Shown: positions 1 to 64,000 of the stretch, in pieces
Position numbering within the stretch: position 1 is the stretch's first letter
Layout of the letters: each line of letters starts with the position of its first letter
Origin: Aspidapion aeneum
Lineage: Eukaryota; Arthropoda; Insecta; Coleoptera; Brentidae
Assembly (NCBI GenBank): GCA_963576565.1
Contig: OY755038.1
Coordinates: 135,363,348-135,427,347, forward strand
Length of the DNA: 64,000 bases
Direction of reading: 5' to 3'
Translations under genes and position numbers: made by a program
Notes under the pieces: model-generated
Databases searched by the model: none
Seen by the model: only the letters and a program-made list of their open reading frames with translations
What the model was told of the DNA's origin: nothing

Positions 1-1
1 T

Positions 2-160
2 AACGACGGTTATCCACAACATCCGCCAAATCCAAGAATATCTAATATTCCAAATCGATTTTTAAGAATTATTCCTAGAAGACGCCCAAGTGTCCACGTT
101 GAAGAAAGAGAAGAAGAATTATACCAGTTAGGCAGTAATACAAACAAAAACACTACTTGA
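2..160 (+). pseudogene. gypsy-1 Env C-terminal tail
   Basis: A 53-codon open frame enters from the window edge and stops with TGA at 158-160. It is rich in Pro, Asn and Arg, with the motif PRRRPSVHVEE. A second gypsy copy at 26760-26830 has the matching PRRRPSIHIEE just before its own 3' LTR, which identifies this as the cytoplasmic tail of an errantivirus-like envelope protein. The membrane anchor and ectodomain lie outside the window. The tail ends 47 bases before the LTR and the intervening DNA contains the polypurine tract. It could be intact or broken upstream. Confidence 0.7.
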
Positions 161-207
161 AAAGTTGCTGTTCTGTTAAACACCAACTTTTTACTTAATG
201 GGGGAGT

Positions 208-613
208 TGTTATATGAAAAAATTCCATACCTACTTATAATGTATGCAGTATCTACCACCCACGTTGTAAGATGAAACCGTGGAAATCCTATATCTTCTA
301 GAAACATGAAAAAGCCCAGCGATAAAGACTCATTTGTGCTGAGTTGCGTCTACCCACAGTGTAAACAGTACGTGCGTATTACTCTAAATAAGCACCTTTA
401 GTTAAAAAAGGCAGCTGTAACGAATATTGTAGATTATTTCAGTAATTTGTCATCACCTTTAGGCTATAAATAGGGATATGTGAATTGTATTTAGGCATTC
501 TTAAGTCAGATCTCTTACAGTAAGCTTCATACCTAAACGTAAGTCTCAAAATATTGTAAATTTAATAAATAAAGTTTTTTTAAAAAGTAAAAAGCTCGAA
601 CCGAAATATAACA
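208..613 (+). repeat. 3' LTR of gypsy-1
   Basis: The 406-bp LTR starts TGTTATATGAAAA and ends ATATAACA, so its termini are short inverted repeats. A polypurine tract (ATGGGGGAG) sits immediately upstream. An AATAAA-containing stretch lies near its 3' end. A relative with the same ends is at 26900-27334. The next bases are TATA, consistent with the TATA-type targets favoured by errantivirus-like gypsy elements. Confidence 0.8.
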
Positions 614-664
614 TATATGTGCCTACTTTAGTTAATAACGAGACGTGAGCTGAAGTCGCTAATT
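614..664. repeat. Interspersed repeat interrupted by gypsy-1
   Basis: These 51 bases recur almost unchanged in reverse complement at 18943-18994. There they are continuous with flanking DNA, so that copy represents the site without the gypsy insertion. The repeat family is not recognised. Confidence 0.6.
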
Positions 665-1776
665 ATAGTAGAGTAAATTTGTAAAATAAAGCTGCAAAAA
701 GGGTATATTTTTTTATATTTGGCATAGTAGTACCTAACACCACCGGCCTCAGAATCCAAGATGGCGGCTGCCAAAGTTAAAAAAAAAATGATTTCCTTGT
801 TTTAAGAGGAACTAAATTAATTTTGATAAATTTACTTTAAGTGGGATATACTTAATGTAAAAATGTAAAAAAAAATTACACCTGTCACTGCAAAACAAAA
901 TGACGGCTATATTTTCTTTATTTTTTGTGCTATATTTATTTTTAATACCTCATGTTAAAGCTACTTACCAGTTCTTTAAACCTGCTTAAATGAAATTAAG
1001 TTTCCCAGCTGACACAAAGATGGCGCTTAATTTGTCAAAAATAAAAGAGACCTTTACAACCAGTAGACCAAATTAAATTTTTACAAAAAAGTTTTTTGGA
1101 TTTTATCATTAGTAAGCCTGATTTTGTAAAAATGTATAAAAAGTGGCGGCCGCAGTTCAGATAAAAAAGTAATTTTTTTGTTCTTCTTCGACACAACTAG
1201 TATTGCCGTGTAATATATTGATTTACACTAAATGGGGGTCGCCGATTGTAAATATTTCATAATAAATGACATATGTCTATTATTATCCAAGATGGCGGCG
1301 GTCAAAATATAAACACAACAGTATCTTTTTGGTTTAGTAAATTTTTTTACCAAAATATGTAGTTTTACATTAATTTTAATTAGTTTTAAATTGTAATGTA
1401 CAAAAAAAATGGAATTTATTTATTTTTTAAAGATGGCCGTCGAAAATGTTTAAAAAACATTTTTGTTTATTTTTTCGAAATTTAACAAAAAAAAACTGAG
1501 AAAACTAAGACGTCTTGTTAAACAAAACACAGATGTTTTAAGTATGTCAAAAAAGTTGACATATGTCACGTGCCGGGTGATTTGAATAAATTGACATATT
1601 TTACTTAATAGCTAACTCTGTTAATATTGATCTAACAGTAACGTTTAAATTAGCAAAGTTAAATAATTTTTTCTAAATCATTAGAATCTTATGTCAAAAA
1701 TGACATATGTCACAAACTTGTCAAACTATTGACATATGGTTTATTTTTTAAAATAAAACACCCTGTATATAATATT
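665..1776. other. AT-rich DNA, no gene seen
   Basis: No plausible coding frame or RNA gene is visible. The stretch holds recurring short words: AAGATGGCGGC-like motifs at 756-770, 1015-1025 and 1287-1300, and GACATATGTC palindromes near 1267, 1558 and 1691. It ends at an ACACCCTGTATA word, a type common at the ends of insect transposons. Confidence 0.5.
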
Positions 1777-1986
1777 TTTAATTGATAGGCCTCCTTTTTC
1801 TGATTTTAAAAGTCCAGCCGTTGTTGAAATATTTGCATTTTAAGAATTATATTGATTAACAAAATGGCAACATCATTGTTGTTTATTTATGTTATTAAAA
1901 TGCAAATATTTCAATAACGGCTGGTCTAAATGTCAACATATTATATATTTTTGAAATTAGAAAAACGAGCCTTATCAACTAAAAAT
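1777..1986. repeat. Hairpin element with ~80-bp arms
   Basis: The left half, with CCAGCCGTTGTTGAAATATT, is mirrored by AATATTTCAATAACGGCTGG about 50 bases later. The outer bases also pair (TTTAATTGATAGGCC against GGCTTATCAACTAAA type ends). There is no coding content. It looks like a small fold-back or MITE that ends where the next element begins. Confidence 0.6.
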
Positions 1987-2638
1987 ACTCTGCCAATATA
2001 TGGGCCCCTTAGCTCACACTAGGTACTATAGTTATAGTGTACGTGTGAGCTAATATAACTAAAAACTAAAATATATTTTATTCAACTCCAGACTAAATTA
2101 CCTTTTGTTTTATACCACACAAGCCATGTTTTGACTTAAACTCAAATTTTTGAATCCTACCCCCACCCTTAAAAAAAACAAAAACTAAAATGTATTTTGT
2201 TAAACTCCGGACTCAATTACCTTTCGTTTGATATCACACACGCCATATTTTCACTTAAACTCTAATTTTTGAAATATACCCCCACCCTTTTTTTAAAATA
2301 AATTAAAATGTATTTTGTTTAACTCCAGACTCAATTACCTTTTGTTTGATATCACACACGCCATATTTTCACTTAAACTCTAATTTTTGAAATCTACCCC
2401 CACCCTTTTATTTGGTTTGTGTTCGGTGGATTTTGTTCATTTGTAAATGGGACCATCTTGGCCCAAAACCCAGCATAGGTACCAAATTTCATTACAATCG
2501 GCCAAGCGGTTTTTGAGTTATGCGCGTTGGTCGTTACAGACAGACAGACATTTTTAGGATCACCATAGCTCACACCACTATAGTATAGTAGTAGTGTGAG
2601 CTAACACACTACTATAGTATAGTAGTAGTGTGAGCTAA
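1984..2638 (+). mobile_element. Helentron-like non-autonomous element, copy 1
   Basis: The element opens with AATACTCTGCCAAT, then TTAGCTCACAC and a short hairpin, and closes with a second hairpin ending GTGTGAGCTAA. In between are about three ~105-bp direct repeats around CTCAATTACCTTTCGTTTG and a conserved block ending TTGGTCGTTACAGACAGA. Two more copies follow at 3710 and 4541. Sub-terminal inverted repeats, terminal hairpins and internal mini- and microsatellites suggest a Helentron-associated element. No Rep/helicase is present, so the class is an inference. The closing hairpin is duplicated here (2604 and 2638). Confidence 0.45.
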
Positions 2639-2639
2639 A

Positions 2640-3240
2640 AATAATTGAACCGTAAAAAAGTCAAATCGCAAAAAGGCCAAACCGTACAAAAATAAAAGAG
2701 CAGAAAGCAACTCAAGGAAGATGTATTGTTGTCGATCCGTAAAGTTGTCGAAAATAATTTAATCGAATAGAAGTTTTGTCGATCCGTTAAAATGTTGAAA
2801 ATTAAAGGCTCGATACGCAATGGAGAAAAGACGCAAAATCATCGAAACGTAGTTTTGTAGAAATGCAAAAAGATCGAACCATATCGAAAATGAAGGTGCG
2901 ATGTTGTCAAATTTAGCAAAATTTCTTGGTTAAATTCGTTGAACTGGCGCTGACCGGTTAGGTTTTGATAGGCTCTTAAGTTAGGCGAGTATGATGTAAC
3001 ACTACATTTGGTAACATCGGTAGTTTTTTGCAGCTGAATTATATAATCGATGAGTTTTCGATTCGACTTTTTTTACAGTTTGACCTGTTTTAACATAATT
3101 ACGTTGCGTCTCTTCTTCATTGCGTATCGCGCGTTTAATTTTCGACCATATTATTTTCGACATTTTTACGGATTGACAAAAGTACGTTTGCCTTAAATTG
3201 CTTTTACTACGTTTTGTTTAAATTGTTTTCGTCTATTCTA
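2640..3240. repeat. Fold-back (inverted repeat) element
   Basis: About 80 bases near 2766-2838 (GTCGATCCGTTAAAATGTTG, then CGATACGCAATGG) are found inverted at 3103-3190 (CATTGCGTATCG, then CGACATTTTTACGGATTGAC). The ~270-bp centre is unpaired. No coding sequence is seen. The 68-codon frame at 3252-3458 just beyond has no family resemblance. Confidence 0.55.
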
Positions 3241-3709
3241 CTTTCTATTCTTTGTGTGCGCGCGCATTAGGATTTTTCGTACTTGTCGTACTGGCCGAGA
3301 AAAGCTTGCTATTCTCTGATACTGTTTTACAACCATTCCGTTGGCCAGCCCCTAATATATTCAAAAATAAAGAGTTGCTCAACATCTCACATTGTTTGTC
3401 ATTTTTAAAATTTTTAACTGAAACCGGCTTTTCATTCGCTCTTGAGAAAAATGTTTAACCCAATAGTCCGGAGCCTAAGCCACTTTTGTCTGCATTTTTG
3501 CTTACCATAGTGAAACTTGGTACGGGTATAGTACAACACTATAGTATTATTTCACGAAGTGGTGCTTATCCGGAACCCAGTGTAGAGCAAAGATACAGGG
3601 TGTTTTATTTTTAATTGCGTCTATCTCATTAAAATTCTTTATAAACTTGGCATCGGACTTACGCTTTTATTTTAAGTGATAAAGAGGTTTTATTGCTTTA
3701 TTTTCTTTC
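3241..3709. other. Unassigned spacer
   Basis: There is no recognisable gene or repeat apart from an ATACAGGGTGTTTTATT word near 3594, of the sort found at insect transposon ends. Confidence 0.4.
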
Positions 3710-4534
<825 letters not shown>

Positions 4535-4540
4535 AAATAA

Positions 4541-5114
4541 AATACTCTGCCAATCTATGGGCACCTAAGCTCACACTGGGTACTATAGTTATAGTGTATC
4601 TACGTGAAAGCTAATATAACTAAAAACTGAAGTATGTTTTATTGAACTCCAGACTCAATTACCTTTCGTTTGATACCACACAAGCCATGTTTTGACTTAA
4701 ACTCTAATTTTTCAAATCTACCCCCACCCTTTTTTTTTTAAATAAAATGTATTTTGTTTAACGCCAGACTCAATTACCTTTCGTTTGATATCACACACGC
4801 CATATTTCCACTTAAACACTAATTTTTGAAATTTACCCCCCCCCCCTTTTTTTTAAATAAACTAAAATGTATTTTGCTTAACTCCAGACTCAATTACCTT
4901 TCGTTTGATATCACACAAGCCATATTTTTTCATAAACTCTAATTTTTGAAATCTACCCCCACCCGTTTATTTGGCTTGTGCTTGGTGGATTTTGTTCATT
5001 TTTAAATGGGACCATCTCGACCCAAAACCCAGCCTGGGTACCAAATTTTATTAAAATCGGGCAAGCCGTTTTTGAGTTATGCGCGTTGGTCGTTACAGAC
5101 AGACATACAGACAC

Positions 5115-5153
<39 letters not shown>

Positions 5154-5320
5154 TACAGACAGACAGACAGACAGACAGACGGCGCAACAAAAAAGTTTCA
5201 AAATCATCTGAAACGCAAAGATATATAAAAATTTTTGAAATCGGAGCAACTTTTTTTTTCTCGAAAAAATCAGGATCACCATAGCTCACACTACTATAGT
5301 ATAGTATATGTGTGAGCTAA
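4541..5320 (+). mobile_element. Helentron-like element, copy 3
   Basis: This copy has the same ends and internal direct repeats as copies 1 and 2. Its CAGA array (5096-5180) is shorter and interrupted. It differs from copy 2 by scattered substitutions and poly-C/poly-T length changes, so it is an older relative rather than an assembly duplicate. Confidence 0.5.
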
Positions 5321-5885
5321 AATAGTTAATTTTTCTTTGAGAAAATTATGGTGTGGGTATTGAGTAGAAAAAAAATCCAGGGCTTAGTTATGCAAGATAA
5401 GGTGTTAAAATTTAATGCGGACATAAGCACATTGTTTTTCTTTAAAATAAAAATTGCTGGACGAGTGTGACATATACAGGGTCGGAGTACAGGGGGGTTT
5501 TATTGAATACTTCTAAATTAAAAAAATATAAAAAGATGTAAAAGTATGTGGATTTTTTAGACGTAAAGATATTTGAAAAAAATATATACGAAGTGTAAGA
5601 GACTTAGATTTGATTTATATTTGACGAAAAGAAAATAAAAATTAGTGTGAACTGTTAAATATGCAGGCTGTTTTTAAAAATAAGTAAACATTTTTATGAT
5701 CATTAAGAATTTTTTTTTTATGACGACTTTACAAATCACTATGGAAAACCCAAAGTCAGCACTTTACAACAATACTAGTACAGCTTTTATTTCATTACAT
5801 ACAATTTTTTATACAGAGTGTTAAAAAGTAACTAGACAATAAAGTATTTTCATAATTTTTACAAGCTTTTATTTAGCTTCAGATG
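5321..5885. other. Unassigned AT-rich spacer
   Basis: No gene is seen. ATACAGGGTCGGAG near 5474 and ATACAGAGTGTTAAAA near 5813 resemble terminal words of degenerate insect transposons, but no paired ends could be assigned. Confidence 0.4.
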
Positions 5886-6079
5886 TTCTATCTAACTATC
5901 TAACTATCTAACTATCTAACTATCTAACTATCTAACTAATTAACTATCTAACTATCTAACTATCTAACTATCTAACTATCTAACTATCTAACTATCTAAC
6001 TATCTAATTATCTAACTATCTAACTATCTAACTATCTAACTATCTAACTATCTAACTATCTAACTATCTAACTATCTAT
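5886..6079. repeat. (CTATCTAA)n microsatellite
   Basis: The 8-bp unit CTATCTAA repeats about 23 times with very few changes and abuts the 128-bp minisatellite that follows. Confidence 0.9.
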
Positions 6080-6865
6080 CAAATCTTGTGAAGCGTTTTT
6101 GACACACTTCCCATTATCCGATTTGGATGAAATTTGGTACACACATAGTGGTCCCATGACAATACAACACTAAGAAAAAAAAAGCCTCCGACCACTACCC
6201 CCACCCCTTCTATAGAAAAATGTGTTTTTGACACACTTCCCGTTATCCGATTTGGATGAAATTTGGTATACATATAGTGATCCGATGACAATACAATATT
6301 AAAAAAAATATCCTCCCACCCCTACCCTCACCCCCTTTCATAGAAAAATGAGTTTTTGACACACTTCCCATTATCCGATTTGGATGAAATTTGGTATTCA
6401 CATAGTGGTCCCATGACAATACAACAATAAAAAAAATATATCCTCCCACCCCTACCCCCACCCCCTTCCATAGAAAATGCGTTTTTGACACCCTTCCCAT
6501 TATCCACTTTGGATGAAATTTGGTATACATATAGTGGTCCGATGACAATACAACATTGAGAAAAAAAATCCTACCACTCCTACCCCCACACCAATCTATA
6601 GAAAAATGCGTTTTTGACACACTTCCCATTATCCGATTTGGATGAAATTTGGTATACATATAGTGGTCCGATGACAATACAACAATAATGAAAAATTGTC
6701 CTCCCACCCTACCCCCACCCCCTTCCAAAAAAATGCGTTTTTGACACACTTCACTTTAAACGACTTTAAAAAATTTGGTATATGTATAAAGGTCCGATGG
6801 CAATACAGCCCAAACAAAAAATATATTTCTACCTCTACCCTCACCCTCTCTTTCCCCCAATAGAA
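6080..6865. repeat. 128-bp minisatellite, six units
   Basis: Units beginning G(C/T/A)GTTTTTGACACAC start near 6093, 6222, 6350, 6479, 6608 and 6735, a period of 127-129 bases. Each contains TGGATGAAATTTGGTA and a run of CCCCACCC. The last unit is the most diverged. Minus-strand frames through it repeat one peptide and are not genes. With the adjoining microsatellite it may be the inside of another Helentron-like element. Confidence 0.85.
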
Positions 6866-7216
6866 AAATGAGGTTCCAAACAACTCTTCTGTTCTGTTAT
6901 TGAACAAATATTTTCATTTAATAGAGTAGATAGTTGAGACTAAAAAGTAGAAAATAAATTGGTAAAATTTTTTTGTAAGTCACAAGTTTTTATAAAATGC
7001 ACTAAAAATTAAAAAAAAAATTTCTAACATTCTAATATTATAATTTTTACTTATTTAGTCGGTTTAGAACGTTTTTCTACGTTGTCCGACGCCTATTCTC
7101 CACCTCCTTTGATCCTGACAATCATCTTCTGTCAAATTTTTTTGACTCATTGATCTTTGGATTGACTGTTGCCATTCTAGTTTAGGACGCCCTCTTTTTC
7201 TGCGCCCTATTGGTTG

Positions 7217-8526
7217 CTATTCTAGGACCTGCTTTGGTAATCTTCCTGCTTTGGTAATCATCCGTTGTACATGGCCGTACCATATCAGTTGTCTTTTAGT
7301 GATGTCATCCGTTATGCTCCCTTCGATTCCCATTCTTTCTTTTATGATCTCATTTCTTATGTGATCTGTTCTAGATATTCTCATTGATCTTCTTATTGCA
7401 TCCATTTCGACACTTTCCATTTTTGTTTTGTATTTTTCTGTTACGCGACAAGTCTCTATTCCATACAACAGCGTGCTTTTCACCATTGTTTCATATATGT
7501 TAAATTTTACATTCTTTTTTATCTCTCTGCTCCATAAAATACTGTTAAGACATCCAATAACCTTTTTTGCTTTTACTATTCTTTTTTCCAGTTCTATACA
7601 GTCTGTTCCTGTCTTATCAAATGTGACACCCAAGTATACATACTCATTGCATGGAGATATTACTTGTCCATTGTCTAGTTTTAACTCACTGGATTCGATT
7701 CCAATACATAAGTACTGTGTCTTGTCCACGTTCACTGTTAATCCCCACTTTTGGTATTCTTCCATTAACTTTCTCATCATATACTCCATGTCCTCTTTAT
7801 CATTAGCTACAATTACTTGGTGGTCAGCAAACTGTAGTGTGTATATGGTAAATCGGTCGTTAAGTTGTATTCCCATGCCGTGCACTTTCCGTTTCCAGCT
7901 TTTTAGAGCTACTGCGATATATATTTTAAAAAGAGTTGGAGAAATACAATATCCCTTTTGAAAGTCGATTTCCAACTTTAATTTTAGATTTTGACCCTTT
8001 GTATAGTTCTTTCATCGCTTTTATGTATGTATGATTGATATTTAGTCTGCTCTAGCACTGTCCATAGTTTTTCTACTGGAACGGTATCATATGCTTTTTG
8101 TAGGTCCACAAAGGTAACATGAGTCTCTATATTTCTGGCGCTCCTTTTCTCAATTACTTGTTTAAGACAAAAAACATTATCACTACAAGATCTGCCTGCA
8201 CGAAACCCACTTTGCTCTTCTTCTTGTTCATGAAAATCCTTCTCTATTAGATCTCTAGGAATCCTACCGTACAATCTACTGAGAGTACTAGTTACTGAAA
8301 TTTCTCTGTAATTGTTGCAATCCAGCTTGTTTCCTTTTTTATGTATTGAGGATATGAATGCAATTTTCCAATCATCAGGTACTGGATGTCCGTTTATGCA
8401 TTGATTGATAATATATGTGCGATTTTCGATTAGTTTCTCTGATCCATATTTGAGCATTTCAGCATATATTCCTCCAGGTCCGCTAGCTTTTCCGGATTTA
8501 AGCTTTTTAATACTATTTTTTATCAT
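7217..8526 (-). pseudogene. RTE reverse transcriptase domain
   Basis: Two consecutive minus-strand frames (8526-7984 and 7975-7217), separated by a stop or frameshift near 7980, encode the polymerase. Visible motifs are KASGPGGI, FISSIHKKGN, NNYREISV, EEQSGFRAGRS, FVDLQKAYDTVP (first catalytic Asp) and LQFADHQVIVAN. The last should be F/YADD: the second Asp of the catalytic pair is His here, so activity is lost even apart from the frameshift. The C-terminal part has YLGVTFD and ending motifs YGIETCRVTEK and RLIWYGHVQRM-like words typical of RTE. A second break separates it from the endonuclease (8526-8733). Confidence 0.85.
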
Positions 8527-8732
8527 TTCTTTTTCGATGATTACTTCCTCTCCGTGTACTTCTATGTCTCTCCTCGGAGAGGCTGCCAGATATTCGGGTC
8601 TCGTTTCGTGCAGCAGTCCCTTGTAGTGTTTTGTCCATTGTTCTGGTTTGATGATCTGGATGTTTACTTTTTCTTTTGTTGGGTTTTTTACTGTAGAAAT
8701 GAATTTCCATACTTCAGAACTCTGCCTACCTC

Positions 8733-9887
8733 CTACGTGTGTATTGATATCGTGGCATTTGCGCTCGAACAGTTCATTTTTTCTGTGCGTATCAAATTTC
8801 TCAGTTGTCTTTTGGTTTCCCTGTAGATTTCTAGGTCTCTTTGTTCTTTAGTACTGAGCCATTTCAAGTATGTGCGTTTTTTCTCTTTGACCATTTCCTG
8901 TATTTTTTCCGTCCACCACATCTTCCTGCTATTTCTATTATCTTGGTATCCAACAGCTTCGATGCTTGCTTCCTTCAAGCTTTTTATTATGTTTGTATAT
9001 ATCTCTTCAAATGAGTGTTCTGTGTTTATTAATTTTTTATCTAATCGGTTCTGATACAATCTTTGAGTACTTTCGATTTCTAGACTTCTAAAGTTGTATT
9101 TTTGATTGACTTCGATGCATTCTAGGTTTTCATTTTCTTCAATACTTTCGTCCTTATGTGTTTTTCTGAAAGGAAATAATATTTTTGCTTTTACCAGATG
9201 GTGGTCAGATCCACAGGTAATACCACGAAGTGCTCGCACATCATACCACTTTAATTGCGAGTGTTGTCCACCTATAGCATAGTCAATGATTGATTTAAGA
9301 TTTCTTGTTGGCTGAATCCAGGTATATCGATGAATATCCTTATGCCTAAAAAAACCATTATTTATTTTTAGGTTGTGGGTTTCACACAATTGCATCAGTC
9401 TCAAGCCATTATCATTTGTTACTTCTTCTCCAAATGGTCCTATCACTTTGCTCTGGGTTTGTCTACCAGTTCGGCTATTAAAATCGCCAAGCATAATTAT
9501 TTCTCTGGTATTACCGATTTTGGTGATAGTCTCATCAAGTTGGTCAAAGAACAGTTGTTTTGTAGCTACTTTTTCGTCATCTGATGGTGCGTAGACTGCT
9601 ATTATGCTTATATTATGACCAAGCATCTTCATGTTCACTCGAAGTATGTTTTCACTAATGCAATCGTAGTCGGTAATCTTATTTTTTAGGTTTTTCTTTA
9701 TTAATAAGGATTTTTTTTTTGGGACTCCAGTGAATATATGGACGAAATTGCCGACACTATTTGTACCTGTTCCTTTCTTTTTTGTCTCTGTAAGTGCAAT
9801 GATATCGATCTTACAATTCTGCACTTCGGTTGCAATAAGGTCCAACTTTTGATTCACTCCCTGTACGTTCCATGTAGCTATATTCAT
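8733..9887 (-). pseudogene. RTE endonuclease domain and linker
   Basis: This 384-codon frame begins MNIATWNVQGVN at 9887, the usual start of an RTE polyprotein. The endonuclease nicks target DNA to prime reverse transcription. Landmarks are TWNVQG (N-terminal Asn), ALTETKK (catalytic Glu), IMLGDFNSRTGR (Asp/Asn pair), YTWIQP and GSDHHLV (terminal Ser-Asp-His). All catalytic motifs are present across residues 1-235. The rest is a basic linker leading to reverse transcriptase, cut by a frameshift near 8733. A fragment of a related element, covering the GPFGEE to NNGFF part, occurs at 30950-31083. Confidence 0.85.
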
Positions 9888-10737
9888 AGTCCTTTATCTT
9901 TGCTTTTTTCGTCTTTGAGAATTTCCATCTATTGCTCCGAGGCTTTGTTTAGGCTTTTTGGTAATTGCTTTGTTTTACAAGTATTAAAGAACCAGTCTAA
10001 TGCCTCAACCCCCTACTTGGAGGGTCAGGATTTTTAATCAAGGTTTTTCTCCTCTAGCCTTTGACGAGCCAACGCCATACTGTAAGGCAACAGCTGTCTT
10101 TTATACTATCCCTAAAAGAAAGGGTTGCCACCTACGCTATGATCACCGTACCGAGGTCCATTCTCTCCGCCTTTCATATCGATGTGGTCTTCTCCCGTAA
10201 CCCTGGGAAAGGGACCCTAAACAGGTGCTAACTTTCCAGGTCGGAGAGTACCTGGAATCTACGGAGGGCAGGGGTCGATTCATTTCCCCTGATAGACATC
10301 TGACGAGGTCTCCCGTACCCCGTAAATTCTAATATTATCATAATAATAAAAGCGATGGCCGCAAATCAAAGCATAAGTTAATCTAAATTTGTGATCTAAA
10401 CACTTAAAGAATATTCAACATAGCAGGTCATTAAAGATATGTTTGATGTGCCGCAATGCTATGCCATTGCCATACCTATGTCAAAGAAATGCTGGGGTGT
10501 CTTGGGTCGGGTTGGGTGGGTTTGGTACCTCTGCATTTTTCTGCTAGATTGATTCTTGCAAATAGTGATATTTAATTGATACGGATATCTTATCGTGCTA
10601 ACATCGTCAAAATTTCCATCAATCGGCCATCGCATTTATTATTATGATAATATTAGAATGTTAGAAAATTATTTTTTAATTTTTAGTGCATTTTATAAAA
10701 GCTTGTGACTTAATAAAAAATTTTTACCAATTTATTT

Positions 10738-11737
10738 TTTTTATAGTGCTGAAAATTCAAATAACTCTAGATATCTCAAATAAGCATCTCATTGCAATCA
10801 TCATATTCTCGTTGATAAACCATTTATCGGACTCTATTTTTGGGATAAGTGCCACATCATTACCATTTCCTGAACGTATATACTGGGCCACAACAACTTT
10901 GCTGTCATTTTTACTGTTTTTCTACATTATTTATTGTAGCTACTGCGTTAATAAAACTTTTGCAACGAAACTGGGCACAGTTTGTTCCCCGTTACAGGCT
11001 ATGATAAAAAAAATTAAGTTAGTGTAATTTTGTAATATGCTGAAAGATACAAGGTGATATTAAAAAAGTCATGTAAAATATAGTCTCAAACTTTTTGTTA
11101 TATCGGTTATGCAGTTTAAGATACCCCCATAATTTTACTATTTGTTATAGCTAGAATAAGGCGTTTTTACATGGTGTAGATTGTTTTACTTAGCTTTGTA
11201 ATTTTAAGAAAATACATGGTGTTTCTTTTGTCAATATAATTTTTTTTTAATACGTAAAACGTTATTCCCAGCACTTATAAAATTAGAAAATATACAATGG
11301 AGTTGAACTATTAATCACCTATGTAGCTGTTAGTTAGAGACTTTAAAACATACAGGGTATTCAAATTAAAATCGGTAATATTTTGAACTTTGTTATTATG
11401 AAAACTACAAGGTCGGTTAATTAGGCAAAATGTTAATATTTTTTCGCTAACTAAATTGGTGGAACAAGAAAAAAATTAAACGACGCGTAGGTGAGTTAAA
11501 TTATATGTAAATAAAAGCTGTCATGACTTTTTCTTCTTAAGTAAAATGTTATTAATGAAATACAGTAATTTTAATTTTTTATATAATGAGCATTATCCTT
11601 ATTTCTCAAATATCTATTTACGTTTTCACTTCTGACAACCAATCTCAAATTGGATGCAATTATGTAATTTTATTAAAAGTGTATGCTTTGGTACATAAGA
11701 ATTGGCAGATTATGTTAAAAATTAAAAATTCTAGAAA
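10738..11737. other. AT-rich spacer, no gene seen
   Basis: No recognisable gene is visible. A 113-codon plus-strand frame (10686-11027) starts inside the inverted repeat and has no family features. ACATACAGGGTATTCAAATT near 11350 again resembles a transposon end. Confidence 0.4.
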
Positions 11738-13409
11738 GGATCCTGCACACTTGTAATGGGTTTCTAGTGCACAGCTAATATCAATAAAATTTTAGTATGT
11801 TGTTTGTCTCACCTTACTGACCAATAATGGTTATGAGCCCAATTCCATCCTATGACCAGTTTCGGAGATACAAGGGCAATTTAAAAGATATTGCACTAAA
11901 ACGGTAAAAAGGTTTTTTTGTACGAATCTCATAAGCGTCTACGTTTTAGCAAGTTTTTAACAAAAATTGTTATTTTCCTGTACGGGAGATATCCAAAAAG
12001 TCTGCAAACCTGTAATGAGTTTCTAGTGCACGGCTAATATCGATAAAATTTTTATATGTTGTTCGTCTCACTTTACTGATCAATAGTTGTAATGAACCCA
12101 ATTCCAACCTATGACTAGTTTCGGAGACACGGCGGCAATTCAAACGATATTGCACCAAAAAGGTAAAAATGATGTGGCTTGATTTTTAAAAGCTCTTTTT
12201 ATACTATTCACAAAAGTATCTCTTATGTACATATATTAGCATGTTTTTAGCAAAAAATATTGATTTTCTATATGGGGGTAACCAAAAAGTTAATTAAAAT
12301 ACGTTGGTAAAATAATCGAAAAGGTTCTAGTCAACCTCTTTGATTAGACCAAAATAAATGTCTTCTTACCTTTAAAACCAAACTTTAATGAAACTTTTTA
12401 CGAGGTACACATGAAAAGTAGTGCAGTTATAAATTGTAACCAAACAACTGTCTTAAAACAAAATTCTATCAAGCAATATTTTAAAATAACAATTTAAGTT
12501 TCTTAATACTCTAAATAGTAGATGTCTCAAAAATAACAAAATCGTTATTTGGATCAGACTTTTTATTTTTCTTTCGCATTTCTATACCAATAGCCAATTA
12601 ATTATTTCGGGTAAATCTTCGACATTATTTCGATGATCTGCATCGAGGACTTGCCCTAAATTATTGGTAGATGGGTAACTCATATGTTCCTCATGGCGAG
12701 CATATCCCATTATTTTGTTTAAGGAAAGTTTTGGTTATAATTTATAACTGCACTACTTTTTATGTGTACCTCGTAACAAAAGTTTCATCAAAATTTGGTT
12801 TTAGAGGGAAAAATACATTTATTTACGTATTTTAATTTACTTTTTGATATCTCCGTATAGAAAATCTATATTTTTACTAAAAACATGCTAATTTATGTAC
12901 ATAAGAGTAATTTTTGTGATTGGTACAAAAAAACCTTTTAAAAATCAAACCACAGCATTTTTACCATTTTAGTGCAATATCGTTTGGATTGTCCCCGTAT
13001 GTCCGGTACTAGTGATAGGATGGAATTGGACCTATGACAACTATCGATCAGTGGGGTGAGACGAACAACATATTAAAATTTTATCGATATTAGCCGTGCA
13101 CTAGAAACTCATTACAGGTTTGCAGACTTTTTGGATATCCCCCGTATAGAAAAAAAACAATTCTTGCTAAGAACATGCTAAAACGTAAGAGGCTTTTGAG
13201 ATTCGTACAAAAAAATCTTTTAAAAATCAAACCACAATATTTTTACCGTTTTAGTCCAATATCTTTTGAATTGCCCCCGTATCTCCGAAACTAGTCATAG
13301 GATGGAATCGGGCCAATGACACCTATTGATCAGTAAGTTGAGGCGAATAACATACTAAAATTTTATCGATATTAGCCGTGCACTAGAAACCCATTACAAA
13401 TGTCCACTT
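11738..13409. mobile_element. Fold-back element with duplicated arms
   Basis: The left arm contains two ~245-bp direct repeats, each with TTTCTAGTGCACGGCTAAT-type and ACTAGTTTCGGAGA words (11758 and 12008). The right arm contains both in reverse complement (12950 and 13205). The centre (about 12450-12715) carries an inverted pair around AAAAGTAGTGCAGTTATAAA. The outer ends are CTTGTAATGGGTTTCTAGTG and CACTAGAAACCCATTACAAA. No open frame of note is present. Confidence 0.75.
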
Positions 13410-13829
13410 TTACTTTTACTACACCACACTAAGTTATCAAATTTTATTAAGTTAGGCTTAATCAGGTATTTTAAGTAATCCCCGGCAGATTAAGTTTTTG
13501 ACATATCATGTGAACAGTTTGACGTATTGATTCAATTGATATTTATTTTGGTTTAGAATACTAAATTACCTAGAAATCGATACCTCACATGACCAGTTTA
13601 GAAGAAATAAGATTTTAACAATTTATCCTCCTAAGTTTTGCTCCCTCTCCCTCTAAAAAAAACCTTTAATTTTAATAGATTTTTTGAATTTATAAGCTAC
13701 ATACCTATAAAGTTAAAGAAACAAAAATTGTACGCGAAACTAGTTTTATATTTAATTTATCAATTTTTCCTGTCCCACCTCAAGTACGCCCTTGTATCTT
13801 GGCCCTGCACTGGGTTTCATCGGAGCACT

Positions 13830-14395
13830 ACTTCTAAAATGGCATCTCTAGGTGTCTGGTAACCTTGTGCCAAATTTCGTCACGGTACGCGAAAATGCAG
13901 ACAAGCCCCTAAATTTCCGTCTTAGGCCCCGAACTACAAACAATTGTATACTTTACCCTTATATTTTGAGTAAATTCAAAAATGTATTCATTAGTTTCCG
14001 AGATAATTGCCTTCAAACTTTCAAATTTAACATGAACTGATAAAATAAAAATTTTATTAAAATTTTATATTTTTCAGATTTAATTTTTAATTTATTATGT
14101 TAAATTTGAAAGCAAATATCTCGAAAACTAATCAATGGATTTTCAAAACTTTTACACGATTATAAAGATATTTAAGAGAACTTCAAACATGGTATCACTA
14201 GACTGACTTTCACTATTTAAAATAAAGGCGTAAAGTATACCCCTCGAAGATAGTGCGTGTTACAAAAATTTCAAGATAGCCAAGTATCCCCTTCGCAAAC
14301 AAAATCGACGTGTCCGAGCGTTTCTTCAAATTTGTACGAAAAATACCCAAAGACACCTCTGTTACCTTTTAGTTGGGACACCCTGTATAACGCAT
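13830..14395. repeat. Inverted-repeat element
   Basis: GTATACTTTACCCTTATATT (13947) and the following ~90 bases pair with ATAAAGGCGTAAAGTATAC (14223) and its upstream bases. Weaker pairing continues outward. The right end is CACCCTGTATA at 14381-14391. No coding content is visible. The 13410-13830 stretch before it contains no recognised feature. Confidence 0.5.
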
Positions 14396-14669
14396 GGGTC
14401 AAAACTTAATATTCTAAGGGGTGTCCCAGTCTTTCGGTAAGGCAAATATTTGGCAGGATGCATTAGTGGATTTTAGGTCATATTTGACCTAAGACACCCC
14501 TAGGGTCATATAATCTCTCATGGGTGTCATTTTTGTCGTACATAATTTAATTTATGCAATATTGTTATCCTGGATCGATAAAGATTTCCGTCTTATGGTA
14601 CAGCCAATCCTAATAGGCTAGAGAAATTACCATATTTTAAGGCAAGAAAAAAGAAAATTATTAACAGGA

Positions 14670-15580
14670 CTTAAAGCATTGAAAATTGTAGAGCGGCGAA
14701 AAACGAAGTTAAAAAAAATAAATGCGTGAGTAAGGGCGTTGCGGGTTAGGTTTGGAGGGGGGTAAAAAGAGGCGGGGAATCCTATTATTGCAATTTTCGG
14801 CGAAAGTTGTCGGAGAAAAAAGTGACATAAAGAAAAGTCATTTGCCATAAAAATGTCTAAAAAATTTCTAGATGTCATTTTTTACACAACCTCAAAATAT
14901 TCGAGAAAAATAAAAAAAAACGTAATTTTTTTATTTTATATTATAATAATAGCCATTTTTTAAAAACTATTTCAAAACTTATAAAATAACTACAACTCTA
15001 AAATATTCTGATAATTTTTTAAAAGTTTTTTCCCTTTTTGGACATGTTTTTAAATTACGACAATTATTTTTTTTATGTCGCCAAAAACTATATCTTAATG
15101 TCAAAAAGTCAGTACAGGCAGAACTGGATACAATGATTTTCTGAAGATGAAATTTCAATTAAAAAAAATGTGTTTGATCGAAAAAAACAAATATATTAGA
15201 AACTTCTTAATTTTTTTGTTTGTAAAATATTGTAAACATTAAGCACCCAAAGATCTCTACTCTTACGAAGTTTTGTTAAGCTGACATTATTTTTGCAAAA
15301 ATAAAATATAAAAAACAAAAAAAAAACGGTTTTTTTCATTTTTCTCCAACATTTTGAGGTTATGTAAAAAAACACATTAAAAAAATATTTAGATACTTTT
15401 ATGACCTATGACTTTTATGTATGTCACTTTTTTCTCCAACGTCAACTTTCGCCGGATATCGCAATAATACGATTCCTTGCCCCTTTTTACCCCCACAAAC
15501 CTAACCCGCAACGCCCCTGCTCACACATTTATTTTTTTTTAACTTCGTTTTTCGCCGCTCTACAGTTTTCAATGCTTCAG
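14670..15580. mobile_element. Fold-back element
   Basis: About 260 bases at 14670-14930 (GTAGAGCGGCGAAAAACGAA, GGCGTTGCGGGTTAGG) are inverted at 15325-15580 (TTCGTTTTTCGCCGCTCTAC, CCTAACCCGCAACGCC). The ~400-bp AT-rich centre is unpaired. No gene is seen. Confidence 0.75.
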
Positions 15581-15792
15581 CTAATTTTGACTGGTCGATA
15601 AGCGGAGAACTAAAATAAAACAAAAAGGAAAAAAGTCCTACTATATAATCTTAATTGGCTGCAGAGCGATTATTATAAGTCTAAATTCGTAAGTAAGTGC
15701 ATAATTTGGAAATTTCGGGCCATATGAAACAGAAAAATGAGAAACCTTCTTTGTATTTAATTATGTAAATAGCTAACCCTTCTACCTAGTGC

Positions 15793-17480
15793 AATATATG
15801 AGGACCGCAGTTTGACAATGGATTCTAGCTAACAAAAGGTCACAGATTAACGATCTAGATGTTGCCAAGCCAGGTTTTGGTCCAATTTTTTTTATCCCCC
15901 TGCTCTTATAGCCGTGTTCGAATTTCTGAAAACTTAACTAACTTGACACATTGAAGCTACAATAACAGATAAATTAATCAAAAATGTGTAAAATCCAACC
16001 TAAATAAAAAAAATTGTTAGTTTGTTAAATCTTAGCTGCAAGAACCCCCAAAAACCTTCCTGACCCCCAAAACCTGAGATTTTGAAGTTTTCTTAAAATT
16101 TTCTCAAAAACTAAGCTTGTTAGGAAAAAATATCTAATTAGCTTTATTATAGACAACAAAATTTACTTTTCAACAGTGTATTAGTCAATGAGGTACGACC
16201 AATTGCACACTATTCAGCGGCGTCCGTTTATTGAGGTTATGTAAAAAAATGAAAAAAAGAAACATATTTATTACATGATTTACCAGATTTTCTTGAAAAC
16301 TAAGCTCTCTATCAAAAATTAGGTTCTATAGTCAATTATAGACAATGAAGTTTTCTTTAAAACGATGTATAACAAGATAAGATTACTTTTATTTACAACA
16401 ATTTAGGGTCGTCCGTAATATACATCAATTTTGAAAAATCACTAAACTTACCAATTTTTTACAAGTTTTGTCCAAAACTTGAAGTTTTATTTTAAAGCTT
16501 AATCTTACTTCATGATACAGCAGCTAAAACAAAATTTCATTGTCTACAATCGACTAAGGAATACGATTTTTGATAGAAGGCTTGGTTTTTAAGATAATCG
16601 GGTAAAACATGTGACAAACATGTGGTTTTTTAATTTTATTTACATTTTCTCAATAAACGGACGCCGCTGGAAAGTTTGGTATTAGTCTGACCACACTAGC
16701 TTGAACTTTATTAAAAAGACAATTTTATTTTCTACAAAAAGTGTTAAATATTTTTTTCCTAAAAAGCTTAGTTTTTGAGAATATTAGATAAAACTAGTAA
16801 AAAAATTGTGTTTAATGTTTTTCAAAATTGAGGTAATTTACGGAGGCCCCTTAATTGTTATAAACAAAACTAATCCTGCCCTATTATACACCGTTTAAAA
16901 GGCAATTTTATTGTCTACAACGGGCTTTAGGACACAATTTTTGATGGAGAGCTTGGTTTTCAAGAAAATCAGGGAAAATAGGTAATATGCATGTTTATTT
17001 TTTTAATTTTTTTGCATTACATTAATAAACGGACGCTGCTGAAGCGTTTGTCTTTGGTCGTACCCCACTCACTTGTATATCGTTAAAAAGGAAATTTTAT
17101 TGTCTACAATAAAGGTAATGACATATTTTTTACTAAGATGCTTAGTTTTTAAGAAAATTTGAAGAAAACATAAAAATTTTAGGTTTTGGGGGGTCTGGGG
17201 GGTTTTTGGGAGTTTTCTTAGCTAAAATTTAAAAAAATAATATAATTTTATTTTTAGGTTAGGTCTTACACATTTTTTATTCATGTATCTGTCATTGCGG
17301 CTTTAGAGCATCAACATAGTTAAATTTTCAGAAATTCAAACACGACTATAAGAGGAGGGTGAATCAAAAAAAATTGGACCAAAACCTGGTTTGGCAAAAC
17401 CCAGATCGTTAATCTGTAACTTATTCTCAGCTAGAATCCACTGCCAAAGTGCGGTCCTCATATTTTGCATACTCAACTAC
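15793..17480. mobile_element. Long multi-palindromic fold-back element
   Basis: The outer arms begin TAGTGCAATATATGAGGACC and end with GGTCCTCATATTTTGCATAC. Between them ATAAACGGACGCCGCTG-like words alternate in orientation (16202 inverted, 16668 direct, 17026 direct), so smaller palindromes nest inside the large one. A possible 3-bp ACC duplication flanks it. A second family member is at 21695-23483. No transposase is visible. Confidence 0.7.
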
Positions 17481-18870
17481 CTACAGCGCCTCCACTAACC
17501 TTAAAAATATGTATAAGAGATGTGCCAGTCGTTCGGTCAGGCCAGTGTTTGGAACCATAGTCAATTTATTATTTGAGGGGTCCATCTGCCACAGAATAAT
17601 TAAAACCCGTCTTTGTATTTAGTGATTTTGATGAGTTTCGGCCTCAAATATTACTGCATGAGGTGTGCCAGTCCTTTGGTCAAGCAGATGTTAGGCAGCA
17701 AAGTGAATTTATTATTTAAGAGTCCATATGACATATAAAAACTAAAAATCATGTTGGTACTTAGTGGTTTCTCCTTAAATATAATTATAAGAAGTGTGTC
17801 AGTCCTTCAATCAGGCTGATGTTTGGCAGTATAGTCAACTTAGTATTTGAGGATCCATATGACACAAAGTAATTAAAAACCTTCTTCCTTTTTAATGATG
17901 TAGATAACTTTGAGCATCAAGAATACTTATAGGACGTGTGCCAGTCATTCTGTCAGGCAAATTTTTGGCACCATAGTCATTTTATTATTTAAGGGTCCAT
18001 ATGACAAACAATAAAACTTTCTTGATATTTAGTGATTTAGATGCTTTTTAATGATGTAGATGACCTTGAGCCTTAAGTTTAATTATAAGACGTATGCCAG
18101 TTGTTCTGTCAGGCAAATTTTTGGCACTATAGTCATTTTATTATTTGATATGACAAACAATAATAAAAAACTATCTTGATATTTAGTGATATAGATAAGT
18201 TCAGCCTCAATTATAAATATAGAAGGTGTGTCAGTCATTTGGTGAGGCAGATGTTTGGCAGCGTATCCAATTTATTATTTAATGATCCATACGACACACA
18301 ATAATTAAAAATCATCTTGCTATTTTGGGGTGTAGATGAGTTTCAGACTCAAATATATTTATAGGAGGTGAGTCTGTTCTTAGATCAGGCGGATGTTTGG
18401 CAGCATAGACAATTTAGTTTTTTAAGGTCCATATGATACACAATTTTTAAAGAGATTCTTGGTACTACATGATGTGGCTTGAAAGTTAAATATTTTAAAA
18501 TTTTTATAGGTGTGCCCAGCTTATAGTAAATGGAGGTCGGGCAGCATAGTTATTTTAAACTTACGGGACCTATATGACAGCTATTTTATATAAAAAAACT
18601 CTTTTCAACTTACGTAGGTGGATCTTAAAAACCTTTATAGTCTAGATGGTGTGCCTTGTCAGCAGCCAGGCAGCAACAAGGCATCATAAGGCACATATAT
18701 AAGGAGGGCGCAAATGACACATGTGCCAACAAAAAATATTAATAATATAATGTTTTTAGATTATGTAGGTTTAACCAGGGGCGAAATTTTATTTAAGTGC
18801 GTGTGCCTATCCTCCAACTGGAGTGAGGTGTGGCAGCATCATCATATTTTTATAAATGGGTTTATATGAC

Positions 18871-19288
18871 ATACTTGCAATAGAGTCTAAACTGATACTA
18901 TAAGATGTTAACGCACCTGTAAACCTTTTCATACAATTTGCTTAATTAGCGACTTCAGCCCACGTCTCGTTATTAACTAAAGTAGGCACATATATTTGAA
19001 GGATAATATGACACTATTTGACGGTGAATTATTTTGGTACTGATAACGTAGAGTTTTGTGTCACGGGTCTTGTAATAATAGTGATTGAGTGAGAGCAGCA
19101 TACGCGACTACACTTAAACTTCGGCCAATAAAGCACCCAAAGGCAAAGTAATTAATAATAATTATAATAAGTTACTGCATCGGCAAAACCATAAAAGTAA
19201 AAATACTCATTTACCCCTAGATAAGGAATAATTTATTTAAATTTACCCGAAATCTAATATACCGGCCACCAAATACGACAAAGCGGTA
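18871..19288. other. Spacer containing an inverted repeat copy
   Basis: 18943-18994 is the reverse complement of 614-664 and continues unbroken where the other copy is split by gypsy-1. No gene was found in the remainder. Confidence 0.5.
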
Positions 19289-19730
19289 TTACGAAAATAG
19301 AAATAAAAAGAAAATAAAGGAATTAAATAAATATTTTAGAACGCGTAATTTAAGCATAGTGGCAGTAGGGCTTAAGTGCTCAGAACCGAAACAAGATAAA
19401 ACGTTTAGTGCACTACTCAAAGAGCAAAATGATCGGGAGTTAAGTACTGCCTCTACCTGCGTTAAGACGGTAAACATCTCGTTATAGGTAAGGATCTGTT
19501 CCCGTATTATTTTGAATAAGTGCGATTTTACACTATTAAATCCTGCCTCAGCCCTCCAAAATCAGCGGCAGCATTCGTCATGCAATCAACCAAATATATA
19601 GCAGAAGCAACGTAGTTTGTCGCATTATTACTTTGAATTCCTGAGCATCTATTCCTTAGGCTTATCAAGCGACGCAATATAGGAAGAAATGCGGAGGCGG
19701 ATACATCCGAAACTAGCCCCAAATTGCGTA
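19289..19730 (-). pseudogene. BEL/Pao integrase fragment
   Basis: Two minus-strand frames carry the end of an integrase catalytic core. LVSDVSASAFLPILRRLIS matches the BEL/Pao core region before the second catalytic Asp, which should lie in YSDNGTNFVG and is eroded to QSNNATNYVAS. FTVLTQVEAVLNSR and the following LSS words match the region after the catalytic Glu. At least one frameshift lies between 19477 and 19528. No LTR was recognised nearby, so this is an isolated relic. Confidence 0.7.
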
Positions 19731-20467
19731 AATACGATCATAAATTCAAAAAGATGACAGAACTAAAATTGTTGAAATTTGACGATCTGTATTAATTTCG
19801 TTTGGCCAATCGTACACAAATTTATAATAAATAACATGTCGCCTCGACTAGTTACTTCAAAAATTAACTTTTATTATTAGCTCCAGAATATAAAACCACT
19901 ATGTTTAAAAGATTATTTACTATATTATAGAATTCTTTAAGTGATGGAGTTAAAAAACTAAAACTGCCAAATTTCGAAAATTTAATTAAAAAACTATTTC
20001 TAAAATAAATGATAGGCACAATTTTAAAATTTTGATCAACGTGCGTGTGATCAAAATTATCTGTTTTAGATTTTTATTTTTCTTGGTTTTTGAACATTTT
20101 ATCTTTGGTTGAAGCTATTTTTATTTAAACTGCAAATTTTTGTTTAATAGCTTTAAGGTTAGGTAGGTTAAGTAAAGTAGCCTCTAGCTAAATTTCGCCC
20201 ACTGTAATTTTTATTGTTTTTGAAAATAAAGGCATTGAATATTATTTTTTTTTTGGGGTGGCCCTACTTACGGTCCCGCAGCTCCGACCCACACGGGTGC
20301 AAGTGGGCCAGGTGTTCCGTTACCGTTTCTACTACCCAACAACCGCAGGGTTAGTATAAAGGATTTATATCAAGGATGGGGCTGAGTACAAAACAAGAAA
20401 TGACATTGCAATGATCTCGGTACAAAGCATATTAATTTGAGTGTAGTGCAGTAGAAATTAGATTAGG
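19731..20467. other. Spacer, no gene seen
   Basis: The sequence is AT-rich to 20240. It is followed by a GC-richer 120 bases (GGTCCCGCAGCTCCGACCCA) that may be the 5' end of the LINE relic downstream. Confidence 0.35.
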
Positions 20468-20960
20468 AATGAGTAAGATGATTGTTTTATCTGTTTATCG
20501 TGTGTCCAATAATGTCCGTGACTTTTTAACTAAAATGGAGGTTGTATTAAGTATTTTAATTAACGAAAATTGTTCATGTTTTATTGCACGAGATTTTAAC
20601 TTGAATATTGATTGATTAACAGACAACTATGCCAAAGATTTTATTAATTTGTTAGTCTTTTAATTTTAGACTTTCTGTTTTATAGCATACACGAATAACT
20701 AGTACCTCCAGAAGTTGCATTGATGACATCTTTACAAACATCCAAATCTTCGAGGCTGAGGTAGTAGGCACTCATGTGTCTGATCATACCGCTCAGAGAA
20801 TCTAATTTTTTGTTGGGGTTGCGAACTCTGAGACAAAAACATCTAAACGAATATTTTCCGACATAAACAAAGAAGTTTTAAATATTTGCTTTCATGTAAA
20901 AACTGGGACACAGTTTACAGTATTCCGGAATTTCTTATAAATGACCAATAGAATATTTTC
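20468..20960 (+). pseudogene. LINE endonuclease fragment
   Basis: Translated segments spread over several frames resemble the second half of a non-LTR retrotransposon endonuclease: LSVYRVSN, then CFIARDFNLNID (GDFN motif with Gly lost), TSRSCIDDIFTN, and VVGTHVSDHTAQ (Ser-Asp-His motif). Stops and shifts occur throughout. No reverse transcriptase follows, so it is a truncated relic. Confidence 0.6.
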
Positions 20961-20997
20961 GCAGGTTTAGTCGCGTCTGTCTATTTTTAGTGATACC

Positions 20998-21769
20998 TTG
21001 GTAACACACACCGACGAAGAAGACGAGATGCCACGCATTAATATTATTAAAGAAATATTAATCAGAAGCAGAAATCCCGCAAGTACCATCATGCCATCCT
21101 GTGACCAATCCACTTCTTCAAACAAACAAAACTCGAACCGCAAGGACAACGAAGAAGCAGACAAAAGTGAGGCTGCCAAAGAAAACCTACTAGAGAAAGG
21201 GTAAGTGGAGGGCATTTCTGGAAAAGACAACAGCCATTTTTTATATTTTGGAAAAACTGGTTGGATCTCTTTAAATAAAAGTCACAAAACCGTTTTGTCG
21301 GCTTGTCGTTTGGATCGATAGCCAACAGAGGGAGCTAGAGTGCTTGTGTCGCCTGGATCTTTTACCAGCATCTAAATATATTTGATTGAAGGCGATTGGC
21401 ACTTATAATGCAAAATTTAGGTTTTGGCGGTTGGCTCCTTTTCCAGTAATACTCTCCAAGTAGAAGTGAATAAATAGGTTTCTACTAAAATTTTGCATAG
21501 CTCAAGAAATTTTGTTTTTGACCATCACATCCAGAGGGCAAACCTCCTCCAATGAGTTAACATTGGACAAAATTATGTCCAAGCTGAGACAAAGACGACT
21601 GGACAGGCAAGCAAGAGAAAGAGGGACTGAAACTAAAAGAATACAGGACACAAAGGAAAATGTCAATAGGAACTACCAAAAAATCAAAATAATGTATCTA
21701 GTGCAGGCGCTGGAGGAAGTTGAGTATGCAAAATATGAGGACCGCAGTTTGGCAATGGATTTTAGCTGA
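20998..21769 (+). CDS. Possible two-exon gene fragment, function unknown
   Basis: A highly charged open frame (20998-21200, many Glu, Lys, Asn and Ser) ends at AAAGG|GTAAGT. A second charged frame resumes after the acceptor ACATCCAG at 21534 and stays in phase (phase 2) to a stop at 21769. The joined product would be hydrophilic with a Lys/Arg/Glu-rich, probably helical second half. The last ~25 codons (from about 21695) lie in sequence shared with fold-back elements, so the element seems to have cut the gene. It is not recognised and could equally be transposon-derived or fortuitous. Confidence 0.3.
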
Positions 21770-23483
21770 AAATAGGTCACAAATTAACGATCTGGATGTT
21801 GCCAAGTCAGATTTTGGCCCAATTTTTTTAACGCCCTGTCTCTTATAGTTGTGTTCATACTTCTGAAAATTTAAAGACGCCCTAAAGCAATAATGACAGA
21901 TAAATAAATCCAAAATGTTTACCTAAAAATAAAATTTTATTATATTTTTAAATTTGTGCTCCAAAAAACCCCCAGATCCCCCAAAACCTGAGATTTTTAG
22001 GTTTTCATTAAATTTTCTCTAAAACCAAGCGAAGCAAAAAATATTACCTTTATTATGGACAATAAAATTTCCTTTTTAACGATTTACAAGTCAGTGGAGT
22101 ATTGACAAACTCGCCACCGGCGACCGTTTATTGAGGTTGCCCGATTTTCTTAAAAACTAAGCTCTCTATCAAAAATTGTGTTTTATAATAGATTTTAGAT
22201 AATTAAATTTCTATTTAAATGATTTATAAGACAAGGCAAGAAGATAAATTAAGCAAATTTACCAGTGTATACAGCGCAGCACTTTATGCTATATATGAAG
22301 CTTTGATCTATGTAGACAGCAAAAAACAGAAGTACAGTGTAATAGTAACGGATTCCCTAAGTGCACTTCAATTAAATACCTCCGTTTACTCAAAGCACCC
22401 AATAGTCCAACTTATTAAAGAACAGCTTTTTTAAATCCAAAATTCCTTGTTGACTGTGGTTCTCATGTGGATTCCTTCCCACGTAAATATTAAGGGAAAT
22501 GAGATGGCGGACTTACAAGCTAAAAACGCGATAAGTGACAAACTCTAAAGTTCTAAATCAAACTGTAGGTAGTGATTTTAAAACGTGGCTGAAATCTGAA
22601 ATACAATCAATGTGGCAAGAAAAGTGGGATAATTCTACATCCAAATTACGCGAAATAAAAAAAATCCGTAAACAAGTGGTCATTTTTACCAAAATCTCGC
22701 CGAGTTCAAATAATAACAACTAGGTTAAGAATAGGTCACATTAAATTAACTCACGAACATATTTTTAAAAAAACCAATGCACCTAGATGCGCCCAGTGCC
22801 GTGTAATAATCACAGTGAGACACATATTAATTGACTGCCCAAACTACAACAACCAGAGACACAAACACAAATTGAAAAACAATTTAATGGAACTACTAAA
22901 CAATAGTGAACAGACCATCATCATCATCAACTTTTTAAAAGACTGTAATTTGGTATATTGTATTTAACTATTGTAAACTTCTTTGAGTGCGCTAATGACC
23001 TTAGTCGATGCGCCTTACAATAAAAAAAACAAAAAAGGCAAGATTAGTTTTGTTTTGAGAAATCACTAAACTTACCAATTTTTTAAAATGTTTTATCCAA
23101 TTTTCTCAAAAACTAAGCTGTTTGGGAAATAAATTATTTAGCACTTTTTTTGTAGCAATTAAAATACCCTTTTTAAAAAATCAGTGCGGTCAGACTAATA
23201 ACAGCGGCGTCCGTTTATTGAGAAAATGTAAAATAATTTAAAAAAACTACATGTTTTTCACAAGTTTTACCTGATTAACTTAAAAACCAAGCCCTCTATC
23301 AAAAATTGTGCCCCATAGTCGACTGTAGACAATAAAATGTTCTTTTAAATGCTGTACCACAAAGTAAGATTTATCTTTAAATGAAAACTAAATTTTTACA
23401 AATCATGAAACAAATTTATTTTGTTACAGTTTTTATCCAGTTTGCTCAGAATCTAAGCTCAATTGAAAAAAATGTGTTCTTTA
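21695..23483. mobile_element. Second copy of the multi-palindromic fold-back, truncated
   Basis: From TAGTGCAGGCGCTGG it matches the arms and inner palindromic modules of the element at 15793-17480, including GCGACCGTTTATTGAGG at 22120 and CAGCGGCGTCCGTTTATTGA at 23201. A LINE fragment interrupts it (22242-23034) with a 9-bp duplication. The right arm ends abruptly at 23483 where the tandem ribozyme-bearing repeat starts. Confidence 0.65.
22242..23034 (+). pseudogene. 5'-truncated LINE: RNase H and C-terminal region
   Basis: The insertion is flanked by AAGGCAAGA (22233-22241 and 23035-23043). It encodes the end of a LINE polyprotein with RNase H: YSAALYAIYEAL, VTDSLSALQ and MWIPSHVNIKGNEMADLQA (His and Asp of the RNase H site). 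This is followed by a C-terminal CAQCRVIITVRHILIDCP zinc-like motif. Stops lie at about 22434 and 22545. It has the features of an I-like clade element. The 3' end is CGCCTTACAATAAAAAAAAC. Confidence 0.75.
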
Positions 23484-23520
23484 CCTCACGGGGGTCCAAG
23501 ATCTAATGGACACCTAATAG

Positions 23521-23566
23521 GTGTTGACAGTTAACTGTTTCGTCCTTATGGGACTCCTCAGAACAC
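23521..23566 (-). ncRNA. Type I hammerhead ribozyme, unit 1
   Basis: Read on the minus strand: stem I strand GTGTT, core CTGAGGA, stem II GTCC/GGAC with loop CATAA, GAAA, stem III CAG/CTG closed by TTAA, then T-C and stem I strand AACAC. All invariant core positions are kept. The base between CUGA and GA, usually U, is G here, a position that tolerates change. Cleavage is predicted between 23526 and 23525. The short stem III suggests it works best in dimeric transcripts. Confidence 0.8.
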
Positions 23567-24035
23567 TGCTGGTCAATGTGACAAATCTTGCGAAGTTAAT
23601 TAGACGGTTTTGTCTCTAATAAAATCTAAATAGTGAGAAAACTATCGAAGTTTACAAGCGCCATCTACCGAGATACGCGAGAAAAAAAAAACAAAAGCAG
23701 GCGAAACACTGCTATACAATATCGACCAATGAAAAGATCGAATGCAGATAAAAGAAAACAACTATAGTCCGTGAAATACGACAGCTCTTTGTCTTTCAGG
23801 CCGGATCAACACATATTGCATTTTTACCCGTCATCGAGACAGTGAGCGTCAATCAACGGAATTTTTAAGCCAAATAATACTAAAAAACGTGGAATTTCGC
23901 ACCCGTGAATTTAAAAATCAAACAAATTTCGTGGCTAATCGGGCAAAATGTAGTTTTTGTTTCACTCATACTTTTCCGTGGGTAGCCTGAAAGCTTAACC
24001 TCACGGGGGTCCAAGACCTAATGGACACCTAATAA

Positions 24036-24081
24036 GTGTTGACAGTTAACTGTTTCGTCCTTATGGGACCCCTCAGAACAC
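24036..24081 (-). ncRNA. Hammerhead ribozyme motif, unit 2, probably inactive
   Basis: Stems I, II and III match unit 1, but the core reads CTGAGGG. The invariant A before stem II has become G, which should abolish cleavage. Confidence 0.65.
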
Positions 24082-24473
24082 TGCTGGTCAATGTGACAAA
24101 TCTTGCGAAGTTAATTAGACGGTTTTTTCTCTAATCAAATCTAAATAGTGAGAAAACTATCGCAAGAAGCGCCATCTACCGAGATACGAGAGAAACAAAA
24201 GCAGGCGAAACACTGCTATATAATATCGATCAATGAAAAGATCGAATGCAAATAAAAGAAAACAACTATAGTCCGTGACCTACGACAGCTCTTTGTCTTT
24301 CAGGCCGGATCAACACATATTGCATTTTTACCCGTCATCAAGACAGTGAGCGTCAATCAACGGAATTTTTAAGCCAAATAATACTAACAAACGTGGAATT
24401 TCGTACCCCTGAATTTAAAACTCAAACAAATTTCGTGGCTAATCGCTTTTTGCCGATAATGGACACCTAACAA

Positions 24474-24518
24474 GTGTTGACAGTTACCTGTTTCGTCCTA
24501 TGGGACTCCTCAGAACAC
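24474..24518 (-). ncRNA. Type I hammerhead ribozyme, unit 3
   Basis: Minus strand: GTGTT, CTGAGGA, GTCC-CATA-GGAC, GAAA, CAG-GTAA-CTG, T-C, AACAC. Compared with unit 1 the stem II loop is one base shorter and the stem III loop is a GNRA tetraloop. Both changes keep pairing and core intact, as expected for a functional RNA. Confidence 0.8.
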
Positions 24519-24969
24519 TGCTGGTCAATGTGACAAATCTTGCGAAGTTAATTAGACGGTTTTGTCCCTAATCAAATCTAAATAGTGAGAAAACTATTGC
24601 AAGAAGCGCCATCTACCGAGATACGAGAAAAACAAAAAACAGAAGCAGGCGAAACACTGCTATACAATATCGATCAATGACAAGATCGAATGCAAATAAA
24701 AGAAAACAACTATAGTCCGTGACCTACGACAGCACTTTGTATTTCAGGCCGGATCAACACATATTGCATTTTTACCCGTCATCAAGACAGTGAGCGTCAA
24801 TCAACGGAATTTTTAAGCCAAATAATACTAACAAACGTAGAATTTCGTACCCGTGAATTTAAAAATCAAACAAATTTCGTGGCTAATCGGGCAAAAAGGA
24901 GTTTTTGTTTCCCTCATATTGTTCCGTGGGTAGCCTGAAAGCTTAACCTCACGGGGGTCCAGGATCTAA

Positions 24970-25940
24970 CACTTCCGACCTTACCTTTTTGGTAGAAAAT
25001 TCACTATAGTCACCGATCACAGACCTCTAACCTGGCTACTTTCAATTAAAGACCCCGATAGCAGACTCGCACGTTGGCGATTAATATTGGAAGAATATAG
25101 TTTTAAAATCATTCATAAACCCGGTAAAATCAATAAAAATGCAGACGCTTTATCGCGAATAAAAATAATTTCAAAGACTGTATAGACTTTAAATCAAACA
25201 TAAAAATTTTTGCAAATAACGAAAATAACGATCAAGAACCAGTTTTTAATAAAGTAGATGATCAAAAAATTACAGATGCATTTAACAGATTTGTTGAACT
25301 TTACAAGACGCGATCTCTAATTGATTATTCTAAAATCGACACCTCGAATGATCAATTATTAGATAAATCAAATAAATTAATAGTAACCTTTTTCCGACAA
25401 AATAAAATGGAAGATTTGACCTTGAAAAATTAAAAATTAATACTGTTTCTAGCAAAACAGTTAAAGAACGTAAATATTTTATTATAGCCCTACCATTCCA
25501 TAATGACGATTGTTCACAACACTTATTTTATTGCCTTTTTAAAGACCAAAATGAATTTGAAATTAACAAAACATACTGCATCGAAAACAATCTAGATTTA
25601 CCAACTTTAGAGATGCTATCTTACATCTTTTCTGATAAAGATATAAAATTGAAAATTTGCCAAAATATAATAACAACCCCCGACAAAGATGAAATCCCAA
25701 TAATTTTAGAAAATTATCACTTAGGAAAAAGCAACCTACACCGTGGAATAAATGAAACAGACGCATTAGAGAAAAATATAATTGGCGTGGTTTAACAAAA
25801 AAACGTAGAAGACTTCATAAAAAAATGTGAAACTTGCCAAAAAGTTAAAATTGTTCGTAAAAATCTAAGCAGACCCTTCGTTGTAACAGAAACACCACGT
25901 ACCCCTTTTGAACAAATCAATATCGATATTTTCGAATAGC
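24970..25940 (+). pseudogene. gypsy-2 RNase H end and integrase N-terminus
   Basis: The frame opens mid-domain with HFRPYLFGRK and continues TDHRPLTWL and PGKINKNADALSR, the conserved end of Ty3/gypsy RNase H, to about 25180. After breaks, the integrase zinc domain is recognisable near 25710-25850 (LHRGI histidine segment, KCETCQK cysteine pair). The start of the catalytic core, FEQINIDIF (first Asp), follows. The rest of the core is missing, and within ~120 bases sequence becomes env. Frameshifts and stops abound. The start abuts the ribozyme repeat at 24968. Confidence 0.8.
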
Positions 25941-26059
25941 ACACTAGAAATTACCTCTTATAGACCCTTCGACTTATACTTTATACAGACTTTACCCAAT
26001 ACCAATATTAGATAATCGAACAGGTCTTCACCATACTATATCAACAATCAGTAAATTTA

Positions 26060-26855
26060 TTGCGCGTGACGATTATTATTTTCGTCACCTTCCACAACGT
26101 GGACCACTGCAAGATCATCGAAAGAAGAACAAAGCTCTGTTTCAAAGTACTTCCGTATCCCATCGACAGTGATGCTATTTGTAAAGCTCAACTATTGAAG
26201 CAACAAACTCAGCTGCCAAAAACATGTCAAACAACAATTTTCTATGCACAAGGCTACAATGTTCAACCACTAGAAGAAAACCAATGGCTAGTTACTACAT
26301 CAGAACCAGTACCTACCAATATTAAATGCAAGAATCAAGAAATCATTACGAAATTAATTGAAACCAATAGTAGAATTCGTTTCAAATCAACATGCAATGC
26401 TTTTACTGGAAGCACGAGGATTCATTCTGAAACCATACTTCAAGAAAATACCTTCCAAGAAATAAATTCACCAATAATCAATATTCCATATACTTGTTGT
26501 GAAGATATGCCTGAAATCCCCAAAATTCAAGACTGTCGAAGATCTGAATATTGCACAACATAATCTCAACCAATATTCAAAAGAATTAGATAAATTTACT
26601 ATCAGTACAATAACATTGATAGTACTACTAGTAATTCTTTACATTATTAACAAATGTCGAAGACACCGAAGAACAAGAAATGATAATAATACCAATAACG
26701 ATAATGATAATGGTAATGACTTTCCACCATTTCCAAAACCTAATCTACAAAGAATTAGGAATTTATCGAATATCTTACCAAGAAGAAGACCAAGCATACA
26801 CATCGAAGAAGAATTCGAACCCAATGAAAAATTAATGATCAATAAATCATCTTAA
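26060..26855 (+). pseudogene. gypsy-2 envelope protein, N-terminally truncated
   Basis: Two overlapping frames (26060-26563 and 26499-26855) shifted by one base encode the C-terminal ectodomain, a membrane anchor and a cytoplasmic tail. The ectodomain shows spaced cysteines (CFKVLPYP, CKAQLL, LPKTCQTT, CKNQE, TCCEDMPEIP) as in errantivirus/baculovirus-F-like envelopes. The anchor is TLIVLLVILYIINK, followed by a basic, Asn/Asp-rich tail ending before the LTR. The N-terminal half and fusion peptide are absent, apparently through a deletion joining integrase to env. Confidence 0.75.
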
Positions 26856-26899
26856 GAAAAGTTGCCGTATAACGCCAACTTTTTCAAAAAGAGAGGAGC

Positions 26900-27334
26900 T
26901 GTTATATGAAAATATTCTGCCTACACTTCTATGAAACCCGACAAACTTCCAGATAAGAAGCTTATTCTGCTGACTTGCGTTTCCCATGAAATAAACAACA
27001 CGTGCATTCAAGCCGAATCAGCAATTTACTTCTCAGAACCTTTCAAGATAAGAAGACCATTCTGCTGACTTGCGTCTCTCATGGAATAAACAACACGTGC
27101 ATTCCTGCCAAATTGCACTTTAGTTCTAAGAAGTTTAAATCTAGAATATTAAAGAATTATTCCATTGCTTAATCAGCACTTTTTCTTTATATACACTAAA
27201 ATCATTGTAATGTTAAGTCATTCTCTTTAGAATCGTTCTTAAGTACACGTTCAATTTTAACGTTTAAGTCCTATATTGTATTTAATCAAAATGAAATTTT
27301 TTAAAAAGTTAAAAGTAAACTTTAAAGTATAACA
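26900..27334 (+). repeat. 3' LTR of gypsy-2
   Basis: The 435-bp LTR has TGTTATATGAAAA/GTATAACA ends like gypsy-1, preceded by the purine tract AAAGAGAGGAGC. An internal near-duplicate (TTCTGCTGACTTGCGT at 26966 and 27060) makes it longer than gypsy-1's LTR. TATA follows the end. No 5' LTR occurs in the window. Confidence 0.8.
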
Positions 27335-28213
27335 TATATATAACTCAACTAGAAAATTTTATAAAAATACTCAGAACATTAAAAAATAACAGTAATTTAA
27401 AGCTATACTTATAAATACCCGGTTGGCCAAAGAAAAACCGGACAATATTTTGTTCATTATAACTTTTGAACTATACCACTGATTTGAATACGACAAACTG
27501 CACTTGGCAGAGAATTAACTAGAGTTTTGACCAAATATATTTTTTGGTCCGTGATCTCAAAATCCAAGATGGCGGATGAAATTAAATCGTATCCTTCAAA
27601 TATGCTCGTTTATTCTTGCGTTGCGAACATGTTTTATCAATTTTTTTTAATTAGTAAAAAAGCTGCATTCCCGCCACGCACAACAAGGTACAAACCAGCA
27701 AAATCGGTTTGGTGGTTCTAAAAAAAATTTTTTTGTTTCAACCATTGTTTTAAATATTATACGATTGCCTTGCCAATAATGTCTGCATTTATTTCCTTAT
27801 AAATTCATTACTACTAAAGCGATTTTAATGAAATAAAAACCTTCCTGGTGAGAATTGATTGCTTTTTAAAGATCATGATCAAAATTTATCGCCATCTTAA
27901 AATTTTGGATGGCGGACAGAATCATATTTGATTCTTTCAAATGGCGTGTTTATTCTTATTTTAAATGAATGCAGACAGGATTGGCCATTCAATCGTATAA
28001 TCGGTAAAACAATGGTTGAAACAAAAATAGATTTTTTTGAGAACAATCATACCGATTTTACTAATTTGTACCTCGTTGTGTGGGGGAAGAGTAGTGCTTT
28101 TCTATAAATTAAAACAAAAACATTTTTGGAAAATAAGAATAAACACGCCAATTTAAAGAATCAAGTATGATTATGTCCACCATCTTAAACTTTAAGATAG
28201 TGATTTTTTTTTA

Positions 28214-29867
28214 CGGGTATGCGCACTCGCAAGGAGATCCCTATCAGTTTATTCCACAGCGATGCTGTTCTCCAGAGATATGAATTCTGATATAATAAGG
28301 TTCTTGGTGCCTCTATTTTGAAAATAAATTGATGGTTACCGTCTGTTTGACGTGTTCGCCTAGTAGGTGCTACTCCCGGGGGGATCATACGTGCCAACTC
28401 TTCAGAGCATTTTCCGTGATAATACCTGTAGAAGAGAGATAGATCGCCCACAGTTCTTCGATGTGTGTGCGGGGTCATTGATCAGCTTGATAGCTCGTTT
28501 TTGCACGGTGTTCAAAAGCATTAAGGTATGTTTGGGTGCCGCACTCCATATATGTGAGCAGTACTCCATAGTTGGTCGAATCTGGGCTTTGTAGAGTGTC
28601 AGCAGTTGGCTTGGTGTATACAGATGTCTTGTACGAAATAGCACCCCAAGCTTTTGGGACGCCCTTTTAGCTATATCTGCCACGTGACTGTGCCATGACA
28701 TGTTGGTCTCTGCAGTGACTCCTAAGATGTTCAACTGGCTCTGCAATGCAACAGCACTTCCAGATAGCATGATGTTTGGCTCACCGGTGCTGGTCTTTTT
28801 TGAAAACAAGGCTACTTGGGTTTTCTGCGCGTTGAACTGTACAAGGTTTTTGTTGCCTCAGTCCTCTATTATCTCCAAGTCGTTATTTATCTGTGATATT
28901 TCAGTTAGTCTAAGGTAATGGAATTCACGTGCGGAGAGACATGTGGGTGGTATGATTGAGGAGACTACATTGCCATCATCTGCAAAGCAATAAAGTGGAT
29001 TTACTGTTTTATCTATAGGGTCATTTATGTAAATCAGAAAAAGTGTTGGCCAAAGGATTGCTCCCTGTGGCACACCAGCATTTATTTGGTAAGAGTTGGA
29101 GTTCCGGCATCCAGTGCAACATAAATGGATATATCCTTAAGGTAACTTTCAAACCAAGTGCAAAGTCTCGGCGACCATCCCGTTGCTTTGAGCTTGTTGA
29201 GCAGATTTTCATGCCAGACTTTATCGAATGCCTTAGATATATCTAAGGCAATTGTTCTTGTTTCACCTCGCAACTCAATCGCTTTTTGCCATAAGTGAGT
29301 GACGTATGTAAGTAAATCGCCGGTTGATCTATATTTTCGAAATCCGTATTGCTTGTCGTTGATAATTTTGTACTTTTCCAAGTACTTGGTTAGGTGATTG
29401 TTCACAACTCTTTCCATTACTTTTGATATCACCGGAAGTAGAGCAATTGGTCTATAGTTTAACGGATCTGTCTTTTTTCTTTTCTTTGGAATGGGTTGTA
29501 CTGCGGCAGACTTCCATGATGATGGATATACTCCTTGCCTATAAGATAAATTGAATAATTTTGCGAAAGTTGGGATGAGTTCGCTAGCACAATTTTTTAG
29601 TACTATCGCGGGAATGCCATCTGGACCCATTGCTTTGTTTGTATCCAACTTTTTAAGGGATTTTCGTATTTCTCTGTGACAAAAGGGTACCTCTGGCATA
29701 CTGTGGGAAACCCTTTCAACGAACGGTGGAGTTTTTCCATTTGGCACTGTTAGGTTTGAATTGGAGGAAAAGATTTTGGCCAGCATATTGGCTTTCTCCT
29801 CTGATGTTGTGGCTAAGTGAGTATTTTTATCTGTAAGTGGTGAAGTTTGATCCAACGGCTTTTGCAA
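28214..29867 (-). pseudogene. Jockey/CR1-like reverse transcriptase
   Basis: The 29867-29082 frame has NKAMGPDGIP, YPSSWKSAAVQPIPKK, NYRPIALLPVISK, QYGFRKYRSTGDLL and ALDISKAFDKVWH (first catalytic Asp). The next frame has GVPQGAILWPTLFLIYIND and YCFADDGN with both remaining Asp. The C-terminal region (28809-28402 and 28478-28206) shows NILGVTAETNMSWHSHV, YCSHIWSAAP, QKRAIKLI and a tail ending in SLWNKLI. Frameshifts occur near 29060, 28900 and 28440. The coding end lies almost at the A-run, so there is virtually no 3' UTR. Confidence 0.85.
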
Positions 29868-29985
29868 GAGACCAAAAGGACCTAGAACTACTTGGACAAT
29901 TCAGCAACCTGTTTTTTATTATTTGATTGTATGTTTCTTTGGCGGCGTCAATAGTAATTTTGCAACTATTTCTGGCTTCTATAAA

Positions 29986-31083
29986 TTATTTGTGGTTTTG
30001 AGCGGTTTGTTGTCGTTTCCAAAGATTATGTTTTTTCTGTACAGCCGTTTGACACTGGCTGTTGAACCAAGGTTTTGCATTAGCTCTGCGTTTTATTGTA
30101 TGTGGGATATATGCATCCATTCCAGATAAGATTACTTTTGTTATTTCATTACAGCAAATAGTGGGATCAGCTGTTTTAAAGCAAATCTCTTGCCATGGAA
30201 AATCCAGGTAAAACTGTTTAAGGTCATTCCATTTTGCCGATTTATAGTGCCCCATTTTACAAGGAAGTGATTGTTGGCTTGGCGGTATGAACATTTCGCA
30301 CTTTGTTCTTATAAGTTTATGATCGGATGAACCAAGTGGGGGATCTACTTGAATTGTGTACAAGTCAGGATTTGTAGTTAGGAACAAGTCTAAAAGCGCT
30401 GCAAATTCACCCCTTTCTGAGATACGGGTAGGTTCATCGACAAGCTGCGTTAGACCACAACTTATGGCAAAAGCTTCTGCTTCCCTGCCTTCATTATCTG
30501 TTTTGTTGTGGTGTTTTAGCCAGGGTATATTGTGGACGTTGAAATCGCCTAAAAAAACAATTTCCGCATGTGGATAGTTAGACTGTATACTATCACAGTT
30601 TTCGGATATTGCCGCAAAAAAGTTTTGATACTCGGTGTTACTTGGCGGTCGGTAGAGGCAGCAAATGAACTTGGTCGATGACTTTGAGGTGAATTTCAGC
30701 CATATGATATCGAGGTTCGCTGGTTCTAGCTTCTCCTATCGATGACATGAAAGGTCATTTTTAATGTACACACAGATCCCAAAATTATGTCGAAATCGGT
30801 GGTGTAGGTGATAGCCGGGATAAAGATAGTTCACAATAGGTGTTGCAGAACTGATTTTAGTTTCAGTGAGAACAAGGATGTGAGGTCTTTGTTCTTCAAG
30901 ATGTTGGTGAACTGAATTGATGTTGGTACTTAATCCTCTATTATGTTTAAAAAAACCATTATTTATTTTGAAGTTGTGGGTTTCACACAATTGCATCAGT
31001 CTTAAGCCATTATCATTTGTTAGTTCCTCTCCAAATGGTCCTATCACTTTGCTCTGGGCTTGTCTACCAGTTCGGCTATTAAA
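29986..31083 (-). pseudogene. Chimeric endonuclease region
   Basis: A frame starting MIGPFGEELTNDNGLRLMQ (31047) is RTE endonuclease up to NNGFFKH. It then passes in frame to NRGLSTNINSVHQHL and LVLTETKIS, the beginning of a Jockey/CR1-type endonuclease. After frameshifts the same domain continues with LYRPPSNTEYQ, IVFLGDFNVHNI, LLDLFLTTNP and PLGSSDHKLI, so all the later catalytic motifs of the second LINE are present. The final part (30387-29986) is a linker rich in Lys, Gln and Trp before reverse transcriptase. The RTE piece lacks its own catalytic N-terminus. Confidence 0.75.
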
Positions 31084-31333
31084 AATATATTTACCTAAAA
31101 CTATGATTAATTCTCTGCCAACTGCAGTTTTTCTTATTTAAATCGATTGTACAGTTAAAAAGTGATACTGAAAAAAAAATGTCCGCTTTTTTTTGGCTAC
31201 CCGGTATATGCACTAAAAATATAATGCATCATCGAGTACACCACACACATGGTATCCGCCACCCTCTACTTCGCATCCGAAGTCACTACAGATTTAAAAG
31301 TCAAGGATGCTTGTGCTTCGCAGTGCGTTATTA

Positions 31334-31719
31334 GGGACTCATTGGAATAAAGTCATGCAATAATAGTGTCACGCCGTACTTTGACAGATTTGCACTGGAA
31401 CATGAGGGCTAATCTCTCAACATAAGGATTTTGTTTACTATACGATTCAAAATACTGCCGTCAGAAGCAAAGACACATTAAGTGCATTTGATAGCTCACA
31501 TTATAAGATTGTTTGACTGTGAAACATCAAATATCCTTACTGTGTTTTTGCTCCTGACGGCTGAATAATTACTGTTGACTTTAATTATAGATAAATGAAC
31601 GACTTGGTTTTAAATTAGACATATGTCAATTTTGAAAAATCAACTGTCAGCCTGCAATCTAAATCTGTCAAAATACTGCAACAAATAGTGTCATTGCATG
31701 GCTTCATTCCAATAGTCCC
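31334..31719. mobile_element. TA-flanked MITE
   Basis: This 386-bp element has ~60-bp imperfect inverted repeats starting GGGACTCATTGGAATAAAGT and ending ATTCCAATAGTCCC, bounded on both sides by TA. That target suggests a Tc1/mariner-type non-autonomous element. No coding sequence. Confidence 0.65.
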
Positions 31720-31815
31720 TATCATTTTTTGCACTTTTACAGAGACAAAGTCAGGAAATTTGGAAGGTTTTTAAGTTGGTAAAATTAACTGACCAATTAA
31801 TATGCTGATGGCGCT

Positions 31816-32321
31816 TTATTAGCAACATTGCCTGCTTTTGAGGTGTATTAGCAAAATATATTATTTCATAACTAAAGGTTGAATAATGTAAATAATTTCG
31901 TTTTTAATGATAACAAAAACTTTATCTTATTGAACAGTAGCATAAGTTTTGTGCAAAGTTTGGATGTTTTACCCTAAATGATAGTATTTGCTTGATAATA
32001 TTTTCTGCACGTCGACCCAAGCGCACGTGTTTCACTTTACTCATCCTAAAGTATCGCATTTTTATTGATTTATTGGCTTGATAATTGTGATTCTCTGAGA
32101 GCCATACCCTCAGATGGTCTAACATATTGGTGAGTTGAAAAAATTACTGTAGCTGTTCCACAATACTGTAAATTGGCCCTTTGATGAAATTCCCGCCATA
32201 AAATTCCGCGATGTCATCTCGCAGCTGTGCTGTTTGCGACACGTCAACACGCAAGCCATCTTTCTCTTGCGAAGGGGTTTGCAAGAGAAAATAACACGCA
32301 GATTGTTTGCGTATACCAAAC
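31816..32321. repeat. 505-bp repeat, copy 1
   Basis: From TTATTAGCAACATTGCCTGC to GCGTATACCAAAC this segment is about 98-99% identical to 32738-33242. Its right edge cuts into the zinc-finger part of the LINE-B ORF1 coding sequence. It has no obvious open frame or LTR-type TG...CA ends. Identity unknown. The 31207-31333 and 31720-31815 flanks hold nothing recognisable. Confidence 0.7.
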
Positions 32322-32583
32322 GATTCAGTAGTAGTAATACAGAGTGTACCATGGCTAACTTGGAAATGTCCCACGTGTCGTAACCTACCTGCCGAAACTT
32401 TTACAGCTAACTTGGAAGGTCGTATTGAAGCACAACTCAACTCGGTGAAACAATCAATTGTAGAGGAATTATTTACAAAAATCGATCAAAAGCTCCAGGA
32501 TGTCAGTCCTCGAACAATCAGCGAACCCAGGTATTCTGACGTTCTTAAGAATCAATTTTCGTTCTAATATTATCATTAAACCG

Positions 32584-33655
32584 GGGCACGAGGGAAATGA
32601 GGCCGCGGACCAGGCAGCGAGGGAAGCGGCATCTGCCGAATTTTTCGGCCCCGAACCAGCCCTGGGCATATCATACAATGCTGCTAAATTAACCATATTG
32701 GGATGGATGGAGGACAGCTTTAGTTTTTTAGTTTTTTATTAGCAACATTGCCTGCTTTTGAGGTGTATTAGCAAAATATATTATTTCATAACTAAAGGTT
32801 GAATAATGTAAATAATTTCGTTTTCAATGATAACAAAAACTTTATCTTATTGAACAGTAGCATAAGTTTTGTGCAAAGTTTGGATGTTTTACCCTAAATG
32901 ATAGTATTTGCTTGATAATATTTTCTGCACGTCGACCCAAGTGCACGTGTTTCACTTTACTCATCCTAAAGTATCGCATTTTTATTGATTTATTGGCTTG
33001 ATAATTGTAATTCTCTGAGAACCATACCCTCAGATGGTCTAGCACATTGGTGAGTTGAAAAAATTACTGTAGCTGTTCCACAATACTGTAAATTGGCCCT
33101 TTGATGAAATTCCCGCCATAAAATTCCGCGATGTCATCTCGCAGCTGTGCTGTTTGCGACACGTCAACACGCAAGCCATCTTTCTCTTGCGAAGGGGTTT
33201 GCAAGAGAAAATAACACGCAGATTGTTTGCGTATACCAAACTAAAGAGTTCATTAAAGGACCTTGTCAGAAGAGAGCCAGAAATATCATTGGACTTACCA
33301 GACATGAGATCCGTATAGTGACAGGACTTTTTACGGGTCACTGCCGACTAAGAGTATACATGCACAGAATGGGAATAAAAGAAGAGACCGAATATAGACT
33401 CTGTATGGAGCATGATGAAACAGTTAGACATATACTGTGCGAATGTCCGGCTATTGCACGTTTACGTCAAAACACTTTCGGTGAACCTCAGATTGATTCA
33501 GAAGATCTGAACAGTGTCTCACCCAAACTGATAGCTAACCTTTTTGGAGGATTAGGCATACAGTGGTGAGAAACCACTCAAAAGTGAGCCACAATAGACC
33601 CACTAGTGGTCGCAGTGGAAGGGCTGCAAGGCCCACTCATATATGAATCATCATC
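32584..33655 (+). pseudogene. LINE-A: truncated RNase H-bearing LINE inside LINE-B
   Basis: The fragment is flanked by ATCATTAAACCG (32572-32583 and 33656-33667). It opens within RNase H (GHEGNEAADQAAREAASA). After the 505-bp repeat, it continues with KEFIKGPCQKRARNIIGLTR, TGHCRLRVYMHRMG and the zinc-like CMEHDETVRHILCECPA. It ends at a stop by 33569, a short 3' UTR and a TCATCATCATCAT tail. Domain content places it in the I-like LINE group. The coding part is cleanly preserved apart from the insertion. Confidence 0.8.
32738..33242. repeat. 505-bp repeat, copy 2, inside LINE-A
   Basis: The borders match copy 1, and only scattered substitutions separate the two. It interrupts the region between RNase H and the C-terminal domain of LINE-A. 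No target duplication could be identified with confidence. Confidence 0.7.
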
Positions 33656-34386
33656 ATCATTAAACCGAAAGTTACAAATCAGAACAATACGCAAACAAAG
33701 AGCGATATTCTCCATAAAATCAAGCCAGACCAAGAAAAAATCCAAATCAATCGTGTAAAGCACATTTCCAATGGAGGCATCGTACTGTCCACCAACCACA
33801 ATGATGCCCAACGCATGAAAGATCTTTTTAGCCAAAACTTAGCAGACGATTACGAGGTTCGGGAATCAAAATCCGTATCGCCGATGGTCAAGATTGTTGG
33901 TCTCTCAGCCGAGTACGACAAAGACGTACTATTACGACACCTAAAAACTCAAAATTTTTTCTTTAATAACTCAGCAGATATAAATATTCTAAAAGTCTGG
34001 CCAACCATAAATAACGCGAGCATTTTCCAGATGGTACTGCAAGTAGATACGGTCACACACAAAAAATGAACTGATAAAAAAAGCCTTGTAGTTGGTCTTG
34101 ATTATTGTACCGTTTATGATTCAACTGCTGCAACAACTTTGGCCACTCAAAAAAATATTGTCAAAAAGACCCCACCTGCCCCCTTTGCGCTGGGCCACAC
34201 TTGGTAAACGTGTGTGACAACTCTGCCAATAAATGCTGCGTCAATTGTAAGCATCTTAAAACCAAATTCGACCTAAACATTGAAATAAATCATGCTTGCT
34301 GGAATTATAATGCATGTTACGCTTATAAACAGGCAAACCAAAAATAAAAGTCGGAAATTTTTGGGTCCACCATGTAGCAGCCAACG

Positions 34387-36458
34387 ATGCTAGCCCCCTT
34401 CTTAGCTGAGTTTACTGTTGATCCCCACAATATTTCACTACAGTCGACTGAGTCTGGTAAGCGCTGTGATATCCTTTCAATTTATTATCAAAACGTACGC
34501 GGGCTAAGGACAAAAACAAAAACTATTTTTAATTCCACACTCGCCTGTGACTTTGATATCATAGCGTTGACTGAGACTTGGTTGAACCCGGGTATTCACG
34601 GTGCGGAACTTTTTCATTCGGGGTATTGCATCTTGAGATCTGACAGAAACTACGATGAAGTAGAACAAAACTTGGAAGGTGGTGTTTTGTTGGCTGTAAG
34701 GGAAAATCTACAGACAACCAACCTGGAAATTGAATTGCCTGTATCAATCCGTGACACTATAGACATAGCTGGAATCAAAGTATCTTTCTGGAACAAACTA
34801 TCTCTTTATATTTTCCTTGTATATATTCCGCCAGGCAAAATCTCATACATATATGAACAACTTTTTGAATATCTGTCATCCCTGAATTTCCTATATAGTG
34901 CTAAAGTAGTATTTCTCGGAGATTTTAATTACCCTGATAACGTAACCTACATGTAGAGGGATCCTCCTCCCAACAGTAGGTTAACTCACTTGGTGAATTT
35001 TATTAATTTTCTTGATTGGCATCAGATTAACACTGTCAAAAATTCTGATAATCGACTGCTTGATCTAGTATTAACATCTTCCTCAAACCTCACTTCCGTG
35101 CAGAGATGTCATAACATCCTGCTAAACGAGGACAGGTGCCATCCTTCTTTATTAATTGACTATAAAATGGCCGGTGACAAAAAGTTGAGCAAACTCAAAA
35201 TTAATGACATCTTTTATAATTTTAAGAGATCTGACCTGAGAAATCTATATGCGAGCTTAGCTGAGATTGACTGGCGTGTTTTGGAAACGGTTGATAACGT
35301 CAATGAGGCTGTCGCATTATTTTATTACAAATTATACTCCTGTCTAGACACCGACGTGCCAAAAACATCTAAGCGGCGTAGAAAATATCCTCCCTGGTTT
35401 ACTTCCCTCATCATACGGTCGATTAAACAAAAACATAAATACTTTCAAAAACACAAAAAAAGTCGCAGCGATAATGATTTACTTAAATTTCGAGAACTTC
35501 GTAATGAAATAAAACGCGATGCAGAATCATCATACCGCGAGTATTACGCTAGACTTGAAGCGAACCTGACAACTCAACCTGGAAATTTCTGGCGCCTAAT
35601 ACAATCATTGCAGTCGAATAATGGTCTGCCGCAGTGCATGACAGATCACAATGGAGAGAGTACGACGGATCCCCAGCGCATAGCTTATGCATTTGCTGAT
35701 TACTTTCAGAGTTCATATACACCATCTCAGCAGCGTACCTCAGTACAAAATAATATTTCTTCTAACCTAAACTCAAATTTCATTTCACTTAAAAGCTTCA
35801 ATGAATCTGAGGTATTGCAAGCACTAAAGACCGTAAAACCCAAGGCCATTGTCGGTCCCGACAAAATTCCTGCATTTTTACTGAAAGATTGTGCATACGT
35901 CTTTGCTTACCCCTTAACTGCTCTTTTTAATTTATCTTTAAAATTCTGCACATTTCCTGATACTTGGAAAAATTCTAAAATTATACCTATCCATAAAAAA
36001 CAAGAAAAAGATCGTATTGTAAATTATCGGCCAATTACCATAATAAACAATTTTTCAAAATGTTTTGAACGCGTTCTCCATACATCGCTTTACTTTCCCC
36101 TGAGCAGTCAAATAGATTCCTGTCAACACGGCTTCATGAAACGCAAATCTACCACAACCAATTTAATTACTGTTACACACCTAACAGCTGAATCCTTGGA
36201 TGCGGGTGCTCAGATTGATGTTACTTACACCGATTTTTCTAAGGCCTTTGACAGACTAGTCCATAGTTCTTCTCCGTACACTTGTAACCTTTGGCATCTC
36301 TGATGATTTATCTAAGTTTCTTTATTCATACTTAACTGAAAGGGTTCAGTATGTAGAATGCTATGGACAAACCTCCTCTGCGATCAAGGCTACTTCCAGA
36401 GTTCCTCAAGGCTATATACTAGGTCCTCTCTTCTTTATAGCTTTTATAAATAGCATAG
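34387..36458 (+). pseudogene. LINE-B ORF2, endonuclease and first half of reverse transcriptase
   Basis: The endonuclease occupies 34387 to about 35160: YYQNVRGLRTKT, IIALTETWLN, VFLGDFNYPDN and a degenerate final motif (DRCHPSLLI, where Ser-Asp-His is expected). A TAG at 34954-34956 interrupts it. Reverse transcriptase follows: VGPDKIPAFLLKDC, TWKNSKIIPIHKKQ, NYRPITIIN, QHGFMKRKSTTTNL and VTYTDFSKAFDR (first catalytic Asp). A frameshift near 36290 precedes RVPQGYILGPLFF. The coding sequence is then split by the giant LTR element at 36459 and resumes at 62158. Confidence 0.85.
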
Positions 36459-36623
36459 TGTCACGAAGGGCGCGTAACATAAAGTCAAACCAATATTTCC
36501 CAAATAATTAAAAAGGAACTTAATAATTATTATTATTATATTTATTAACTTTTTGGGCAACCTATAAGTCGATATAAATCGATTGACGTCAATAACTATT
36601 ATTGCAATTTGGCAGAAATAGTT

Positions 36624-36630
36624 TATAAAT
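36624..36630 (+). promoter_or_regulatory. TATA-like box in the 5' LTR
   Basis: TATAAAT occurs about 165 bases into the LTR and is retained in the 3' LTR at 61689-61695. It is a plausible core promoter for the genomic RNA, with initiation expected ~30 bases downstream. Confidence 0.5.
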
Positions 36631-36787
36631 AGGTGGACAATGCATATTTCCGGGCTTTTTTCCCTATAACGAACGTTAAGGCCGAGTGAGTGCGGGCGGC
36701 CACATCGAGTGACGTAATCGACTGACGATAATTTGGGCGTGAACTGGGGTTCCTAGATAACCAGCCGGCCGCAAATCCTGTTGTTTT

Positions 36788-36796
36788 CAGGTAAGT
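36788..36796 (+). promoter_or_regulatory. Splice donor in the 5' LTR
   Basis: CAG|GTAAGT is a perfect metazoan donor, preserved in the 3' LTR (61853-61861). It could serve subgenomic env mRNA (acceptor candidate at 52138) or excise a 97-base intron within the LTR (36791-36887). Confidence 0.5.
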
Positions 36797-37092
36797 CAGG
36801 GTGTCGCCCCCATAGCCAACTCACCAACCTTTGTTGTATCAGTTATCGGTTCTTAGTATTTATAATTCATCTTTTAACCCCCTACAGGTGTTATTTAATC
36901 TGCATCCCTTACTTTTTAAACAAAGATCTCCGTCGGATCGAATCGAAATAACTCCGTTAGATCAATTCGACCGGCGCGGTATCATTTAAACAAATTGTTA
37001 ATCACAAATAGTATTGGGTTTGTAAGGTAGTGGCTGGTAATTAACGACCGGGCAATACCTGTAACCAGCCCCAGGCCCCCCTATTCGTGACA

Positions 37093-37110
37093 TGGTGGAG
37101 GCAAGCCGAG
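37093..37110 (+). other. Presumed primer-binding site
   Basis: TGGTGGAGGCAAGCCGAG directly follows the LTR and begins TGG, as expected for complementarity to a tRNA 3' CCA end. The tRNA could not be named. Confidence 0.45.
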
Positions 37111-40100
37111 TTTAAAATACAAAGGGACGCAGGGGTTAAAATTTGTATGGGAAAAAAATCAATTATAAAGTGTGGTTTTTTTAGTTTTCTTAAATATACG
37201 TAGTCCAAAATTATTTTTTTTCGCAATTCAACAACTAGCGGGGATTAAAGAAAAAAAAGAGCAAGGTAGTTGGCCAAGGGCACCATCCTAGTGACTAATA
37301 ATTTTTTTTGTGTCGCCTAAATAGTTTTTAAAAAAATAATAAAAAATATTACGGCGCCTCGTAAAGCCACATAATAAAAACAAGCAGTGACAAACAAATA
37401 ACAGACGGTTTTTTCGCTTACTCGACAGAACGTGGTTTTCAGGCGCGGATATGCGAAGTTCTATTCTTACATTTGTATACAGGGTGATCAAAATTACTTT
37501 CGGCCTGATAACTTTCGAAAGGAGGACCACAGGCGAGAGAAAATTTTGATCGTGTATATTTAAATTGAGAGTGGGATAGGGTTCACTCTTACTGCGGCGA
37601 AAAGAGAGCGTACCAAAGTTTGTCAGGAGTCAGAATACTAAAACGAAACTCAATCCTGGGGACGAGGCGGTATCTTTTCGCAGTAAGAAGGGTGGGTTGT
37701 TCGTATGCCACGAAGAAAACCAGGGAAGAGAGTTAGGGAAGCGAGAAGACAAAGACGCGAGACGTTACAAAAATTGATCCCGCATTTTTTTTTTTTTTGA
37801 GGACGGGATACCGATCAAACTTAATACCGAAGGACAAGTACCCGGGGTCCACTCCGAACTGAGCGTTCGTAACCAGTTTCTGGACGTCCTGTTGAGCTTC
37901 GTAACCAGTTTCTGGACGTCGTCTCATTTGCCCCTTAACTAAGCGTTCGTAACCAGTTTCTGGACGTCCGCTGAGCTTCGTAACCAGTTTCTGGATGTCG
38001 TCTCTTTTTTTCAACCCTGAACCTGTGGTCCTGTGTACTGCGTCTGCTTAATACCGAAGGGAGGCCCGTAACGCCAGATATTTCGTGGCAAGAGATCGAG
38101 TTGGGTAATCCAACCGCGGGGAAAATTCACAAAAGACACAGACCAAAAACCAAGTGTATCCGAGAGACAAATTTTTAGGGCAACTTGAGAAAGAATATTT
38201 AGAGGTATTTGGGCCATGATAACGAACTATCCAATAACCCTGACCAGGGCGCCGTGAAGATATTTTGTTCTTATCACAAAAACCACGCTGGTTAGGCAAA
38301 AGACTTGATAAAAATAGTCGCGTTGATTGCAGGGTAGTTTAGAGGTCCACCTGACGAAGTTGGTAGTCAGACGTAGGTAGAATAGCAATAAAGTTCAACA
38401 AAGTTATCAAAATTGGTAAAGCCCGGGGCTTATTAGGCTGAACGCACGAAAACTGTCAAAAATTGGCAGCCAAGTTAAGTACAGAAGTAAAAACACAGAA
38501 GTTCAATTGAGAAATTATTAAAACAGTGATAGGGAAAAATTTAGAAAAGAGACGGCAAAAGCGTAAACAGCGTGTTTTTTGGTGGAAAAAAAAGATAATA
38601 ATAATAGTTTTCGAAAAAATCTAAACCCCACGACGCTACTGACTTTATAAAATAGGAAAAAGAAAAAAGCGATCTGGTTACAATAACGTTACGAATTCAA
38701 AAAATCAATGCTGTACTATCTTTAAAGGTTATCGACTCAGACGAAAGGGCCATTGCTTTAAAAAGTTACCTTTGAAAAAGCAAAATCCAATATTTTAGTC
38801 TTTTATTAATATAAAAATTCCAAAAAAGCTGCTTTTTCATTGATATCTTTATTAGTCAGTCATTTCGAGAAAATATTGCAGTTGGAAGTTTTACGCACAA
38901 AGCACACAAACCCAGAGCAAAATTCATTATTTTTTTCCTTTAATCAACATTAAAAGTCTAGATATTTGTTTTTTCGTTGTTTTTTTATTAGTCAATCAAC
39001 TAGGGAGAATATTTAAGTTGGAGTTATAGTACGTATAACACAAACAAAAGGCAAAATCCAATATTTTAGTCGTAAAATAATACAAAAATTCCAAAAAAGT
39101 TGTTTTTATTTGACTTCTCTCTTAATCAGTCATTGGCAGAAAGTATTGGAGTTGGGGAGTTTACGCACAAAGCACACGATCCTAGAAAAATTAATTATTT
39201 TTTTTTTAATCAACAGAAAAAGTTTAGATATTTAATTGTTCCTTGATTTTTTCTCTTGGTCAGTCAATTGAAGAGAATATTGGAGTTGGGGAGTTTCACG
39301 CACAAAGCACACGAGCCTAGAAAGGTTAATTATTTTTTTCTTTAATCAACAGAAAAAGTTTAGATATTTAATTGTCCTTTGATTTTTTTTCTTGGTCAGT
39401 CAATTGAAGAGAATATTGTAGTTGGGGAGTTTTACGCACAAAGCACACTAACCCAGAGCAAAATTAATTATTTTTTTTCTTTAATCAACAGAAAAAGTTT
39501 AGATATTTATCTTTTCATTGTTTTTTCTTGGTCAGACAATTGAAGAGAATATTGGAGTTGGGGAGTTTTACGCACAAAGCACACGAACCTAGAGCAAACT
39601 TAATTATTTTTTTCTTTAATCAACAGAAAAAGTTTAGATATTTATCTTTTTTTTGGTTTTTTGGTCAGGCAATTGGAGAGAATATTGGAGTTGGGGAGTT
39701 TTACGCACAAAGCACACGAGCCTAGAGCAAAATTAATTATTTTTTTTTCGTTAATCAACAGAAAAAGGTTAGATATTTAATTGTTCTTTGATTTTTGTTC
39801 TCCTCGGTCAGTCAATTGGAGAGAATATTGGAGTTGGGGAGTTTTACGCACAAAGCACACGAACCTAGAGCAAAATTAATTATTTTTTTCTTTAATCAAC
39901 AGAAAAAGTTTAGATATTTATCTTTTCTTTGGTTTTTTGGTCAGGCAATTGGAGAGAATATTGGAGTTGGGGAGTTTTACGCACAAAGCATACGAGCCTA
40001 GAGCAAAATTAATTATTTTTTTTCGTTAATCAACAGATAAAGGTTAGATATTTAATTGTTCTTTGATTTTTGTTCTCCTCGGTCAGTCAATTGAAGAGAA

Positions 40101-41351
40101 TATTGGAGTTGGGGAGTTTTACGCACAAAGCACACGAACCCAGAGCAAAATTAATTATTTTTTTCTTTAATCAACAGAAAAAGTTTAGATATTTATCTTT
40201 TCTTTGTTTTTTTTTTGGTCAGGCAATTGGAGAGAATATTGGAGTTGGGGAGTTTTACGCACAAAGCGTACGAGCCTAGAGCAAAGTTAATTATTTTTTT
40301 CTTTAATCAACAGAAAAAGTTTAGATAGTTATTGGTACTTTGTTTTTTTTCTTGGTCAGTCAATTGAAGAAAATATTGGAGTTGGGGAAGTTTTACGCAC
40401 GAAGCACACGAACATAGAGCAAAATTGGTTATTTTTGTCTTTAATCAACAGAAAAAGTCTAGATATTGCTTTTTCTTTTTTGTTTTTTTTCTTAATCAAT
40501 CAATGAAGGAGAATACCGAAGTTGAGGAGTTCTAGCACAAATAACACAAACAAAAAGTATATTTCAGCCCTAAGTTAATATAAAAAATTCCAAAAAAAAA
40601 TAAAAATTCTTTGGTTTTTTTTCTTTGATTCTCTCTTAGTCAATCCGATAGGGAGAGGATTGAAGTTGCTAAACGAAAATAGAGCAACAGAAAGAGCGGA
40701 GCTGTTTTAGAGGAAATAATAAAACAAACATCTAGTAGGCAATAAATTGGGAAAAATAAACAAAAATTGTTCAAAGAGGTCTAAAATAAATTACAAACTA
40801 GACAGAGGTAGACCCTCGAAACGACAAAAATAAAATAGCTGTCAAAAGAATTGGTAACACGCAAAAATCAGTAGCGTCTAAGGTAGTTACAAATTTTTTT
40901 TTTGTTGAAACCGTGCAAATACCCAGGTCAGGGCGCGATATAACATATTCTCGCTTGTTGGGAAATTTTTAGGAAACAAACTAGAACTTATAGACTGGAG
41001 TTTAGTATTTATTGACAGGTCAAAATACAAAGTTAGAAACATAGAGCTGATATCGCGCTTAATTTGTTTTTTATCTTAATAAATCTAAACTAAAGCTAGA
41101 CAGTTGGAGGTAAGCCTAGGAGGCGAATAAATTGGCACGCAACTTTAAAAGGGTTAAGTCCTATTAAAATTATTTCTACATACGGAACGTCGCAACCAAG
41201 TAGGCCAGGTGTCGGGAGCAAATCTGTAACAAAGAAAGAATATAAACATTAGGGGGACTATTATAAGAATACAAGAAATAGTTGAATTTGCAAAGAATAA
41301 ATAAAAACACGAATATATTTGTTTGTGGGCAGAAAGGTTAATTAATAAATT
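37111..41351 (+). other. 4.2-kb leader of the giant element
   Basis: No credible coding frame is present. 37868-38003 holds four copies of TTCGTAACCAGTTTCTGGA. The large tandem array at 38820-40545 occupies much of the rest. Low GC and runs of T are typical. Position and length suggest packaging, promoter or insulator functions, by analogy with the Drosophila gypsy leader. This is not demonstrated. Confidence 0.6.
38820..40545 (+). repeat. ~137-bp tandem array in the leader
   Basis: About 13 units each contain GAGAATATTGGAGTTGGGGA, TTTTACGCACAAAGCACACG and ATCAACAGAAAAAGTTTAGA. Central units are near identical and outer ones diverged, as in an array homogenised by unequal exchange. There are no CRISPR-like unique spacers. 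Confidence 0.85.
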
Positions 41352-42157
41352 ATGGCCGAGGAAAGGGTGAAAATAAAGGTCGTTGACCGAACACCTCCGA
41401 GGGCCTCGAGCGCATCCCAAGAAAAGAGGGAGACCGGGGTCCCAAGAAAAAGGTTACACAGTACACCGTTATATACGGAAGGAATAAGGGTGACTAGGTC
41501 AAGGTCAAGAGGAGGAAAGCCGAACGAGACGGAATTTTCCTTTTTTGACCCACTGAATGAGACAGCGATACAGAAACCCGAAGGCGCGGAAAAAGTAGAC
41601 ACAGAGAGGGAGCAGAAGAAGAACCCAATAGATACCGATACGGAGACGGAGCAAAGCGGGAGAGAGAAGCTTCCGACGAAGAAACAAAAACGGCGAACAA
41701 TTTAGTCGAAAGCGAGAAGCCGGAGGAAGACGAAAAAACAACTACAGGAGCTAGGGTACAGGCGATGAATATACCGACGGGATGGGGGGACGAGAAGCCC
41801 TCAAGTGTAAGGATAGATAGTAGCGAGGAATCCGAAGTGGAGTACAGCGAGGCAGATGGCAGAAAGCCAGCCAAGGAAGGTAGGAACAAAAAATATACCC
41901 ACGTACGGAAGGGGAAGGACTTACCAAGAACGGATAAGCCCGGATCTTCGGCACTAACGGCACAGGCAATCGAAGGCGACTCAAGCCACGGGAGTACGAC
42001 AGAGACAGAGAGCGATAGTAAAGAAGAAAGAAGTGTCGAACGAAGGAGCACCCTGGAGCAAGCGAAAGCGCAGGTCCAGAAGGCACCAGTCCGCAGGGTA
42101 ACGGTACAGACACCGCAGAAAGAAGAAGGAAAGGGAGATAGAAGAACCGGGAGATAA
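41352..42157 (+). pseudogene. Gag N-terminal region, frameshifted
   Basis: An ATG at 41352 starts a charged frame (MAEERVKIKVVDRTPP, with TRSRSRGG) that stops at 41705. A second frame with the same composition runs 41765-42157 (Glu/Ser-rich, SSEESEVEYSEA). The two were probably one hydrophilic N-terminal extension of Gag, broken near 41700 and 42160. Long minus-strand frames here (41494-42428) are shadows of the purine-rich strand. Sequence between 42158 and 42578 is degenerate coding DNA in mixed frames. Confidence 0.6.
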
Positions 42158-42578
42158 AAATAAAGAAGAGATACGCCCGAGGCGGCGGAGTATATAGAAA
42201 AATAGCATGGACAGACAAGTGCCGAGAGAAGAAATGGACACATGCAGAAATAAGGGGAGCGTAGACCCACAAACGACGCAGCGGACGACGCGCCCGGAGA
42301 GAACGAGAGAAAATTAGAGAGAGTACACAAGAAGACAGGGAGAAAGGCGAGAATTCCCGAGGGAAAGTGAAGTCGGGAATGAGGACCTCGAACAAAGAGG
42401 AGGATGACAAGGTCAGGAAAGGAGACATAGGGAGACTAATAGAAGACAGGAAAGGAGCTATGACCGGGAGGCATACGTAGAGAGGGATGCACGGGGAGGA
42501 GCAAGCCAGGAGCTAGTACCATATAGGAGTTGGGACTACCCCAGGGCATGGTCAGGGTCGCACACGCGTTGTTCCCGG

Positions 42579-43886
42579 ATGACCGGGAACGACGGGCGCG
42601 AAATCCGGGGCGTTACCCTTAGGAATTGCAGGAGTGCACCCGGAAATGTAGTCTTAGCGATCCCGGCATTCATAAGCCCGGATAGATTCGATCCGGGTCG
42701 GAACTCGGCGACGAAATTTATGGCCAGTTTCAAGAGGCGGGCTATTGCGAACGCCTGGACGGAAGAGCTAAAATTATTTTATTTTAGTTCGTTCTTAGAA
42801 GGAGCAGCCCTTAAGTGGTACAAAGTGTACGCAACAATGGAGGAAAACCTAGACAAAGATTGGGAGGAGCTAAAGAGAGATTGTCTAAGAAAATGGGGCA
42901 AAACCACAGGCCGAAAAGAAGCCAAAAAAAATCTCGAAAGCAGAAGGCAAGGAAGGGTAGAAAGCACCCTCGAGTTCTTTCACGAACTGGTTTATCTATA
43001 TAGCCAGTATGACCGCTTCCTGGATTTCGAGATTTTTCTGGACTATTCCGAAGAAGGGCTCACGAGCGAAACGTCAAGAAAATACTACTATTTCACAAAC
43101 CCGAACAGGGCACCAAGAGATTTTGACGAAGTGAAAGGAATTGCAAAGGCAAGGCCGGAAGAAAAAACGGACCGAGATATAAGTACTCGAGAGAGGTACA
43201 CCAGGTCCGTGCCAAGAGAGGGCGGGCCACCCCGGTACACCATAGGCGTACGACAAGGCCCAACCGGGGGTAACGCAAGCCCACCCCCCTCGCAAGGCTC
43301 CCGACCATATAGCAGGTTTTATGAGCGGGAAATCCCACAGAATATTACCAGCTATGAAAGGGCGTACCCGAACCCTGATGGGGGAGGGGAAGCACCGCAG
43401 TATGCAGGCCAGTCTGGGCAGTACAACACCCCACGAGCATGGCCATCACGCGCAGGATCATGGCAACCACGCACAGACGGATGGCAACCACGCACAGACG
43501 CATGGCAACCACGCGCAGAAGCATGGCAACCACGCACAAGTGGGTATAGAGGTAGAGGCAATGAGGACAGGCAAAGAAGACCGGAAGGACCTACACGCCT
43601 AGCAATAGAATATACCCCCAGCCGCAGCCAAGGGGGTGAAGGGGGTAACAACCCCCAGACCATAGCACGGCTAGAGACAGGGGAGGAGAATAGCACAACG
43701 GGTAGACCGATCCTAGGTCAAGGCGCGCCAAGGCCAGGGGCGTCCCCAAGGGGCGCAACACAGGCACAGAGGGGTTCACGAACCTTTTCGAATAGGAGTG
43801 CAATCCCTGACACGAGGACTAGCGATAATAGGCCACGATGCTACGGGTGTAACAGACCGGGAAATGGCGCGGGGCGAAGAAATTAA
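42579..43886 (+). CDS. gag: Gag (capsid and nucleocapsid)
   Basis: This 435-codon frame encodes a Ty3/gypsy capsid domain at residues ~15-160: RFDPGRNSATKFMASFKRRA, FLEGAALKWYKVY, then DWEELKRDCLRKWG and ESTLEFFHELVYLYSQY. These are the helical signature of retrotransposon capsids that assemble the particle. It is followed by a Gly/Pro/Gln/Arg-rich stretch including about five WQPRT(D/S)(G/A) repeats (residues ~295-325). It ends at a degenerate zinc knuckle, RCYGCNRPG, after which the frame is lost. Starting Met is uncertain because coding character extends upstream. Nucleocapsid probably continued into the next frame. Confidence 0.8.
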   Translation: MTGNDGREIRGVTLRNCRSAPGNVVLAIPAFISPDRFDPGRNSATKFMASFKRRAIANAWTEELKLFYFSSFLEGAALKWYKVYATMEENLDKDWEELKRDCLRKWGKTTGRKEAKKNLESRRQGRVESTLEFFHELVYLYSQYDRFLDFEIFLDYSEEGLTSETSRKYYYFTNPNRAPRDFDEVKGIAKARPEEKTDRDISTRERYTRSVPREGGPPRYTIGVRQGPTGGNASPPPSQGSRPYSRFYEREIPQNITSYERAYPNPDGGGEAPQYAGQSGQYNTPRAWPSRAGSWQPRTDGWQPRTDAWQPRAEAWQPRTSGYRGRGNEDRQRRPEGPTRLAIEYTPSRSQGGEGGNNPQTIARLETGEENSTTGRPILGQGAPRPGASPRGATQAQRGSRTFSNRSAIPDTRTSDNRPRCYGCNRPGNGAGRRN

Positions 43887-44216
43887 AAACTCCAGTCGCC
43901 TTGCACCATGGGGGAGATAGCGCAAACTATAAGAGCAGAAGCTATCTATCTACGATAGTCATAGAAGTGAAGGTTAGGGATAAAAAAATAAAATCCCTAC
44001 GAGCTACAAATTGAGGAGGTAAACCTGGAATGTGAGGGAGAGATAATAGAAAAATCTCCTTACCCTATTATCCAAGGTATGCAATTTCTCACCAAATTAA
44101 AGACCGTCCTTAATCTGGACGAAAGAACAATAGTTTTAAAACACGATAATAAAGTAATTACAATCAAGCTAAAAGAAGAAAACAGAAATAATAACCCAAT
44201 AAACATATTATAAAGA
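43887..44216 (+). pseudogene. Aspartic protease remnant
   Basis: Reading frames here are broken. The segment around 44000-44165 matches the end of a retroviral-type protease: YPIIQGMQFLTKLKTVLNLD followed by RTIVLKHDNKVITIKL, the flap-distal ILGMDFL-like motif and beta strands. The catalytic D-T/S-G triad cannot be read confidently; HHGGDS (43907) may be its remains. The location between Gag and the rest of pol fits the family. Confidence 0.5.
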
Positions 44217-44284
44217 AATTTTAAAGTCGGTAGAGACATTCTTGGTGAAAGAAAAACGAAGAAAAATAACAAAAATAAATATAG

Positions 44285-44760
44285 GCGAGGGGTAGCAGCC
44301 TCCATGAGCAATGCAAAGTAAAAGAAGTAAGGAAGAACCTATTTACAACTGAAAACTGCTACGCATGGGTCCACTGCGTGGATGCAACGCTAAGAATAAG
44401 CAAAGGCATAGCAGTGGAATTTAGGAAAAAATTTGACAATATAGAGGCTCTCAGGGCACAGAGACCGGAGACGGCGGACACCCTACACTTTAGTCAAGGT
44501 GAAAGAAACATCTATTACCTGGTTACAAAAGACCACGCAGAAACGAAATCAACGTACGAGAGCCTTTTTGGTGAACTCCTGGCCATGAAACAACACCTAA
44601 TAAAGAATAAAATCAACAACATTGCGTTACCAAGAAAAGGATGCGGACTGGATGGATTAGAATGGGAAAGAGTCCGCGACATAATAGAATTTATTTTCGC
44701 AGGAACGCAAATAGAAATACTAATTTGCATTGGGCATCCTCGTAGAAAAAGAAGGAGGGA
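44285..44760 (+). CDS. Macrodomain, TARG1/OARD1-like
   Basis: Open from 44285 without an in-frame ATG, so it is probably part of a polyprotein. The ~155 residues align in order with ADP-ribosyl-glutamate hydrolases of the TARG1/OARD1 (C6orf130) type: NLFTTENCYAWVHCV (strand with ADP-ribose contact), SKGIAVEFRKKF, IYYLVTK (Lys equivalent to the catalytic Lys of TARG1), KSTYESLFGELLAMKQHL, NIALPRKGCGLDGLEW (conserved Asp and glycine loop), VRDIIEFIF, and a final strand IEILICI. The family removes ADP-ribose from acidic residues or deacylates ADP-ribose. It sits between protease and reverse transcriptase, an unusual place for a cellular-type enzyme. The following residues (RRKRRRD) lead into the repeats. 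Confidence 0.85.
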
Positions 44761-44762
44761 CA

Positions 44763-47359
44763 ACTATGACCAACAAAAAGAAAATAAAAACATTTTACAA
44801 ACCGAAAACTCAAAAATAATAAAATTAAACTCGGATAAACAAAAAGACAATAACGAAAATATCTTGAAAACCAAAAACGCAATAACAATAAAGTTTAACT
44901 CGGATAAACAAAAAAGCAATAACGAAAATATTTGGAAAACCGAAGGCGCAAAATTAGTAAGAGTAAATTCGGATCAACAAAAAGAAAATAAAAACATTTT
45001 ACAAACCGAAAACTCAAAAATAATAAAATTAAACACGAATAAACAAAAGGACAATAACGAAAATATCTTGAAAACCGAAAACCCAAAAGTAGTAAAATTA
45101 AATTATGATCAACAAAAAAACAACAAAAACATTTTAGAAACAGAAAACTAAAAAAAAATAAAGTTAAACTCGGATAAACAAAGAAGCAAAAACGAAATCT
45201 GAAAACCAAAAACACAAAAGTAGTAAAAGTAAATTCGGATCAACAAAAAGAAAATGAGAACATTTTGAAAACCGAAAACACAAAAGAAATAAAATTAAAC
45301 TCGAATAAACAAAAAGACAATAACGAAAATATTTTGAAAACCGGAAACGCAAAAATAGTAAAAGTAAAGTCGGACCAACAAAAATTAAATAAAAACATTG
45401 TAAGAACCAAAAATGCAAAAACAATAATGTTTAACTCGGATAAACAAAAAAGCAACAACGAAAATATTTTGAAAACTGAAAGCGCAAAATTAGTAAAAGT
45501 AAATTCGGATCAACAAAAAGAAAATAAAAACAGTTTACAAACCGAAAACTCAAAATTATTAAAGTTAAACTCGGATAAACAAAAAAGCAACAACGAAAAT
45601 ATTTTGAAAACCGAAAGCGCAAAATTAGTAAAAGTAAATTCGGATCAACAAAAAGAAAATGAGAACATTTTGAAAACCGAAAACACAAAAAAAAATAAAA
45701 TTAAACTCGGATAAACAAAAAGACAATAACGAAAATATTTTGAAAACCGGAAACGCAAAAATAGTAAAAGTAAAGTCGGACCACCAAAAATTAAATAAAA
45801 ACATTGTAAGAACCAAAAACGCAAAAACAATAAAGTTTAACTCGGATAAACAAAAAAGCAACAACGAAAATATTTTGAAAACTGAAAGCGCAAAATTAGT
45901 TAAAGTAAATTTGGATCAACAAAAAAAAATAAAAACAGTTTACAAACCGAAAACTCAAAATTAATAAAGTTAAACTCGGATAAACAAAAAAGCAACAACG
46001 AAAATATTTTGAAAACCGAAAGCGCAAAATTAGTAAAAGTAAATTCGGTCAACAAAAAGAAAATAAAAACATTTTACAAACCGAAAACTTAAAATTAATA
46101 AAGTTAAAATCGGATAAACAAAAAAGCAGCAACGAAAATATTTTGAAAACCGAAAGCGCAAAATTAGTAAAAGTAAATTCGGATCAACAAAAAGAAAATA
46201 AAAACATTTTACAAACCGAAAACGCAAAATTAATAAAGTTAAACTCGGATAAACAAAAAAGCAGCAACGAAAATATTTTGAAAACCGAAAGCGCAAAATT
46301 AGTAAAAGTAAATTCGGATCAACAAAAAGAAAATAAAAACAGTTTACAAACCGAAAACTCAAAATTAATAAAGTTAAACTCGGATAAACAAAAAAGCAAC
46401 AACGAAAATATTTTGAAAACCGAAAGCGCAATTAGTAAAAGTAAATTCGGATCAACAAAAAGAAAATAAAAACATTTTACAAACCGCAAACTCAAAATTA
46501 ATAAAGTTAAACTCGGATAAACAAAAAAGCAGCAACGAAAATATTTAGAAAACCGAAAGCGCAAAATTAGTAAAAGTAAATTCAGATCAACAAAAAGAAA
46601 ATAAAAACATTTTACAAACCAAAAACTCAAAATTAATAAAGTTAAACTCGGATAAACAAAAAAGCAGCAACGGAAATATTTTGAAAACCGAAAGCGCAAA
46701 ATTAGTAAAAGTAAATTCGGATCAACAAAAAGAAAATAAAAACATTTTACAAACCGAAAACTCAAAATTAATAAAGTTAAACTCGAATAAACAAAAAAGC
46801 AGCAACGAAAATATTTTGAGAACCGAAATAGCAAAAGTAGTAGAAGTAAATTCGGACCAACAAAAAGAAAATAAATACATTTTAAAAATCGAAAACCCAA
46901 AAATATTAAGATTAAACTCGGATAAACAAAAAGGCAATAACGAAAATATTTTGAAAATCGAAAACGCAAAAGTAGTAGGATTAAACGCTGATCAACAAAA
47001 ACAAAATAAAAATAGTTTAAAAACTGAAAACTCATAATTTTTAAAATTAAACTCTGATAAACGAAAAATCAATGATGAAAATATTTGGAAAACGGAAAAC
47101 TCAAAATTAGTAGAACATAACCTAGAGACACAGAATGATAGGAATAAAAACACCATAGAAACTAAAAAGTCACTAGGAGTAAATTCAAACAAACAAAAAG
47201 ACAATAACAAAAACAGTATGAAAACAGAGAACATAGGAACACTAGACATAAATACAGACGAACAAAGAAAAGATAATAGGAAGAGGCAAAAGGATAAAAG
47301 TAAGAAATTTGGTAAAACAAAAAGAAAAATAGACAAAAAAGCCAAAAAACCAATATCTT
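44763..47359 (+). CDS. Lys/Asn/Gln-rich repeat region of pol
   Basis: About 33 tandem units of 66 or 69 bases translate to alternating 22- and 23-residue peptides, one type with SDKQKSNNENILKTES and the other with SDQQKENKNILQTENS. Unit lengths are multiples of three and most substitutions keep the frame. That argues it was translated as a flexible, highly charged linker between macrodomain and OTU domain. Single-base indels (for example near 45135, 45690, 45930, 46050, 46430 and 47035) now break it. It ends in a basic segment (KSKKFGKTKRKIDKKAKK type) stopping at 47359. Minus-strand Phe/Leu/Cys-rich frames are shadows. Confidence 0.65.
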
Positions 47360-47544
47360 AAGAAATAAAGACTGGAAATTAAATAACTCAAAAACTAACA
47401 CGCAGAATTTCAATATATATATATATATATACAAAAAGACAAAGGAAAAGACCCAAAAATAAATGAACACAAAAGCGAAAAAACAGACACAAGATTACAC
47501 GAAAATGGACACAGACAGACGAAAGGGACAACAAGAATGGACAT

Positions 47545-47945
47545 ATGGGTAAAATAACAGAAATTAGGAAAGACGGAAACTGTTTATTTCGGGCCATTAG
47601 CCTGGCACTATTCCAGACACAAGAAAAACACAGTCTCCTGAGGGAGACCGCAGTAACATATATTCACAATAACTGGGAGAAATTTCAACCTTTTATTGCG
47701 GAAGAGTTAATCAATGGAAAGGGAATAGTTTACCCTTCAAAGACAAAATATTGTGAAAAAATGAAAAAAGATGGCCGAATGCGTGGCAATGGCGGAAGCG
47801 TGCGGGGTGAATATAAAAATATTCACCAACAAGGAACACCTCGAGAGGGGCCAAGTGCTAAATGAAAAGCCAATCTTAATATCCAGAGAAAGCCACTCTA
47901 GGTCGATCTGCCTCGTATTCAACGGCCACTACGAATTAATCGAGG
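47545..47945 (+). pseudogene. OTU-type cysteine protease domain
   Basis: The frame begins MGKITEIRKDGNCLFRAIS at 47545. DGNCLFRAIS is the signature of OTU cysteine proteases, with catalytic Asp/Cys. Residues ~25-75 (LLRETAVTYI, KFQPFIAEEL) match the helical part. After a one-base shift near 47770, ECVAMAEACGVNIKIF (second OTU block) follows, then FNGHYELIEG carrying the C-terminal catalytic His. OTU enzymes cleave ubiquitin or related conjugates. The domain ends just before the spacer leading to reverse transcriptase, so it belonged to the polyprotein. Intact Cys and His suggest recent activity. Confidence 0.85.
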
Positions 47946-49355
47946 GCACAGACGAGGAGGAAGAGGGGAAGGAGAAAGCACGGACAATAGAAACAACAAA
48001 AACCTCCGAAACAAAGGAGTCACAGGAAACGTATGAGTGGCCATTCAAAGAAACAGAAGAATGTAGGCTACACCCACAAGAAGTGGCGAAAGTGACAATA
48101 GCAGAATCATGCGTACTCAGGCCAGGCCAGGAGAAATCATTGAAAATAAGGGTCCAGGGAGGATGCGAACTGGACACAAAAAGATTCTCGCTTAAAAATA
48201 ATTTCTTCACACCTAGAAAGATAGAAGCGAGTTACTTACCATGCCAATATGGCGCGGAGTACGAGCTAAAGGTGAGGTCACACAACCAGATCCACGTATC
48301 ATTGTATGAAGGGTCCTGCATAGGGTTCTCGAACCTGAAACAAGAAAAGCCACTGTTAACGGTAACATACGACGCAGCAAAAGACGAATGTGTGACCATG
48401 GCAGATCACCAGGTCGATCATATCGAAAATACAAAAATTAAGGAAAAGTTAACGATATTATTGGAGAAATACAGGGACATATTTGCAAAAACAACTAGCC
48501 AGATGGGGCGTACCCATTTAGTCAAACATAAAATAGAGCTTACCGAGACTACACCCATTAAATCACTACCATACTGGGTCAGTCATAAAGAAAGGGAGAT
48601 TATCACGCAACAAATAGCGGAAATGGAAAAACATAAAATTATAACGCCGTGCCACTCGCCATGGGCGTCTCCAATCGTTCTAGTAAAGAAAAAAGACTCG
48701 TCCATGCGCTTCTGTACCGATTTTCGCAAAATTAACGATCACACAGTAAAATCAAACTGGCCTCTTCCGAATATTGAGGACATAACCAGCTACTTAGGGG
48801 GCAGTAAGTACTTTACTATCCTCGACCTGCTAAGTGGATATTGGCAAGTAGAAATGGACGAGCGTAGCAAAGATTACACCGCCTTCGTAGCGCAGGGACT
48901 CAAACAATATAGGTATGAGGTTCTACCATTCGGACTCCCCAACACGTTCCAGGAATTGTCGGACAGAGTGTTCGAAGGGCTGAAGTGGAAAAAAGTGCTG
49001 ACCTACCTGGACGACACGATTCTACACACAGAGACCATGCAGGAACATCTAGAGCTGTTGGAAGAGGTGTTTGAACGTCTACGAAAGGCCGGTTTAACGC
49101 TGAGTCCCAAAAAATGCGCCTATCTGAAAAAAGAAATTAAAATATTAGGATTTTCAGTAACAGAGTCGGGAATTTACCCAGATCAAGAAAGGACTGCGGC
49201 GATTGCCCAATTCCCGACACCAAGAAAACTGAAAGAGGTGCAATCATTCATAGGAGCAGCAAATTTCTACAGGAAATTTATAAAAGACTTCTCGAAAATC
49301 GCCCGATCGCTCCACGATCTAACAAAAAAAAACGGTAAAATTCCAATGGGGCGAA
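47946..49355 (+). pseudogene. pol: Ty3/gypsy reverse transcriptase
   Basis: The same frame that ends the OTU domain runs on to 49423. First comes an acidic linker, then a beta-rich spacer (VLRPGQEKSLKIRVQGG) that usually lies between protease and polymerase. Reverse transcriptase begins near LVKHKIELTETTPIK. Motifs: SPWASPIVLVKKKDSSMRFC, DFRKIND, FTILDLLSGYWQVEM (catalytic Asp), LPFGL, VLTYLDDTILH (YLDD), LGFSVTESG and FIGAANFYRKFI. The segment LPFGLPNTFQ lacks about three residues of the usual PFGLxNAPxTFQ, a likely defect. The frame shifts at ~49350 before RNase H. Confidence 0.92.
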
Positions 49356-49829
49356 GCACAACAGGAGGCATTCGAAACCCTGAAGGAAAAATTGATATCG
49401 GCACCAGTATTGCAACATTTTAATCCCCAAAAAGACACAATATTACATGTAGACGGATGCAAAACAGGCATAGGCGCAATATTATTACAGAAAGACAAGC
49501 AGGGGGTGGCCCGCCCCATAGCATACGTCAGTAGGACACTCAACCAAAATAAGAAAAATTACACAATTTCAGAGATAGAAGGACTGGCAGTAGTGTATTT
49601 CCTGGAATACTTAACACATTATATCTTCGGGAGAAAAGTAAAGATAATTAGCGATCACTCAGCGCTTTGCTTGTTCAAAAACACAAAAAACTCAGGTAGA
49701 TTAATCAGATGGAGTTTAAAGCTAGCAGAATATGACTATACCATACAGCACAAAAAGGGTGCCTAAACACAGACGCTGACTGCTTATCAAGATACCCACT
49801 AGAAAACTTAACAGAGACTAACTATCGAT
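49356..49829 (+). pseudogene. Ty3/gypsy RNase H
   Basis: The frame 49392-49766 contains APVLQHFNPQKDTILHVDG (first acidic residue), GIGAILLQ, YVSRTLNQNKKNYTISEIEG (Glu), HYIFGRKVKIISDHSAL (Asp), LIRWSLKLAEYDYTIQHKKG. After a one-base shift at 49764 comes the conserved end NTDADCLSRYPLE. It degrades genomic RNA in the RNA/DNA hybrid. A stop at ~49838 follows. Confidence 0.88.
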
Positions 49830-51181
49830 ATCGATGAGATACGACGACGTATACAATACAAAACGAAGTCACCAGTTAATAAAATAAAGGATCTACAGAG
49901 GAAAGACCAAAAAATTACTGAAATAATAAAGGGATTGGAAGACCCCGAAAACTTGCCAATTGCACAAAGGAAAAGAGTAAAACAATTTATCATGAAGTAC
50001 GATATTTTATACAAGATCTGTTTGACTCCGCAGGGGCGACAGGATCTGATAGTAATACCCAGTCAACTTATAGCGGAAATATTATTTCAGTGTCACGCTG
50101 AACTCGTCTCGGGACATTTAGGAATCACTAAAACACTCTATTAGGTAAAGGAGATATTTTACTGGGATACCTTACAAAAAGATGTCACAAAATACGTAAA
50201 AGGCTGCCGAGACTGCCAGGCTAGAAAGGGAACCAATTTAAAGCCAGCGGGCAACTTGCAACCAATAAAGATTGGACTGCCATTCCAGAAAATTGGAATA
50301 GACCTACTAGGACCCTTCAGCGTGAGAATCGAAGGAGATAATACAATAGTAGTCGCTACTTGCTATGCCACAAGATACGTGGAATGCAAAGCCCTACCGA
50401 ATGGAAAGGCCGAATCGGTGGCAAAATTTCTACTTGAAAATATACTTCTCAGACACGGGGCTCCAAAGGAATTAGTGAGTGACCTCGGACTGACCTTCAG
50501 GTCAGAGCTAGTTTAGGAGCTACTGAAGATGATGGGGACATGTAGCCGCTTTACGACAAGCTACCACCCGGCTTGCAACGGACTGACAGAAAGGTTTAAT
50601 GCGACATTGGTCGACATGTTATCAATATTTTCTAACACCAGACAAGACGACTGGGCATTATATGTACCATTCTGTCAGTTCGCGTACAATACAAGTAGGC
50701 AGGATGCGAGCAAGTACGCACCATTCGAGCTGGTATACGGTAGACCGCCGGTAATACCAACCGAAGCTCAACTGAGCAAAAACGATTACAAATCATCAGT
50801 GAAAGAAATTAGAGAAAGGGCATTAGCAGTAAGAAGCCAGGCGATAATAAACATATTAGAGAGACAAAAAAAAGACAAACGCCTATACGATGAAAAGCAT
50901 AGACCTTTGGAATTTGAAATAGGACAAAAAGTGAAAGTATTTACACCTGTGAGGAAGAAAGGAAAAAGCGAGAAGCTTTTACTAAGGCACTTTGGGCCAT
51001 ATAGAATCGAAGAAAAAATAAGTGATGTGGATTACATGATAAAAATAGAATAGAGCGAGTGCATATCAGTAGGATACTGCCTTACAACGACCCATGGACG
51101 GAAGAAAGTATAGAAGCAGACCCAACGTTGGCCCCAATAATAGAAGAGGGGGCGGGGCGACAGTCGAGAGGGTATAGATGA
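49830..51181 (+). pseudogene. Ty3/gypsy integrase
   Basis: A linker with QRKDQKITEIIKGLEDPENL precedes the zinc domain (CHAELVSGHLGITKT and CRDCQARKG; HHCC pattern). Catalytic core: KIGIDLLGPF (Asp 1), LVSDLGLTFRS (Asp 2), TSYHPACNGLTERFN (Glu). The C-terminal part has YGRPPVIP, LYDEKHRPLEFEIGQKVKVF (GPY/F-like: LLRHFGPYRIEEKI). It ends, after a shift near 51052, with ERVHISRILPYNDPW and stop TGA at 51179-51181. In-frame TAG codons at 50142-50144 and 50514-50516 inactivate it. The catalytic triad itself is intact. Confidence 0.9.
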
Positions 51182-52188
51182 AAAATGGACCGGAAAGAAG
51201 CGGTGCGCAGCGCAATAACGCCTGAGTATGGCAGCCGTAAGTAGGAAGAAACGGGCCGTAGGGCGTAAGTAAGGTGCTGAGGAAAAAAAAAGAAATATAA
51301 TTACCTAAGGTCAGGGAAGACATTAGGGCGGAAAACCCTCGAATTAAGTGAGTCGAGTCGCAGTGGCGGGTCAAAAAAACAGGTCGCAGGGCAGGCTTGG
51401 TCAGCAGAGACTGGCGGCAGGTGATCCTTAGGATGAGGAGTCGAATCAAGTTAAACCTGAAAAAAAAATATATTTATAAATAGGGAATAATACTAATAAT
51501 AATAATAGTAATAAACTAAAACAAATTAAGAGTAATCGAGATGTGGTCCTGGAGCTAGGTATAGTTATGAGGGTTGAAAGGAAAAATTATTTTTTTTTGA
51601 CACCTGGCCTAGAACACGGGACGATTACGGTCTAGTGGCCGAAGAGAATAGTAGAAACATTAAAAAGTAATAGTAGTAAAACGTTATCCTTTTTAAAGAA
51701 ACTTAAAAATCTAAGGAAGAATTAATTTTAGCAGCTGTACAGTTGCAACATGAATTCTTGAGACCTAAAGGAAGAAGGAAAAGACAAAACATTATGAACG
51801 AGAAGAAGGAGAGCAAGAAGAAGGTCGAAAAGAAGACAAGAAAAAAGAAAAAAGTATGTAGGATTCAGTAGTGAAGATTAAGTTACAAAGGAGAAATAAA
51901 ATAGAAGAAATAAGTATTGCAATAGGAAATAAGAAGAGGTGAAATGTTACACAGGTAACAACAAGAAAAGAGATAAGACATAGAAATAGAGGTAGGTAGA
52001 GAAATACGTTATTATGGCCTGGGATTAGTTGAAAGGGAGTAAGTAGACTTCGGTATGGGACGCCATATTGTAGAAAACACATTAACAAACAGAAAACAAC
52101 CCAAACCACCGAAATTACATTTTTCTTTTATTTTTCAGATACATTTGACAAAACGAAAAGGAAAAAAAGAGATCGGAAAAAATACATA

Positions 52189-52252
<64 letters not shown>

Positions 52253-52338
52253 TATTTATTTATATATATATACTCACCAAAAAAAGGAAAAAACAAGACA
52301 GACACTGCGATCGGCTAAAGACCCAAACAGGACCAAAA
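51182..52338 (+). other. Spacer between pol and env
   Basis: Purine-rich DNA with no convincing frame. TTTTTCTTTTATTTTTCAG (52120-52138) is a good splice acceptor for env mRNA. A TA microsatellite follows. The plus-strand frame 52055-52318 crosses the TA repeat and has no family features. Confidence 0.5.
52192..52271. repeat. (TA)n microsatellite
   Basis: About 38 TA units with one interruption (AGATATTTATTTA) near 52250, between the candidate env splice acceptor and the env ATG. Confidence 0.9.
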
Positions 52339-54423
52339 ATGAGGGTCGCAATCTACATGTGGATAGCAATAGTACAAGCCGGATCGGAGAGGGTCGAAAT
52401 ATCAGCTGGGTCATATTGGAAAAGAATGACGGAGACAGTGACATACGAGGCGGCCATCCCACTGACATACACGATGGACTGGATAGATGAACGCCTGCAA
52501 CCTAAAATTGAAAAAGAACAATACAGAGGCAACAATACAATAGAACACCAGTGGTGTACAGTAATGAAGGGCATCGACGAAGTAAACGATCTAGTGAACC
52601 TAGAATTTACAACAATCAATGAGAACTGGATCACCAATAATTTGCAAAACATTTCACTGAGCTACGGGAGGAAGAGAGTACTACGCGAAATTGAATCAAT
52701 TGGGAATTTCTTTAGTTGGTGCTGTAACATTGCAACTCAGAAAATGTTAGACTCACTAGTAATGAGCAAGTCGGAACTACAAGATAACGTTAATAAAATA
52801 AACACCGGACTTGAGGAGTCGTTAAAAATTTTGGGGGATAGCTCAGGTAAATTAAACTCGCTGAACAAGGCATATTCAAAAATTTTCAAAGAAACGGAGT
52901 CAAAATTAAAATTATTAGAACTGTTCATGACACATTTCCAAGAAACAGTACAATCTTCAGACAATACACTTTTTAAAGCAACCGAGAAGTTGCTAGGATA
53001 CCAACATTTAAATACAATAAGATTTTTACAATTAATAAGAGAAATGCGCAAGCAAGACATACTGAGCGACTGCAAAAATAGTTTCATACCAACGGCCATA
53101 CTAAACGCAGAAATACTTCATGACGATTTGGTGAGCCTACAAAAGGATTTGAAAACCCACCAACACGCGTTAGCGATACCACTGAGAAACATAGCCAAAT
53201 ACTACCAATTACCAATTTGCGATTGTTCAATTCCAAGTGGAAAAATTATAATACACGTAAAAATACCAATAACCAAAGAAAAGGCGAGTTGGTCGATTTT
53301 CGAGTTAGCAGTAGCGCTGTTTAAATGGAACGAGGACACATGCATAATCGAACACGAGAACGCGTATTTGGCAGTGTCAAAATCCGGAAACACAGAAGAC
53401 GATATCAGAATAATTAGTGGGACGCCAATGCACTATTGCAGGCCACACCAAAGTAATTTGTGCTACGTACCTCGCTTTGGGGTAGATATAACGACAACCC
53501 CAAGTTGCCCAAAAAAACTGTACACTGGGAGCACAGTTCAGGAGCTGGCTGGGCATTCCACGCTTCACTGTCATAGATCGACGGCGACGGTGATTACGGA
53601 GATCGAAGAGTCAGTGTTCATTGTGGCACACCCGAAACAAGGAACACCAGTAGCATGTCCAAATGGGAAGGACACGCTGAGTCCAGTGACGATAGCAGCG
53701 CAGGGAGCCCTAAAGATAAGCCTTCCATGCAATTGTGAGCTGGTAGTGGGAGACAGCAAACTGATCCCGCGAAGGCTTCCTTGTCCCGAAGATGGGGGAG
53801 AACCTGCAAATATAAAAAGAATATTACTTGCAGCATGGACAAAGCTACAAACATTCATATTAAACCCGATTAGCAAATTTAACTTGCCGACATACACTAA
53901 CGCCGAGAAGGTGTTGAATACCAATTGGACGTTTGAAACCCCCTACGTTAACGTGAGCTCCACCAGAAGGGAGATAAATAAAATAATAGATACTATAAGA
54001 CAAATACCAAAGAGACAGTCATACGGAAATAAGTACAGTTATCAGGTGGATTCGATTATGCTAATATGGAACTCATTTCTGATTATAACGCTAATATACC
54101 TGATACTACATCGAGGAAACTCCCCATTCACGCTAGTACAGGGGATTCCGGGGGTCGTAGCAAGGAACGACTCGACGCACCACGACGTACTGGAGTGGTC
54201 AATAGCTACAGCCTTCGGAACATTCCTTATCTATATAATAGCCCGAACAGTGTGGGTGTACCTAAAAAATAGAAAAACAACACAGATAACAGAACAAGGT
54301 AAGTTCAGGTCTTATATCTTAAAGGTAGACAGTAAAGAAAACATATTAGAGGGAATAAAATCACAAGAAATATTTTGTACATTACAGGAAGATAGACAGG
54401 AAGAGCGGGGGAATAACGTCTAA
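52339..54423 (+). CDS. env: Envelope glycoprotein
   Basis: An uninterrupted 694-codon frame. Residues 1-15 ([15 protein letters not shown]) look like a signal peptide. Basic RKRVLR at ~111-116 is a possible furin-type site (minimal RxxR), followed by [16 protein letters not shown], a candidate fusion peptide, then a helical, coiled-coil-like region (~135-205). The middle has many cysteines ([34 protein letters not shown]). The membrane anchors are [18 protein letters not shown] (~575) and [23 protein letters not shown] (~625). The layout resembles class I-type errantivirus/baculovirus-F-like envelopes. It is the best-preserved gene of the element. Function in infection or cell-to-cell spread is inference. 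Confidence 0.85.
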
Positions 54424-55500
54424 GCAGGGAACTAGGGCGATCTGAAAGTAAGCGAAAATAAAAGCAATGTTCTGAAAAATAATAGAAATTAAATAAATAC
54501 TGAAAATAATAAATAATAATAATAAAAATGTAAGACATTTCGAAAGATTTTGCTTAAGTAGGAATAAAAATAAAATTTAAGAAAACATAACCTAACGATA
54601 AGAATAAAAATAAAACTTTATTAAAACCAAATTTAAGGTTCTAAATATAATAAGAATAGAAAGAAAAAAAAGGGCGACCAAGAAAACAAAATGGTCAACC
54701 TAAACAGCCGCAGCTCGATCGAAGGTGGTAGACTGAAGACGAGGTAGGCTACACAAAAAAAATAATATAGGCAAAAAACATTAAGGCAATTATAGGCAAA
54801 ATAATAGGGCATAAACAGAAAATATAGTAGAACATAAATAATGACAATAAAATTGTAGAATATTTCGAAAAATTTTGCTTAAGTAGGAATAAGAATAAAA
54901 TTTAAGAAAACATAACCTAACGATAAGAATAAAAATAAAACTTTATAAAATCAAATTTAAAGTTCTAAATATAATTAGAGTGGAAAGAAAAAAAGGGCGA
55001 CCAACAAAAAAAAATGGTCAACCTAAACAGCCGCAACTCGATCGAAGGTGGTAGACTGAAGACGAGGCAGGCTACACAAAAAAAATAATATAGGCAAAAA
55101 ACATTAAGGCAATTATAGGCAAAATATTCGGGCATAAACAGAAAATTTAGTAGAACATAAATAATGATAATAAAAATGTAAGATATTTCGAAAAATTTTG
55201 CTTAAGTAGGAATAAGAATAAAATTTAAGAAAACATAACCCAACGATAAGAATAAAAATAAAACTTTATAAAATCAAAGTTAAGGTTCTAAATATAATTA
55301 GAGTAGAAAGAAAAAAAGGCCGACCAACAAAAAAAATGGTCAACCTAAACAGCCGCAGCTCGATCGAAGGTGGTAGACTGAAGAGGAGGTAGGCTACACA
55401 AAAAAAAATATAGGCAAAAAACATTAATGCAATTGTAGGCAAAATAATAGGGGGTAAACATAAAAATGTAGTAGGCCATAAATAACGATAAAAATACAAT
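54424..55500 (+). repeat. Three ~324-bp direct repeats 3' of env
   Basis: CATAACCTAACGATAAGAAT recurs near 54586, 54911 and 55233 (CCCAACG variant), with ATGGTCAACCTAAACAGCCG and GATCGAAGGTGGTAGACTGA in each unit. The first unit abuts the env stop by ~150 bases. The repeats are non-coding. Confidence 0.85.
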
Positions 55501-56200
55501 AGTAAAAAACTAGACTAAGAGCTAAGAGTAACCAGTTAAGGGGTACTATTTAAGACCAATCCCATAGAGGATCAAATAATAACTAAAAATAGGGAAGGTA
55601 AAATAAGGGATTATAAATAAGTTGGGGAGAACCGAAAACAAAAGTCAAGGAGCGAAAAATACGACAACAAAAAATAAGTCGCGCAAAGAGGGAAGCCAGA
55701 AGGCTTAAAGTATTGTATTTATCCCGTTAAATAAATATGAAAAAGCAATAAACACGACAACAAAAAATAAAACACGAAAAATGTAACGCACAACGCTTAA
55801 AGCAACATATTAATCCTGTAAAATAAAAAATTAGGAAATAAAAACTAAAACACACAAATAAATAAATAAGAAAAAGCAATAAATAGGACAACAGAAAATA
55901 AAACACGAAAGATATAACACACAGGGCTTAAAGTAATATTTTAATCCCGTTAAATAAATAAGAAAAAGCAATAAACACGACAACAAAAAAATAAAAGACG
56001 AAAAATGTAACGCACAAGGCTTAAAGCAACATCTTAATCCTGTAAAATAAAAAAGTAGGAAATAAAAACTAAACACACAAATAAATAAATAAGAAAAAGC
56101 AATAAATATGACAACAGAAAATAAAACACGAAAGATATAACACAAAAGTCTTTTAAAGTAATTTTTTAATCCCGTAAAATGAACAAACGAACCAATAAAC
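55501..56200 (+). repeat. Two ~224-bp composite direct repeats
   Basis: From 55704, GGCTTAAAG words recur at 55797, 55927, 56021 and 56153, alternately ~93 and ~130 bases apart, with TAAGAAAAAGCAATAAA and AAAACACGAAA in each. 55501-55700 is unassigned. Confidence 0.7.
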
Positions 56201-56286
56201 AAAAAAAAATAAAGCACGTAAAATCTCTATCTTAGGATGAAATAATGCTTTAACCCTCCAAAAGGAAAAAATAGTAATAATTACCT

Positions 56287-56588
56287 GTCATTATACTCCA
56301 AACGGCGTCAGTCGGTTGAAGAACGGGTAGCAAAAAAGAAGGACGGCACAAAGACACAGACTTAAGCTTCGCACCAGAAAAAAAACCTGATTTTTCCAGA
56401 ATTAGACCTGTCAATTCTGTGAGTAGATTTACGATCACTATAAAATGCTGAAATAAATACGAAATACAAATACAAGCGACGTATGAGGATGGACTTATTA
56501 TCCAAACGACGCGGCAAACTACGAGACACGAAGAGGCGAACACCGGTCGGCCGAAGAAAATACCCACTGGCACGACCAGATGCTCTCC
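56287..56588 (-). other. Exon-like antisense segment
   Basis: On the minus strand, an acceptor TGTTATTTTTCAG precedes position 56588, and a donor-like ATGACAG|GTAATT follows 56287. A frame through the middle encodes EHLVVPVGIFFGRPVFASS and continues to PTDAVWSIM without a stop. No homology is recognised. It lies downstream of antisense gene A and could be its further exon or an independent piece. The evidence is splice signals only. Confidence 0.25.
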
Positions 56589-56926
56589 TGAAAAATAACA
56601 CAACGGGAGTGGAAGTTACATAGTTGCCAGAATAACACAGAAATTACGAAAGACAGGGGGAATAAGTCACAGGTAATTAAAGTATATGGTACGGTGTATA
56701 ATATTAAAAAATAAATAAATTGTAAACAAAAAAAGTAAAAAGGAAAAAAACACAAATAGAATAAAATAAAAAAATTAAAAAACATCTGAGAACGTCTAGA
56801 GGGGAATCTGAAAAGAAGAAGAAAGGAGCAAATAAGACAAATAGAATAGAGATTTACCCTGTCGTAAAAGACAGGGAAAAAAAAGCAAAAAATTAAAAAT
56901 TACAATCAAACAAGAAAAATACTCAC

Positions 56927-57366
56927 CACGTAAGCCACGGAGGTGGACATGGGGTCTCCCCACAGGAGGATCCTATAAGGTCGCCCCCCCAAGTCGGCCT
57001 CCTCCTCAAAAAAAGGCGAAGGGGGTAGGATCGCCGAGAAGACGAACCTGTCCACCATAAAGTCAAACAGGTCTCGCTCCCTTAACCACCCCCATAGCGC
57101 CTCCGTGGCCTGCATAGCTTGAGCTCCTAAGAAAAATAATGGAAAAATAAAAAACACAAAACAAAAGGCACAAAGAAAACACCAACACGAAAATAGATTA
57201 CAGGTGAACTCAACACGAGCAGACTTATAGGCCGAAAGAAAAGAATGGCAATAAAAATAAAAATACTTAACAAAAAAAAAATCGAAACAACAAACTTACG
57301 CGTGAGTACACCCCCAGAAATTACGACGGGGAACCACCCGCCAAAATAAAAGACCTCTCGAATCAT
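56927..57366 (-). CDS. Antisense gene A, two exons, function unknown
   Basis: Exon 1 runs 57366-57300 from ATG (MIREVFYFGGWFPVVISGG) to donor C|GTAAGT, phase 1. The 173-base intron ends TTTTTCTTAG. Exon 2 is 57126-56927 (200 nt), encoding AQAMQATEALWGWLRERD, VFSAILPPSP and RILLWGDP, and ends at GTG|GTGAGT, phase 0. Downstream acceptors (56840, 56785) would add a short tail. The layout matches gene B exactly in intron phase. Upstream open frame to 57594 (YLTPYNIFRVIPLYL) may be an additional exon part. It is not recognised; it lies antisense within the retroelement 3' region. Confidence 0.5.
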
Positions 57367-57769
57367 CGAGACTTAATGACACAATGATGTAGTGCATTCA
57401 AGAACGGATAATAAATAAAGAGGGATTACACGGAATATATTGTAAGGTGTCAAATAGCGAACACCGTTGTCAAACAGGAGTGAATCAAAAAACTCGTAGG
57501 GTAACCACACAGGCGGAGGTGGGAAAATAGGAGTTATTAGAAGAAAAACAATGATTGGTTGGTTTTTTGGTGTAAATAATAAAAATAAGAACATATATAA
57601 TATAAATAAAAATAAAATACGGAGAAACAGAAAAAAATAAGGAAAACAAATAAGACAGGTTTAACGAGTAGAAACACGCGAGATAATGAACACTCGGATA
57701 GGACCCAGGTTACACCATAGATAAAAATAATGAAGAGGGAAGAAAATACATGAACAGGGCATAACTCAC

Positions 57770-58209
57770 CAATACAACTACATGGCCAATAAGCGGCTCC
57801 CCACAACGGAGGAGACGGAACAGCATGTGGTCCAACACCACGGACTCTGCTGAGAAGGGTAGGTCCAGTGGCGGGACAGTGGTGAAAAGTACGCTGTCCG
57901 CCAAAAGGTTGACAGCATCACCTTCGCCCAACCGCCAAAATAATTCGCGTACGGCACGCAGAGCCCGTACTTCTAGACAAAAAGAGAGAAAAAAAGTTAA
58001 CACAACCACACACACAAGGAAACCGAATCAACGAACGATAAAAAGATAAAAAATTAAAATAAAATAATAAGAACGAGCTGGAATGAACACGCACATAACT
58101 TAACACAGCAATAAAAAACAACACGGAATAAAACAACGTACACAAACGACTTACTACTAATTACACCGCCCTGAATGACAACGGGGAACATCCACAGAAC
58201 GTACAAAGT
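57770..58209 (-). CDS. Antisense gene B, paralogue of A
   Basis: Exon 1 (about 58209-58155) encodes LYVLWMFPVVIQGGVISS and ends A|GTAAGT, phase 1. The intron is 182 bases, acceptor TTTTTGTCTAG. Exon 2 is 57972-57770 (203 nt): VRALRAVRELFWRLGEGD, VLFTTVPPLD and FRLLRCGEP, ending TTG|GTGAGT, phase 0. Against A, FPVVIxGGV is conserved and exon 2 is about a quarter identical over 66 residues, with mostly conservative changes. Start codon is unclear: no ATG is in frame upstream within 60 bases, except the internal Met of WMFPVV. Confidence 0.5.
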
Positions 58210-58399
58210 TTCTTCTTGCTCGGATTGAATGAAAATGAATGAACATAGAAGAAATAGTGTGGCGTACCAAAAACCAAACCAAGGAGAAAATGAGCTGATC
58301 CGAAAAAGATCAGGTAAGGTGTCAATTAGGCAATAAAAAAAAATTATCGAATATAGCTAAGGTTACCACCCGTACGGCTCCACACGCACGTCAGGACAA

Positions 58400-60778
58400 A
58401 ATACGTTCAAGTAACGATCGGATCCAAACAAATAATAAGACAAAGAAACGTCGAAGAAAACGGGGAGCAACAACGAAAGGCAGGAATAAGAAAACAAAAA
58501 ACCAAAAGAACAAGATACTGAAAAGGAATCAAAAACCCAAAGGGAGAGCTAGGGTACCGCAAGGGGAAGGAGAATATCGATCAAAAGCGGCACTCTTGGG
58601 AAGACATGGGACCGAACAGGAAAATTGGAAAAGATGGTAACACTATTTCGAGCGAAATATAAGGAAAAGTGACAAGGGTCACTTGGCAATAGCGCAAGTA
58701 CCAGGAGATGGTATTAATGAACGAAATGGCCTACGTGAAGGCGAGATAATTTATGCCCGAAACAAGTAAAAATGACATAGAAAACAGATGAGCAAAGTAC
58801 CCCTGTCAAAACGCCGGAGGACAGAAGAGATACGTCACGAAGGTTAGGGGAGACCAGGAAGAACGTTAAACAAACAAAAACCAGGAGAAGAAAGTAGAAA
58901 ATACAGAGGGAACAAAAATGGAGAAAAAAAACCAACGGAGAGACACCAAAAAGGAGACGAATAGTAAAAAATTGGGGAAAACAAATAAGGAAGAAGAGCT
59001 TAACCAGAAAAGAGACAGGTCGGGCCAAATGTTCAGACAGGCTAGGGTCCAAAAAAAAACCGAGCTATAGAGTCGACTGGCCCAAGAATATTCGCTGATG
59101 AAGATGTTAATAAGCATTAGGTTACAAGAAAAATGGCAGAAAAAGACGACGTAACTAAAAAAAAACGAATTAGGACGGCAAGAAAAAGAAGCATATAAAA
59201 ACTATAAAAAAGGGACAAATAAGAAAAAACCCCTTTAGAAGAAACCCCATAGTAGAAAATGAGGAACGAATATGAGTAGGTGAGAAGTGGGGAAGAGTTG
59301 AAACAGGGGACGTAAGGGGGAATAAGTGACTCTGGGAAAGACACAGAAAAAAGAGACAGACAACAGACAAACAATACAGACGACAAATCCAAACAAGGGG
59401 CCACGGGCCCGAAACACGAAGTACAAGAAACACTGGTACAGGTACCAGCGTTTAGAGTGACGTGGTAATACCAGCAACTTAAGACGGGATTAAAAATCTC
59501 GACATGACAGCATTAAGTTACAAACAAAATCGCGAATTTAACAAAAAACCTGAGACGACGTAGACTTGTGAGAAAATTTTGATGAAAAATTTTTAAATTA
59601 TCACTTGGATAAAACAAAAAAAATATGTTTTTTTAAATAAAAAAAACTGGGTAAAGAGAAAAGGGGGGTACATAGCCCCACCTGGGAAGTAGTTGAAAGA
59701 AAAAGGGGACAAAAAATAAAAGGAGAAAGACAAAGGAGACAGAGCGCACACGAAAAAAGACGCTTTCCGTAACTTTATTTTTTGTCTGACACGGGGGTAA
59801 AAACAGTAGGCCAAGCATACAAGGGTAGAACCTCCCACATGTTGTCCTTAGGATTAGATAAAAAATAAGTTGTTATTGGGTTTTTTAAGATCGAATAAAG
59901 GGGGGACCCTAAATGTATGAAGTTAGGTATTTGGAGGACAGTACAGAAGTAGAGCGTGGCCAAGCGTAAGGTGGCAGAAGATTTTCTTTCGTGTACAGCC
60001 AATAAGAAGTACACAGAAAGGAAGGGAAGAAAACAAAATACCCCACGACGGGGAAATGCGTCGAATAAACTAGGCAAGGCAGGCTCACGGGCGACAGCGC
60101 TGAACAAGAGCAAATGACATAAATAAAGGACAGGAAGGGAAATCAAACCCAACCTGTCAAAAATAGAATAGAATATAACAGAAAACGCGAGTGGCACGAG
60201 GGCCGAAACTCGCGCATTAATTTTGGTCTACTTACATAAGAAAGTCGAAAACCCGAGGGTCAAGACAATTAGAAGGCACGAAAATTAAGAAGTTAAAACA
60301 GCAGTAGTAAATTCAAGGTTACAATATTAATTTTTCTCTTGGCAAAGACAACGAATTAGGCTTTGGCAAAAAGAAAACAGAGATACCAGATCGATAAGAA
60401 TGAACATGGAAACAAAAATCAGCAATATGATGATAGCCATCAAGACTACGACAAATAAGATTAATAAAGATGAGAGGAGTAGTCACAGAGCGAAGAAAGA
60501 CTTAAAAGGAAAAATCGACGGAACAATACCATGACCATCGAAAACGAGTTGCAAGAATAGAGCAAGCTCCCGAATAAAGGGTAACGAAACCAGCAGGCAA
60601 ACCCTTGAGGGGAGTCCGAGCCTTTTCAGCCCAAGGCCGAACTTAGTAAACCTTGGTATGGAAGGGACAAATAACACCACACATAGAATAGGGTGACCAG
60701 AATCGTAAAAGCAAATAAACAAATATAATATAAAGTAGATAGCCAACTACCAAAACAGATACAAGGGGCTCAACTGAA
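58400..60778 (+). other. 3' region, nothing recognised
   Basis: Purine-rich plus strand without motif-bearing frames. Long minus-strand frames (for example 60197-59775, 59052-58714 and 59477-59170) are hydrophobic, as expected from complementing A/G-rich DNA, and lack supporting features. Confidence 0.45.
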
Positions 60779-61170
60779 GACAAGTACGGGACAGAATAGA
60801 CATGGACAGAGATTACATGAAAGATGCTACAAAGCACAACAATCGTGCGAATATCATCCATAAGAAATCCCAAACTAAGACAGTAAGAGGGATGAGAAAT
60901 GGATAGAATATTTTTTTCTTCACTCAACGAATCTGAGTGGAAGAAAACAAAGTTATAGAAGACAAGTACGGGACAGAATAGATATGGACAGAGTTTTCAC
61001 GAAAGGTGCTACGAAGCACAACAATCGCACGAATATCATCCATAAGATATCCCAAACTAAGACAGTAAGAGGAATGAGAAATGGATAGAATATTTTTTTT
61101 CTTCACTCAACGAATCTGAGTGGAAGAAAAACAAAGTTATAGAAGACAAGTACGGGACAGAATGAGATGC
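60779..61170 (+). repeat. ~183-bp direct repeat, 2.1 copies
   Basis: GACAAGTACGGGACAGAATA starts units at 60779, 60960 and a partial at 61146. Units share CATAAGA, CCCAAACTAAGACAGTAAGA and CACTCAACGAATCTGAGTGG. Confidence 0.9.
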
Positions 61171-61507
61171 AAATAGTAAGAAGAGCCCGAATACCTAACT
61201 GAGATACGAAAAGCGGGTGACTTAATTTACGCGAGGGGTAGTGCAAGGTATAGGGCATTTAATTAAGTATAGGGCATTTAATTAAGTTAACGTGTAAACA
61301 ACAACATGTGGGAGAGGTAGAAAAAATAATTATAGAAATTTATAAGTCAAAATTGAAATGTAAAAAGTAAGGTAATAATAGTTAAAATTTTTAAGTAGTA
61401 GACTAAGGTGACCAAAAATTTTTTTTCTCGTAGTTAAATATTGTTGGCTAAAAGGAGGCAACACCCACGGCCAACGATGGAGGCAAAATCGGGGGCGATT
61501 TTTAAGT

Positions 61508-61522
61508 AAAGGGGGGGGGGGA
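61508..61522 (+). other. Polypurine tract
   Basis: AAAGGGGGGGGGGGA sits directly before the 3' LTR and would prime plus-strand DNA synthesis. Confidence 0.85.
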
Positions 61523-62157
61523 TGTCACGAAGGGCGCATAACATAAAGTCAAACCAATATTTCCCAAATAATTAAAAAGGAACTTAATAATTATTATTAT
61601 TATATTTATTAACTTTTTGGGACAACCTATAAGTCGATATAAATCGATTGACGTCAATAACTATAATTGCAATTTGGCAGAAATAGTTTATAAATAGGCG
61701 GACAATGCATATTTCCGGCCTTTTTTCCCTATAACGAACGTTAAGACCGAGTGAGTGCGGGCGACCACATCGAGTGACGTAATCGAATGACGATAATTTG
61801 GGCGTGAACTGGGGTTCCTAGATAACCAGCCGGCCGCAAATCCTGTTGTTTTCAGGTAAGTCAGGCTGTCGCCCCCATAGCCAACACACCAACCTTTGTT
61901 GTATCAGTTATCGGTTCTTAGTATTTATAATACATCTTTTAACCCCTTACAGGTGTTATTTAATCTGCATCCCTTAGTTTTTAAACAAAGATCTCCGTCG
62001 GCTCGAATCGAAATAACTCCGTTAGATCAATTCGACCGGCGCGGTATCATTTAAACAAATTGTTAATAACGAATAGTATTGGGGTTGTAAGGTAGTGGCT
62101 GGTAGTTAACAACCGGGCAATACCTGTAACCAGCCCCAGGCCCCCCCATTCGTGACA
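61523..62157 (+). repeat. 3' LTR of the giant element (635 bp)
   Basis: A TGTCACGAA start and TTCGTGACA end are shared with the 5' LTR. TATA box and splice donor words are kept. ATAG follows as the target duplication. Confidence 0.93.
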
Positions 62158-63009
62158 ATAGTTCAGGACATAGAAGTTATTTGCCTATTGTACGCTGATG
62201 ACTTAAAGTTTATCTGTAGAATAAATAACATTGCTGATTGTGAAAAACTTCAAGCTGCTCTAAATAAGGTATATACTTGGTGTCTTGATAACTCTCTTCC
62301 TCTCAATCCATCTAAATTCAATGTAGTGTCTTTCACCCTTAGAAAACAGGTAACTCAATTCAATTACTCCACTGATACAACCGAAATACCCAGGAGTCTG
62401 GAATTTAAAGATCTCGGAGTAACATTCGATAGTGCTCTATTATTTGTTCCCCACATCCAGGATGTTGTAAAGAAAAACTACCGAATGCTTGGGTTCATAA
62501 TACGGAATTCTCAGTACCTAGAAAATATTTCTAGTATAAAATTACTCTATTTTGCTTATGTCAGATCTAAATTGGAATACTCGTGCATAGTATGGCCTCC
62601 GTGTTATGATACTCACATTAATACTATTGAAAAAATTAAACGTAAGTTTCTGAAGTACCTTGTTTTTAAGCTTGATGGTGTGTATCCCGAAATTGGTATT
62701 CTGAACCAGGTCCTTTGTGAAAGGTTCAGTATATCTTCGTTGGAGGACCGGCGCAAGTTGGCAGAGTTGCAATTCATTTTCAAATTAATACATAATAAAA
62801 TCGACTCCCAGGAATTATTGCATAAGATTAATTTTTTAGTACCCAGAACATCAGCACGCACTACTGTTCCGTTTTATCTTCCTTACCAGCGCACCAATAT
62901 TTGCAAAAATTCTCCAATAATTCGGGCTTGTAACACGTGCAATCAGACTTGCGACAGATGTGACATATTTAATTGCAGTATCTCTACTTTAAAAAATATA
63001 CGATTTTAA
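62158..63009 (+). pseudogene. LINE-B ORF2, second half of reverse transcriptase and C-terminus
   Basis: The frame resumes within reverse transcriptase right after the LTR: EVICLLYADDLKFIC carries the catalytic YADD. Then come WCLDNSLPLNPSKFNVVSF, FKDLGVTFDSALLFVPHI, FAYVRSKLEYSCIVWPPC and IEKIKRKFLKYLVFK, the usual thumb and C-terminal region of Jockey-type LINEs. It ends CNQTCDRCDIFNC before a stop at 63007-63009. It joins the part ending at 36458 once the LTR element and one ATAG are set aside. Confidence 0.88.
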
Positions 63010-63173
63010 TATTTTTTATTTCTGCTCACTCAGGGTAGATGTAGTAAATTTCTTTTATTTTGTACTTCATTTTATCCTTAGATTCTGTTATTGTTAATCA
63101 CTGTATTCTTCCCCACTTTGTAATTGGGTTAACTCCTGTTAAGTGGTGTAAATAAAATAAAATAAAATAAAAC
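63010..63173 (+). other. LINE-B 3' UTR and tail
   Basis: The short 3' UTR ends in an AAATA-type repeat (63149-63172: TAAATAAAATAAAATAAAAT), marking the 3' end of LINE-B. Confidence 0.7.
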
Positions 63174-63654
63174 AATATAGATTAATGGGGTTAACACACA
63201 AAATTTTATATGGGATCAATAAAGTAGTGTAGAGTTGGAGTTATTAAGTGTTATTTTTCTGTTAGTGCAAATCGTAATATAGTATCAGTTTTATAAGCAA
63301 CGAAAACGAAAAAATGTTGCAAGGAAATATCCTAGAATGAAATACTTTGAAAATTGATATTATGCAAACATTTAGATGTGGAAATAAGCAAACTACAAGC
63401 TAGGGGTTCGGAAAAAACTTCAAATTTTAACTATGGAGTGATTTTACAAAGAATATTTTTATTTATTTTTTATGCTTTAAGCTTATGAGCCAGTAAAATG
63501 ACTTAAATAACATAAACAAAATTGTAAGGCCAAATTGTTATGTATTGGACCTCTCATACTTCATAAATTTCGTACGAGTTCGTACATACGTATGAAAACG
63601 CTCGACTAACTGGCTGCAAATTTGAAATAATCATTCGAAAATGCTTTCTCGAAA
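63174..63654. other. Spacer, nothing recognised
   Basis: AT-rich with no open frame or repeat assigned. Confidence 0.4.
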
Positions 63655-63830
63655 GTGTATCGTATCAATAGCAATAGTATTAGTATTAGCTATAAAAAAT
63701 ATAAAGAAACAAAAAAACACACAGAGTGGTGTAAAGATTGGCATTTATCGAGAACGGAGTTCTCAGATAATAATGTGTTAAGCCAACTAATCCTAGAACT
63801 AGGAAATTGGCATAATTATTTATGGATGCT
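63655..63830 (+). pseudogene. Possible PIF/Harbinger transposase N-terminal fragment
   Basis: A short stretch of a 113-codon frame, TEWCKDWHLSRTE ... VLSQLILELGNWHNYLWM, recalls the N-terminal W..W..RR....L..EL....YHNFLRM pattern of Harbinger-type transposases. It is followed by unrelated microsatellite translation. The catalytic DDE region is absent. The resemblance is limited to ~35 residues. Confidence 0.3.
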
Positions 63831-63883
63831 ATGCTTATGTGACATGTATGGATTGAACGGAACTGTCCCATACTCCCACAAAC

Positions 63884-63955
63884 ACACACACAAAGACACA
63901 GACACACATACACACGCACATACTCACGCACAAACACACACACACGACAGACATC
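63884..63955. repeat. Imperfect (CA)n microsatellite
   Basis: CACACA runs with G/T interruptions. The His/Thr-rich frame across it is an artefact. Confidence 0.85.
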
Positions 63956-64000
63956 ACGACGATATTGCTAAGATAGGTCAAAATTCACCCAAATAACACA

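What the first reader, a model, noticed from the sequence alone, without database searches (positions are those of the whole stretch)
44285..44760. TARG1/OARD1-like macrodomain captured in a retrotransposon pol
Order and identity of motifs (YYLVTK with the catalytic Lys, LPRKGCGLDGLEW with the Asp) fit cellular ADP-ribosyl-glutamate hydrolases. Several RNA viruses carry macrodomains to counter host ADP-ribosylation, so a similar role here is plausible but inferred. I know of no standard gypsy architecture with this domain.
Basis: partly seen in the sequence, partly recalled or inferred. Interest (0 to 1): 0.9.

Follow-up and report, generated by a model that had tools for sequence, protein, structure and literature searches.

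The report
ADP-ribose eraser inside jumping genes
Several families of virus-like jumping genes in this genome carry a domain of the cell enzyme TARG1 inside the protein they use to copy themselves, where it likely removes ADP-ribose marks and would thereby help the elements get past a host defence.

The parts
41349..43886 (+). gag, with frame changes (open pieces 41349-41705, 41561-42157, 42408-43886); capsid part and an incomplete zinc knuckle
   Evidence: ORFs; Pfam Retrotrans_gag 3.2e-06; capsid part 53% identical to gag of P0182; 41659-43538 is 91.7% identical to L058
43883..44211 (+). Two pieces of the aspartic protease in different frames; the active-site DTG stretch, present in L058, is missing between them
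   Evidence: three-frame reading against the L058 frame; C-terminal piece 43992-44211 similar to P0085 and P0063
44309..44760 (+). TARG1/OARD1-type macrodomain, 150 residues; its Lys74 and Asp115 equal K84 and D125 of human TARG1
44787..47112 (+). Coding tandem array, 135-bp (45-residue) unit, about 17 copies, rich in Lys/Asn/Glu; frame broken in the window, open in L058
47467..47862 (+). N-terminal part of an OTU-type cysteine protease domain with the DGNC motif
   Evidence: Pfam OTU 3.8e-11
47765..47990 (+). Probable second part of the OTU domain in another frame, with NGHYEL (His motif; its role is recalled)
   Evidence: ORF translation; no profile hit of its own
48053..48424 (+). Connector before reverse transcriptase; in P0063 it follows the protease directly
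   Evidence: blastp to P0063
48683..49156 (+). Reverse transcriptase
   Evidence: Pfam RVT_1 5.8e-28
49347..49733 (+). RNase H
   Evidence: Pfam RT_RNaseH_2 8.9e-34
50055..51053 (+). Integrase with stops inside (H2C2 zinc domain, core, C-terminal SH3-like part)
   Evidence: Pfam: H2C2 halves 2.1e-05 and 1.5e-07; SH3_Tf2-1 2.4e-05, below its cut-off

Best explanation
The segment is a TARG1/OARD1-type macrodomain carried inside the pol polyprotein of Ty3/gypsy elements, and it likely acts as an ADP-ribosyl hydrolase that would strip ADP-ribose from element or host molecules and so would protect the element from a host ADP-ribosylation response. Shown: the domain, its catalytic residues, its place inside pol in the copies read, an open frame shared with protease and RT, or with RT, RNase H and integrase, in other families, and low dN/dS between two families. 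Inferred: that the retroviral protease releases it, or that it works as part of a pol product; that the Lys84/Asp125 equivalents hydrolyse Asp/Glu-linked ADP-ribose as in human TARG1; that the target is a PARP-made mark on gag, integrase, element nucleic acid ends or host factors. In some families the OTU domain next to it would remove ubiquitin in parallel (inferred).
For: Fold and sequence. In 17 retroelement rows (15 chosen of the 35 copies, plus P0182 and P0183) the equivalents of K84 and G123 are kept in 17 of 17, D125, G43 and H32 in 16 of 17 each. Open frames: L005 790 codons with protease, macrodomain, RT; L052 1446 with protease, RT, RNase H, macrodomain, integrase; L058 1084 with protease, macrodomain, array, OTU start; P0182 863 and P0183 1228. 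Multi-copy: 150 of 150 scored, 282 candidates. Constraint: 18 of 18 pairs between families A and A2 have omega 0.06-0.21; family A 0.30-0.48 in 14 of 15 pairs, the other with dS 0; six family B copies have 10 silent against 8 changed codons, neutral silent share 0.20-0.27. Recent copies: LTRs 100% over 342 bp in L054, 99.56% in a family B copy. TARG1 acts on Asp/Glu-linked ADP-ribose and on nucleic acid ends (PMC7050489, passages).
Against: No activity was measured. The residue equal to TARG1 D20 is Asp in only 7 of 17 rows (Asn in 9, window included; Ser in P0183), and S35 is Ser in 8 of 17 (Asp in 8, window included; Asn in 1), so binding may differ. Within families A2 (0.72-1.26), A3 (0.51-2.95), E (0.23-1.20) and B (0.06-1.03) omega reaches or passes 1, as expected for dead copies but no support. 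dS between A and A2 is 1.43-5.00, saturated; between other families tested it is beyond measure. The domain is missing from the sister element P0063, so not all relatives need it. A report title (PMC12632316, listing only) says ADP-ribose binding, not hydrolysis, is critical for chikungunya virus in mosquitoes.
Confidence: 0.6

Rival explanations
1. The domain mainly binds ADP-ribose and works as a targeting or tethering module, for instance bringing integrase to ADP-ribosylated chromatin or DNA breaks; hydrolysis is secondary.
For: In the second class it lies before the integrase zinc domain. [quoted passage not shown] PMC12632316 title in listing.
Against: Lys and Asp of the catalytic dyad are kept in 17 and 16 of 17 rows, which binding alone would not need. 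In the first class the domain is far from integrase.
Confidence: 0.22
2. A passive passenger: a host TARG1 cDNA was copied into pol and is tolerated without function.
For: Omega near or above 1 among copies of A2 and A3. P0063 does without it.
Against: Dyad kept in families only 34-57% identical to the window; open frames in several families; omega 0.06-0.21 between A and A2; excess of silent changes in family B; two positions and other datasets.
Confidence: 0.08
3. The domain serves the element's own polyprotein, for example undoing ADP-ribosylation of gag or pol during assembly, with no host defence involved.
For: It is encoded in one frame with pol enzymes, so it would be packaged with them (inference).
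Against: Nothing here shows that gag or pol of such elements is ADP-ribosylated; it was not looked for.
Confidence: 0.1

Closest known systems
TARG1/OARD1/C6orf130 (ALC1-like macrodomain hydrolase)
   Same: Fold, length, Lys84/Asp125 dyad, G43, I44 and G123 positions in the window
   Different: Embedded in a retroelement polyprotein; D20 is Asn and S35 is Asp in the window; 34-38% identity to TARG1 chains in the structural alignments
Macro domain ORFs of Epsilon-like endogenous retroviruses of ray-finned fish (Basta et al. 2009, as told in PMC4977317, passage)
   Same: LTR retroelement with a macro domain
   Different: There an additional ORF in a vertebrate retrovirus; here inside pol of Ty3/gypsy elements at two positions, TARG1 type. 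A look-up of the original paper by a recalled DOI found nothing held, so its macro type was not compared
Macrodomains of alphaviruses and rubella virus
   Different: Much more distant than TARG1 (10-14% identity)
Errantivirus-like Ty3/gypsy elements with baculovirus-F-like env (group recalled)
   Same: Family D copy L052: gag, pol and an env ORF matching Baculo_F 3.2e-34
   Different: Macrodomain between RNase H and integrase
Ginger1 transposons and Helitrons with OTU domains (PMC2836005, passages)
   Same: OTU protease attached to a mobile element enzyme
   Different: There on a DNA transposase or Helitron; here in a gypsy pol beside a macrodomain

Membership tests
TARG1-type macrodomain | Sequence closer to TARG1 than to other macrodomains | tested here: met
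   PDB phmmer 8e-29 to 1e-28 for TARG1 entries, next 1e-3
TARG1-type macrodomain | Macro fold | tested here: met
   predicted model
TARG1-type macrodomain | Catalytic Lys84 and acidic residue 125 | tested here: met
   Lys74 and Asp115 of the segment; dyad described in PMC7050489 (passages), which prints Glu125 where the sequence has Asp
Pfam Macro (PF01661) | Score above the curated cut-off | tested here: not met
   window 18.6 against 22 bits; P0182 18.0, family D 17.8, L058 13.3 also below; met by family B, 28.1
TARG1-type macrodomain | ADP-ribosyl hydrolase activity | not testable with these tools
   none
Ty3/gypsy LTR retroelement | gag and PR-RT-RNase H-INT order | tested here: met
   window pieces; order in L060 and L058
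Ty3/gypsy LTR retroelement | LTRs around the window copy | tested here: not met
   no long direct repeat from 40500-54000 within the window by blastn; LTRs found for family B and D copies
Errantivirus-like | F-type env | tested here: inconclusive
   met for L052 of family D; a family B copy has a 702-codon ORF without a Pfam hit above cut-off; no + strand ORF of 100 codons at 51054-52000 in the window
OTU cysteine protease | OTU profile and Cys motif | tested here: met
   Pfam 3.8e-11 in the window, 4.7e-09 in L058; His part in another frame in the window

The most novel reading that the evidence does not exclude
Invertebrate endogenous retroviruses are fighting an ADP-ribosylation defence: a cellular TARG1 was captured, placed at two different sites of pol (twice, or once and moved), in some lines joined with a deubiquitinase, and a line with an F-type env that carries the eraser next to integrase has recently swept this genome, with dozens of copies whose pol frame is still open. 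This would make ADP-ribosylation a front line against retroelements in animals.
Probability: 0.35. Interest if true: 0.93.

Novelty: new variant of a known kind. Interest (0 to 1): 0.85.

Why it matters
Viral macrodomains are known as shields against PARP-based immunity, mostly in RNA viruses. A full TARG1-type eraser inside the pol of abundant, in part recent, Ty3/gypsy elements suggests that ADP-ribosylation acts against retroelements too, which could be tested directly with the purified domain and with cell lines lacking single PARPs. It is also a case in which one host enzyme type sits at two places of one polyprotein type.

Tried and rejected
Chance or artefact: rejected. Viral-contig scans with the macrodomain and with the OTU-RT frame found no relative. 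Pfam alone was not enough. LTRs around the window copy: none by blastn of 40500-54000 against the window; the repeat finder looked at each end apart; the family B LTR has no match of over 300 bp in the window. One or two captures: not resolved. In a tree of 24 rows the 5 retro rows needed 2 changes, with P0183 on the side of cellular TARG1 (weak); in a tree of 32 rows all 17 retro rows are one side of the best tree with support 65/88, and class 1 as one clade is not rejected (p-AU 0.413). Host OARD1: not found; L001-L003 look like MACROD and GDAP2 exons by my reading; a search with a short TARG1 stretch did not complete. L020 holds an orphan macrodomain fragment (46% to family C, 44% to human TARG1), origin unclear. 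The sums (protease 1.10, macrodomain 0.21, linker and RT 0.39) use pairs that share copies, and the protease figure includes the decayed copy L004; they are not used as evidence. Family of the viral library and a second structure prediction were not used.

Full report

Surroundings. Gag, protease pieces, RT, RNase H and integrase lie around it on the same strand. Between the protease piece and the RT connector, which are about 14 residues apart in the related protein P0063, the window has the macrodomain, a 135-bp coding array of about 17 units and an OTU domain (Pfam 3.8e-11). The window copy has several stops and frame changes and lacks the protease active site, so it is a dead copy.

Other copies. 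The window lies in a 1.286-Gb assembly, G000. A search with the window's macrodomain scored 150 of 282 candidates and lists 150 matches at E up to 0.01, the window itself included; this is a lower bound. By my count of that list, 30 of 150 lie in an open frame of exactly 1446 codons with no stop in the match, and 2 more are given 1446 with one stop. Thirty loci came with the search; one search had shown 7 copies, of which one (L020) is not among the 30; one search fetched 9 stretches, 4 of them new copies. Together these are 35 distinct copies. By domain order, in 31 of 35 the macrodomain follows the protease and/or precedes RT (class 1); in 4 of 35 it follows RNase H and precedes the integrase zinc domain (class 2). 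OTU was seen in 9 of 35; short flanks hide it in others, the window copy among them. The other 115 matches were not read.

Families (my grouping). A: window and 5 more, 91-95% to the window; L058 has protease, macrodomain, array and OTU start in one frame of 1084 codons. A2 55-57%, A3 44-48%, B 39-41%, C one copy 34%, D 35-39%, E 37-38%, F 38-39%. Family B: three copies (L005, L006, L008) with 790-codon frames with protease, macrodomain and RT, a 1525-codon frame in another whose LTRs are 99.56% identical over 687 bp; in a further copy 98.8% over 584 bp, and two more pairs in part (99.5% over 206, 98.1% over 469). A 702-codon ORF follows pol. Family D: L052 has gag of 439 codons, pol of 1446 and an env-like ORF of 639 matching Baculo_F at 3.2e-34; its macrodomain matches TARG1 at 2.4e-34. 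LTRs: L054 100% over 342 bp with ATATA on both sides; L052 99.7% over 334 and L053 100% over 305, both cut by the stretch. I read this as recent insertion.

Other datasets. In a protein collection of 5.8 billion, 2 of 223 candidates of suitable length matched at E up to 0.01. P0182 (863 residues): gag, protease, macrodomain 47% identical to the window, connector, cut before RT, no OTU hit. P0183 (1228 residues): protease, RT, RNase H, macrodomain 39%, integrase. P0182 groups with A, A2 and A3 (99/97); P0183 shares the class 2 order with family D, but their grouping is weak (56/74). An RT tree of 60 rows (quick method) puts the window and family B with P0062, P0080 and P0063 (SH-aLRT 99), P0183 far away. 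Whether P0062 and P0080 had a macrodomain cannot be told from the fragments.

Selection. Between A and A2 all 18 pairs have omega 0.06-0.21, at dS 1.43-5.00, so silent sites are saturated (one search printed only the 2 closest). In five other between-family comparisons (76 pairs) dS was beyond measure with dN 0.33-0.59. Within A omega is 0.30-0.48 in 14 of 15 pairs, D 0.23-0.48 in 5 of 6 (the sixth of D and the fifteenth of A have dS 0), F 0.31 in its one pair; A2 0.72-1.26, A3 0.51-2.95, B 0.06-1.03 (3 of 21 pairs with dS 0), E 0.23-1.20, as in decaying copies. In six family B copies 18 codons vary, 10 silently; one of the other 8 holds a stop (L021). The silent share of random changes is 0.20-0.27; binomial P is 0.0009, 0.005 and 0.02 for shares of 0.20, 0.25 and 0.30. 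L031 was dropped for length and is not.

How it likely works. Shown: the domain is inside pol and can be translated with it. Inferred: TARG1 chemistry removes ADP-ribose from Asp/Glu or nucleic acid ends; the host marks retroelement products or repressors by PARP enzymes. One title in a reference list (SIRT6 represses LINE1 by ribosylating KAP1) shows that ADP-ribosylation has been tied to retroelement control. OTU domains are known on Ginger1 and Helitron elements (PMC2836005, passages).

Novelty. Paper searches gave no paper on a macrodomain in a Ty3/gypsy element in the listings I saw (one search listed 20 of 358, 20 of 23); the library holds open-licence papers only. A review passage (PMC4977317) tells of macro domain ORFs in Epsilon-like fish retroviruses. 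So: new variant of a known kind.

Noticed in passing
L052:4872-5426: Family D pol has a stretch of about 180 residues between macrodomain and integrase zinc domain with no Pfam family above cut-off.
   Followed up: no
L010:1998-4106: 702-codon ORF after pol in a family B copy, with a hydrophobic segment near its end; no Pfam family above cut-off; env-like by position.
   Followed up: partly
L020:1179-1415 (minus strand): Orphan C-terminal half of a TARG1-type macrodomain, GYGLD in place of GCGLD, about 4 kb from a family C copy.
   Followed up: partly
G000 contig C4, 66.98-69.48 Mb: Many matches of the D score class crowd in this stretch (one search list), perhaps a nesting region or piRNA-type cluster.
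   Followed up: no
window 38834-40541 and 54509-55491: Satellite-like arrays with periods of about 136/276 and 323 bp on either side of the element.
   Followed up: no
window 34957-36303: Open frame of 448 codons that reads like a non-LTR (LINE) reverse transcriptase (by reading).
   Followed up: no
L031: Two overlapping macrodomain matches in a row before OTU; local duplication or insertion.
   Followed up: no
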